DNA from: Strongyloides papillosus
Taxonomy: Eukaryota; Nematoda; Chromadorea; Rhabditida; Strongyloididae
Length of the DNA stretch: 64,000 bases
Assembly (NCBI GenBank): GCA_005656395.1
Contig: SRSI01000079.1
Location: forward strand, 992,001-1,056,000
Direction of reading: 5' to 3'
Numbering within the stretch: the stretch's first letter is position 1; the number at the start of each line of letters is the position of its first letter. Shown piece after piece: positions 1 through 64,000 of this stretch. The notes below the pieces were generated by a model. The model made no database searches and was not told the DNA's origin. It worked only from the letters and a program-made list of their open reading frames with translations. A program made the translations under genes and the position numbers.

Positions 1-569
1 TTAATGAATTTTTGGAAACTCCCAAAATCTTTTTCCGTAAGCTCTTCAATATCCAAAAACTTGATATTTGATCCAATTTTAAAAACACCTTCCAAGATGC
101 CGAAAAATATCAAGATGATCAGCAACATATACATAAAAGTCGAAGAGGTTCCCCATATCAAACATTTTTAAGAAACTAGACAATTCACCAACACTTTTAA
201 TGTTGGTGGTTTTCTGAAAAAAAATTAAGTATTAATGGTCGTCAAAACTATTACCGTGTAGTAAGCCACTGAAACCACCTGTGAATTCTCCCTGTATAAA
301 TTCATCTCGACATGAAATGGATGGCCATCATTATTCTTATCATATTTTATTGCAACACAACATGCCTTTCTCCTATTTAATTGGTGATACTTTTCATTAA
401 TAATATTATAGAATCTCCTTGACACATGTTTTGCAATGTTGATTTCCTTCCAGGAGAGTTTTGATAAGATGATAACAAGAACATCATCAGGGAGTATAGG
501 TGTATCATCATTTACTTCAAAATATTCCTCCTCTATAGTAAAATCCATGTTAAGATTATTAAGATCCAT
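1..569 (-). pseudogene. F-box protein, type 1, copy 1 (3' end off the window; frameshifted)
   Basis: Exon 1 is 255-569 and starts at an ATG followed by an acidic leader and an F-box (LPDDVLVIIL ... VSRRFYNII, about residues 26-60). F-box proteins normally bind Skp1 and supply substrates to SCF ubiquitin ligases. A 41-nt intron (214-254, GTAATAG..TTTCAG) lies at the same phase-0 place as in the two neighbouring paralogues. Exon 2 runs from 213 off the left edge. In a run of five A at 103-107 the reading frame moves by one base relative to the intact paralogue at 3771-4918; with that one base ignored the homology continues to position 1. Either a pseudogene or a consensus indel. The substrate-binding half has no recognised named domain. 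Confidence 0.7.
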
Positions 570-1066
570 AATAAAATTATATCCAAAACAACCCTGAAAA
601 AAAGATATTAATGTGATTGAATCGAAAGAACATTAGGTGAAAATGATTATAAATCAAATTGAGAAATTTCTCAGGTTAACCCTGATGACAACGAGAAGAA
701 CAAATTTAGGTGCATGAAGTGGGGGAAGTATTCATAATTTAATAGGGTTCATTGAATACTGAAACATCGCTACAAGAAAATGACTATTTTATAGTAGTGT
801 AAGTGGTGTGTCAAACGAAAATATTCACTGTTCCGTTTTTTTTATACATCTTTAGCAAAAAGATTTTGAAATCTAAGAACTTTTTTCATTCTATTAAAGA
901 GTATATCAGTCTTTCACTAACCATCCAATATATTACGAAATAATAATGAAGATAGGTATAAAGTAAATTATAAAGAGTAAATAGAAACATCAAACAATCA
1001 TAGATAGTAAACGGTAAAAAGAAATGAAGAGATAAAAATAAGTTGTACATGTATACAAGACTCATT

Positions 1067-1260
1067 CCTCCTCACAATAATAAAATGGATTTTTGATAAT
1101 AACAAAAAAAACATAAATGGGATTCATGAAACAAGTATGACTGATTTCCTAAGCCTCGATAACAACATTGTGATTCTTTACCATATACTGCTTCAGTTGC
1201 GTATTCATTTCAAAATGTATAACAATTCCTTAGATTTAAATACTGAAAATATAACAAATC
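1067..1260 (-). pseudogene. Relic C-terminus of a type-2 F-box gene
   Basis: Reading the minus strand gives a degraded match to the last ~50 residues of the gene at 17706-18798: HTC-(L/F)-(T/M)-N, then VFFVIIK-P-YY near the end, with a stop codon replacing one residue. No F-box exon is attached. The same tail occurs at 3214-3400, so it was carried along in the tandem duplication of the type-1 genes. Confidence 0.6.
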
Positions 1261-1602
1261 AGTTAACATAAAAAACAGAATAAAAATGAGTGACGTAGAT
1301 GTCGTCAGGTGAAACAGCAATAAAATCATCTGCCAAACCAATTTAAATAATACCTGTCAAAAACAATTAAAAAACTTTTTGTTGTTATAGAAGTTTTTCT
1401 TTCGAACTTTTTTATGTAAAACCCGAAACTAATCGAAAAACACCTGGAACACATTTTTTTATTCCTCAAATACCTACTTGCCCTGTGAACAAATTACTTT
1501 GTTATAAGAATGTAGTTTATAAAAAAAACACAACAAAAAGCAAAGAAAAATCAAAAAAATACATATTTAAATAAGAGTTCTTCTGTAAAAGTAAGAATTA
1601 TA

Positions 1603-2720
1603 TTAATGGTCCGATTCATCAAAATAGTACAGATGATTCCATAATCTAATAATTCTCATGATTTTATGCGCCTTTTCGAGACAATTCTTGCAATCTACAT
1701 TAGACCCAAATTCAACATAGTTTCGAAGATTTTGAGAATTAATGGCTTCCTCTACATTCTCGAGTTCATTGAGGCAATTTCTAAAAATATCGCAAAGATA
1801 TTCGATGTCTCCACCATAAAATAAATTAACAGTAATTTGATTGTAATCACATTCATTCTCCATATTACATGGTTGCTCCACTTTAAAATGCTCCTTAAAA
1901 ATACTTTCTAGAAGTTCAATATTCATTGATCCAAAATTCAAAGATTTCATACTTGAATTCTTTTCAAGTAATTTAGTGACAAAATCAGCTGACAAAATCT
2001 TCGTTTCAGGGCATTCAACGACACCTAAAAATTCAATGCTGCCGAAAGATGGTAAAGATAAGAGTGACAAAAAATCCTTCGCTTCTGTTGAAGAGGAACA
2101 TAAATGTGCGATATTAAACCCCTTTATTGACGAAAGTTTACCTATGAAATTTAGGAAACTCGTAAAATCCTTTTCTGCCAGCTTTAAAATACTCATATGT
2201 CCGATGTTTGTTCCTTCTTGAAAAGAGCCGTTCAAGATGCCGAAGATATCAATGTTATCAGCAAAAGGTAAATCAAGATTCCCGATATTTCTCAAATCGA
2301 CTGTATTTAAGAAACTAGATAATTCTCTACTATTTTCAAAACTGCCTTGCCTCTGGAAAAAAAAAGTTGAATAAAAAATAAATGGTCATCAAAACTATTA
2401 CCTTGTAGTCACTTATAAGGGCACCACCTGAATTAAGGTTTATTATTAACCTAAAAGTTACATTGATATGAAATGGATAGCTATCCGTTTCATCATATTC
2501 TATCGAAAGTTCATGTACTTTTCTTCTCTCTAATTTATGGTAATTTTCATGTACAATACCATAAAATCTCTTTGATACTTGCTTTACAACTTGATATCTT
2601 CCAAGGAGAGTTCCTTAAAATGATAACCATAATATCATCGGGAAGTACAGCTGTATCATCTTTTACTTCAAAATATTCCTCCTCTATACTAAAATCCATG
2701 ATAGAATGATTAGGATCCAT
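1603..2720 (-). pseudogene. F-box protein, type 1, copy 2 (two 1-nt deletions in exon 1)
   Basis: Exon 1 is 2402-2720 (ATG at 2720), intron 2353-2401 (49 nt), exon 2 1603-2352. Exon 2 is fully open and encodes a 249-residue C-terminal half with a Cys-Lys-Asn-Cys motif near the end, as in the intact copy. Exon 1 lacks one base in an A run at 2617-2620 and one in a T run at 2591-2592 compared with the copy at 4592-4918; these shift the frame inside the F-box helix and give an early stop. Adding two bases would make the exon 107 codons and the gene 356 codons, close to the intact paralogue (366). Two deletions 25 nt apart in an otherwise well kept gene could be assembly error or recent decay. 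Confidence 0.75.
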
Positions 2721-2759
2721 GATAAAGTAAAAATTATATTTTTAACAAACCTGATAAAA

Positions 2760-3400
2760 AGATATAAATATGATTGGATAGAGACAAAATATAAAAAAGA
2801 TAATTAGAAGTTAAATTAAAAAAGCTCTCACGAAAGATACTGATATCAACAAAAAAAATAAGTCTGGGTAAAAAAAGAATAAAAGTGTTTGCAATTTAAA
2901 AAGGTTTATTAAATTATGAAAGATATTACGAAGGAATGAATGTTTTTTAGTGAGAAATAATGACACGGCAAGCAAAAAGTCGTTGTTTTATTCATTTTTT
3001 TGCACCTATACCAAAGACAATTTTGATATCTTAGAGACATTTTTTATCATTCTATTGAGAATTTACCAGTCTTCAATTAATTATTCAATATATAACAAAA
3101 AAGAAATAAAGATAAGTTTAAGTATATTTCAAAGAGTAAAGTTTATGAACATTTAACAATTACAAATAGCAAGTGACAAAAAAAATTAAGAGATAAAAAT
3201 AAATTAATTATGAACGAAATCCTCATCCCTCATGGTGATAATAGTCTGGATTCTTGGCAATAACAACAAAAAAATTAATCCCATTCGTAAGACAGGTATG
3301 AAAGAGTTTCTGAGCTTTAATCATAATATTGTGATCCTTTACTGGAAAACGCTTCAGTTGACGTTTCTATTTGAGAAAGTTGAACAGTTCTTTAAAGTCA
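2760..3400. repeat. Segmental duplication shared with 17225-17860
   Basis: About 640 bp of upstream flank plus the type-2 F-box tail match 17225-17860 nearly base for base over long stretches, for example the shared run at 3221-3260 and 17700-17740 reading CCCTCATGGTGATAATAGTC. A much more diverged version lies at about 600-1230. This defines the tandem unit of the F-box array. Confidence 0.75.
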
Positions 3401-3631
3401 AATACTAAGAATATAACAAATCATTAATTTATCAATAGAAAAATAATAGAGGCGATTGATGTAGATGTTGCCATTTGAGTTACTAAAAAAAACCTCTGAT
3501 AATGAACTAACGTTATATTTATCAAAATAATTATTAAAAATTTTTTTGTTGATATTGAAATTCTTTATTTTGAATTTTTTATCATGCAAAAGTTGAAAAC
3601 AACCAAAAAACACCTGGTACACCTTTTCCAT
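3214..3631 (-). pseudogene. Relic type-2 F-box tail and adjoining open stretch
   Basis: 3214-3400 on the minus strand encodes an almost intact type-2 tail (IKAQKLFHTCLTNGINFFVV, ending YYHHEG and a stop). Upstream, 3398-3631 stays open for 77 codons but is very Asn/Lys/Phe-rich and has no recognisable domain; the equivalent sequence at about 1240-1480 is not open. I read it as decayed spacer or leucine-rich segment, not a working gene. Confidence 0.5.
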
Positions 3632-3770
3632 TCCTGAATTACATACTTTCTTGTGTAAACAAATAATTTAATATTAAAACATAATTTATTAAAAAAAAAC
3701 ACAATAAATAGTGAAAAAAAAATAAAATATATATTTAAGTGGAAGTTCCTAAGTACGATTAAGAATCATC

Positions 3771-4918
3771 CTAGTGATTCCATTCTTCGTCATCGTCTTT
3801 GTCTTTCATAAAATAATATATGCCAACATATTTCTTGATCCTATGTCTATTTTTAAGACAATTACTACAATCTGATTCAGATCCAAAGATGTATAGTGGT
3901 ATATTTTCACGATTCAAATTAAATGAAATCATTTCTTCTTCTACTACACACTCGAGTTCACCGAAATCATTTGTTAAACTGTTATAAAGACGTTCAATTT
4001 CACCGTAGACAATTAGATTGAGATGAATTTTATCGTGACTACATTCATTCTCCATTTGACGCGGTTGCTCCATTGTAAAATATTCCTTGGAGAGACTCCA
4101 AAGAAATTCAATATTGTATGATCCAATATCAATAGCCATTAAACTTGGACTATTTCTAATAAATTTAACAACAAAATCAGACGCTAAAATCTTCGTTTTA
4201 TTGCACTCAAAGATCATTAAACAATAAATGGTGTTGAAGGATGTCAATGATAGGAGAGAGAAGACATCCTTCTGTCCTGTTGAAGGAGCACATAAATGAT
4301 AGATACAAAGAACCTCGAGCCGTGACAATTTCTCAATAAATGTTCGGAAACTCCCAAAATCCTTTTCCGCAAGCTTCTTTATTACCAAATCGTTAACCTT
4401 TGTTCCTATTTCAAGAACCCCTTCCATGATACCGAAAAGATCAAGATTACCAGCAACTGATAAAATAAGCATGTCGAGTTTCCTTAGATCAAACATCCTT
4501 AGAAAACCAGTCAATTCATCAACACTTTGAATTTTCGTAGACTTCTGAAAAAAAAATTAAATAAAATATTAATGGTCGTTAAAACTATTACCTCATAGAA
4601 AAGCTTTATTTCCTCAAGTAAATAATCAGATGAATTCTCACTGTAGAATTTCATGTGGACAAGAAATGGATGGCTATCACATCTTCCATCATATTCTATC
4701 TCAGCACTGAGTACCTTTCTCCTGTTTAATTTATGATAATTTCTATGGACGATACCATAGAATCTCTTTGATACTTGCTTTACAACTTTGATATCTTCCA
4801 AGGAGAGTTCCTTAAAAATGATGACAAGAACATCATCAGGAAGTACAGATGTATCATCTTCTACATCAAAATATTCATCCTCTATATTAAAATCCATGAT
4901 AGAATTACTAAGATCCAT
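3771..4918 (-). CDS. F-box protein, type 1, copy 3 (intact)
   Basis: The only copy in the array without a break. Exon 1 is 4592-4918 (109 codons), intron 4545-4591 (47 nt, phase 0), exon 2 3771-4544; predicted protein 366 residues. The F-box spans about residues 25-60 (LPDDVLVIIFKELSLEDIKV, then VSKRFYGIV). The remainder is a divergent, probably leucine-rich, substrate-recognition region with a CSNC motif near residue 335. The likely role is a substrate adaptor of an SCF ubiquitin ligase, in cytoplasm or nucleus; the target is unknown. An inverted-repeat element begins only ~36 nt upstream of the ATG, so the original promoter has been cut off or replaced. Confidence 0.8.
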
Positions 4919-5121
4919 GATAAAGTTATAAATTATTTTTTAAACAGACCTGAATAGACATGGGATCCGACCCTGGTCGACCCTTGAAAATGGGTCGACC
5001 CCAAATTTTAGGGTCGATGCAAAATTACAAAAATTCTAGGATCGGTTTTATACTATTCACTGACAACTTTGGAAAATTCATCTGTTAGTGAAATAATAAT
5101 TATCTTTACCATATTTAAAAT

Positions 5122-5217
5122 TGCTAAATGACTACTTTATTGTACAACACGACAACAAAAACTAAATTAGATGACAATTTTTATCTTATTTATGATTATC
5201 AAATTCGTTATAAGACA
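5122..5217 (-). repeat. 3' LTR (96 bp)
   Basis: Identical to 9409-9504. In element orientation it starts TGTCTTATAACG and ends CATTTAGCA. The bases just before it (5218-5240) include GAGGCGGA, at best a weak polypurine tract. The ORF stop lies 29 nt upstream. Confidence 0.92.
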
Positions 5218-5245
5218 TCCGCCTCGGCCTAACGGAAACTGCGTT

Positions 5246-8200
5246 TCAACCTTCAGTGTTACCATGACTGTGCTCATCAGCAACCTTAGAAATCTTTAAG
5301 AAGTTCCTAGGTCCCCACATAACGCGATCAAAATCGTCTTCTTGGAGTTTCCTTGCTATATTGTGAATTTTATGGTGGCGTGCTCTCTCTATGTTATGAC
5401 TTCGTGCTAATGATTTTGCTGTGGACATCGCTGACTGTGAATCACATATTACGGGTATTTCCGAATTCTGTGTCATGGTGAGTGCTACTAATATTGCCTC
5501 AGTCTCCATATCCATATGAGTTAAGTTTTTCTCCAAAGGATTGAATTTCTTGCCCATCGAATACCCTTTTAACCATGTAAATTTTTCTCCATCCTTTATT
5601 GTTACTATTACACTAAATCCAACTGGTGTATTACTGCCATCTACTGCACAAATAATTTTGTGTTCTGACAATTTTTCTTTAGTTAATGCTGCTAGAGATT
5701 CATCAAATTTCTCCACCTCCTCCTCCTGGGCAAGTGGATCTTGATCCGCCAATTCCTTCAGAAGTACCATACGATGCCATAAATAATTTTGGTCCTTATT
5801 CCATTTCTTTGAAAAAACTTGTTCTACCTGTCTCAATAAATTTTCAGGTATTTCTTCAGATGGTTTATTGTCAAATCCAACGGTTATCAAGCATTGAATG
5901 TTAACTGAATTAAATTTCATGGTTGGTGCTGTTGTTGTTAATCGTTCCTTGAATTGGTCTTCCTTTACCATTAAATGGTGGCCTGTTCCTTCGTCTTCTA
6001 CGATAAAGGTGTGCTCTGAAAGACGTTCAAGTAGTTTCCCAGGCTTCCATTCGGATGATGCAGCTGATTTGAAGTATATCGGATCCTCATCATACTGTCT
6101 AGCGAAGACATATGAATTTCCAAACTTATAATTATCCGATGTACCAATTCTGCGTTCTAGTGGTGTTCTTCCTTGAGAGTCATATGTACTAGAATGGTGG
6201 TTTAACAATACCGTGTCCAACATCTCTTTAGAATTTCCTTTTCCTTCCTTATTTGATTTTGCCAACCCTTGTTTGATGGATTTCACTGCTTGTTCAGCTG
6301 GGCCGTTTGAATATGACTCATAGGGGACTGTAAAGACCTGACGAACTCCCTTCTTCAAACAAAAATTCTTTACTGATGTAGACATAAAACTTTTATAGTT
6401 GTCTGAAACTAATATTTGGGGTGTTCCGTTTTCCGCAAACATTTCTCTTAACGCAAAAAGTATTTGATTTGCATCTTGTGTTGCTATTTTCTTTGCCATG
6501 ATAAAATTTGAATTTACATCTACAGCAACTAAATATAACTGGTTTTCTAAACTAGCAACATCCATATGCCATCTTTGGTTTTCCCCCGTTGTTGGTACCC
6601 ATTCTCTCATTTTATAATTCTTCCTTTTATTTACTACTTGGCATATGTGACATTTCTGGTACACTTCTGAAACGTCCTTTCTGATACCTGGAGCCATAAA
6701 AATTTCTCTGATTTTATGCAACATATTTTCTACCGCAAAATGCCCTTCATGAGCCCATTCAGCAATGTCTTTGTAAGCTTTTGGTGGTAGGAGTGGTCTG
6801 CCGAAAACAAAGATTACATTGTCTCTAACCTCCAATCCATTTATGTTGCTGACCATAGATTTTTCATATCTGCTGGTAAAAGGTAGTTTCTCTATTATTT
6901 TTCTTTTTAACGATTCATACTCTTCATCTTCTATTGCTTGTATATCAATTGGAATATCCGGTGTGGAGATAGTTATTTTCTTGATTTCTTTGATTTCCGC
7001 CATCTTTTCCAAAACTTCATCTATCTTTTTCTCAAGCTTCAAATTATAACAGAACATATCACATTCCGCTTTCCAGATTGATATACGTGAAAAATGTGGA
7101 TTTAAATAATTACACTTTTTATTCCAAACACTTACCAGTGAAGCATTAGCTGTTCTGACTTCAGTGACATATGCTTTTGTGTACATATGGAACTTCTCAA
7201 GACCTAATCTAACAGCAAGTGCAGATTTTTCAATAGAGGTATAATTCTTCTCACATTCTGTCAACCCTTTTGAACCCACATTAATTAACTTTTTCTTCAA
7301 CACTTTTGCTGTCTCGGTAGAACGTGGAGTAGACCATAAGGTGAATTTTACTGATTCAAGGGTCCAACCTGTTTCTAAAATTAATTTCTCCTTTTCTGGT
7401 TCAAAATACTCCAAGATCGTTCTTTCCAACAACCTTTCTTTGACTAACTGCCAAACCTTATCTTTTTCTGTCGACCATATGTCTCGCTTATCCATAATTT
7501 TCCGTTCAAACTCTGAACTTTCTTCACCAATGAAATTTCTCAATCTCGAGATTTTTCCTTTTAGCATCAACAATTCTGTCTTGTTCTTTGGTATTGGTGT
7601 TTCCAAGGTCTTTTGGATGGCTTCTGGTGTAGCTCGGATGCCATGACGGGAAATTTCGTATCCTGTATATTCGACAACCTTTTCTCCGAGTATCAGTTTC
7701 TCCTCACTTATCTTTAAGTTATTTTTTCTTAGTTTTTCTAGTACTTGTATGAGAGGTTGTTCATCATCCTCATCATGAAGAATCAAAATATCGTCCATAA
7801 AAGCGATTACTCCCTCAGTGTTACCTAATACACGTTTTAGAGAATTAAAGAATAATACACCTGATTGTGATAATCCGTATACAAGACAGTTTGACTTAAA
7901 ATATCCGAACTCCAGTGCCATCGTGGTCCATTCATTTGTTCTCTCCGAAACCTTAATCAACCTGTAAGCACATCGGCAATCGATCAAACTAAAAACTAAT
8001 TTCTCTTTATTAGGATATTCGGATATTTTCTTTTGGAGCTCCAATAACGGTGGTAATTCTAGTGGAATGTGTGCGAAATTTGAATTTATAAATGAGCCAT
8101 CAATACACAAACGAATTTCTCCATTCTTCTTAGGAACTGCTGTTACTGGGCAAGCTTGCTTTGGAAACTTTACCTCCACCATATTCCCATTTTTTACTTC

Positions 8201-9409
8201 ATTTAGCACAAATTGCCTCGTCATTTCCCGTAAACTAGCTTCCATTTTTCTAGGTCTACACACCTTCCGAATTAAGGGACCTTCATTGAGCACGTAGTCG
8301 ACTTCTATCTTTTTATCTTTCGGAATTGATTCATCGTAAATCTCCGGGTAAGTTTCTAGGTAACTTTTAATGGAGTTGAAATTTGTTTTGATAGGTGTCG
8401 CTACTTTTCTACAGGCATTTTCTAAAGTTCCAAATAGTTGAATAAAGGTTCCTGGATCAAGTAATAATTCTTCTTCTCTCATGACCACGCACCTTAAATT
8501 TTCAACTGATCCGACAGGTCCACGGACTGTTAGCTTAATGAATCCTTCTGCCTTTAATTTAGCACCTCCCGGTCCAGTTAGCTGGACTGGAAGCTCTTCG
8601 AGAACTGGTTTATCCAACTCTTCCCAGATATGCCATGGAATCACTGTAACGTCTGCCTTCGTGTCCAGTACTCCCTCTGTCGACAAGACATGATCATTTA
8701 CTTCCAACTTGATGGGCTTAGGTTCTATGACGACTTGGTAGGAAGAACGGTCATCAAAAGTTGAACATATTTTTTTAACCCCCTTAGCCTCATTTTCCTT
8801 TTTCCACTTTTTTTCACCTTCCAGTCTTGGACACTCGGCCTTGCGATGACCTTCCGCTTTACATATAAAGCACCTAAAGCTTCCTTTCTCATCCTCTCTC
8901 CCATTAAAAAGCTTCAACGTTTTAGCTGTTGTAATCAATTCCCCTGTTGTCAACATTTTGTTCTCGATAAATCCCACTTTAGCCCTCTTTGAACAACACA
9001 AAATCAATTTAACTTGTAACAATAATTCTCTGGTGGACAGCTTCAAAAACTCTTTTGGAACACTCAGTATGAATTCGTTTAAGAAATCTTCAATACCTTC
9101 TCTCCCCCATTCATAACGACTCAACAATGCCGACACAAATCTATTATACAGTGTAGTTTGAATTTCATCGTGTAAAATTTTCTTCTGCATATTTTCTAAA
9201 GTCCATTCCTCTACATCTGCACCCATAATTTCTTCCAATAGCTCACATTCCTCAGCATCTAGCTGATTTATGATATTCATGACCGCTTGCCTCTCGGTCT
9301 CCTTCTTCTCCTCCTCTTTTGTAAACTTTAGCTTCAAGATCTCCCTTGCTATCAAGTCCTTCATTGGGCTTTTTCTCTCCGCGTTACCGGATCTCGTCCC
9401 AAACGCCAT
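5246..9409 (-). CDS. Gag-Pol polyprotein of the LTR retrotransposon, 1387 aa
   Basis: Domain order by residue: Gag-like N-terminus 1-170; CCHC zinc knuckle C180-C183-H188-C193; retropepsin near D249 (motif DTK instead of DTG/DSG); reverse transcriptase ~390-590 with FMDD at 537-540; degenerate RNase H ~675-760 (ETGW and TANAS where active enzymes have TDAS and TDH); integrase with H887-H890-C920-C923 zinc site and D950, D1003, E1039; then a second RNase H ~1250-1387 with D1257 (DGS), E1302 or E1304, D1323 and D1378. The product would copy element RNA into DNA in cytoplasmic particles and integrate it. No internal stop or frameshift. Start chosen because it is the first ATG after transcription could begin in the LTR. 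Confidence 0.93.
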   Translation of the reverse strand: MAFGTRSGNAERKSPMKDLIAREILKLKFTKEEEKKETERQAVMNIINQLDAEECELLEEIMGADVEEWTLENMQKKILHDEIQTTLYNRFVSALLSRYEWGREGIEDFLNEFILSVPKEFLKLSTRELLLQVKLILCCSKRAKVGFIENKMLTTGELITTAKTLKLFNGREDEKGSFRCFICKAEGHRKAECPRLEGEKKWKKENEAKGVKKICSTFDDRSSYQVVIEPKPIKLEVNDHVLSTEGVLDTKADVTVIPWHIWEELDKPVLEELPVQLTGPGGAKLKAEGFIKLTVRGPVGSVENLRCVVMREEELLLDPGTFIQLFGTLENACRKVATPIKTNFNSIKSYLETYPEIYDESIPKDKKIEVDYVLNEGPLIRKVCRPRKMEASLREMTRQFVLNEVKNGNMVEVKFPKQACPVTAVPKKNGEIRLCIDGSFINSNFAHIPLELPPLLELQKKISEYPNKEKLVFSLIDCRCAYRLIKVSERTNEWTTMALEFGYFKSNCLVYGLSQSGVLFFNSLKRVLGNTEGVIAFMDDILILHDEDDEQPLIQVLEKLRKNNLKISEEKLILGEKVVEYTGYEISRHGIRATPEAIQKTLETPIPKNKTELLMLKGKISRLRNFIGEESSEFERKIMDKRDIWSTEKDKVWQLVKERLLERTILEYFEPEKEKLILETGWTLESVKFTLWSTPRSTETAKVLKKKLINVGSKGLTECEKNYTSIEKSALAVRLGLEKFHMYTKAYVTEVRTANASLVSVWNKKCNYLNPHFSRISIWKAECDMFCYNLKLEKKIDEVLEKMAEIKEIKKITISTPDIPIDIQAIEDEEYESLKRKIIEKLPFTSRYEKSMVSNINGLEVRDNVIFVFGRPLLPPKAYKDIAEWAHEGHFAVENMLHKIREIFMAPGIRKDVSEVYQKCHICQVVNKRKNYKMREWVPTTGENQRWHMDVASLENQLYLVAVDVNSNFIMAKKIATQDANQILFALREMFAENGTPQILVSDNYKSFMSTSVKNFCLKKGVRQVFTVPYESYSNGPAEQAVKSIKQGLAKSNKEGKGNSKEMLDTVLLNHHSSTYDSQGRTPLERRIGTSDNYKFGNSYVFARQYDEDPIYFKSAASSEWKPGKLLERLSEHTFIVEDEGTGHHLMVKEDQFKERLTTTAPTMKFNSVNIQCLITVGFDNKPSEEIPENLLRQVEQVFSKKWNKDQNYLWHRMVLLKELADQDPLAQEEEVEKFDESLAALTKEKLSEHKIICAVDGSNTPVGFSVIVTIKDGEKFTWLKGYSMGKKFNPLEKNLTHMDMETEAILVALTMTQNSEIPVICDSQSAMSTAKSLARSHNIERARHHKIHNIARKLQEDDFDRVMWGPRNFLKISKVADEHSHGNTEG

Positions 9410-9504
9410 GCTAAATGACTACTTTATTGTACAACACGACAACAAAAACTAAATTAGATGACAATTTTTATCTTATTTATGATTATCAAATTCGTTATAA
9501 GACA
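9409..9504 (-). repeat. 5' LTR (96 bp), must hold the promoter
   Basis: Identical to 5122-5217. Its final A (9409) is the A of the ORF start codon. The next bases in element orientation are TGG, the usual start of a primer-binding site complementary to a tRNA CCA end, so the primer site would lie inside the first codons of the ORF. Confidence 0.92.
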
Positions 9505-9958
9505 AAAATATTAGTTCTGAAATTAGTATTGGCCATTTTTGGAGTTCAGTAAAGTTATCAGCACCTAATTTACATAGTTAATTATCAAAAATTAAGAATA
9601 ATAAAGTCAACTAACATCAAATCTGAGAGTTCAATGCTATTATATATTAGAAATTGTCGACGAACTAATTTAACTACTAAGAATTTGAACAATTTATTAG
9701 TTTGAAAGAATAATTTATATATTGTAATATTTTTAATTATAGAAAATTTTCTTTAAATATAATAAAATTATGTTTTTTACAGGGATATATGTTACTAGTT
9801 TAACGGGTCGATTTTAAAAAGCGACCCTAAACCGACCGACCCTGGGTCGAAAAATTTACCGACCCGCCTATGTCTAGTTAAAAATGATGAAAAAAAAATT
9901 TTATTGTAAATAATTATTGAAGAAAATGTTTTATTTTTTTGATATATTATTTTTTTAT

Positions 9959-10452
9959 TCAAAATTTGCGTTTTCTAGAACTATTTTTTCTCTTACGATT
10001 TTTTTTTCTTTCTTCGGTTGTTCTGAAGTCAATAAATCCAAGGTAATAGTAATATACTCCATTTAACCCTAGCATATTTTTAGGCCATTTATTTTTAATT
10101 TCTCTTTTTACTTCGTATTCACATCTAAAGTGAAAAGTAGCATTAAAAGCTATAAAATATGTAAGTAATTTAAATTATATTTATATTTACCTTCTTTATG
10201 GTGCGATTCTATATATTTTTCAATAAAAAAAGATTCATTACATTTTTTATTAAACCATTCACCTTTATAGTGATGGTATAGAAATACTGTTACAGATTCT
10301 TTTTCCTTACAATATGGACACATTGTTCTTCCTGTGATTACAGCATTATATCCTGTCGAATTATCTTTATCTTCAACAATTGCAGATTTCGAAATAACTC
10401 TAAATATTGAAATGCAAACTATGAATACTGTTAATACTTTTAAAAATGACAT
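9959..10452 (-). CDS. Transthyretin-like secreted protein
   Basis: Exon 1 is 10191-10452, intron 10150-10190 (41 nt, phase 1), exon 2 9959-10149; protein 150 residues. A hydrophobic signal peptide (residues 1-22) is followed by the nematode transthyretin-like pattern: GRTMC, VTVFLY, H-KEG then a F-x-F strand and a conserved Cys, ending YLGFIDFR. The last ~20 residues are a basic RKKNRKRK tail, unusual for the family, which might be a processing or heparin-binding tail. These proteins are secreted and one C. elegans member bridges apoptotic cells; the role here is unknown. It sits ~80 bp from the end of the TA element. Confidence 0.75.
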
Positions 10453-13309
10453 TTAAAAATATTCTACTTCAACATTTTGAAATTAAAATTTCCTTAAATA
10501 CTAGAAATTGTTATACAAAATTTTTGAAAAACATATTTTTGAGCATATGAACAATTAAAGAACAATAAATACTAAAAAATATAAATATAATAATGGAAGT
10601 CAAATTTCTATTAAATAAATAAAATTTTGTCCAATATTAACTTTTACCTAAAAAGAACGAACAATCAATTACAAAATATGGTAAAGTTTTGATTAATTCA
10701 ATTCCAATGACATAAAAGTAAAAGCATAATAAAATATGAGTTTACAAGTATGAATTTAATATGAGTGTAAAATATTGGCGCCTAAAACTAAAAGACAGCT
10801 TGCGTAATAAAACAAAATTTATAAATGAGACCATGTTATTAAGATGTTTTATTTTTTTAAGTAGTTTATTTGAGAACTATATTTTACTTCTCTTTTCTTA
10901 AGATCAAATTTTGATTTTCGAAGAGATCAGTGTACGGCTTGTAAAACTTTTACATTAATTTTGGATTTAAGACACTCTAAAATTTTTGTTAAGTCTACTA
11001 TACACATTGTCGAATTCTATACAAAACAGTTTCATAATTTTGCTTAGAAATAATTATTATTCAAATAATTTATTTTTTCCATTTACTTGCATAAGTTATA
11101 TATAGAAATCTGACTTCTTGCAGAGTTATCAATGTTAAAAATTAATCTCAACTTTAACTTCAAATGAGTGAACCTTTTTTATATTGAAAGATATTTTAAT
11201 AAATGTTACTGATTATGAAAAAGCAACTAAAAATCACCACCTTGAAATAAAGATTCTTTTTCAATGGCAGCTGCACGTTGGTCTCATAATCTAATGTTTA
11301 TAATTTCAAAGCTCACATGAAGCATTTTTTTTGCAATTTTCCAAAATATTTAAAATACTTTATATTTACATATTATACAAAAATAATAAATAAATAAAAC
11401 AAAATTTTGCTTTTTCATATTAATGTATTTTTTTGTTCTACCAGTAAATCAGATTTATTTCATATAATATTGAGTTATTAACATATCTTCATTTTTTCAT
11501 AGTAATATTTTTCAAATCAAATAGTTTCGTTATAGTATATACTATTCTATTACATACTGAAAAATCCAAACAAATAGATAAAAATCATTCTTATGTTTAC
11601 AAACAGTTAATTTGATATCAACGGAAGTAATGTATTTATTCAATGTAGACAAATAAACTTTTATTTTTCTAATTGTAAAATCTTAATTATTAAATAATTA
11701 TATGAAAGTTTATTTTACACTAAAAATAGGCAATAGATTTTATTTTAAGTTATCAAATAAATTTTTATGGAATTACAAACATAAAATGTTTTATATTAAA
11801 AAAATCTTAAGTTCAAGTAATTTAAAGTAAACTATTTCAAACTTAATTTCTATATTAAATATTTTATTTGTACACAGAAAATTTTTTTTGTCATTTTTTA
11901 AACAAAAAGAACAAATTTGTCAAATAGCACTCAGTAAAGACAAATGAATACATTTTTTTAAAAATTGTATAGTATATAAATTTTTTGATCTTAGAAAAAT
12001 GCATATTTTGCAAATCAAACAAAAATGTGTTTTTAATTTTACGTGTTTAATTTTAAAAATTATATTATGAAATCTTTAAACTTTATTGTAATTTCTAGAA
12101 GATTAAAAAAATAGTTTAGTAAAGTTTAAATCTTCACACAGAGACAATCTCATCATTTTCTTTCCCGAAAACATTATTCAAATTTAACTATTCATATCAT
12201 TTTTTCCCTATCCAATCATTTTTTTCCCTGAGTAATTATTTTTTTCTCTGGAAACTTTAATTTTGAATATAATTTAAAATGTTATTTTATTAATATTATA
12301 TTTTTACATTTAATAGTTTAACATAGACAAACAATTAAAGTATTAAAACATTCCAGACTAACAGTTATTGAGAATTACTACTATATTTTTGAGATAACTA
12401 ATTAAAAACCAAAGAAGAATGTCCGGTAATTTTTTGTTAGTAATTTTTTTATTGTTAGATAGATTATATACTTCAAAAGTTTTTGTGTGACGGTTTATTT
12501 TGTTTTAGCAATAAAATATAAATAACTGTATCAAAATAATTTGTTAAATTCTGACCGTGGATTTATTTGTATAAAGCAAGCCAAGCTAACTAAAAAATAT
12601 AACAATATAAATTTTTACGAAGAATGGAAAAGAGTTATAACACTCAGAAATGTGGTAATATTTTAAAGTTAAAAAAATAGACTTTATAAAAATGTCTATA
12701 TCTATATATTTGTAAATTTTTTTTTAAAATAAATAATTTTTCCATATACGAATAAGATTAAGTTTTACAATAATTTATTTCAAATGTAGATATATAATGT
12801 TTAATTATTATGACCAATGATAAAGGATATATTTAAAATAGAAATATTTATATTTTCAAATCGCATATTGATATAAATTTGTATCAAAAAAATTTTTTTG
12901 ATTTCCTTCTCACTAACTAAATTGTTTAATTAAAATTTTATTAAATAAATTGTCTCCTGGCCTATAATTACAATAATATTAATAATATAGACATTAACAT
13001 AAACAATATATAAATTATATAGTTACTTAATTAATTATTACAATTTGATGACCACATAATTTTGATTACATTTCGATCAACCTCTATTTAACTTATTTTG
13101 GTATTTTGAATCTCAAATTTTATTTGTAAGATTGTTAATCTTACTTTTAACAATACTTTTATTTCATTAAATTATCACTTAAAATCTCATAACTTTTAGC
13201 CAAAATATCAAAAAAAAATTAAAATATGACAGTTGGAAAACTGTTTGGAAAATACGAGAACATTGTTTTTGTTATTATAAAAGGTGACGAGAGTCATCAA
13301 ATTATCCCA
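10453..13309. other. Gene-free AT-rich intergenic region
   Basis: No open frame with coding character on either strand, no tRNA-like fold and no match to the other repeats in the window. Long A and T runs dominate. One short imperfect tandem repeat is listed separately. Confidence 0.6.
12196..12258. repeat. Imperfect ~20-bp pyrimidine tandem repeat, 3 units
   Basis: Three successive units of the form AT(C/T)ATTTTTTTCCCT with varying spacers. Too short and degenerate to assign a function. Confidence 0.45.
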
Positions 13310-15968
13310 AATCCCAAAATATATTAGAGGAGTAACGAGGATGTGTAATGTGTAAATTATTTTCGATATTGAAACTTTTTTATATCTTAATATATGTAAC
13401 TTTATGTGCTGATTTCAAAAAACGCAATATTTTTTTAATCTGAAGTTCCGTTCTTGAGAAACAGCTACTTAAAGGTGTTTTGGTATGTTAGTCTTAACCC
13501 CCTTAGAGTTATTCGTTTTATCTGAAATTTTACAGGTATATATAGTTTTAGATACTAATAATATAAAAATAAAAAAAAGCTAAAATTTCAAGTTCATTCT
13601 TGAGATTTTGGATTTTTTTCCAAAATGACCAAAAAAAACCTAAATTCTTACATTTTAAAATGATATATCAGGATTCAGAGAAGGAAATCGAAAAAAAGAA
13701 AAAGAGCCATCCTAAGTTTCTCTTTAACTTACATTTTGAGTATAATCCCAAGAAAATCGAAAAACTTTAAGTACCATAAAACCGTTGCAGAAATTTTTTG
13801 AATAAAGTGTTTTTACAACTTTTATGTAGAATTAAATTCTCTATCGAATGATATATATGTCATGTTGATTCATTTATTCGTTCTCGAGATATAAAGAAAA
13901 AATTGATTTTTTAATTTTTTAAAAAAGTGGTATTTTTTAGTTTCAAGGAAGGAAAAAAGTTCCAATACGTCCATTTTTTAAGAATGTTTTGAATTTCCCC
14001 ACTAGAGAAATTTGTTGCGAACATTTTAAGATATTAACCGTTCATTTAATTCTTTTCATTCTTGAGTTAGTCAAAAAACAAATTGGTCAATTTTTTTTTC
14101 TAATTTTTAAATTTTAAGAAAAAAGTAGACAAAGATGAAACTTTTTCAGTATAAATATTCACAAACGTTATGTGGAATTTAATTCCCTATCGAATGACAT
14201 ATAGATCGTCTTAATCCCACTATCCGTTGTTGAGATACATTTCATTAAGTACCAAATTCTGAAATTCGGTACCTCCATTTTTCCGTCGATACCGATTGTT
14301 TTATTCAAAATTTCACATATAAATGTAATTTTTAATGATTATTACATGCAAACAATAAAATTTACCAAAAAAGTCTGATCCCGAAAATAGTAAGTCATCG
14401 AAAATTTTACCCTATCTTAAAAGAAAAGTTTACCTCTTTAAATGGTTTTCGTTTTCTGTACTTATTTCTATAAAAATAAACAATGCATTTTAATGTGCTC
14501 GATAGAAAAAATAATTATTAGATTCATTTGAATTTTTGCTCTTGAGATACATTACTTCAGCAAGAATAATATTAAAATTTGTAATCTCCCCAAAATAAAA
14601 AATTACAAAAACAACTAATTCTTTGAAAGAAAAACAAAAAACAACAATTAATAAAAGTCATTCGATTAATTGTTTTAAACAATTTTAAATATCAATTTAT
14701 ATTTTAAGAATATAGTAGATAGAAAAGGTGGAAAAATTGGTTTTCATTTAATTATATGTAATTTTAGTGCCGATTAAGATTTTTTTTAATCAGTGCAATA
14801 TATGACATATGAAAATTATTAAGATATGATAAAAAAATTAAAATCAAATTATATTTGGCTTTTTGAGATTTAACAAAATTTCTATTAAATATCATTTATT
14901 CTAGAATAGAATAAATTTTTTCCTCTAAATCTTTTTATGTTTAAATGATCTAAACTGAATTGTCTCAAAATACCGCAAACTAGCCACGCATATTAAAAAT
15001 TTTGAAAAAAATGTTTACAAATTTATGATAAAGCGATGCACATACTTATTTTTAAAAAAATGTAAAAATATCTAAAAGTTTGCTATGCTTTGTAAGAACT
15101 GGAAAATAAAGTTACCTAAATTTCTAAGTCGAAACTATTCATCAATGCATTTTAAAAGTAAATTTTATAATATTTAATTAAAAAAATTCACCAATACTTT
15201 GATTTAAATATATTTATATTTTTTTAAAGTCTATATAAATTTTTTAATACGAAAAGTGTCAGAATAATTGTTTTGATTTATTTTTTTTTCTTATCAACCT
15301 AGAGAAATATTTTTATTACTTTGAATACATTAAAAATTTGTGTTCTTATTTTTATAATACATTTTAAAAAGTTTTTTCAAAAAAATATAAATTAAAATAA
15401 AAAATATGCATTAAATTCGTAAAAGTACTTTTTTATTATGTAACCAAAATGCGAAATTATAAAACAACAATCGCAAAAAATTAGATTATTTTATGTTAAA
15501 TAATTATGAAAAACTTATGATCAACCTCGAATATTATTAATATTTTAAAAAATTAGCCAAACTTAAAATTAATCTTTGTTTTTAATTTCATCATATTTAA
15601 TAACTTAAAACTTGCATATTAACGCTAATCAGAAGTCTAACGTAAACATTATTCTTAATTTTTTATTTTTATATTAAAAATTCGTAAAAAATTATTCAAA
15701 CTTAGAATATCAAATGAATCTAAAATCAAGAGGATATGTAATAAAACAATTTTGATAAAATATGTTTAATAAGCTTTAAACGTTCAAAAACCTAGAAAAT
15801 TTTAATAATAATTATGAATATTATAAAATAAAAAAATATTTCTTGGAATTTTGCAAATATGCTATTATAAAACAAAAGATTTTAAATTTTTTTCTAGAAT
15901 TCTAAATATTTTCCAAAAAATACAAGCCCTGCGGGCAAGTAGCGACGAGCGAAGCGAGTTGCTGCTTG
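13310..15968. repeat. Interspersed repeat family, copy 1 (2.66 kb)
   Basis: Starts AATCCCAAAATATATTAGAG and ends in a GC-rich foldback block (GCCCTGCGGGC, then AAG(T/C)AGCGACGAGCGAAGCGAG). Copies 2 (46395-49471) and 3 (60153-63038) share both ends and most of the interior. This copy is the most diverged and has one internal ~310-bp unit where the others have two. No coding capacity. The F-box array unit resumes immediately after its right end. Confidence 0.9.
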
Positions 15969-16096
15969 TTTATTTAAAAATAAACACAATAAAAAATGAA
16001 AAAAAAAATAAAAATATTTATTTAAATAGAAGTTCTTCTCCAAAAGTCAGAACAATACTAATGATTTAATCCTTTGTAAGGACGAGCCTTATCATA

Positions 16097-17179
16097 TTAA
16101 GAAACATTTTTACTGATTCTGCATATCCAGCTTCTAATTTCATCGTTGATACAAGTTGTACAATCTGTAAAAGATTCAGATTCGGCTATTAATCGGACAT
16201 GTATTTTTTTTTAAAAATTCCGAATTCTTTTACATTCCCCAGTTCGTTGAGACTATTTTTTAAAATATTGTAAAGATATTTGGGTTTACCGATGGATTGT
16301 GGAACAATATCAATTTCAATATGATCACATTCACTCTTCATTTGACGTGATTGTTCCATTGTAGAGAATTCTTTGAAAACACTCTCTAAAAATCCAATGT
16401 TTTTTGATTCAAAATGCATATTTTGTATATTCGGATTATTTCTGAGTAATTTAGAAACAATAGCACCTGACAGAATCTTCGATTTTTTGCATTTATAGAT
16501 GAAAAGAGTTCTGATGGTACTGAAGGATGTCAGTGATAGGAGAGAGAAGACATCCTCTGGTCCTGCTGAGGGAGCACATAAATTAAAAATAAAAAGACTC
16601 TTGACTGACGATAATTTCTCAATGAATTTTCGAAAACTTCCAAAATTCTTTTCCGCAAGCTCTCTAATAGTCAAAGCGTCGATCTTTGTTTATTTTTGAA
16701 AAATCCCCTTCAATATGTCGAAAATATTGAGATGATCAGGAACATTTACAGCAAATTTGTTGAGGTCCCCTATGTCAAACATTTTAAAGAAAACAGACAA
16801 TTCTTTAGCACTTTGAAAGTTGGTAGTTTTCTGAAAAAGAAAAATTAGAAAAAATATTAATTATCACCAAAACTATTACCGCGTAGTTAGATTGAATGAC
16901 ATGCGAGGTTATGCCTTCCGCACTCTCAAAATTCATCTTGACATGAAACGGCTGTCTAACACAATTTCTACAATATCTTATCAAAAGTTCATCTACCTTT
17001 CTTCTCTCTAATCTATGGTAATTTCTATGAACGACACCATAGAATCTCTTTGATACCAGCTTTAAATTGTTGATATCCATCCAGTTGAGTTCTGAAAAGA
17101 TAAGAAGAAGAGCATCATCAGAAATTTCAGATGTATAATCTTGTACTTTCAAACATTTCTCTTCCATAATAAAACTCAT
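16097..17179 (-). pseudogene. F-box protein, type 1, copy 4 (nonsense codon plus frameshift)
   Basis: Exon 1 16880-17179 (100 codons) has a good F-box (ISDDALLLIFSELNWMDINN, then VSKRFYGVV); intron 16831-16879 (49 nt); exon 2 from 16830. Codon 47 of exon 2 is TAA (16690-16692) where the intact copy has a sense codon. Further down a nine-T run (16204-16212) shifts the frame; beyond it the homologous C-terminus continues to a stop at 16097-16099, including a DC-TTC motif matching the family Cys pair. The nonsense change is a substitution, so this copy is more securely dead than the others. Confidence 0.75.
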
Positions 17180-17224
17180 GATACTTAAAATAAGGCCATG
17201 GTAGAATGATAATTGTATTCAAAA

Positions 17225-17860
17225 AAATCCTGAAATAAAAGTATATAAATATGATTTGATAGAGAGAAAATATAGGAAATATAATTGGAAATAAAATTAA
17301 GAAAGCTTTAATGGAAAATATTGATATCAATTGAGAGAATAAATTGAGGTGAAAAAAATAAGAAAGTGTTCGCGATTTAACAAGGTTTATTGGATTATGA
17401 ATGACGATTACGGAGGAATGAATATATTATAGTGATTATAGTGGGGTATCAAACAAAAAGAGTCATTGTTTTATTCATTTTTTACACCTATACAAAAGAA
17501 AAATTTGATATTTTAGAGACTTTTTTTAATCATTCTATTGACAGTTTGTCGGTCTTCTATTGACTATCCAATACTTGACAAAAAGAAAATAAAAATAGGT
17601 TTAAGAATATTTTAAAGAGTAAAGTTTATGAACATTTAACAATTACAAATAGCAAATGAAAAAAAAAATTAAGAGATAAAAATAAATTAATTATGTACGA
17701 AATCCTCATCCCTCATGGTGATAATAGTCTGGATCCTTGACAATAACAACAAAAACATTAATCCAATTCGTGAGACAGGTATGACAAAGTTTCTGAGCTT
17801 CAATCAAAATATTAGTTTCAGAATATTCAAAGGAGTACAAACTCCTGGTAGCTTGAAAGT
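17225..17860. repeat. Segmental duplication shared with 2760-3400
   Basis: Upstream flank of the copy-4 type-1 gene and the tail of the type-2 gene, closely matching 2760-3400. Here the tail is still attached to a full type-2 gene, which suggests this end of the array is the source of the relic tails. Confidence 0.7.
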
Positions 17861-18798
17861 TTCTAAAAACAGCTCTAATAATACTTCTGAAATCACCATT
17901 TGCTTCGGTTGTCTTGAGAAGCAATTCAATACTGCTGTGATTGCAAACTGGATTCTCATCTTCATTTCTACTGTTCATGAAGGCGGTGGAGAGACGTGTG
18001 AGGAGTGCTTCATTTTTTGTTGAAATATTTATATCATTTAGAAGTGGGTTATTGTTGTATAAATTGGAAATGAATGTATCATTAAGAAATCTTCTACTCC
18101 CACATTCTGAGAAATCAACTCTTTTTAGTGTTGTCATTGATGATAAGTCCAAATTTGTGAATATTCTATCACCAAAAGATCCCGTACAGATACTTCTGAT
18201 TTCCAATCGCTCTGTATTTTTAGTGTTCCTTATAAATGTTGAGAAAGTTTCCAGAATCATAATATGAAAGTCCATGAACAGAGATAAATCGAATGCTTGA
18301 TCCTCTATTGAAACATCTATTTAGAGTATCAAATATTTCTATATCACGGAATCCATGTACATAAAACCCATAGAAGTTATCTGTGATAAATAACTTCAAA
18401 CATCTACAAAGTTCCTCTTTGTCAAAAATATCTAACTGAAAAGTTTTTGATATGTAAAAAAGTAGAATAAATATAAAACTTACTCTTCGATACCTGTTGA
18501 AAACATGTGGACTATTGTTGGTACCTGGATAGAATACAGTTAAATCCACTAAATTAAATCCTCTCCTTCCATAATTAGAGATGTAAACTTGATGAACTGG
18601 AGTCTTTTTCATAAGGTGAGTGTTGTATTCAATGAGATTATAGAATCTTCTACATGTCTTTTTAATATTAACGATATCTTTTAGTGAATTCATAGAAAAT
18701 ATATAGGTAAGGATTTCATCTGGGAGTAATTCAATATCTGAAATAGATTCGAGACCATCCTCATGAATCTCTTGCGTTTCAGCGATACCACTATCCAT
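17706..18798 (-). pseudogene. F-box protein, type 2 (one-base frameshift; possibly functional)
   Basis: Exon 1 18484-18798 begins MDSGIAETQE and holds an F-box (LLPDEILTYIFSMNSLKDIV, then CRRFYNLI, about residues 25-60). A 48-nt intron (18436-18483) is a multiple of three without stops, so it can be misread as coding. Exon 2 is 17706-18435. Around 18244-18246 (AAA on plus) the frame moves by one: the upstream frame stops at 18220 and the downstream frame carries on to 17706, ending YYHHEG. Alignment with the type-1 proteins shows both frames belong to one protein. A pseudogene or a one-base consensus error. Confidence 0.7.
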
Positions 18799-19607
18799 CT
18801 ATAAAAAAAATAATTAGAAATATGCATAGAAGCTTTATTAAACATATAAGACGAAATATATTACGAAATAGGTAAAAGATTAATTAAAGGTCTTTCTTTT
18901 TCAGCATCGCTAAGTGACCAGAAATTATAGATTTTGAATTTATATAGGCAAAAAAGAAGTTTGGTGGGAGAGAGTATTTTGATCTCTCAAAGTATATTTG
19001 CACTTTAGGACATCTTAATATCATTCATGACAAAGCATCCATATTACACATTCGAAGGAATAGAATATCCATTTATATTGGTATAGACGATGTATAAAAA
19101 AAGACTTATTTTCATTAGTTACAATATGATAAGCTGCGTGAGAAAAAATTGTGATAGTTCATTGGGTAGAAATCCCTCGTACCACCAATATAATTTCTTT
19201 GTTACCTTGAATTATAGGTAGTGGGAAAAGAAGAAATTGATAAAGCGCTTGACTTTTTTTTGTTGAAATGTATGATACATTATTCAAGGGTCTTATGGCT
19301 TTTAATATAAAAAACATTGTACAGCTAAAAGTACATTATAACAAAGTAGAAATTAAAAATCATTTTTCTCATTTAAAGTTATTGCTTTCTCTTTTATCAG
19401 TCTTTGTAATAGAAAAAAGAACATAATAATAATTAGAAATGAATCATAAATTACTTTTATCTAGAAATCTCTAACAAAAAGAAGCAAAGAAATAAAGTTA
19501 AACAATCAACATAATTTATTTCGTAAACATTAAAGAATTAATAAAAAACAATATATACAATCTCTTGATAAATATAAAATAACAGAAATCCTACTAATTT
19601 ATTTTTT
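18799..19607. other. Intergenic region between the type-2 F-box gene and ALG3
   Basis: Contains the promoter side of the F-box gene and the 3' flank of ALG3. No open frame or RNA gene recognised. Confidence 0.55.
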
Positions 19608-21062
19608 TCAACAGACCCATCTATCGTAAATAACAATACCATAAATGGAGGCATGACAAAATTGAAGCAACAAACTGCTTATAAAAGTTGCTGGAAATGT
19701 ACACCAACAAACTTCGATAATTAAAATAATTAAGCATCTAAAGATAAAGGATAGGGAGAAAATTGACATTTCTCCGTTGTCGTTTTTCATACCACTGAAT
19801 ATTAGATATGGGATACTATGATAATACCAAACATAAAATTGATAATGGAGGGATCTGGCAAAAGTTATTCCAATGAAATTTGAAAATAATAATCCAAAAA
19901 CAATATCTAGAAAAGAAGTAAAGTAAAAAGGGAGAAATATATGAAAACTTACCATCGTTTGTATTAAATACTTTAGAAATAAAACCAAATCTCCTTGTTC
20001 TTGTCAATCTCTCTATGACGTAATAAACTTTCCTCGTGAAAAACAGCTGTTCTCTAAGGCAAAAGTTCCAAATAAATATTGCAAGAACAGTCACATGGGA
20101 GAGTAATAAAATCTTATGAAAAGTTACATTCAAAAAGAGAGACTCATTAAGGAATCTCCAGTTAACAGTCCACTTATAAAGGAAGATTCTTGAAAAATCA
20201 AAAGCTTGACCAAAATATTCATATGGATAGGAGAGAATAAATTGATAAGACAACAACAAAATGACTCCCGGAATGACTAAAAGATATTTAAGAGTTCTTA
20301 TAAAATAAAATTTATCCATTAAGATTAACCCAAGAACAGGAACATAAAGGAGAGCGTTCATCTTGATGGAGAGAGCCATCGAAAAAGACAATAATGATAA
20401 TATGTATGATTCTTTAAGTAGGAGGTAGATGAAAAGATAAACAAATATTGTACTTATACCATCATTAAAAAGTCGGAGAATGAAGATTGAGTGAACTCTA
20501 TAAGAGGTGAATGCCATTATTATCAATGCCACTGGTGGTAGGGATCTTGTTGTTTTGAATACTTTATGAACAAGGAATATTAAGATTAGGTAGAGAATGG
20601 AGAATATTTGTTGTCCCCGGAAGATGTCAAATCCATTATCTGTTAATGAGGATAACAATGAAAAAATCCTTAAAAATCCAGCAGGATAGACACACGGTCC
20701 TGTATCACCACCTATTTTCGTATAGTTATACTCTCCAGATTGATACAATTTTATTTGTTGCATATATGTACTCCAATCTATCTCTGTATCTAAACAACCC
20801 CAAACAAATTGTTATCATTTTCATTTTAACTTACATTTCCAAAAGTTAAGATCAAAACGCAAATGAGGATTTCAGAGATGAGACAAAATTTAGAAGTTAA
20901 ATTAAAAATATACTCATCCTTAGAGTTTACAATTCGTTTACACAATCTTTTGACATCAAAAAGACATGTCCAATCATTTTTGAAATATTTCATTCCACCT
21001 TCATAACGGGCACCTATTTTACCTTTATATTTAATACTCCCAGTCATTGATCTACGGCTCAT
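19608..21062 (-). CDS. alg-3: ALG3, Dol-P-Man:Man5GlcNAc2-PP-Dol alpha-1,3-mannosyltransferase
   Basis: Exon 1 20835-21062, intron 20790-20834, exon 2 19953-20789, intron 19908-19952 (45 nt), exon 3 19608-19906 or so. The protein (~454 residues) adds the sixth mannose to the lipid-linked N-glycan precursor in the ER lumen. Diagnostic stretches are YTEIDW, GDTGPCVYPAGFLRIF, YRVHSIFILRLFNDG, WTVNWRFL and FARSLHYQFYVWYYHSIPYL, with about a dozen hydrophobic spans. The exon 1 / exon 2 phases do not agree: exon 1 ends in phase 0 at GGAAAT before GTAAGT, but exon 2 needs one more base before AT-ACA-GAG (TEIDW). One missing base near 20835 would restore the family sequence and the correct spacing. 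Confidence 0.9.
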
Positions 21063-24000
21063 TGTCCATCAATTTATATTTATAGAAGTCAAATGAAATA
21101 ATATGATATTATGTCAGTTCCTTGGTAATGATGTGGAAGCAAATAGTGTTCGGAGACGGGGTACATCGAAATCACAAATTGTCCCGAAGAGATATGTGTT
21201 TTAAAAACAATTGGTATAGAGAAACTGTATTAATTATTACATTACATTTTAATTAGCTTTTCTTTAGACTTAAAGTGTAGGTTAATTAAAAATAAAATTA
21301 ACTATAGGATTAGGAGTTATTATTTTTAAAGTGTATGCAATTTTTAATGTAGGGGTGATGAAAAATAAGGTAATAAAGATTTATGGGAGGTTATTAATTA
21401 GACAACTTAAATTTGCTTAATTACAATTTTAAGGGTTATGGCTTTTACTTAAGTCAATGATGATAATAATATTATATTCAAAGATTTCACTTTCATTTTA
21501 TATACCGCAAAGGTTGACATGTATGAATGAACTATTAATTTTGTATGAATTTCATATAGTATGCTGGTAATGTAAGACATGCAAAAATTTCCAAGAATGA
21601 TCTTTAAATGTACTTTTTTTTCTTTGAATAAATAATGTTATTAATAAGTTATTGTTATTACAAGAATAACAAAGTAGATGTAATGGGATAAAAAAGAAAA
21701 TTAGTGTTATGAAAAGCATTTAAAAATGGTATATTTGAAGTAAGAGAAATTTCACATTACTGATATGGAGATGTTTAAATAAAGAAAGATAATTATACTT
21801 ATAGAATGACATTATAATAAAATTATAGTAAAAATGGAAAGAGTTAATGAAGAGGAGGGAGGAAATAGAAAATAAAGTGGAGATCGAGGAAATAATTGAG
21901 TAAAATAAGTATAAAGAAAAGAACATATAAAATAATACTATTATTGGTATTAAAATTTTACTTGAAGATTATGTATATTTATAGTAACATTTAAATTTGT
22001 GATTTCCATTTTTATTAAAATTTTGTTTTGGCTATGTATGTTAAAGTTTATGGAGTTAATGATAGTTTTATGGAATTTTTATATTATCTGGAAGGATAAT
22101 TAAAAAATTTTTATCTTGATATGGTATTATTATTGTTGTTGTTTTATAGATTAAATATTTACTTCTAATTATAAATACATATGAGAAGAGGAAAGGAGAA
22201 AAGACGGATCATATGGATGCAATGTTTTTATTAAAGTAGAATTTTAATATGATACTTTTCCCCTTTGATACCTTATAAAATGCAAGTTATTTAAAATGTT
22301 TTCACATGGCTATTTTGACATTTCCTTATAATTATTTTTTCAATTTTTATTAGTAATTATATTTTTTATTTATTTAACTTTAAACCTTGATATTTGAGAT
22401 GTAATATTTGCTCTTTTTTTCATCCTTTGATATGATAAAACTTTTTAAAAAAAGATAAATGAATATACCTTCAAAGTATCAGTAACAATGTTTAATTTTA
22501 CTTCCAAAAATGGAAATAGCGAGATACACATAGATAAGCTAAGGCAAATAATGTACATATATATTATGATTATACAATTATATCAATTACCATTAAAAAT
22601 AATAGACCTTTAAAGTAAAATGATAAAAGAATTCTCTCTTAATTTCTTTTGACTTTAAATTTATAATAACTATAACCATTTCCATTTATTTAATTTATTC
22701 CAAACTCTCTCTTAAAAGTTTTTTTCCAACCTCAAAAATATACAATCAACGACTTAAAAATTCACATTCCATATTATTTTTGTTAATAAAAATATTTATG
22801 ATATATGTAAATATTTTTATCAAAAAATACATATGTAAAATAAAAAAAACAGGAGAAAAAAGTTTTACTACTGTGATAATAATATTCCTATATTATATTT
22901 TTTTAAAATTATTTATAAAAACAATGTGGAAAGATTTTTTTACATCACTTTTTTTTGAGGGAAAAAATTATTACTTATCTGTTGATAAATGTTAGTAATA
23001 ATGATAGTAGAAAAAAAGAAAACTTTCAACAGATGTGTGCTCCTAAGACTACTCCTTGTTACATTCCCCCCTCTGACGTTTGTCCCTTTTTATTTCCCCT
23101 TACCGGAATTTTTTTATCTTGAATCTTTTGATAATACGAAAGGAAAAAGATTATATTTTTAATCATACACCTATAGGTGTTTTTTATTGTTTAACCATAA
23201 ATTAGTATTTTAATAATAAATTATAAAACTTTATTGTATATTTAATAAATAAGCAAAAGTTTTTTTTTAAATTCACCATATGTTTTTGTGTTATTAGGTG
23301 AATATATAGACAAAACAAAAATTGAAAACTTTGAGATTTCTTCATCCATGATGAATACACCTAAAAATAGATTGGATAAATTGTTTTATTTTTTGATTTT
23401 TATCCATCCCTTCCTTTTTATGGGTTTTTATAAATGTTTTTCTGATTTATTTTTAAAGGAAAATGAATTTTAATCTTTTCTGTTTTTTTGTACTTTGTAG
23501 AATTATTTTATTATCAGAAGTTGAGGATGAAAAATTATAAATACCACTTAATTAGTAAAAATATTATTTATTTAAAATATCCATATGTTTTTAGTGGTTG
23601 TGGTAATTAGAAATTCATTTATTCTCTTTTTCTATTTAGTTTTTGTGGTGATTTTTTTTTATTCTAAAATTTTTAAAGTGATAAGGAAATTTAAACAAGA
23701 TGATTTTAGTTATATAAACTATCATTTTTAAGAAGAAGGTTTAAAAGTTAAATTTCACTAAGTATTGGTGGTAGATCTTTTGATAAAATATTTAGTTGTA
23801 AGTTTGGCTTGATAATAATAGTGTATTGTAAAGTGATATATTATGTAGTTATATAGTTCTTGTACGTCATTATAGCGGATATATTAAAATATATATATTT
23901 CAATGTTATACTGTATTGTATTATAGTAGTAAGTTATCAAAAAGATCATACGTCATAAGATAATCTAAGGAGGATAGTATAAAGATAAAATAGTGATATT

Positions 24001-27000
24001 CTAATGAAAGGATAACAAAGATAGATTTATGTATATTATCCTTGTATTAAAAATATCAGTTATGTATATATATTTTCATTTTTAATCAATCCACAAATTA
24101 GGAAATATTTTCCATAAAGCCTTTAGTATTTTTATATTTTTTCACTACCATTTAAGGGAAAATCCATTCTTGAGAGAGATTAGTTAATTATAAAAAGTAA
24201 CTCTTAACTGTTCACGAAAATCTTTACCTGAAAATTATAGTATATTGATGAAAAGAAGGGGGGAGATTTCGTTTCTAGGCAATATTATAAATTATATATA
24301 TCTATATATTTAAAATATATACTATATATCAATTACTAATGGATTTATTATGAACAATCTATTGATAAGGCTAATATTATAGCACACTTACACAAACTTG
24401 TGTTCAAAATGATAATATACTATAAGGGTATAAATTTTTAACTTTATATCATTTAAAATACATATAAATCTCTCCTATCCATAAATAAAACAATTTTTAA
24501 AGTATGTATTCACCTTTTAATAATAGTTTAAAAGATAAAAAATCTATTATTAAACTTTTTTCAATAAAAATTGTTACACTAAAATTAATCTATTTTTTTA
24601 ATTTATTATCACTATTTGTTTGTTGATAGTATGTATTTTAATGTGATGGAAAAGTGCAAAAATGAGAAAGATATATTATTGAGGAGGATATATCAATCAT
24701 CTAGTTGGGGTTAGATATATCACAAAATGATGTCCCTAATATTATTTATTTTGTTCACAGAGTGAGATGGTCTAAAATATTAAAAATAAGTCAAAAATAT
24801 TATATATTAATATTTTACCACAATTCACCAGTTTATTTATATATTATGATATTTATTAAAATTTTACACCCCAGACATATAGATACATATTTGATGATGA
24901 TGATTTTTGATGACAATGATAGAGGAGGTGGTATAGATCTAGATAATTATTAATATTCTACCAAAAAATAATTAAAATCAAAGATTTTTCAAAACCCATA
25001 CCTTGATATATTATATCATATAGTAAGTTAAGATATAAAAAGTGTAAAAGTTTTAAGGTATCTTTGAGCTAGAAATCAATGACCAAAAGATGGTTTTCTT
25101 GAAAAAGGATACATAAAAAGGCCATTTTTTTTAAAATTTTATGTTTTAATATGTATATATATTTGTATCAACACACCTTAAACAATTTAATGATTAATGG
25201 CAAAACCATTTCTATATGTAATAGATATCTTTTATATATCATTTCTTTAAAAATTAACATTTAAAACTACATCCTTTATGCATATCTTTGAGGAGGAAAA
25301 AAATATTATGTTGGTTAGGAGATATATAGAATAAATTTTTGTTAAACCTTTTTACCATCATCATCATTATATGTAAAGATGGATGATAAAAATGATAATA
25401 ATTTTTGTGACTTTTTGAACAAAAGATGTACCAACTTTTATTTACCATTATATACTGTTATTTATTTTAATTATTGTCTATTATTTATGATAAAAAAAGT
25501 TTTCCCTCTTTCGATTTTATATAAAAGTTTAAATATTAATTTATTTTCCCATATTACGCTTATGTTTTCATTACTTACTTTCATTTTCCTATCACAACTA
25601 TGAATATTTTAAAAGTTCACTTTCTTTACATTGAATGTTAAAAAAATAGCCTGAAGGATGATTGTGTTGTTTTTTTAGTATTAATCCATTTATGAGGTAA
25701 TCATCTTTATAAACTATATTATACTCCAGCAACCATAAAGTACAAAATAACAATTTAACATTATTATATATGGTTGTTATCATATAAGTAAAAGAAAAGG
25801 ATTAAGTTAAAATTAAAATTAATCATATTATCAGAAAAAGTATATATTAATAAAAATATTTCCTTCTTTTCTCATCATTTTTTATCCCATCTCCCAATAT
25901 TTTATTTTTTTTTACCATAAAAGAAGAAAACAATTTAAATTACTTTTGTAGGAGAAGTTTCACTCCCATATATCTATACAGAAATGTATAAGAACTGATA
26001 TAAAAAATGATAATCATTTATTTGTCAATGAAATATATAATTTATAAGAAAATTTTTATAGTTAATTAGGATTACTATGCATTTTATCAACAAATTGGAA
26101 TTTTTTCTAATAATTTCTATATATACAAATATTTTTAAAAAATATGTTAGAATAGTTAAGAGCAATAATTTTACCCTACCTCTGATAACCTTTTGATACA
26201 TATTTTTTATGATAAAAGCAATAAAATATTGATATATAAGAATTATATATAGAAGATATTCTATGGGAGATGTGATAATATTGAGGAGTGAAAAACTTTT
26301 ATCTCTTTTGGTAATAAAAAATGCATTACATTTTAAAATATTATTTTAACATAATCACACTTTTATTATAGAAATTTTTTTGATATATATTTCCTTTTTT
26401 TCTCCTGATGCCATACTTCATGGTGACATCTTTATTTACCATTGTACTATGGGATAAAAAAGTTTGTTTTTATTAATGGATTTAGGGAAAAATTTCTTGC
26501 GTTTCACTTTTACATAATATTTTTTAAGAATGTATTTCTTTATATTTATAATTACCATTCAACCATTATTAAATATCTTCTTCCTAAAAAAATACATTTT
26601 TTCTCCATTATCTATAATAGACACAAATTTAGCATTTATTTTTCACTCTATATGTGTAATGTTTAGTTTTAGTGAATGAAAATTAACTCATCTATTAATT
26701 ATGTTTGATATTATAAGAAAAATGAGAACTCAAGTGTGTTCTTTATTTATCTTTTGGAGAATAAATTTTTATAGAAGAATGAGCCTAGTAAATTATTTTT
26801 ACCCTTAAGAACGTGATTATGACATAAGACTTCTTCTTTTTCATGTGAATTAATAATTATAATTAATAACATGAATATGAGAATGAGAACTTCTACTCTC
26901 ATTTTTTGTCATTTTACTTCCCTTTTTAATGTTCTTTTTTAATTATCTTATTTTATTACGAATTTGGAGTTATAAAATACGTCAAATTAGCTTGTTATTT

Positions 27001-30000
27001 TAGCATTTGACTGTGAAAGTTTTTTGACTACTTAATTATCCTCAAATGGAGATATATTAAAGTGGTAGTTAAGTTTTTTACTTTTTAACATATCTAACCA
27101 GGAACTTGATCATATAATAATTTTTTTTACCCATAATCAAATGATGGATAGATAAAATGTTTCATTAACTGAAAGATGCAGTAGATGGCAGTTGGTATTT
27201 GCGTGCTAACTTCTAATCATCAACAATACTTTTTTCTCCATATAATACATATAAATATATTTATATATGTAGAGGACAAAAATTCTCCTTGTTATTTCTT
27301 CTCGATTATTGCTGATATAGTGTGTGACTTCCCCACTAAATTGGTAATCTTCATTCTTTAGAATAATTAATAAATTTTTCCTTCTATTTTCTTCTTATAC
27401 TAATATTTTTATATATACAATTTTTAAAGATATTTAGTATCATATACATGATTAGATTCTCCCCTACAAATGCCTTGGTGATATATACAAAAAAGAAATC
27501 ATAATAGGGTTTTTTATCTCTCTCCATCTTCTATCTTTATTGTATTTGTAGAGAAAATATGTATTTCATATATTTCTGTTATTATTATTTTTTTGTTAGT
27601 GTTATTTAGTATGTAATTTTAAATGTAATTATTTAAAAGGAAAAGAATTTTATTTAGAATAGTGTATTTATAATTTTTAGGGAGATTTAGGAGAAAAAAG
27701 AAGAAGAAGAGGAGTAGAAGAACACACACCTCGGACTTTTATTGTTTTAAGATAAGAGAGCATGATTCTTTGTTTGGAGATGAGTGTTGATTTTTTGTTT
27801 TTATTCCCCTCCTAAATACATAAAGGGTTGGATTAAGGGTTTTTATTATTCTTGAGAATAATAGTTACTATGATAAAATTAACAAGATAAAAAACAAAAA
27901 GAATATACTATTTTTAGAAGGCTACTTTTTAGATAAAATTTTAAGTACGACTTTATGTATATATAATATTCTTTTTGATAAGGGTTTAAATTTTCCCCTG
28001 ACCACATAAAGATATATTCGTGACTGCTATTATTAATCACCTTAACTACAAGGGGTCTATCTCTCTTCATATAAAAAAGAGGAAGCACATATAAGGTTTT
28101 AGAGAAGTGATGATTGTATGATAAATTGAGGAGAATAATATAGTAGTGACTTTTTTAATATCTAACTGATTAGGCAAAGTAAAATATGTATGATATATAT
28201 TCAACATCTACACCATTGATAGTGGTTTAAAAAATTTATCATACCTCCAATAAAAACTCTTTCCTCCTCTAGGTAACACATACTATATATGTTTTAAAAA
28301 ATAGATGATAAAGTTGTAGTTCTTAAGAAGGTAAAAATATTTATATGTATACGTTTTCCTACATCTGTTAAAGAAACTTTTAACTTTAAAATATTATTTT
28401 AAGTAAAAATTTTTAACATTATTTAATATTTATAAATTTTTTTCCCTCCCCAGAAAAGCTTAATAAATTTTTATTTAGTCATTAAAAATGACAAATGCTG
28501 GTAATATTTGAGTTTTCAGAATATCAAAAGTAGTTTAAAAAATAGATACTTTAAAAATGATTTATATTGTCATTAGCATCAATTTTTTCTCTCAAAAATA
28601 ATACAAACCAACTCGGCACCATTTATATACATATATATTTATATATGGATATATATTTATAATTTATTAAAAAAAATATACATTCAACCTTTTATTATTT
28701 TTTTTGCTTTAGTTCTAAATTTTTATTTGAAGTAGGTTGACGTTAATGTGGCTTTTATATTTAAAAAATTATAATTAAATGGTATAGTTTAATGGTGAAA
28801 ATATAATTTTACCTTGTATGATGTTTTTGATGGTAAAAAATGAAATATTAGATGTAGGATATTGTTTTTTTATTGGACGAAGTAATTTTTATTTTGCTTT
28901 ATTTGATTTTAGTATTTTTTTGTATTATTGCTACTAGATATGAGAGATATAATTTTTGGTACAGATAATAAGGGAAAGTTGGGATTTTTGGAGAATTAAA
29001 AAGTATAGGTATGGAGAAATACAAATTTATTACTTTTAGGGGTAATTATATGTATATGTTAAATATTTCTGTCTTAAAGGTAAAATATTGTCATATAGTT
29101 ATTAAAATGTAATATTTTATCCTTATTAGACCTTTTGATATAAGAGATTTCCAGGGGGAGGCTAACAATTTCCAAGAAAACTCCTATAATTCAATTTAAC
29201 TCTCCTTTCTCAAAAAGGTTATTTCAAGAAACGAAATGTATCTAAAAATATCTACAAAATAATATTTATTTTTTATTATAAAAAAAGAAAGGTGTAACTT
29301 TCTTTGATAATATCTTTATATCCACACAAAAGTATTATGTTACATTATTTTTTGAGGGCAAATATATATAATATTAATCGTAATTAATAATATCACTATA
29401 GGGAAAAATAAAATTTCATTTTATTATCTTTTTTTAGCTTCCTCCTAACGGTAATAATAAAATTATACGATATAAAAGTAGGTAGTACAAAAAAAATATT
29501 TTAAAAAATTGATGTCATTTTCATGGGAGATCATGTTGTGTTTTATTATATCAATATATGTATATGTTTATAGAGAATGCTATTTTTAAAAATAAATGGA
29601 AATGTACTTGTGTAATCTAAAGTAATCTCTTATATGTGTATTTATTATTTATAGTATAGTTCTTAGGGTAAAAATTTTGTTCATTGTTTCTTGAAATGAG
29701 ATGCAGTAACGTTTCGGACAATAAAAAAGGCTATCTTTACCCTTTTAAATGTTGTTTTCCTTGATGAAATTTGTAGATACACTTTTATTTAGATGATAAC
29801 AATATCCTACAATATTTATTTAATTTTATTAGAGTTTTTTTTATATTTTTTTAGGATATCTAAATATAATCAAGAAAACAATATTTCTTTTTTATTACAT
29901 ATAGATAGGGGGATTTTTTTAAGGAATAGGACAAGGAAGAGAGAAAGGAAAAAATATACATCTAAAAGAAGATTCTTAAAGCTAATTATTTTTTAATTTT

Positions 30001-30894
30001 ATATGTATTTAAAATTATTTTTGGGTAATTACTTTTATATACTATATAACATTCATTAATTATATGTTAAAAAAGTAGTTGAAAGTCTTTTTTTTTAAAT
30101 TTGTTTATTCATTTAAGTAGTGTCATGTCAAAAAAAAGATAAAAAAAATCTTGTAAAAAGTTTTAAGAATAGTTTTTTAATGCTTAAAAATATTATTTCT
30201 ACTATCTATTATAATATTAAATTCTGAGTACAAATTTAAAAAATGATAAAAAGAATTAAATTTTACTCTTTTTTTGTTGGAATTGTTATAAAAAATATTT
30301 TGTGGATGCGTATTAATAATACTCGTTTTAAATGTATATCAACGATAATGAAAAAAATAAATTAAAAAGTATTTTTATTTATTTTGATAAAACATTTTAT
30401 AATTTTTATAGTGTTACAATATATTATAAGGATATTCAAACTGAATGGTGTGAAAAAGTTTTCTATATATTATTATTTTTTGTTATTTATTACTTTCTAT
30501 GAAAAAATAAGATAAAAGAAATATTATTATTATTATATATAACTTTGTAGAAGTCTCTCTGTAATACAGAGAGAGTTTCTTAAGATATATATATTCATAT
30601 CTAGTGTACCAGGAGGAAAAAAAAACTATCTAACTATATAATATTTTATATATATTTTAAATATATATTATTTATTATATATTTATATATTCTATAGAAA
30701 AAAAGGAAATTATTAAAGAGTACATTTTATAAGAAAAGTTTGTCTCCCTCTACATCTATCTTTTTTCTACATATTTTGATTTAATATTTTATTGAACAAG
30801 TTAATATAAAAAAAATAGGTGATTGAGAAAAAAATCAGCCAAAGTTTGTTATTTTTTCAAATAAAACATTATCAAAATATAGATCTCTTAAAAA
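21063..30894. other. Long gene-free AT-rich region upstream of the EAG channel gene
   Basis: Nearly 10 kb without a credible gene on either strand; open stretches do not exceed ~80 codons and look random. It is bounded by ALG3 (start side) and the EAG gene (start side), so it holds both promoters. A GC-richer island with a small open frame after a splice-acceptor-like TTTCAACAG is at 23023-23122, and a 10-bp perfect inverted repeat at 30554-30574. A region this long ahead of a neuronal channel gene could contain enhancers or far 5' exons; that is inference. Confidence 0.5.
30554..30574. repeat. Perfect 10-bp inverted repeat, 1-nt centre
   Basis: TCTCTCTGTA at 30554-30563, A, then TACAGAGAGA at 30565-30574. 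It lies 320 bp upstream of the EAG start codon. Could be a dimeric protein-binding site; no known factor is assigned. Confidence 0.6.
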
Positions 30895-33800
30895 ATGGTG
30901 ACTGCAAAGAGAGGATTAGTAGCTCCACAGAATACTTTTTTAGAAAACGTCATAAGGCGTTGTAATAATGCTGGTAAGTTATAAATTAAATTTTTATATG
31001 CACTCTTTTATTACATCTCCATGATCAAACTACATTTTTAGTATTTTCAAAGGCAAAGATTACTTATTTATAACTTTTTTATGACTTTAATATATTATAG
31101 ATAGTACATTCATTCTTGCAAATGCCCAAATAGTTGATTATCCAATAGTTTATTGCAACGATGGATTCTCAAAAATGATTGGATATCCCAGAGCAGAGAT
31201 AATGCAAAAACCTTGTTCGTAAGTTTTCATCATCCTTTCCCCTAAATGTTTCCCTAAAAATTATTTTTATCTATTGTTGAATTAAAAATATTGTTTACCA
31301 AAAGAGGAAATAATTTAATAATCTTTAGAAGTATTTGGTAAATAATAATATATATATAAAATTATCCGAAGAACATAGTATTAGGTCTTCTTATGATAAT
31401 TTTATATATTTTGTGGCCTTTTTATATGGTGGAAAATTTAATTTAATTTTTGTTTTGTAGTTTATCATTTATGTACGGTGACCAGACAGAGGAGAGTGCT
31501 ATACAGAAGGTTCAGAAGGCTCTTAGTAATACTAAGACAGAACAAACTGAAATTGAACTTGTTAAAAAAAATAGTAAGATCTAAGGATTTTTAAACTTAT
31601 TTTTGAGTTAATTTTAGAGTCACGAATATGGCTAATAATTCACATAGCACCAATAAAAGATGATCGTGATCAGGTCGTATTATATTTATGTCAATTCAAA
31701 GATATAACCCCCCTAAAGCAACCACTAGGAGATGAAAACAACAAAGGCCTTAGTAGAATCCTTCAAATAGCAAGGATAGCAAAATCAAAACAACAATTCA
31801 ACCAAATAGATACAAAAGATTTACAAAGATCTCATAAATCAATAGCATCAGTATCATCCAACTTTAATCAGGTAATGAATCTTGGCGGTGATATGCTACC
31901 ACAATACAGACAGGAAACCCCCAAAACATCACCACATATCATTTTACATTACTCAACATTCAAAACAGTATGGGATTGGAGTATTCTAGGTTTAACTTTT
32001 TATACAGCATTCATGGTGCCATATAATATTGCTTTCAAGACAAGAGACTATCTTAAGGGTCCTCCGAAGACGATTGATCACGTTGCCATGATGGATAGTA
32101 TTGTTGATGTGATATTTTTTGCTGATATTTTACTTAATTTTCATACCACTTTCGTTGGTCCCGGTGGTGAGGTTGTCATTGATCCATCGATAATAAGGAG
32201 AAATTATTTTAAATCATGGTTTATCATTGATTTACTATCATGCCTACCTTATGATATATTTTATATGTTTAAGCATGATGATGAGAGAATTGGATCATTA
32301 TTTAGTGCATTAAAAGTCGTCAGGCTCCTTAGATTAGGAAGAGTTGCCAGGAAATTAGATAATTATTTAGAGTACGGTGCAGCAACATTGTTATTATTAC
32401 TTTGTGCTTATGTTTTAGTTGGGCATTGGATGGCATGTATATGGTATTCCATAGGTGAGTATGAAGTTAAGCAAAGAATGATGGACGGAGCATATCCAGA
32501 TAATTGGTTAGTTAAGTTAGGGAATGATCTTAAACAACCATTTATCTTCAATATTACGAGGACGGATTACCCGGATCGTGTACAGATATTTGGAGGACCA
32601 GAAAGAACAACAACATACTTATCAGCTTTATATTTTACTATGAGTTGTATGTCAACAGTTGGATTTGGTAATATTGCCTCAAACACTGCCAATGAAAAAT
32701 TGTTTAGTATTATAATGATGATAATTTCGGCACTCCTCTATGCAGCTATCTTTGGCCACATGACAACCATCATCCAACAAATGACTGCTTCGAGAGTTAG
32801 ATACCATGAGATGATAAGTAATGTTAGAGAATTTATTAAACTTCAAGAGATACCAAAAGAAGTAAGTTATTTTTCCATTTCTTTACTTTGATACATGAAA
32901 AATATCTATTATCCCTTGTCCTATTATGATATCATTGTAAATATTATTCTAAATTTCTGTGTAGGTGGTTATAAATAATGATAGATGATATATTTGTTTC
33001 ATTTCAGTAGAAATATTTTATAAACATATATATCATTTACTTTTAGCTTCTAATCTTTAAAAAAGTCACAATATTTTTTTTCATATTAACTGCAAGGTGC
33101 TTACATAGAATAAGAGATATAATTTTTACTTGATGATAAGACATTTAAATTAATAGACATACTTTCACTTCCTCAATTAAAATGATTAAATATTTAATAT
33201 TATTAAAAGCTACCGACATTATGTAATTTTTAAATTATTTTTTTAAATAATTTATTTTAATAACATTAAACTTTATTTTTAACAGTTATCAGAGAGAGTA
33301 ATTGATTACGTAACATCAACATATGCGATGACAAAAGGAATAGATATATCAAAAATACTTGGTTACTGTCCAAAAGATATGAAGGCTGATATATGTGTTC
33401 ATTTAAATAGGAAAGTTTTCAATGAACACGCCTGTTTTCGCCTTGCCTCAGATGGGTGTTTAAGGAGTTTCGCTGTTTACCTTGAAACTAACCATGCTGC
33501 ACCAGGTGATTTGTTATATCATACAGGTGAATCAGTTGATGCATTGTGGTTTGTTGTACAGGGATCCTTAGAAGTTATACAGGATGATGAGGTTGTGGCC
33601 ATCCTTGGGAAAGGTGATGTTTTTGGTGATGAATTTTGGAAGTCATCACATGTTGGACAATCTGCAGCTAATGTTAGGGCCCTAACTTATACAGATTTAC
33701 ATATGATTAAAAAAGAATCACTAATGGAAGTTTTAAATTTTTACAAATCATTTGCTAACTCATTTGCCAGAAACCTTGTTTTAACATATAATTTAACCCA

Positions 33801-34865
33801 CCGCCTCAGATTCAGGAAGATGGTTGATGTCCAAAGGGAAAGAGAACTAGATGAAAGGAGGAAGCACGAAAAACTAACATTTCCCGAAGATCATCCTGTC
33901 AGAAAACTACTCCAAAGAATGAGAGAAAAACACGCATCAAAAGTCCTACCGATGAACACAGAACCAACCGGTAATAAACGAGATCTAGAAAGGGGTATTC
34001 ACAAACACAAAGACATCATAAGCAGAGGTAGCAGCCTGAAGTCAATATCAATCTCCCCGGATGATGTTGGATTAGGAGGTGGTGGTACAGAGACAAGTAA
34101 CGACTTCATGTCTCGTGCTCCCTCATTAGGAGCAATAAGAAAAAGGAGTCCTCTAATGAAAGGTAAGACATTCGATGATGGGTCTACAGAATTTAGGCCA
34201 CTTCATCCAATGACAAGATTTAAACACCAATCCTCATCTCCTAATGTTTCAGCCCAGACACTATCTCATCCCTTTGACTCTGTGGTATGTTAATTATTTT
34301 TAATTATTTTTTAGATAATAATCTATTTAAGGAAGCGATATATAGTATAAAGAATGATGTCCAAAGGATAGATGATCAATTAGGAGATCAAAAAACGAAT
34401 ATGGATAAAATTCAACAACAACTAAATGGTATAGAAAAAATGTTGAAACAATTGACATTAACAAGGAATGGTATTGGGACACCATCGACATATGCAATGG
34501 GATCATGCTCAGGATTAGCGGGGGGTGATACCAGTCCATATCACGATAGATCACCAAATAATTGGGCTTTCTTTCCAAGTGATGGTAGTGGTCTTCAAAT
34601 AATGGGAGGGACCCAACAACAAGTAACAATATCACCACAAATACCACCATTACGTGATTTACAGGGAACCGCAGATGCAGGTAATGCCCCACCTGGTGGT
34701 CTCCACTCATTTGGTGAGGAGGAAGAAATACCACCAAATGTTGTTCCACCATTAATTTATATAGATCAACCAACTCCAAGTACAACATCAACGAGAAATT
34801 TAACGACAGCTCCACCATTGAATCGTGATGGTGCCGGTGATAATGATTTAATGAGGAGACGTTAA
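30895..34865 (+). CDS. egl-2: EAG-type voltage-gated potassium channel (EGL-2 orthologue)
   Basis: Exons 30895-30973, 31101-31218, 31461-31573, 31618-32861, 33286-34284 and ~34315-34865; about 1030 residues. The N-terminus has the EAG signature [18 protein letters not shown] and a PAS domain ([29 protein letters not shown]). EAG, not ERG, is indicated by ANAQIVD-PIVYCN. Transmembrane part: S4 [14 protein letters not shown] (~330-346) and selectivity filter STVGFGN (~450), then a cyclic-nucleotide-binding homology domain (~575-680; [21 protein letters not shown]) and a C-terminal coiled coil ([20 protein letters not shown]). It conducts K+ in neurons and muscle. The last intron would be only 30 nt and its phases disagree by one base (see findings). 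Confidence 0.93.
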
Positions 34866-35048
34866 ATATAAATAAAAATATTATTTGTTTTCATTTTTTT
34901 ATACATAACACTTTTTTTTGTTTAAATAATTAATTATATTATATAAGTAAATATTCTATTATTATATATTATTAAACGCCAAAATAAATAAAAAAATATT
35001 ATTAATCTTTTATTTTTTTTATGGATTAGGTGATAATTAATGTTTAAT

Positions 35049-36323
35049 TTATTGGTTAATGATTTCTGTTTTAAGTTTATCGTATATTGCTTTCCTGGCC
35101 TCGAGAACCTCCCTGCTTGTTGAGGTGTTTTTCATATTTCCAGCCATAGCTCTCTTGGCAGCTGAAGCCGTCTTTGGTCTGTCTGGGGACTCTTTTTCTA
35201 TTTTTTTCAGCTTCTCCTCTCTTTCCTTCTTCTTTTTTTGTATCAGTTTATCACGTTGTTCTTTTAGGTATTCTTCTCGTTCTTTGATCTTGGCTTCGTC
35301 AACTCCATTTGGGGTTTTTAATAAGTTCCTGAACATATACCTGTCATCACCTGGTTTTAAATCTATTTTAGGTTCACAATCAATTGGAGATGTTTTTGGG
35401 GTGGCTGGAGTTTTTGCCTCCCCAACTTCTTTTCTCCTCTTCTCGGAACCGGCCCTTTTAGGGGTTACAGAGTTACTTCTAGACTTGACTTTTCCATTTC
35501 CCTCTTTATTATTGTTTTTCTTTTCTTGGATACTTAGTGTTTTAACTATTTCCTGGTCCTCGATCTTGAAATTATTCTCATTTTCAACAGCTTTATATTG
35601 GTTCTCCAAACTTGCTTTGATAGCAGCTTCTATTTGTTTCTCAAATTCAGTCCTCAATTCTTGTTCCTTCTCAAATTCTTCACGACTTTTTCTAGAAAGA
35701 GATAAACTTCAGTGAAAATGTCAACTTACTGCATAATGGAGATTAAAATGTATCTTTCCGTCTCTGAGGTGTTGGTGAAAATATTTTTAACTTCATTCTC
35801 AAAATCTTCATCAAGTTTAAGGATTGCAGGTAAAGAACCTGCCATTATTTCAAGAATATGAATAGTCTGTAATTTTATTTCTAAATTCTTTCTTTTCATC
35901 ATTGAAACGAAAACATCAAAATCCTGAGCTGCAATGACGGGTTCAAGAGAGATTTCCTCCTCCAAAGCTATTGGAACTGTCTTGTTGATGGCATCAAGTG
36001 ATGAGACAAGTTCTCTTAATGATATATTGAGATCATCACAGAATGCTTCTATCAAAACATCAACCATAGTTATGTATTCCTTGTGAATTTGTATTAATGT
36101 ATTCTCCTCAACATTTCTATTATCAAATACTAGAAAAGAACAATAAAAAAGATTAAAAAATAAGGAACAACAACATACATATACTTTGTTGTTCAATAAA
36201 AGTATCAATAGGAATCTTCCAATAACTACTATTCAAGAACAGCAAAAATTTACATACAATCTCCCTCGAAACAGTTATACTTTTCGCCTTTTCGGCTTCT
36301 TTCTCCTTTGCACGGTTAAACAT
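35049..36323 (-). CDS. cfap-36: CFAP36 (CCDC104) cilia/flagella-associated protein with BART-like domain
   Basis: Exon 1 36185-36323, intron 36130-36184, exon 2 35730-36129, intron 35692-35729 (38 nt), exon 3 35049-35691; 393 residues. Residues 1-~130 match the ARL3-binding BART-like domain of CFAP36: FLNSSYWKIPIDTFIEQQ, IHKEYI, PVIAAQDFDVFVSMMKRKNL. The middle and end are charged coiled coil, with EEYLKEQRDKLIQKKKKERE and the terminal IYDKLKTEIINQ that match the vertebrate C-terminus. A Ser/Thr/Pro/Lys-rich linker separates them. It is expected in ciliated sensory neurons as an ARL3 effector or partner; that role is from family knowledge. Confidence 0.88.
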
Positions 36324-37049
36324 TCTTAAAAAACAACAATTATATAATTAAAAATTCATTAGAAATAATAAATTATTATTAAATGTGCCTTGATGGCAAA
36401 CTTTATGGGGATGGAATGTATAAACTTTTAAGAGTATGACATTCCATAAATTTTAGTATAGGTAAATAATAAAAATAACAAGTCACTCATAATATTTTAT
36501 ACAACATCAATGAGAGGTATTTTGACAAATTTTACCATAGCAACAAGAAAAAGCCATGAATTATTCAATGTTATTTATTTTGGGCTATAATTAAAAATAC
36601 TTTTTTAGGGGAAGCACGTAATTACGGAAACTTTTAGAAAGAAATGTTGTTTTTGAATATTTTTCAATATTCTACTAAGAGAAACTTTAGAATGTATTTA
36701 AATGATGAAGAATACGATGTAATATGACACGTATACTGTAATAATTATGATATGCATTTCCTATAATTAATAATTATGAAGTATTAAAAATTATTATCAT
36801 CATACATTATACTTTTCATATGACTTAGTAAAAGATATAACATCTATTAATATTGTATTACTTTATCAGGTAGGTAGTATAATTATTAAAAGTTATGTAG
36901 ATAAAAGTTTATGAATTGCATAAAAATGAATCTATCTCTGCCAATTATCGTCCTTACGGATAGTATCTTGAATTTAAGCATTAAAATCTTACAATTGTAC
37001 AAAATATGAAATAGTATAAATATATAATTAATTATTTTAAGTGTCTTTC
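36324..37049. other. Intergenic region
   Basis: Between the start of CFAP36 and the 3' end of the Hrs-like gene. AT-rich, no gene recognised; presumably the CFAP36 promoter. Confidence 0.55.
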
Positions 37050-38288
37050 TTAGTCAAAAGATATTAAGTCATCGACAATTACTGCTTCTGATGGCTTTGA
37101 AGAGTTTTGGTTGTTCTCAGGAACACCACCATGAGTTTGAGATTCAGGATGTTGTTGATGAGGAACAGGATGCTGTTGTTGCTGTTGATTTCCCATTGGA
37201 GGGTTGTTATATGGAGCCTGTACCTGTGGAACTGGAGGTTGTTGAGGGGCGTATTGGTTGTATTGAGTTGGCATCTGCTGTGGGTGACTATACATTTGAT
37301 GGGGAATATTTCCATATTGAGGATATTGACCACCATAATACGGCATTTGTTCTGGATGTGGAGGTTGTTGGTAACTCTGTTGCCCATAACTCGGTATACC
37401 TTCATTATTTTGTAATTGAGGATAAGCCGGTTGTTGTCTTCCTCCTAACGGTTGTTGTTGTTGTGGTGCCATAACATTATAAGGAACCTGTTGTCCAGGA
37501 ATAGGTCCCATGGGAGGATATGGATGTGGTTGATACAACCCAGGTTGTTGTTGTTGATGAAAACTATTTCTATTGCTAGTTGAAGTCTCCTGAAAACGTT
37601 GCAAAGCAGCCTGTCTATGTTGATGAACAAATGATTCCTTTTGTTTACGTAACTCAACCAACTTGGAAGTCATACGTTGTTGTCTACGCATATGTTCAAC
37701 TTGCCTTCTTGCGGCTTCCTCACGTCTGTGTTCATCTCTTAGTGAATTAATTGCTTGCCTTGCCTCATAAATAAGTGAAATTTTATCTTGGTGTTCCTCG
37801 TAATACTCTCTGTCAGCCTCCAATTTATCTTTCCTATTCAACAATTCTGTTAAAGATTCAGAAATTTGCAAAAACAACTTCTGTATTGTTGGATCAGCAG
37901 TCACTGAACGATTTCTGTTTTTTGCCGTCATTAGGCGATTGATGAATGCATTAACCTGAAAGGATATCACAATTATCGATATCAATATATAGTCAATAGT
38001 GGAAATCACATGTCTAGAAGAAGATATATTACTAACCTGATCACGTAAACTGTTTACGAAATCATTGAATTCTTTTCTTTTTTCTTCCTCCGATACCAGA
38101 GGCCATTTCTTCTCTGACTCATCGTCACAAACTTTTCTATCACCAAATTCACTGGCTGAATTGTAGGAAAATTCACTACATGGAGGAGCTGTTGCATGAG
38201 GAATGGTATATTGTTCGTTACCTAAATTCCCTAAACCCGGATAAAAAATATCTGACGGCCCATTTCTTGGAATATAATTATTGTCCAT
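37050..38288 (-). CDS. Hrs-like ESCRT-0 core protein lacking VHS and FYVE domains
   Basis: Exon 1 38037-38288 (84 codons), an 81-nt intron 37956-38036 that is open in frame and easily mistaken for coding, exon 2 37050-37955; 385 residues. The central part matches the Hrs coiled-coil core that binds STAM: DFVNSLRDQVNAFINRL, NRSVTADPTIQKLF, REYYEEHQDKISLIYEAR, INSLRDEHRREEAARRQ. Then a Gln/Pro/Tyr-rich tail and a terminal clathrin box DDLISFD, as at the end of animal Hrs. Full-length Hrs has an N-terminal VHS, FYVE and UIM (about 400 residues); none is present, and an in-frame TAA lies six bases before the ATG. Gene symbol withheld because of this. Confidence 0.85.
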   Translation of the reverse strand: MDNNYIPRNGPSDIFYPGLGNLGNEQYTIPHATAPPCSEFSYNSASEFGDRKVCDDESEKKWPLVSEEEKRKEFNDFVNSLRDQVSNISSSRHVISTIDYILISIIVISFQVNAFINRLMTAKNRNRSVTADPTIQKLFLQISESLTELLNRKDKLEADREYYEEHQDKISLIYEARQAINSLRDEHRREEAARRQVEHMRRQQRMTSKLVELRKQKESFVHQHRQAALQRFQETSTSNRNSFHQQQQPGLYQPHPYPPMGPIPGQQVPYNVMAPQQQQPLGGRQQPAYPQLQNNEGIPSYGQQSYQQPPHPEQMPYYGGQYPQYGNIPHQMYSHPQQMPTQYNQYAPQQPPVPQVQAPYNNPPMGNQQQQQHPVPHQQHPESQTHGGVPENNQNSSKPSEAVIVDDLISFD

Positions 38289-38450
38289 TTGTTATGTTAG
38301 GAAGGTGATTAAAATGATTGTGAAATATTTACTAAACAACAAGATGATAATAATCGTCTACATTTTTCATAAAACATATCTTTTTGAGAAAAATACGTTG
38401 GAATAGTGATTCGGCTGGCAGTACCAAACATTACTACCAGCCGCCAATCC

Positions 38451-38534
38451 GCTGTTCTGGCCGAGTGGTCTAAGGCGCTGCGTTCAGGTCGCAGTCCTCC
38501 TAGGAGGGCGCAGGTTCAAATCCTGCGGACAGCA
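38451..38534 (+). tRNA. tRNA-Leu (anticodon CAG)
   Basis: 84-nt class II tRNA. Acceptor GCTGTTC pairs with GGACAGC (38527-38533) with discriminator A; D arm GGCCGAGTGGTCTAAGGC; anticodon stem CTGCG/CGCAG with loop TTCAGGT (CAG at 38485-38487); long variable arm TCCTCCTAGGAGGG; T arm GCAGGTTCAAATCCTGC. No intron. Confidence 0.97.
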
Positions 38535-38689
38535 GATTGAATTTTACTACTTGTCCTCGATACAATCTTAAAGCGAATTTCTGGTCACCATTGGTGATCT
38601 ATTCTATCTAAAATTGTTTTGAAGAGGGATTACGTAGCACCATTTCTATTGATATTTATTTTTTTCTTTGTATTCTAATTTTTTTGCAG

Positions 38690-39661
38690 ATGTCTTTATA
38701 TAAAAATCTGAAGGCAGTCACAACAGCTTTGCCAAGACCTGTAATTACCTGGGATAAGGCCGAAAGGATTAGGAGAAACAAAGAAATATGGGATGATCCA
38801 AATAGTGTTGTCCATAGGTTACCTGAATTCTATAAAAAACGGTACTGGGGGAGTTATTGAAGGATAAGAAACCTGTACATTATATACCACCAAAAGAGAG
38901 GTATTCTTGGGATAGTCATCGTCAGGTAAATTCAAATTACCACCATGATATTCAAATTTTATAACCCTTTTTAGGTGATGGTCGAGAACGAGAATGTTCC
39001 AATTGAACCAATATATCCTCCAGAGGCTGACCTTGGTATTTGGGGTGGTGAAGGTGTTGTCAAAGGATACAGAACTTCAAAGCCTTTCATAAAGAAGAAG
39101 ATTCTTCCAAGACATTGGGTACCACACTTCTGGTTTCCCAGCCTTAAGAAAGTTGTCTTGTATTCAGAGGTACTAAATAAATACATGAAGTTAACTGTTA
39201 CAGAAAGTGCTCTAAGACAAATAGATGATGCCTTTGGATTGGATTTCTACTTACTCAAGACTAATGACTTGGATCTTCATAGTAAATTAGCTTTGAAGTT
39301 GAAGAGAGAAATCTTGATTACACTCGCTAAAGAAAATTATTTTGAGGGTGATGAGGAAAGGAAGAATTATATCAAGGAAAAGTACAAGGACTTCAAGATG
39401 CCTTTGGAGGAAGCTGAATGGGTTGGATTGGATCTTAACGAAGCATGTATAAAATTACAGGACATAGAAGATGATGATTTACCGATACCATTGAAATATA
39501 GATTTGAAAAGGAACTAGTTGATGATATTAAGAGTGGTAAAGTTTCTCCTGAAGCCGAGGAAAAGGCTATTGAATCAGGGCAAAGTAAAAGTCTGTTTGG
39601 AGAGAAATTGCTTGGTAGATATATGGCCTCATTTGAGCAGAAAGTTAAACGTGGAGTTTAA
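38690..39661 (+). CDS. mrpl-28: Mitochondrial ribosomal protein bL28m (MRPL28)
   Basis: Exon 1 38690-38925, intron 38926-38974 (49 nt), exon 2 38975-39661; ~307 residues. The ATG follows TTTTTTGCAG directly, a probable spliced-leader acceptor. Family landmarks are LPEFYKKRY, KPVHYIPP, VPIEPIYPPEADLGIWGGEG, LYSEVLNKYMKLTVT, LDFYLLKT, and EAEWVGLDLNEA. The protein is part of the mitochondrial large ribosomal subunit. In exon 1 the frame breaks at a five-G run (38847-38851): read literally there is a TGA at once, but one more G restores the family sequence (then LLKDKKPVHY) and a 237-nt exon in phase. In a gene likely to be essential this points to a consensus error. First gene of a tight same-strand cluster. 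Confidence 0.9.
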
Positions 39662-39853
39662 CTATTATTGTTATTAGTTGTTAATAATATTAGATATATT
39701 ATAGTTTTTATTGAATATGTCGTAGTTTTAAATTGTATATATGTTGTATCTGGGTTGTTTTGCTTCTTTTTTATCTTTATTTGGTACGTAACCAGTACAG
39801 TATCTTTTGTGTTATGATTTCTTATAATTAGTGGTTTCAGATTTTAAATTATC

Positions 39854-40546
39854 ATGGACAGTAATTGGTATGATCAATCGCAATGGCAGAATTATCCACA
39901 ACAAGGAGGAGGATATGATTATAATTCCTATTCAACTAACGATAACAACATGTACGGAGGAGGGGGTATGTTTATACCTTCTCAACCGACAATGGATCAG
40001 AAAAATGCTGCCTACGATGATATAGAAAATGAGCCACCACTTCTTGAGGAACTTGGAATTAATTTTGATCACATAAAACAAAAGACAATGTCTGTACTGA
40101 ATCCTCGTGGTAGTTCAACGGCCGATGTTATCAATGACCAAGATTTGGCTGGACCTCTAGTGTTTTGTCTTTTATTCGGATTCTCTCTATTGCTCCATGG
40201 AAAAGTTCAATTTGGTTTCATTTACGGTATGGGTGGTATAGGGACAATAGGAATGTATTTGTTACTTAATCTAATGGCAGATCCCACAATGAAGATATCA
40301 TTTACATGTACAGCTTCCGTGTTAGGATATTGTCTTCTCCCAATGGCTATATTATCTTTAGTTGCTGCTGTTTTGTCTTTACAAGGAACTGTTGGTTATG
40401 CAATGTCAGCTGGAGCAGTTATTTGGTGTGCTTCGCAGGCCTCAAAATGGTTTACAATAGCTTTAGATATGCACGAGCAAAGGTTTTTAGTTGCTTATCC
40501 GTGTACTTTATTGTATGGTGTTTTTGCTCTACTTGCCATATTTTAA
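39854..40546 (+). CDS. YIPF5/Yip1A, ER-Golgi trafficking membrane protein
   Basis: Single-exon gene of 230 residues. The N-terminal ~105 residues are cytosolic, Gln/Asn/Gly/Tyr-rich, then LLEELGINFDHIKQKTMSVLNP, the Yip1 family signature, followed by five hydrophobic spans including DLAGPLVFCLLFGFSLLLHG. Yip1 proteins bind prenylated Rab GTPases and help COPII vesicle formation at the ER and cis-Golgi. A GTGGTTTCAG acceptor-like site ends at 39840, 13 nt before the ATG. 192 nt downstream of MRPL28. Confidence 0.92.
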   Translation: MDSNWYDQSQWQNYPQQGGGYDYNSYSTNDNNMYGGGGMFIPSQPTMDQKNAAYDDIENEPPLLEELGINFDHIKQKTMSVLNPRGSSTADVINDQDLAGPLVFCLLFGFSLLLHGKVQFGFIYGMGGIGTIGMYLLLNLMADPTMKISFTCTASVLGYCLLPMAILSLVAAVLSLQGTVGYAMSAGAVIWCASQASKWFTIALDMHEQRFLVAYPCTLLYGVFALLAIF

Positions 40547-40759
40547 GAATATAATAATATTTATTAGTTGAGAAGGAAAGAGTTCTAAGTTTTGTATTGA
40601 GGAAATAACGACTAACAATGATTGTATTACGTTAATTTAATTTATAAATTATTTATACTTTTTGATTTTTGATTCTTTTTGAAGACGTTTCTACGTTATG
40701 ATATATTTATTATGAAATATGGAGGGTTTTAATTTTTTATTTATTTTATCAGGAAAAAT

Positions 40760-41662
40760 ATGCCTATTAAAATTGCTGGTTCTGAGGAACTTGAAAAAGA
40801 TAAGGATGTATATTATATACAACCACTTGAAGGGTACTGTGCAAAGTTTAAAGAATGCCAATTTGAAGAAGGAGTCGTCAATGTTGAAGGAATGATAATG
40901 AAACAACAAAATAACTTGAAGTTCTTCATTAATGTCTGCCATTGTGTAGAGATTCCTCCCCCATTAGATGACTACACAGAAGATATTTTAAGCGAGAAAC
41001 TTGACAGTAACATGGAGGATGTAAAAATTCCTATGAGCGTTAGTGAGCTTCATGCATGTCAAACAAATAAGAATGAAGATGCTCTAAAAGTTGATGTATT
41101 GATAAATTCAAGCTTCTACGGCAGCCGTGTTGCTGACAGTCTATTTATCAGACAATTCATTATTGTCGTTGCTTGTGAATTGATTAGTGAGAAGCATAAA
41201 ATTACCCTCGATCCAAGTGAGAGTATTGAGTTAAAAAATAAAAAACATATCGGTGAGTTAATGATTCAGAAAGTTAGAAAGACACCAGCTGAAGCGGGTA
41301 TAAAGGAGATAAAGGATGAGAAGATAATTTTGTTGGATGATGAGAATAAAGGTGATGGGGTTACTTTTGATGAGTTTGAAAAAATCGTCCATGGAAAGGA
41401 GGATCTTCCAAATGTAAATATGTATATTAATCAGGCTACTCGGATACTCAAAGTTAATATCACTCTTAGTGAAGATGTTACAAAGGAAGAAGATATCATG
41501 GTTAAGATGAATAGTGATAGGATAGTGGTAATAGTTCATAAGAAATCAAAAGCTGCTGAGATGTACTCAAGATTTTTGATGGATTACAATAAAGCAAAGC
41601 TTAAATTTGATAGTACATCTAGGCTTTTATCGATCTCAGTTCCAGTGATAATGCCGTTTTAA
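40760..41662 (+). CDS. PIH1 domain protein (PIH1D1-like, R2TP cochaperone)
   Basis: Single-exon gene of 300 residues. Residues ~25-170 match the PIH1 domain (KFFINVCHCVEIPPPLDDYT, IPMSVSELHA, DVLINSSFY, FIRQFIIVVACELISEKHKI), and ~215-300 form a CS-like beta-sandwich. PIH1D1 links the AAA+ ATPases RUVBL1/2 and HSP90 to client proteins (snoRNP, PIKK assembly). TTTTATCAG at 40744-40752 is a likely trans-splice acceptor 7 nt before the ATG. 213 nt downstream of YIPF5. A PIH1D2 or other PIH paralogue is possible but the sequence fits PIH1D1 best. An AATAAA poly(A) signal is at 41708-41713. Confidence 0.8.
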   Translation: MPIKIAGSEELEKDKDVYYIQPLEGYCAKFKECQFEEGVVNVEGMIMKQQNNLKFFINVCHCVEIPPPLDDYTEDILSEKLDSNMEDVKIPMSVSELHACQTNKNEDALKVDVLINSSFYGSRVADSLFIRQFIIVVACELISEKHKITLDPSESIELKNKKHIGELMIQKVRKTPAEAGIKEIKDEKIILLDDENKGDGVTFDEFEKIVHGKEDLPNVNMYINQATRILKVNITLSEDVTKEEDIMVKMNSDRIVVIVHKKSKAAEMYSRFLMDYNKAKLKFDSTSRLLSISVPVIMPF

Positions 41663-41806
41663 TTTTATACATACTTTTGTTATTATATGTTGGTAAATGT
41701 GTTATTAAATAAATTATTGTTAAAGATAACTTCTGGCATTGATTAATTTTATTATAGATGGGTAGAGTGTTTATCAGTGTGTAATAAGTTAGGATAATGT
41801 TATAAT

Positions 41807-42908
41807 ATGTTTGTACTATCTTATTTAATTATATTACTATATTTCTTATCAATCTCAAGGGAATGTTTTTGTAAAAGTATAAGGTCAATACCATTGTTTG
41901 GAGATACTTTTGTTCAAAGTCATGAAGATGAGTTTATGGAATCTAGTGATATGAACTTTGCTATGTTGACTGATGTTAACTCTCAACGTGCTATTCATAC
42001 AATTATCAATAAGAGTTTAAATGAGAGATTGTTGCTTTTGATATGTGATCGTGTGTGTCATGAAGAACGAGAAGAGGTAGTGTAGTAAATTTGATACACT
42101 AATTGATTATTATTTACAGATTCCAAAAGTTATAAGAGAATTTTCAAAAGACCTGGGTATTAGAAAGACAAATTCTCTGCACTTCCATTTCTTGTTGAAG
42201 AAAGAAAAGATACCTCATTACAATATAGAAAATTTCGTTGGAAATTCAACAATGAGTCTATTATATTTCATTGGAGAAAAAGCTTATCCATATAGAGGGC
42301 CATTGGATTCAAAAAAGGATATCTACCAATTTTTGATGGATCGTGAACAAAGAAATATGAGAAAATTAAAGACATATGAAGATTTAGATTTATTCCTCTC
42401 ATCCATAAATAATGACATAGATTCAAATTTCTACACATTATATTTGAATTTCAAAAACTACAAAAAATGCGGACCATTTGGTATTAACAGTTTTGAGAAT
42501 GCAGTAAAAAGTACAGACTTAGAAGTCGTGAAACCAATAAAAATGGAAGTAGAAGAGACAAAAGAAATATTGGTAATAATTGAAATGAGATTATCACAAG
42601 TGAAACACAAACAATGTCCTACACTACTATTGATACATAAAGGAAAATATAAAGAGATACCATTAATCTTTTCACCAAGAATTATAAGAAAATTTATAGA
42701 GTATGCTGTGGATAATTACTATGAAATTGAAGATACCTGGACGAAGATTGGAGAACCATTAACTTACATTCAATTACAATACCTGGTTGATGAACATAAC
42801 ATCCAAGACCTCCAATACAACAAGAAATTTATTGCAGCAGCAGTCATTGGAGGATTTGCAATCCTCCTCCTGGGATTTTCAATCTTCTGGGCACTTAATG
42901 GAGCATAA
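41807..42908 (+). CDS. Putative thioredoxin-like single-pass membrane protein
   Basis: Exon 1 41807-42076, intron 42077-42119 (43 nt), exon 2 42120-42908; 352 residues. Signal peptide at residues 1-22 (LIILLYFLSIS) and a C-terminal membrane span (FIAAAVIGGFAILLLGFSIF) followed by a 5-residue tail. Between them, LLLLICDRVC then, ~60 residues on, STMSLLYFIGEKAYPYRGPL resembles the beta-alpha-beta layout of a thioredoxin fold with a CxxxC instead of CxxC. The family was not recognised; a divergent TMX/PDI relative is a guess. 144 nt downstream of the PIH1 gene on the same strand. Confidence 0.6.
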
Positions 42909-43226
42909 TGAAGATATGCAAATTAAATTTTGCGTATACCATGTAATTAATTAATATAACCTAATTTCAGTGATATTAAAGATCATTATTTGTTATTAGT
43001 ATTATATATCAGATGTAACATGGATTTTCAATACTGATGTTTAGGTTAAATGAAATGAAACAGTTATAAATAATAAAAGTTTTACTTCCTATTTCTTTTG
43101 TGGAATTATATAGGCCATGTATTGTAGTTATACTATATTCTCCAAATTTAGTTTTCTTAATAAAACAAGGAAGAATTTCTGTATTCGGATATTGTTAGAT
43201 ATTCAGTAAATTTTAATGTCTTTAAT

Positions 43227-45845
43227 ATGAAGTTATTGTTTTCTATTTTTTTAATTGTGTTTTCAAACTTTTTTGTGACTTTTTCTGTACAGGTATTGAT
43301 GTCATTAGTGGGTATGTTAAATTTAGTTAGTTTTAGAAATCTCATAGTAAAAGAGAGACAATTGTTATCAGTTTAAAGGAGAATGAAGAAAATAAAATGT
43401 TAAATAAGGTATGGATTCCAGGGAAAGTTGGCCCTGGTTATGGATCACCGGCATTAATTGAAAGAAAGGAAAATGATAACAATGACTATCAAGGTAAAAA
43501 TACTAATGCGATTAGACCAGGGAAAGTTAGTCCTGGTAATGGACCACCGGCATTAATTGAAAGAAAGGAAGATGATGACAATGATTATCAAGGTAAAAAT
43601 ACTAATGCGATTAGACCAGGGAAAGTTAGTCCTGGTAATGGACCACCGGCATTAATTGAAAGAAAGGAAGATGATGACAATGACTATAAAGATCAAAATA
43701 CCAATGCGATTAGACCGGAGAAAGTTTCTAAAGGTGAAACCAAAACTTTAAAAGAAAATAATGTAGAAGTGTACGAAGAAGATAGTAGAAATACTTATAG
43801 TGGTTCCCCATCACCCTCTAGCAAGAAGGAAAATAAGATAAATAATAACGAAGGCTATGATTTTACACCACACAGACCCGCTGTTGTGTCACCTGTCAAA
43901 GAAACCAAAAAACCAAAAATTAGGAAACCAAAAAAACCAACTACAACCACTACAATGAATCCTAACGCCGTCCTTCCAGTTAAAGCCATGACATATGATC
44001 CTGAAATAAACGAAGCGATATACGAACCTAAAATTGATGGAAGGATTATTGATAAGAGTTTCTACGAAGCTACTGACGGTAATAATGCATATACATCAGA
44101 TAAAGATTCAGGTTACCAACCTGAAATTGTACATTATAGAGTAAAAGGCAAGTCAAATGTTGGTTCTAGAATATCACAGACAAAAACATCCTCTGAATAT
44201 AATAAAGTAGAGGAAAACAATGGTTATGAAGAATCAAATAGGGAATACGTTGTAGAGGGTAAGGAAACACCTTCAAAAGTTACTCCAAGCAGTGGTAAAC
44301 AGATTAACAGAAACTATGAATCATCACAAGACAATGTGTACACTGATGAAGGTGAAGAAAACCAATACAAAGCAAGAGATGAAGGTTCAAGTACAGGCAA
44401 AACATACAAGTCTAACACGAAAATTATAAACAAAACTAGACCAAGTAATAGAATACCTTTGCCTAAGAGTGAACCTACTGATGAGACCAACTATGAATCT
44501 CCATCACAGGGTAAAGAAGGATACTCTCTAACTGAAGTAAAAGCACATAAACAAACTGTAGGAAAACAAAAAATACCCGAACAACCACAGGTAAAGGTAG
44601 CTCCATCGGCAACGAATAGAGAACCCGAATCATACGAAGATGAAGAAAGGTACGTTGTTCAGGAGGGTAGTGAAGCACCTGAAAAGGCCAAATATAAGGA
44701 GAAGGAAAAATTAGAATATACTGGAGGAGAAGAAAAAACTGAAAGCAAAGTATATGTACCGGTGTCTGAAGAAGAGTTTAAAGTAGTTGATGAAAGTCAT
44801 CCGGAATACAAAGAGAAGTATGACTACCATTTAGGTGAGGAGAAAAGAAAAGAAGGTGGGAAGGGACCAACAGTTCCATATGGTGGATGGGATAAACTTA
44901 AAAAGATCGGTCAGGTTGTCCCTGAGGTAGAGTATGGCAAAAAAGAAGAAGGTGTTCTCCCAATTACAACAGCAAGAGTTCCTGAGATTGTTACACCATC
45001 TATAGTCAGCAAAGGTAAGTTAAATGACTAACTAAATAGTAAAATACTTTCCAGAATCGCAACCAACAACTAGACCAAGAACAAGGCCAGCATTAGAATC
45101 AACTGTGATAACAGCACCAACTGTACCCGAAATTGTAACAACTAGACCAAGAACCAGACCGGTATTAGAATCAACTGTGATAACAGCACCAACTGTACCC
45201 GAAATTGTAACAACTAGACCAAGAACCAGACCGGCATTAGAATCAACTGTGATAACGACACCAATTGTACCCGAAATTTCAATAACTAGACAAACAGTTA
45301 GACCAATAATGAAAGGTATAGAGGACAGACCAACAAAGGCACCATTAATCATCGAAGAAAGGTTTGGAGTTGAACCAACAACTATTAAATCGGAAAAAGA
45401 GGCTCCAAGCATGGGTAAAAGCAGGCAAATAACTATAACAAACATAATTAGGACAAATGAAACAAATCTCCCAATATCAAAGGTTGGTGAAGGTATTACG
45501 GATGAAAGTATAGATCATTTCTTCCATTTTAACGAGGAAAATTGTTACTCGACACCTAGAAGCTTGGTATGTTGTAATAAGAATCTTGATAGATTAATAG
45601 AAGGTGTTATGGACGACATATATGTATCAAAGAAAGTCCATCCATGTAATTTTAGAGTAATGGTAAAAATGTTGAACAAGAAACTGGAGAGTGACTTCAA
45701 GCTTCCTTTCGAAATAATTATGGGACCTTCTAACTTTGGTAGCAAATCCCACTTCAGAGATGATTTGTTTTGTAAAAAGTTCATCAATGATATTTATGTC
45801 TTAGTTTACGGAACTCCAGAAGAATATCCTATTGATATAAGTTAG
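43227..45845 (+). CDS. Ground-like (hedgehog-related) secreted protein with repeat-rich stalk
   Basis: Exon 1 43227-43292 encodes a signal peptide (MKLLFSIFLIVFSNFFVTFS); intron 43293-43378; exon 2 43379-45014; intron 45015-45054 (40 nt, phase 1); exon 3 45055-45845; 830 residues. Exon 1 was chosen because it gives a phase-matched signal peptide; the junction is less certain than the rest. The stalk is Lys/Glu/Pro/Tyr-rich with three 33-residue repeats and three 24-residue repeats. The last ~100 residues carry a ground-like domain: CYSTPRSLVCCN, LEGV-D-like helix, NKKLESDFKLPFEII. Ground-like proteins are extracellular and linked to cuticle or apical matrix. AATAAA at 45945-45950. Confidence 0.75.
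43418..43714 (+). repeat. 99-bp coding tandem repeat, 3 units
   Basis: Units of 33 residues of the form PGKV-PG-G-PALIERKE, ending DY-(G/D)-(K/Q)NTNAIR. Units 2 and 3 are nearly identical in DNA; unit 1 differs at several bases. Confidence 0.9.
45066..45281 (+). repeat. 72-bp coding tandem repeat, 3 units
   Basis: Units of 24 residues, TTRPRTRP-LESTVIT, then (A/T)P-VPEI. The first two are almost identical in DNA, the third is more diverged. Immediately after the 40-nt intron. Confidence 0.9.
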
Positions 45846-46073
45846 GTTGAAACCAATTATTCTGTTTAGAGTGTAAAAATTTAACCTTTTTGAAGGAAAA
45901 ATTGTAATAATGTATTGTACTTGATTTTTGTAACATAACATGAGAATAAAATAATAAAAATGTGCATTAACTAACCGGTATTCTTAAATGTGTTATTGTT
46001 GTGTAGGTGGAAAAAAGTTTCAGAATTTCTTTGAATAGCTAAAATGTGTTCTTCTCTCTCAGGGATCTAAATC

Positions 46074-46394
46074 ATGGAGAAAAATTCTCTTATTGGGGAA
46101 TATACCGATTGGAGGCATTCAATTTTTCAGATTCTTTCGGAATCACCTTGTTATCTTTCTGAACTAAATTCCATAGAGTATTCCGACAGTTACCTATCCT
46201 CTTCATCATTTACCATTTCAAAAAATGATAAAAATTCAGATTTATGATGGAACTACTGTCTTCTTCACAACCCATTGTACGGTAGACGAATTGTTTTGTG
46301 AAGATTTCCTTAAGATGACTTCATCTACCGTGCGCTGGGTTAATGAACAAAATAAAGTATCATTTTTATTAAAATATTTTTCTCTTAAAAATAT
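46074..46394 (+). pseudogene. Gene 5' end cut off by repeat copy 2
   Basis: TCTTCTCTCTCAG ending at 46062 is a strong spliced-leader acceptor, followed by an ATG and an ORF with coding character (MEKNSLIGEYTDWRHSIFQI). A six-A run (46220-46225) shifts the frame; the downstream frame continues as DELFCEDFLKMTSSTVRWVN until the repeat begins at 46395. No family recognised. The missing 3' part is not seen beyond the right end of the repeat. Confidence 0.5.
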
Positions 46395-49300
46395 AATCCC
46401 AAAATATATTAGAGGAGTAATGAGGATGTGTAAATTATTTTCGATATTGAAACTTTTTTATATCTTTATATATGTAACTTTATGTGCTGATTTCAAAAAA
46501 CACAATATTTTTTTAATCTGAAGTCCCGTTCTTGAGATACAGCTACTTAAAGGTGTTTTGGTGTGTTAGTCTTGACCCCCTTAGAGTTATTCGTTCTATC
46601 TGAAATTTTACAGGTATATATAGTTCTAGATGCTAATAAAACAAAAATAAAAAAAAAGTTAAAATTTCAAGTTCATTCTTGAGATTTTGGATTTTTTCCA
46701 AAATGACCAAAAAAAACCTAAATTCTTACATTTTAAAATGATATATCAGGATTCAGAGAAGAAAATCAAAAAAAAGAAAAAAAGCTATCCTAAGTTTCTC
46801 TTTAACTTACATTTTGAGTATAATCCCAAGAAAATCGAAAAACTTTAAGTACTATAAAATCGTTTTAGAAAATTTTTGAAAAAAAATGTTTTGAAAAAAA
46901 TTTTTTGTGTTTTTTTAAAAAAAGCATGTCAAGATGAAACTCTTTTGGTGAAGTGGTTTTACAACTTTTATGTAGAATAAAATTTTCTATCAAATGAGAT
47001 ATATATCGAACTGATACATTTTGTCGTTCTTGAGATATAAAGAAAAAAGTAATTTTTGTATATTTAAAAAAAGTGCATTTTTTGGATTTCAAGAACGTAA
47101 AAAAGTTTCAATACGTTGATTTTCTTAAAAAATCGCAAAAAGTTGCCCTGGGGAATTTTGTTACGAACATTTTAAGATATTAACCGTTAATTTATCTCTA
47201 TTTATTCTTGAGATAATCTCAAAGTAAATGGAGCAATTTTTTTTTCAACTTTTTAGAGTTTTTAAAAAAAGTATCTAAAGATGAATTTTTCTCAATATAA
47301 AATGTTAACAAAATTTTTGTGGAATTTAATTCTCTATCGAATGACATATAGATCGTCTTAATCCCATTATCTGTTCTCGAGATACATCTCATTAAGTACC
47401 AAATTCTGAAATTCGGTACCTCTATTTTTCCGTCAATACAGATTTTTTTACTCAAAATTTCACATATAGACGTAATTTTAATGCTTATTACATGCAAACT
47501 ACAAAATTTACCAAAAAAGTCCGATCCCGAAAATAGAAAGTCATCGGAAATTCCCCCTATCTTTGAAGAAAAGTTTACCTCTTTAAATGATTTTTGTTAA
47601 ATGCACTCTTTTTTATTAAAATAGAAATGCATTTTAATGTGCTCGATAGAAAAAATAAATATTAGATTCATTTGAATTTTTGCTCTTGAGATACGTCTAT
47701 TTAAATGAGAATAATCTTGAAATGTTGTGATCCCCTAAAACTTTTTAAAAATGATCCTAATAACTAGAAATTTCACAGGTACGTCAATTTCTTATGGTTG
47801 TTATATATAAACAATAAAATTTACAAAAAAGTCCGATCCCAGAAAATAGTAAGTCATCGAAAATTCCTCTATATCTCAGAGAAAAAGTTTACTTCTTAAA
47901 TGGTTTTGGTTATATGCACTTTTTTACTAAAATAAAAATGTATTTTAAATATGTTGAACAGAAAAATAAATATTAGCTTCATTTGAATTTTTGCACTTTA
48001 AATACATCTACTTCAGTAAGAATAATATTAAAATTTGTAATCTCCTTAAAATAAAAAATTACAAGAACAACTAATTCTTTGAAAGGAAAACAAAAAACAA
48101 CAATTCATCAAAGTCATTGGATTAATTGTTTTAAACAATTTTAAATATCAATTTATATTTTTAAGAACATAGTGGATAAAATAAGTGGAAAAATTGGTTT
48201 TTATTTAATTATATGTAATTTTTGTGCCGATTAAGATGTTTTTTAATCAGTGCAATATATGATATATGAAAATTATTAAGATATGATAAAAAAAATTAAA
48301 ATCAAATTATATTTGGCTTTTTGAGATTTAACAAAATTTTCATTAAATATCATTTATTCTAGAATAGAATAAGTTTTTTTATCTAAGTCTTTTATGTTAA
48401 AATGATCTAAACTAGATTGTCTCAAAATACCGCAATCTAGCCACGCATTTTAAAAATTTTGAAAAAATGTTTACAAATTTATGATAAAGCGATGCACATA
48501 CTTATTTTTAAAAAAATGTAAAAATATCTAAAAGTTTTGCTATGCTTTATAAGAACTGGATAAAAAAGTTACCTAAAATTCTAAGTTGAAACTATTCATC
48601 AAAACATTTTAAAAGTAAATTTTATAATATTTTATTAAAAAAATTCATCAATACTTTGATTTTAATATATTTATATTTTTTTAAAGTCTATATAAATTTT
48701 TTACTACGAAAAGTGTCTGAGTAATTGTTTTGATTTATTTTTAATCTTATCAATTTAGAGAAATATTTTTATCATTTTGAATACATTAAAAATTTGCGTT
48801 CTTATTTTTATAATACATTTTAAAAAGTTTTGTCAAAAAAATATAAAACAAAATAAAAAATATGCATTAAATTTGTAAAAGTACTTTTTATTATGCAACC
48901 AAAATGCGAAATTATAAAATAACAATCGCAAAAATTGGATTATTTTAGGTTAAATAATTATGAAATACTTATGATCAACCTCAAATATTATTAATATTTT
49001 AAAAAATTAGCCAGACTTAATATTAATCTCTATTTTTAATTTTTATCATATTAATTAACTTAAAACTTGCATATTAACACTAATCAGAAGTCTAACGTAA
49101 ACATTGTTCTTAATTTTTTATTTTTATATTAAAAATTCGTAAAAAATTATTCAAACTTAGAATATCAAATGAATTTAAAATCATGAGGATATATAATAAA
49201 ACAATTTTGATGAAGTATGTTTTATAAGCTTTTAATGTTCAAAAACCCATAAAATTTTAATAATAATTATTTATATTATAAAATACAAAAATGTTACTTG

Positions 49301-49471
49301 GAATATTAATATGTGTGTTATTATAAAACAAAAGATTTTTAAGTTTTTTAAATTCTAACATTTAAAAAAAATTCCCGCAAGTATGTCGACGAACACAGCG
49401 AGTTGCTGCTTATGGAAAAAAAGCCCAGCCCTGCGGGCAAGCAGCGACGAGCGAAGCGAGGCTGCGGCTTG
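46395..49471. repeat. Interspersed repeat family, copy 2 (3.08 kb)
   Basis: Same start and end as copies 1 and 3; very similar to copy 3. Contains two ~310-bp internal units (each with GATCCC-GAAAATAG-AAGTCATCG, near 47521 and 47829) and a CTTGAGATA-type motif recurring at about 46531, 46678, 47029, 47207, 47376, 47685 and 47996. Its right end is doubled: a degenerate foldback block at ~49372-49421 precedes the standard block at 49432-49471. Confidence 0.92.
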
Positions 49472-51172
49472 TTACAATAATAGATCAAATAGTTGGTTAT
49501 TTTTATTATCATTAACTATGACTTTTTTAAATGGAAATTTTCTATTCCCTTAATGATTAAACACCGACATGCAGAAAATACACTTTTCTCGTTGCTGCTT
49601 AGGTGCAAGACTTGACACTTGAAGTTATATAGCACTTTTTTTATGTGACAAATTTTGCCACAGCTTCACTCATAAGTTGAACTGATATCTATGTAGAAAT
49701 TTTATTTGTTTTTACGGGGTTTTGATTTAATAATAGCTATTTCAGTAATTCATTTTTTGAAAAAATCGCCATCATATTTTTGGTTCATAAATTTGGTATT
49801 TTATCATAGATACCTATTGTACTATGTTTCCTCTTATTCTGGTATAAGATCTTGCAAGTAGATCATATGTTATTTTTACAATTAAAAAAAGTCGTTCTCT
49901 GTATAAAATTATGCTAAAAATATCTTTAAGAATAACTTGGCAAAAAATGTCAAAAAATAATTTGTCCCTAAATTAGGAAAAGGCACATTTCTTGACTATT
50001 TAATCATAAAAATCAATGGAAGTTAAAAAGAATTATGATAAAGACAATACTACACACAAAAAAAGTGGGAAGCATTTTTGTGTAAAATTTAATGAATTTT
50101 TCCCACCTAACAAAATTTGAATTTTCTTAATTTGTGAATAAATTTATCGCAATTATATCATACATAAAAATTAAAGCAATAATGAAGTAGTTTTTAAAAT
50201 AAATTTATATTTTTTATTATATTATTGTTATTTTAAAAATTAGATTGTTATTCTACAATAATTTTTAAATATAAGATTACAATTTTATGTAAGATTATAA
50301 ATGCTTTTATAAAAAGAAATTCTGAACATACCAAAATATTTTTATTAATATGTTTTAATATTTTGAGTTATTATAAATTACACTTTTTATTATAAAATTA
50401 CACTCTTTTGAAGGCTGAAAATTTTTTTATTGACTTTAATGATTATACTCAAAAATTAAATCTATGAAAAATTATGAAATTATATGGATTTTTATCTATC
50501 GTAAAAAATATCTTCTACATATTTAAAATTAATATAAGAACAAATACTAAAATAATAGTTGAAAATTTTTAATGCTTTGTGTGGTTAAATAAAAATTATT
50601 ACCTTTTTGTTTTTTTATTATGAATTTTTATATTTATTGTTGGTAATAATTTGTTTAGGAAAATGATTTTTGTTAAAATTTAACAATTTTACACGAAATT
50701 GAGCTTTAACAACGTATTTTATTTATATTAGAAAAAAAATTAAATCCTAGGACTAGGATTATATCAAAAACATTAAGGTTAAATAAAAGTTACATTATTT
50801 AAAATATAAAACAATTATAATTTTGTAAAAAAAACAGCGAAGTTTTGCGACAACCTGATATTTTTCATCATTTAAAACATTTTTACTGTTGCTTGATTCT
50901 TATTAAAATTTGAATAAATGTTTATTTTTTTAACAGATGGGAATTTTTACTGCATTTCATGTAATAATGTAAAAATTTTTCCTATTTTTGATCTGTATGT
51001 AGAAAATTGTATATAGGGGCAAAAAATGGTTAAAAATTAAGAGGTGTCACCAACTCTAATATTGAGCCATTGATTCAAAAAATTCAATGTAGCAAAAAAA
51101 TTTTTTTGCTTCAAAAGCTACAAAATGTACTTAAATATGTATTTTTATGCATATTCATCAAAAAAATATATT
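49472..51172. other. Gene-free AT-rich region
   Basis: No coding-like frame or RNA gene recognised between repeat copy 2 and the stop-interrupted ORF. Confidence 0.55.
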
Positions 51173-52117
51173 TTACCGCCCAAAAAATAGCTTATTTAAC
51201 GATATATAAAATGCGTCCACTATTATAAAGTTCAACCTATCCATCATTCTTTTAGGCATATTATTTATGTCAGTCTCTGAATAACCAAAATGATAATGAT
51301 GTTGTGGGTCATCAGAAGATTGACATTTTATCTCCTCATTTACTGGATCAATTACCCCTGCTATTTCTATATTGTTATCATCTTATTTTAATTTAAATCC
51401 AACAATTAAATCTGGTAATGTTGGTTGTTTCAATTTCCCACAAGTAAATTCTTCTGAATTATAATTTATCTTGTAAAGAGGTACCACTATATGAGCATAT
51501 TCATTTTCTTCTTCGAAAAACTCGTTGTCCTTAATGTGGTCTTCCGGTATGAATTTTAATAATCTGTTTTTATGTACCCAATTAATATAGGGACATATGC
51601 TTAATCTTATATTAACTTTATGGTGTGATTTAGTATCTAATAACATTTTATTATCAATTGATTTGATAATCATTAAAACAGCATGTTCAACATCATGTAT
51701 TTTGTTTACATTGTTTAAGATCTCTATATTTTTATATTTGTCAAAAAACACTAATCCAAGATCACATTGCTCAATGTTACAACTAATATAAGTTGAAGGC
51801 ATACTATCGAAATTATTTCCTTCATGATATGCAGAAGAATAAAAGACGTGATATTATTTTTCCCTAGCAACAAGGTATAAACCTACGCCACAAGGAGTAT
51901 TTTCATAATCACCTTTTATGCCACTCAAGGAAATATGAAAAATTCTAATTTCATTAAAATTTATAATTATATAACTTTTTTGTTCTGTTTCCCATCTCCC
52001 TAGTTTATCGAAATGTAAAGTTAGTAGGTTATCAAAATTCACATCAACTACTTTATAAAAAGCACAAGTATCTATTCTAAAGGTAACTTTTCCAGAATCA
52101 GATGTAGCTTCTTGCAT
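51173..52117 (-). pseudogene. Unknown protein, ORF of 314 codons with two in-frame TAA
   Basis: One frame from the ATG at 52117 to TAA at 51173-51175 is open except for TAA at 51854-51856 and 51383-51385. Composition stays protein-like on both sides of each stop (for example LVAREK before and YHVFYSSAYHEGNNF after the first; DLIVGFKLK before and DDNNIEIAGVIDPVNEEIKC after the second). No signal peptide or membrane span, no family recognised. Probably a young pseudogene with two nonsense substitutions; tiny introns cannot remove the stops because no GT..AG pair of reasonable size brackets them without destroying frame-consistent sequence that I could see. Confidence 0.6.
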
Positions 52118-53676
52118 GAGAATTAGTAAAAAAAAGTAGAAATTTTTCTAACATTGTAAAAGAAGTTGAAATATTCTAACATTTCTCATTTTAAAATAAT
52201 AGAATTTTTACTGAAATTTGTATAAGAATATTCTAATTTTATATTATATCAATAGAATTTTAAATATAATTTTTTTGCATAAATGATAACACACAAATTA
52301 TGGAGCAAATTTTGAAAATCTAGGTGAGATGTAGAAAAATGTCCTACGTGTTAAAAAAATCAAATTTATAAAAATTTGAAAATTATCAAGCGACGTTAAA
52401 AATGCAGTAAACGACGCATAGTATTAGATCGCTGCATAGATTTTGTCTTTTTCTACAAAAAATAAATGCTTTAGATATTTTGAAGTACGTTATTAGAAGT
52501 CAGTTTTTTGTAAAGTTCCAAACGTTTTTACAAAAATCATGCTTTAAATAGTCGGAAAAAGAAAATTAATTTCATATGTTTGTTATACATCTGTATTACA
52601 TAAAATTAGAATATTGAAACGTGAAATTTAAATAATAGATAAAAAAATTTGATTATAAAAATATTATAAATAGGGCAATTTTTCATTAATTATTGGTCTC
52701 TTTTTTAAATAAAATCTTTAAATTAATTTGTGTTTTTTTTATTTTTTCGGCATAACAATGTTTAAAATTTTCTTAATATTAACAAAAGGTATAATTATTT
52801 AACCACATAAAGAGTAATTATTTAAAAATATTATTTCTGTATTTGTTCTTTTTTGAGATAAACATATTCGGATTTTTTTAACATAACGAAAAATAAATAG
52901 TGTTATATGACTTTTCATAATTTTGATTTTAGAAGATTATTTTGAAAACAATATAAAAATTGAGTTATTTGAATAAGCATAATTTTATTGAAAAATATAG
53001 TTTCTAATAATTCAAACTTGGAATGTGTTGTAAAAAACAGTTCAAATTTTAAAATGAGAATCTCCATATATATAAGAGTTTATTTTTACGGTCAAAAAAT
53101 AATGAATTAACTATTAAGAATTTCATATTTGTTTAAAATTTTAATATTGATAATATAAATAAATTGATTATAAATTTTATTATTTGCACAAAAGTTGTAG
53201 CAGAAACAGAGGTTTTAAAATACGGTGATATGGAGGATGCATATATTATTCTTGGAAAGCAATCATAAGAGGAAGAATATTACGTGTTAGTGGAGTATTA
53301 ATCTATACTGGTGAAAAAGTATATAACATGTTGATAAAGATAACAGAAGGAGATACAACAATAAAATTAAAAAATATCTTTTGTATCCAATTATATGTTA
53401 TTATTGTGAAGAAGAATCATCTTGCATTGGTTGTTTTGAAGACATACATCACAAATCATATTTTGTTTAATCAATGTATACTTAAGAATTTGGTAACTTT
53501 TTGTGGTTATTTATTCTATTTTTGGATAGAAAATACTTAGAGTAGATGTTAACATTAATCAAGAGAGCTAAATGCATTTGTTGTTTAGTTGATGATGGTG
53601 ATAAATAAATATATTGATAGGAATATGGAAGTTTTTTTGTAATAAAAAGAAGGAAAGATATAATTCAGGAGGGAAA
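52118..53676. other. Mostly gene-free region with a possible ATPase relic
   Basis: AT-rich. At about 53237-53345 on plus a short frame reads IIRGRILRVSGVLIYTGEKV, faintly like the GVVIYTG region of P-type ATPases, but too short to support a call. Confidence 0.4.
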
Positions 53677-53951
53677 ATGTTGTGGAGTCTGATGAATGCC
53701 TTTGGTTGTGATAGGAATTCTAAGAAAGAAAGCGAAATTGTTGGGGTATTCAGTGAAAACTCTGTGATTGATATCCTAGAAATAACATCGAATAATCATA
53801 GTATTGAGAGCATGACGGATAAGCTGTCTGAATACTTGAAAACTGCCATGAGGAGATTCCTGCTAAAGTTGAACCTAAAAAAGAAGTTAAAGTTGAGAAA
53901 CCGACAAAGAATATCAGAGAACTTTTAATCGATAATGATGAACTTGATTAA
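53677..53951 (+). CDS. Small Lys/Glu-rich protein of ~91 residues (one-base frameshift)
   Basis: TATAATTCAG ending at 53668 is an acceptor-like site 8 nt before the ATG. The frame runs MLWSLMNAFGCDRNSKK to SMTDKLSEYLK, then a four-A run (53839-53842) breaks it; one more A brings in a clearly protein-like end, KVEPKKEVKVEKPTKNIREL, finishing LLIDNDELD and TAA. With that base the ORF is 92 codons. Acidic C-terminus, no signal peptide, family not recognised. Confidence 0.5.
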
Positions 53952-54427
53952 TTGTGATATATTATATTGTTTTATTTTAAATTTCCAAAGTCTGATAATT
54001 CTGATCTTCACTGCCGTAGGGATTTTTTTAAATTAATTAAAAGACATATTTTTACTAATAAAAATACTTAAACAATTGTATTGTAATTATTTTATGATTA
54101 CTTGAAACGTTTTTTTTAAGGCATTCATTCTAAAATTTAACCGTAAGAGATGTAAAAATTATATCATCTTAAATTTCACAGTGCCTCTTTAAAAAGATAT
54201 CAACATAATATCAAAGTTCATGAACAAATTTCGTGGAAAATAAAGTTGATTACAAAGTTTTTATTACATATTTTCTAAAGCCTTCTTGAATTTTCTTATA
54301 GTTGACAGAGCTCCACACTTTATTGCTTATAAATACAGTTAAAATTAAGTTACCTTAATCATTAGTAGTTTAGTTAAACATAATGCGTGTTTACAATTCT
54401 CTTCATTGTATATCTTTTTCAGGAGAT

Positions 54428-55339
54428 ATGTCATCAAATAATTCAACTATGGTAAATGGAGTTGCCATAAAAGTGATTATTAAACCGACTTTTGGCTTAA
54501 TGGATGTGAGATATTCACATTTATCTGAGTTGGCTATCGAAAAAACCATAACACCCAATCCGAGGACTTTGGTCAAGGATTTGTGCAAAAGTGTTATGGA
54601 AGGGTACAACTTAGGACATGTGAGTGATGACTTCAAAGGTAATTTGTCATATTTTAGATTTATATTTTTTTTTAGCTTTTATCCGCCATTCAAACTTGGA
54701 ATTCTACCCATTCAGAACATTCTTCCACGACATGAAATCCCCAATTAGTTCTGTCGCTGTTGTGTTTGAGGATATATTAACAATAAAAATATTCATTCCT
54801 AAGTAAGTTTTCAGAATTTTTTTAAAATTATTTCATCTGCTTGTTACAGAAATTTGTTCTTTGAATGTTACAATACGATAACAATAAACGGGGTGTATGA
54901 AAGTTTCATCAAATATATGATTTCTGAGCTCAGCGACAACAGAAATCAAAGTCTCAATTTCGCGTCGGTACCAAGGGATAGCAGTAGTTCTCCTGGTAGC
55001 GTAGGGTCCGACGTCTTTAAAGATTGCATTGATGCTCTGGACCTAATTATTGGTGATGGATCAGGTATGACTTCATCTCAGGAGAGTCAAGAGGAAGTCC
55101 AACTAGGTGGTAGACCAAAAAAAAGGATTAAGTACAACAAAGAAATAGAATTACCTATTCTTGAATTGTTGTACACAAGATCAGATACTCATGATTTCGA
55201 GCAGTATGCAAGTGGATTAAACGCTCTTTCTGGACGAACTGGATCAGATAGACTTACTCCTAGAAAAATCTCTTCTTGGTTTAAAAGAAGAAGAGCTCGG
55301 GACAGAAGAAACCAAAGACTGTCGATGGAAGAATTTTAA
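54428..55339 (+). CDS. Divergent homeodomain protein
   Basis: Exon 1 54428-54638, intron 54639-54675 (37 nt), exon 2 54676-54802, intron 54803-54849 (47 nt), exon 3 54850-55339; 275 residues. ATG chosen because CTTTTTCAG (ends 54422) just before it looks like a trans-splice acceptor; an in-frame ATG at 54383 would read through that site. Residues ~201-266 form a homeodomain: basic arm GRPKKRIKYNKE, helix 1 LPILELLY, helix 2 FEQYASGLNALSG, recognition helix LTPRKISSWFKRRRARDRR. About six extra residues lie between helices 2 and 3, and the almost invariant Asn51 of WFxNRR is Arg. Residues 1-150 are an unrecognised domain. Probably a nuclear DNA-binding protein. AATAAA at 55410-55415. Confidence 0.75.
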
Positions 55340-55609
55340 TGTGTAAAAAACTAATTTATACAAAATTTCTTTACTTCATACTATAAATATTATTACTTTA
55401 TTTTTTACTAATAAAATCTTATTTTAATAATGTTGTTTTATCGTGTAATGATGTATTTTAAATATTGTAGGTATACAAAATTTTATGAAATAAAACTTTC
55501 CATGCCATTTTAAGTCTTAAATATGTAACTTTTTTATTTTACTATTCATTTATTCTTTATAGAACTTTTTAGTAATATTTTTAATAGGATTTATATACTA
55601 TTACTTAAA

Positions 55610-56052
55610 CTCGGAGATGAATTGCCAAAATTTTTCATGTGTAACACCGTATGGTAACATAGGAGATTTTTATCAATGTTTTGTTTCAAGTTTGGGTATT
55701 CTATTTTGACATTCAGTGGATTTTGTATTTGTCTGTACAACATAACTTGCTAAGGCTGTTGATTTAGCACCAAAATTTGAGAAGAGAGATGTTAAGATGA
55801 TAGCCTTATCAATTAATGACGAAGAATCTCACAAAAAATGGTTTCACGATATCATTGCATATGGAAAAAACGTAAATATTCTCAAAAAATACAATGAAGA
55901 GAGCGTATTTTCTTTTCCAGTAATCACTGTTGTCAACAGGGAATTAACAACATAACTCGGAATGCTAGATCTAGATGAGATAGATCCATATAGAATGGCA
56001 TTAACAGCTGGAGTTGTCTTTGAAAAAGTATCTTCGGTTAACAACGATGACT
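55610..56052 (+). pseudogene. 1-Cys peroxiredoxin (PRDX6-type) pseudogene
   Basis: An uninterrupted line of homology without introns: LGDELPKF, a shift, GDFYQCFVSSLGILF, stop, DFVFVCTT, stop, LAKAVDLAPKFEKRDVKMIALSIND, FSFPVITVVNRELTT, stop, LGMLDLDEIDPYRMALTAGVVF. The V-C-TT piece corresponds to the PVCTTE active site, with the catalytic Cys kept but Pro and Glu lost (Glu became TAA). At least three nonsense codons and one frameshift, and the C-terminal third is missing. Absence of introns would fit a processed copy, but the parent's introns are unknown. Confidence 0.85.
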
Positions 56053-59000
56053 AAATGAGTGGAAGAATCTAAAAGATTTTTTATTTCCCAGTTACACGGT
56101 GCATGATAGACAGATTGTTTTGTGCAAATCACACAAAACCTAAACATGTCTTTTGGACAAATATGATTTATACAAAAAAGGGCTATATTCGATAGTATTT
56201 TGGGGCCTAGGTTTTTTACCCGTTTTGCAAACACATTCTAGCTAATTTTGCATGCACATTCTATCTTATTTTACATATCCAAAACGAGTTAGAATGTGTG
56301 CTCAAAATGAAGTAGAATATACATGCAAATATGGTTAGAATGTAGCCTATGGTTCACTACCAGTTTGTAACTTTAATAGTTTCTTACGTATTATGTTAAA
56401 TTAAAAGATTTTTTAAACGTTTTTTTCAGTTATTTGATAGAAATATTTATTATCTATCGATAGAATATGGCATCACTACTTAATATTAATAAGTAACAAA
56501 ACAAACAAAAATAAATGATAGATATTTTAAAAGTTTTTTTAACCATCCTGTTAGAAATATTAAAAGCAACAAAGTAAAAAAATATTCATATTATTTTAAG
56601 AATAAACTTTACAATAAGTGAGTTTTTCTCACAATATTCACTAAAAAAACCACATTATTTGCAGTACACTCTTGATTCTCTTCAATCAATTAACAATTAA
56701 GAGTTTCCTAGTGATTTTTTAAAATTTCATACACACATAAAATCACCAGCTACAACTGCTAATAATCATAATCTTTACTCTACAAGATAACCATAGAACA
56801 TTTAATGCCTAAAATTGTAGTAGTAATAAGTGGTAATGAAATTTCTTTTATGTTAACATATTACGATGTTAGTTTTTTATCAATGTAAAAAGTTCCAAAT
56901 GTAATTATTGTTATAAGATCACTAATTAAAACTAAGAATTTTAGATTTCACAGTAATGTGTGGTCCATTGCGTTTATTTCAAGTTAAACTTTTTAAGTAT
57001 GTCTAATTTGGTGAGAGACTTCAACGGATAAATATATTTAATTAATTATTATTAATATTATTGTACTTGATATTCATTAGATCTATAAGACTAATAAAAT
57101 AATTTTTGGTGTTTTAAAGTAAATGTAATGATGTAAAAATACATAAGAGTATGTGTTTTTTAAAACTGATGCCGTTATTTTTTCCTTAATTATTTTACAT
57201 TTGTTATTACCTTTTTGTATCAACTTTCAAATTTGTGTAAAAACATTAATAAATTTGTGAAATAGTATAAAATAGGTAAATAAACAAATAAAAATTTTTA
57301 ATAACTTTAAAAACAGGGTCAATCACTAAAAAACTTTGGAAGTCTAAAAAACATTTAACATAGATAAAATTACAGGCTAAATTTAAGCTCACTTTGCATA
57401 TACAAAACGAGGTAGAAATGTATATGCAAAAAAAATTTCAATGTATACACAAAATGATCTAAAAATATGTATGCAAAATTTGTACAACAATAGCATAAAA
57501 AATGACTTAGAATGTAGACGTAAAATAGGAAAGAATGTAACCTGTTGCTTACACCATCTTGGATGGTCGGTTATTTTAACATCACTTGCATTTTGTAGCA
57601 TTCTGAGCATTTTTAGTCGAAAAGACATGTTTAGGTTTTGTGTGCAATACTTATTATATTTTACAAAAATGATAAGTTTTTTATAGTTCGAATATATCTT
57701 GTAATATAATCTAAAAATTTAAGATATTGTGTTATACAAAAAAATCATTTACAAAACAAGATATATAGGAGCTACTAAAATAATACTTTTATAAACATTT
57801 GTATAATAAACTTGATATAATTTTAAAAATTTTAATAAATTTGCCACATTAAAAGTAAAGGGGTAATTTTTTTTTAAAAAATAGAAATAATAAAACTTTA
57901 AGTAATATTAATTTGACTGAACATAGTTACCATGGCCACAATTATTACAGAAGACTAATTATTATGAAACTAAAATAAATATCATCTGATAGTCCCAATG
58001 ATAATATATTATTAAAGATCTTTTCCGAGAACAAGAAAAGGCTATTAGTTCCCTTGTGCAAAGACATAATATTATAAATAATATAAAGCAACTGCTTTTT
58101 AAGTTTGTATTTTAAAGTTTTTTAATTTATATTTTTACTAAAAAACTATTATCGTTCTTAAAATATGAAATAAACACACCTACTACTAAATATCAAGTAA
58201 GGAGTGTAAAACTAGAAACAATATCATAATATCCTTTTATAAATAAAGTTTAAAATCGATTTTGTATGTCTATTCTATTTGTTTTGTTAAATAAGTTATA
58301 TGAGAAGAGTCTTATGAAATTAAACATAAATATGAATACCTTTTTCCGGTAAATTGTTGTTAAATAACAAAAAATAGCTTTAGCTGGTATAAAAAACAAT
58401 TTTGTGTAAGAATATTGTTATTGAGTTTGATAGAATATATTAATTTATGATCTTTAGCAATATTTTATTTTTTTTTAATATTTTTACAAATATAATTAGT
58501 CATTCTAGTGTAAATAATTATTTTTTATTTTCAAGTTCTCAAAGGTTATGATTCAAAAAAAGAAAGATTCTATTGTAATTTTCTATTTCGAAGTAACATT
58601 TTTTAAAAAGAAGTAAAATGCTTTTTGTATTTAAATGTTTTAATAGATGTAACATATTTTTTATGCAATTTTCACATGTTGTAACAAACTTTAAAAATAT
58701 ACTCTTTCTATTTTCTGGTTTTAGAGATAATTAGAAAATATATTAGAGTAGTAAAAAACAAAAAAATTACCTACAATTCACGAAAACATGAATAAATACA
58801 AATTAAGTGCAAAACTTGGATAGAAAATAATGTTTAACAATTAACAATATACTGAATACAGTTAATAACTAAAAAACAACAAATTAAATATCATGGAAAT
58901 AGTTATTTCTATAACTATAATTGATAAAATCCGTCAAAATTTTTCAATAGTAAATTTTTGAAAATTAGGAAATAGCAAATTGAATTTTAAAAATGAACAC

Positions 59001-59138
59001 TAAATATCCTATGTATGTAATAGAAAGCAAATGATTCTGTTGGTGATGACATTTTCATTTTAAATTCATTAGAAATGAACAAAAACTATATTTTTCTATA
59101 GCTTATCTAATTAACAGTATAACTTAATTTACATTTTT
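56053..59138. other. Gene-free AT-rich region
   Basis: No gene recognised. Contains scattered short echoes of GCATACACATTCTA-like motifs (around 56225-56345 and 57395-57540), on both strands. Confidence 0.5.
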
Positions 59139-59743
59139 GGTACTGTTCCTTTTCGGTAGGGCCATTTTTGAAACTATTTTTTTGTTAATAAAAAATGATA
59201 TTATGATAAAACAAAGTAATTAGTAATGATTATACAATACTAGTCTAGTGATATTGAAAAAAATTTAAAATTTTGAATATCTTTGAGGCATAAATAACTG
59301 ATAACGCACACCGGTCATTTTGGCAGCGTATACCTCTATTAAGTCACTTAAAATTTGGATAATTAAGATGAGAAAAGTGATAATATGATAAAAGAAATTG
59401 ATCTAAAATAATAGTATGGTATTTTCTTAGTGATAATGAGAGAAAAAAATAGAAAAATTGAATCAAATTTCGCTAACTTTATTATGCAAAATTAACTACG
59501 TCTGTATACATTTAATGAGGTGTGCTGTAGAAATAAGTAAACCATTCATTAACACAATGCCCAAGTAGAGTATTTAAGATCCTAATGGCTATTATTGAGA
59601 TATAAAAATTGAAAACGTCGATGGGTGAAAATTGTTAAAAACACTTTGTTCTATTTACATAGATAATAAAAATTTAAATAAAATTTTTTTTAATATTCAA
59701 AAATAGTATTTCCAAAATGGCCCTACCGAAAAGGAACTGTACC
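59139..59743. mobile_element. 605-bp inverted-repeat element (MITE) with 8-bp target duplication
   Basis: Terminal inverted repeats of about 35 bp: GGTAC(T/A)GTTCCTTTTCGG, then TAGGGCCATTTT, two mismatches in ~34. Flanks are ACATTTTT on both sides (59131-59138 and 59744-59751). An 8-bp duplication fits hAT, P or Merlin families; termini starting GG would suit Merlin. No coding capacity, so non-autonomous. Confidence 0.8.
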
Positions 59744-60152
59744 ACATTTTTTATTATTTCTCCAATTGTTTATAATTGTAATTTCTTTAAAAGGATGTTA
59801 TTTCTTTAGTTCTTTTTTACCATGTAAGAGCATTTTCAATATCACAGTGTAGTATGATAACATGTTCACCATGAGATTTCTTGCGTAGAAATATTACAAA
59901 AAAGATTTAATATCTTTCATAAAAAAAGTAAGCGTATGTTTTATGGGAACTATGCAAAAATATTTATCTGTAAATTTTTAATTTTAAAATGGCATAATTT
60001 TATATTTCTTTAAAATATTCATAAGTCACACACTTCTACAATTTTAAGTACTTTAAAAATATATTTACAAATGAAGGAAGTAAATATAATTATTTTTATA
60101 GTCTTAATTACTACAAAAATAACGAGAATTATAGCAATGATGGTAACTGGAG

Positions 60153-63038
60153 AATCCCAAAATATATTAGAGGAGTAACGAGGATGTGTAAATTATTTTC
60201 GATATTGAAACTTTTTTATATCTTAATATATGTAACTTTATGTGCTGATTTCAAAAAACGCAATATTTTTTTAATCTGAAGTTCCGTTCTTGAGAAACAG
60301 CTACTTAAAGGTGTTTTGGTGTGTTAGTCTTAACCCCCTTAGAGTTATTCGTTTTATCTGAAATTTTACAGGTATATATAGTTTTAGATACTAATAATAT
60401 AAAAATAAAAAAAAGTTAAAATTTCAAGTTCATTCTTGAGATTTTGGATTTTTTCCAAATTGACCAAAAAAAACCTAAATTCTTACATTTTAAGATGATA
60501 TATCAGGATTCAGAGAAGGAAATTGAAAAAAAGAAAAAAAGTTAATCTAAGTTTCTCTTTAACTTACATTTTAAGTATAATCCCAAGAAAATCGGAAAAC
60601 TTTAAGTAGTATAAAATCGTTTTGGAAAATTTTTGAAAAAAAATGTTTTGAAAAAAATTTTTTGTGTTTTTTTAAAAAAAGCATGTCAAGATGAAACTTT
60701 TTTGGTGAAGTGGTTTTACAACTTTTATGTAGAATAAAATTCTCTATCAAATGAGATATATATCGAACTGATACATTTTGTCGTTCTCGAGATATAAAGA
60801 AAAAAGTAATTTTTGTATATTTAAAAAAAGTGCATTTTTTGGATTTCAAGAACGTAAAAAAGTTTCAATACGTTGATTTTCTTAAAAAATCGCAAAAAGT
60901 TGCCCTGGGGAATTTTGTTACGAACATTTTAAGATATTAACCGTTAATTTATCTCTATTCATTCTTAAGATAATCTCAAAGTAAATGGATCAATTTTTTT
61001 TTCAACTTTTTAGAGTTTTTAAAAAAAGTATCTAAAGATGAAATTTTCTCGATATAAAATATTAACAAAATTTATGTGGAATTTAATTCTCTATCGAATG
61101 ACATATAGGTCGTCTTAATCCCATTATCTGTTCTCGAGATACATCTCATTAAGTACCAAATTCTGAAATTCGGTACCTCTATTTTTCCGTCAATACAGAT
61201 TTTTTTACTCAAAATTTCACATATAGACGTAATTTTAATGCTTTTTACATGCAAACTACAAAATTTACCAAAAAAGTCCGATCCCGAAAATAGTAAGTTA
61301 TCGGAAATTCCCCCTATCTTTGAAGAAAAGTTTACCTCTTTAAATGATTTTTGTTAAATGCACTCTTTTTTATTAAAATAAAAATGCATTTTAATGTGCT
61401 CGATAGAAAAAATAAATATTAGATTCATTTGAATTTTTGCTCCTGAGATACGTCTATTTATATGATAATAATCTTGAAATGTTGTGATCCCCTAAAACTC
61501 TTAAAAAATAATCCTAATAACTAGAAATTTCACAGGTACATCAATTTCTTATGGTTGTTATATATAAACAATAAAATTTACAAAAAAGTCCGATCCCAGA
61601 AAATAGTAAGTCATCGGAAATTCCCCTAAATCTCAGAGGAAAAGTTTACTTCTTAAATGGTTTTGGTTATATGCACTTCTTTATTAAAATAAAAATGTAT
61701 TTTAAATATGTTGAACAGAAAAATAAATATTAGCTTCATTTGAATTTTTGCACTTGAGATAAATCTACTTCAATAAGAATAATATTAAAATTTGTAATCT
61801 CCTCAAAATAAAAAATTACAAGAACAACTAATTCTTTGAAAGGAAAACAAAAATTCATAAAAGTCATTGGATTAATTGTTTTAAACAATTTTAAATATCA
61901 ATTTATATTTTTAAGAACATAGTAAATAAAATAAGTGGAAAGATTGGTTTTTATTTAATTATATATAATTTTTGTGCCGATTAAGATTTTTTAAATCAGT
62001 GCAATATATGACAATTATTAAGATAAGATAAAAAAAATTAAAATCAAATTATATTTGGCTTTTTGAGATTTAACAAAATTTTTGTTAAATATCATTTATT
62101 CTAGAATAGAATAGATTTTGTCCTCTAAATCTTTTTATGTTTAAATAATCTAAACTAAATTGTCTCATAATACCGCAATCTAGCCACGCATGTAAAAAAT
62201 TTTGAAAAAATGTTTACAAATTTATGATAAAGCGATGCATATACTTATTTTTAAAAAAATATAGAAATATCTAAAACTTTTGCTATGCTTTATAAGAACT
62301 GGAAAAAAAAGTTACCTAAATTTCTAAGTCGAAACTATTCATCAATGCATTTTAAAAGTAAATTTTATAATATTTTATTAAAAAAATTCATCAATACTTT
62401 GATTTAAATATATTTATATTTTTTTAAAGTCTATATAAATTTTTTACTACGAAAAGTGTCTGAGTAATTGTTTTGATTTATTTTTAATCTTATCAATTTA
62501 GAGAAATATTTTTATCATTTTAAATACATTAAAAATTTGCGTTCTTATTTTTATAATACATTTTAAAAAGTTTTGTCAAAAAAATATAAAACAAAATAAA
62601 AAATATTCATTAAATTTGTAAAAGTATTTTTTATTATGCAACCAAAATGCGAAATTATAAAATAACAATCGCAAAAATTGGATTATTTTAGGTTAAATAA
62701 TTATGAAATACTTATGATCAACCTCAAATATTATTAATATTTTAAAAAATTAGCCAGACTTAATATTAATCTCTATTTTTAATTTTCATCATATTAATTA
62801 ACTTAAAACTTGCATATTAACACTAATCAGAAGTCTAACGTAAACATTGTTCTTAAATTTTTATTTTTATATTAAAAATTCGTAAAAAATTATTCAAACA
62901 TAGAATATCAAATGAATTTAAAATCATGAGGATATATAATAAAACAATTTTGATAAAATATGTTTTATAAGCTTTTACCGTTCAAAAAAGTCCAGCCCTG
63001 CGGGCAAGCAGCGACGAGCGAAGCGAGGCTGCGGCTTG
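60153..63038. repeat. Interspersed repeat family, copy 3 (2.89 kb)
   Basis: Very similar to copy 2 across its length, with two ~310-bp internal units (near 61275 and 61589) and a single GC-rich foldback at the right end (62995-63038). Not coding: the open frames it contains differ between copies in length and are rich in Lys, Phe and Ser. Confidence 0.92.
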
Positions 63039-63342
63039 TATTTTTTTATAATAATTTTTTGTAGTAATACCAAACAAAAATATAAATTCAAACCATCTAT
63101 TCACATAAATATCAAATATTTATATCTTTCATTTATTTGAAAGCAATTAAATTTAAAATTTTTACACCTGAAATTCGGCGATTACCTTTCAAGGAGACAT
63201 TGCAGTTTTTTTTTACGAACGATAAACGCCATTAACCTTAGTAATAAATTTGTTTGTTTTTAAATAGTAATAATAAATCAAATATCTGACAAATCGAAAC
63301 AGTATAAATAGTAGATGATAATTCTATATGAACACTTAAAAA

Positions 63343-64000
63343 ATGAAGGTATTTTTGTATTTCTTTTATTCAATTTTATCTGTTACGATTTATTCTAATT
63401 CCCCTTTAGCAAGAGGTGCAGGCAGGGGACAAAAATGTGGATATGAAGATAATAAACGTGAACAATTTGCTCAAAAACTTATCTATAAAGGGAAAACTAT
63501 TGATAGAGTTAAAATAAAAGAAATTAATTTGTTAAGTAACAGCAAACCATGCATGAAAATGTGTGATTTAGTAAACAAAAATTGTCCAGAAATCAGCATA
63601 ACTAATCCAACAAGTAAAAAACCTGAATATTCCGTTTTTGTTGTACGAGAAAACGATTACGAAAAGTAAGTTTATTAAATGTTATTTAATAGATTTCAAT
63701 TTATAGAAGCCAACAAAATCCATCTACATATTTACATGATACTATTGAAATAGATAGTAATGCCGGAGTAGTTAAATGTCCAGGACCAGAAATGTTTAAA
63801 GACAACAAAAATATAGAATGGACACCAAACCCAATTGCAAAATATCGTCAATTAAAATATGACAATAATCGTTTAACCTACATGATCATTGCTCCAGATG
63901 AAAGGAAAGATTTCAAAATTAGTTGTGGTAAGATTAGACAGGTACCAAATGATCCAAAATATGATATTACATGGGATTATAGCATTAAGGTGATTGATAA
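63343..64000 (+). CDS. Secreted protein of unknown family (3' end off the window)
   Basis: Exon 1 63343-63665, intron 63666-63706 (41 nt, phase 2), exon 2 63707 to beyond 64000. Signal peptide MKVFLYFFYSILSVTIYS, then CGYEDNKREQFAQKLIYKG, a PCMKMCDLVNKNCP cysteine cluster, and in exon 2 VVKCPGPEMFKDNKNIEWTP, FKISCGKI. The C..W..C spacing in exon 2 is reminiscent of an immunoglobulin-like fold but this is only a guess. AT-rich promoter at 63039-63342. Confidence 0.65.

What the first reader, a model, noticed from the sequence alone, without database searches (positions are those of the whole stretch)
7000..9409. LTR retrotransposon with a dead internal RNase H and a second, intact-looking RNase H after the integrase
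The RNase H that follows the reverse transcriptase (residues ~675-760) has ETGW and TANAS where the catalytic aspartates should be (TDAS, TDH). A separate domain at ~1250-1387, after the integrase, has all four RNase H carboxylates: D1257 (DGS), E1302/E1304, D1323 (CDS) and D1378 (VADEH). Dual RNase H with decay of the first is known for retroviruses (connection domain) and some plant and oomycete elements; a C-terminal, post-integrase position in a nematode gypsy-like element looks unusual and may be an independent capture.
Basis: partly seen in the sequence, partly recalled or inferred. Interest (0 to 1): 0.8.

Follow-up and report, generated by a model that had tools for sequence, protein, structure and literature searches.

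The report
Roundworm retrotransposon with relocated RNase H
A roundworm jumping gene has lost the active-site residues of its original RNA-removing enzyme domain, RNase H, and carries a second RNase H-like domain with all four active-site acids at the far end of its protein, behind the integrase; this second domain was probably captured from a cellular-type enzyme and likely took over the job, as happened separately in the ancestors of retroviruses.

Summary
Confirmed and enlarged. Window 5122-9504 (minus strand) is an intact Ty3/gypsy-type element: identical 96-bp LTRs, 5-bp target duplication, one 1387-codon frame ordered gag-PR-RT-RNH-INT-RNH. The native RNase H keeps its predicted fold (RT+RNH pLDDT 87.8; best structural matches XMRV and Ty3 RT) but has no carboxylate at the four aligned catalytic columns (G680, S729, A754, K). 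The C-terminal domain carries D1257, E1302, D1323, D1378. Alone it scores only weakly as RNase H, but the host genome (nematode; 99% match to a Strongyloides papillosus protein) settles it: 55 RNase_H hits, two of them cellular-looking, and in 20 of 20 fetched polyprotein frames an RNase H (one cut short) lies behind the integrase; 48 of 49 aligned domains keep DEDD. Native decay goes with it: third aspartate in 0 of 22 dual elements, 22 of 22 controls. RT (97/89) and integrase (100/99) trees put the dual elements on one side of one branch; the extra domains group with cellular RNase H, not native Ty3/gypsy RNase H (100/100). Best reading: one old capture of a cellular-type RNase H behind integrase, then decay of the native domain into a tether. 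Dual RNase H is known; this position and a nematode host were not found in my searches.

The parts
9505..9509 (.). target-site duplication AAAAT, 5' side of the element
   Evidence: identical to 5117-5121
9409..9504 (-). 5' LTR, 96 bp, TG...CA
   Evidence: 100% identical to 5122-5217
9392..9408 (-). predicted tRNA primer binding site, starts TGG directly after the LTR; the start codon ATG is formed by the last A of the LTR plus TG of this site
   Evidence: sequence; tRNA not identified
5246..9409 (-). single gag-pol open frame, 1387 codons plus stop, no internal stop
8828..8875 (-). CCHC zinc knuckle, residues 179-194 (gag)
   Evidence: Pfam zf-CCHC E 0.0069, 16.9 bits, below its cut-off of 20.8
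8630..8677 (-). protease motif region, residues 245-260, LDTKADVTVIP (DTK where DTG/DSG is usual)
   Evidence: sequence; no Pfam hit; usual motif recalled
7652..8137 (-). reverse transcriptase, residues 425-586, FMDD at 537-540
   Evidence: Pfam RVT_1 E 5e-13
6992..7477 (-). native RNase H, residues 645-806: predicted fold kept; catalytic columns read G680, S729, A754 and K
   Evidence: Pfam RT_RNaseH_2/RT_RNaseH E 1e-9 to 6e-9; alignment; model
6623..6787 (-). integrase zinc-binding domain H2C2, residues 875-929
   Evidence: Pfam E 3e-12
6317..6586 (-). integrase core, residues 942-1031
   Evidence: Pfam rve E 1.8e-13
5249..5662 (-). second RNase H, residues 1250-1387, with D1257, E1302, D1323, D1378
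   Evidence: family alignment, tree, profile; Pfam RNase_H alone E 0.018, below cut-off
5218..5229 (-). position of the plus-strand primer, GGCCGAGGCGGA; a poor polypurine tract
   Evidence: sequence next to the 3' LTR; function inferred
5122..5217 (-). 3' LTR, 96 bp
5117..5121 (.). target-site duplication AAAAT, 3' side of the element

Best explanation
This is an intact, apparently recently inserted Ty3/gypsy-type LTR retrotransposon of a nematode, probably Strongyloides, whose own RNase H has lost its active-site residues and whose RNase H function is likely supplied by a second, cellular-type RNase H-like domain at the C-terminus, behind the integrase. Shown by sequence: the domain order, the loss at the native active site, the DEDD set of the second domain, and the same arrangement in 20 other polyprotein frames of the genome. 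Inferred from trees: one acquisition in the ancestor of this element clade, from a cellular-type (fungal/metazoan, RNase H1-like) source and not by duplication of the native domain. Predicted: the native domain keeps the RNase H fold and serves as a tether that holds the template-primer, like the connection domain of retroviral RT. Inferred and untested: in the particle the C-terminal domain, as an integrase-RNase H fusion or after release by the protease, degrades the RNA strand and cuts the plus-strand primer, so that RNase H cleavage is no longer physically coupled to the polymerase by neighbouring domains.
Against: No activity was measured. The window's own copy of the second domain is among the most diverged: below the Pfam cut-off, no PDB relative by sequence, subclade vs cellular RNase H by profile not significant (1.3%), leave-out profile 16.1 bits on the piece but 11.3 on the whole protein, and 8.1 and 6.9 on L032 and L033, below the best shuffle (11.8), AlphaFold model poor (pLDDT 47.7), Foldseek without significant match, and the active-site His is N1369. 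Monophyly of the C-terminal domains on their own tree is weak (67/26), so more than one capture is not excluded. Some within-family pairs show more nonsynonymous than synonymous change per site. The protease triad is altered (DTK), so how the polyprotein is cut is unclear. Strong-native and RNase_H hits were compared only for the best 150 of 420 candidates.
Confidence: 0.85

Rival explanations
1. The C-terminal domain is RNase H-like in fold but has been repurposed (for example as an integrase tail that binds nucleic acid) and the element borrows host RNase H.
For: Window subclade lost the active-site His and is highly diverged.
Against: DEDD kept in 48 of 49 domains across 26 clusters; pooled pN/pS 0.39; native domain decayed in all 22. 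PMC5348765 (parts 1-3 of 5 read) states that LTR elements need their own RNase H because reverse transcription is cytoplasmic.
Confidence: 0.1
2. The second domain arose by duplication of the element's own Ty3/gypsy RNase H.
For: Profile similarity of the C-terminal family to native domains is detectable (91.2%, E 1e-6), and the window subclade is nearer to native (48.6%) than to cellular profiles (1.3%) in the same test.
Against: Native domains stand apart from C-terminal plus cellular ones, 100/100; for the other C-terminal domains similarity to cellular RNase H is far higher (99.8%, E 3.8e-30); active-site His in 41 of 49.
Confidence: 0.03
3. A chance or annotation artefact: the element is fused to or read into a neighbouring gene, or two elements are nested.
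For: Only one full copy of this family was found in the genome.
Against: Domain lies inside one open frame between the LTRs and recurs in 20 other frames, 16 of them with a convincing flanking LTR pair, and in P0004, named S. stercoralis.
Confidence: 0.01
4. The RNase H was captured more than once, or from another retroelement (a LINE or BEL/Pao element) and not from the host gene.
For: C-terminal group only 67/26 on its own tree; LINE, BEL and retroviral RNases H were not in the tree.
Against: RT and INT trees each need one change, which makes one acquisition the simplest history.
Confidence: 0.3

Closest known systems
Plant Tat LTR retrotransposons (dual RNase H; PMC10508981, parts 1 and 2 of 3 read)
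   Same: Extra RNase H in a Ty3/gypsy element with tether-like decay of the native domain whatever the position of the extra one.
   Different: [quoted passage not shown] none of the five is described as behind the integrase.
Oomycete Chronos and Archon elements (PMC5348765, parts 1-3 of 5 read)
   Same: Independent capture with loss of native catalytic residues.
   Different: Archaeal-type domain placed next to the native one; Chronos has a chromodomain, not an RNase H, behind INT.
Odin elements of sea anemones, and retroviruses/lokiretroviruses (PMC9040795, abstract and found passages read; PMC10508981)
   Same: Cellular fungal/metazoan-type RNase H acquired, native domain turned into a tether; Odin, like this element, has no env gene.
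   Different: New RNase H sits next to the tether; here it is separated from it by about 440 residues that include the integrase.
Ty1/copia elements (recalled)
   Same: RNase H at the C-terminal end of Pol.
   Different: There the order is INT-RT-RNH with one native RNase H; here RT and a decayed RNase H precede INT.

Membership tests
Ty3/gypsy (Metaviridae) | RT followed by RNase H followed by integrase in Pol | tested here: met
   with an extra domain behind
Ty3/gypsy (Metaviridae) | RT most similar to Ty3/gypsy RT | tested here: met
   best PDB hits by sequence Ty3 Gag-Pol, E 4.4e-27, and Ty3 RT, E 1.1e-20, ahead of a caulimovirus polyprotein, E 1.2e-11; Ty3/gypsy-type Pfam sets. The RT tree held no Copia, BEL or retroviral rows, so the exact place was not tested
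Ty3/gypsy (Metaviridae) | LTRs TG...CA and short target duplication | tested here: met
   96-bp identical LTRs, AAAAT
type I RNase H (C-terminal domain) | DEDD catalytic set | tested here: met
   window has all four; 48 of 49 in the group
type I RNase H (C-terminal domain) | sequence profile above curated cut-off | tested here: not met
   window copy 15.7 bits vs cut-off 25.8; 55 places elsewhere in the genome are over the cut-off, among them 18 of the 20 fetched relatives. Membership of the window copy rests on homology to those, not on this cut-off
type I RNase H (C-terminal domain) | RNase H fold | tested here: inconclusive
   [not shown]
fungal/metazoan-type RNase H (fmRNH) | His at the fifth active-site position | tested here: inconclusive
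   H in 41 of 49, but N in the window subclade
archaeal-type RNase H (aRNH) | Arg at that position | tested here: inconclusive
   no R in that column among 49 rows, but the window subclade has R1368 one residue before it, so a shift by one is possible there; archaeal rows were not in the tree
dual-RNase H LTR elements (Tat structure 1, Odin, retrovirus arrangement) | extra RNase H directly next to the decayed native one | tested here: not met
   extra domain lies behind INT in the window and in 20 of 20 relatives
dual-RNase H LTR elements (Tat structure 1, Odin, retrovirus arrangement) | native RNase H catalytically decayed | tested here: met
Retroviridae | env gene | tested here: not met
   one frame fills the element; its stop codon at 5246-5248 lies 28 bp from the 3' LTR
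RNase H activity in reverse transcription | cleaves RNA/DNA hybrid | not testable with these tools
   needs a biochemical assay

The most novel reading that the evidence does not exclude
Nematodes evolved their own, fifth or so, independent version of the retrovirus trick: a whole clade of Strongyloides LTR elements (26 domain clusters seen at 70% identity, 25 of them in one genome) swapped its RNase H for a captured cellular-type enzyme mounted on the tail of the integrase, so that RNA removal is done by an integrase-borne or free enzyme acting in trans, showing that polymerase and RNase H need not be neighbours on one RT polypeptide and that tether formation does not depend on adjacency.
Probability: 0.55. 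Interest if true: 0.78.

Novelty: new variant of a known kind. Interest (0 to 1): 0.66.

Why it matters
Acquisition of an extra RNase H with decay of the native one is described as a hallmark of the step from LTR retrotransposon to retrovirus, and its recurrence is not yet understood (PMC10508981). A separate animal lineage in which the new enzyme sits behind the integrase is a natural experiment: it helps to separate 'redundancy makes the native domain decay' from 'a neighbouring RNase H needs a tether', because here decay occurred although the two domains are far apart. It also predicts an integrase-RNase H fusion or a free RNase H in the particle, which can be tested directly. Locally, the two database copies that bear a name are called only 'RNA-directed DNA polymerase', so the second enzyme does not show in those names.

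Tried and rejected
Copia order (INT before RT), suspected at first from the C-terminal RNase H, was rejected by Pfam. Archaeal-type RNase H, suspected from the window's 'PRN' motif, is disfavoured because most relatives carry His there. E1304 as the catalytic Glu was rejected. E727 as a surviving native Glu was rejected: it is two residues off the catalytic column.

Led nowhere: PDB by sequence for the window domain; AlphaFold of the C-terminal domain, too shallow an alignment, and Foldseek on it; NCBIfam (RNase HI, E 0.026, to the P0003 piece only) and PHROGs (RNase H, E 0.0048, to the P0003 piece; an unknown family, E 0.0044, to the window piece); protein-database search with the L014 C-terminal region, 3366 candidates and none at E <= 1, so outside the host genome I have only P0002, P0003 and P0004; the tRNA primer was not identified.

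Rows left out before counts: RT tree without P0016, P0020, P0026 (left out as short or partial) and P0002, P0004 (near copies); the second RT tree dropped further rows, 14 of 22 dual rows kept; RNase H tree and the 49-row count without L003, L004 (same sequence as L018) and L031, L040, L059, L065, L066, L067 (cut short), with L001 and L064 as cellular rows. Of 55 RNase_H hits, 2 look cellular (L001, L064), 18 were fetched with wide flanks, 2 were held as 3.4-kb loci (L003, L004) and 33 as the domain alone; so position behind INT was examined in 18 of 53 element-type hits plus the 2. For 7 others an integrase hit stands 0.9-1.7 kb upstream on the same strand, read by eye. The L031 domain lacks its end. 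My native-RNase H profile found 17 of the 20 frames; L015, L018 and L019 were missed and placed by alignment. Of 20 loci, an LTR pair was found in 17 (that of L020 doubtful, 76% with gaps); 9 of the other 16 pairs are 100% identical.
Full report
What is there. The window carries, on the minus strand, an LTR retrotransposon at 5122-9504. Its two 96-bp LTRs are identical and begin TG and end CA; it is flanked by AAAAT on both sides. One frame of 1387 codons fills it. Pfam finds RT (425-586), native RNase H (645-769), integrase zinc finger (875-929) and integrase core (942-1031); the best solved relative is Ty3 Gag-Pol (E 4.4e-27). The host is a nematode, probably Strongyloides: a protein named as S. 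papillosus is 99% identical over the C-terminal region searched and 100% over the RT-RNH region, and the window belongs to a 58.2-Mb assembly without a name.

C-terminal domain. By itself the window copy is weak: Pfam RNase_H E 0.018, below cut-off, no RNase H in the PDB by sequence, poor AlphaFold model (pLDDT 47.7). The low-confidence model nevertheless orders its elements as b1-b2-b3-helix-b4-helix-helix-b5-helix, with D1257 in the first strand, E1302 in the first long helix after the strands, D1323 at the end of the fourth strand and D1378 in the last helix. The proof comes from relatives. Searching the host genome with Pfam RNase_H gives 55 places, all over the cut-off, 22 of them in open frames of 1304-1524 codons; searching with the window domain gives itself, two relatives at 32% identity, E 7.5e-13 and 9.5e-13, in 1416-codon frames, and two short fragments. 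I fetched 20 loci with wide flanks (18 of the 55, and these two relatives). In 20 of 20 the frame holds RT and integrase, and the RNase H lies behind the integrase near the C-terminus, cut short in L031. L014's domain matches human RNase H1 first among PDB chains (E 4.3e-6). The window subclade (window, P0003, L032, L033) matches the other C-terminal domains by profile comparison at 96.7%, E 3.2e-10; two other parts of the same polyproteins give 0.1%; the other C-terminal domains match cellular RNase H at 99.8%, E 3.8e-30, and native RNase H at 91.2%, E 1e-6. The window subclade against cellular RNase H directly is not significant (1.3%), against native 48.6%. A profile without the subclade gives the window's C-terminal piece 16.1 bits; the best of 2000 shuffles is 11.8; on the whole protein the same stretch gets 11.3, and L032 and L033 get 8.1 and 6.9, so these are tied in through the subclade comparison and their aligned residues and not by that profile alone.

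Conservation. In 49 C-terminal domains the four columns are D 48 (one E), E 49, D 49, D 49; the His column is H 41, N 4, K 3, D 1, with N in the window and L032. They form 26 clusters at 70% identity, one of them P0003. P0003 is unnamed, but its last 149 residues are identical to those of P0004, named S. stercoralis. Over one pair from each of 13 families pN/pS is 0.39 (pS 0.033, pN 0.013), although several copies sit in short frames. Single pairs vary: L014/L038, the L020 group and L028/L052, for example, have more nonsynonymous than synonymous change per site.

Mutual exclusion. In 22 dual elements (20 loci, window, P0003) the native columns keep D1 in 2 (L019, L028), E in 7, D3 in 0, D4 in 1. 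Conversely, none of the 150 best native-type RNase H hits in the genome (of 420 candidates) is followed within 3.5 kb on its strand by an RNase_H hit. Native decay wherever the extra RNase H sits is reported for plant Tat elements (PMC10508981, parts 1 and 2 of 3 read).

History. Dual elements are one side of one branch in the RT tree (63 rows, 97/89), in a smaller RT tree without the long rows (52 rows, 14 dual, 97/92) and in the integrase tree (47 rows, 22 dual, 100/99). These trees are unrooted and the clade is internally very diverse, so the capture is probably old. In the RNase H tree (75 rows) native Ty3/gypsy domains separate from C-terminal plus cellular ones at 100/100; the C-terminal domains form one group only weakly (67/26). 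So 'not a duplicate of the native domain' is well supported, 'captured once' is supported by RT and INT and not resolved by the domain itself, and the exact donor is open, because LINE, BEL, retroviral and archaeal rows were not included.

Activity of the clade. Of 20 loci, 16 have convincing LTR pairs of 94-299 bp, 9 of them 100% identical. The window LTR has three further 100% identical copies, at places where searches show no coding part, two at 87-89%, and two at 79% beside the fragments on C66. Several of these insertions look recent.

How it likely works. Reverse transcription in a Ty3/gypsy particle needs RNase H to remove the RNA strand and to cut the plus-strand primer (recalled). The native domain would not do this by the known metal-dependent mechanism, since its acids are gone; its predicted fold suggests it still holds the hybrid, as the tether does. 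The C-terminal domain has the acids. It would act either as a tail of integrase or after release; I favour the fusion acting within the RT-integrase complex of the particle, because the window subclade's protease triad is altered (DTK; DTR in P0003 and P0004; DTM in L032/L033; DSG or DSC in ten of the other 18 frames, no match to my pattern in eight), but cleavage sites were not searched for and this step is inference.

Known or new. Extra RNase H with decay of the native one is known in retroviruses and lokiretroviruses, Odin (PMC9040795), Tat (PMC10508981) and Chronos/Archon (PMC5348765). In the parts I read the extra domain is next to the native one, upstream of RT, in a separate upstream ORF, or doubled; none is behind the integrase. 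Searches (listings only, apart from the three papers named) showed no title or abstract start about a nematode element with dual RNase H. The library lacks most subscription papers, so absence from print is not established. I file this as a new variant of a known kind.

Noticed in passing
window 9392-9411; L015, L019, L024, L027, L029, L032, L033: The start codon appears to be formed at the junction of the 5' LTR and the primer binding site (CA|TGG), so the first residues of Gag (MAFGTRS, MAPP, MGAQP) are encoded by the primer binding site.
   Followed up: partly
window 8630-8677; P0003, P0004; L032, L033: The aspartic protease triad reads DTK, DTR or DTM in the window's subclade, while ten of the other 18 dual frames have DSG or DSC.
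   Followed up: partly
window 5122-5217 and 9409-9504: LTRs of only 96 bp; three more 100% identical copies stand at C35:291841, C26:755015 and C26:434438, apparently solo LTRs.
   Followed up: partly
window 5218-5229: The sequence where a polypurine tract is expected contains three C (GGCCGAGGCGGA), so plus-strand priming may be unusual.
   Followed up: no
window 225-4939 and 16189-18798: A family of repeated genes with F-box-like starts (LPDDVLVIIL...) on the minus strand; the element is inserted beside it. F-box label is recalled, not tested.
   Followed up: no
window 47219-47596 and 61072-61353: Two nearly identical minus-strand open frames (QKSFKEVNFSSKIGGISD...) 14 kb apart, unidentified.
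   Followed up: no
L001 1339-1887 (host genome C22) and L064 (C30): L001 holds what looks like the host's own cellular RNase H1 gene with a short intron; L064 holds part of a second RNase H1-like sequence.
   Followed up: partly
P0009 (protein database): A protein labelled Salmonella enterica looks like a plant Tat polyprotein with extra RNase H and decayed native RNase H; probably contamination.
   Followed up: no
P0002 (database model of the same gene): The public S. papillosus gene model lacks ten residues (around 373-382) present in the open frame here, probably a false intron.
   Followed up: no
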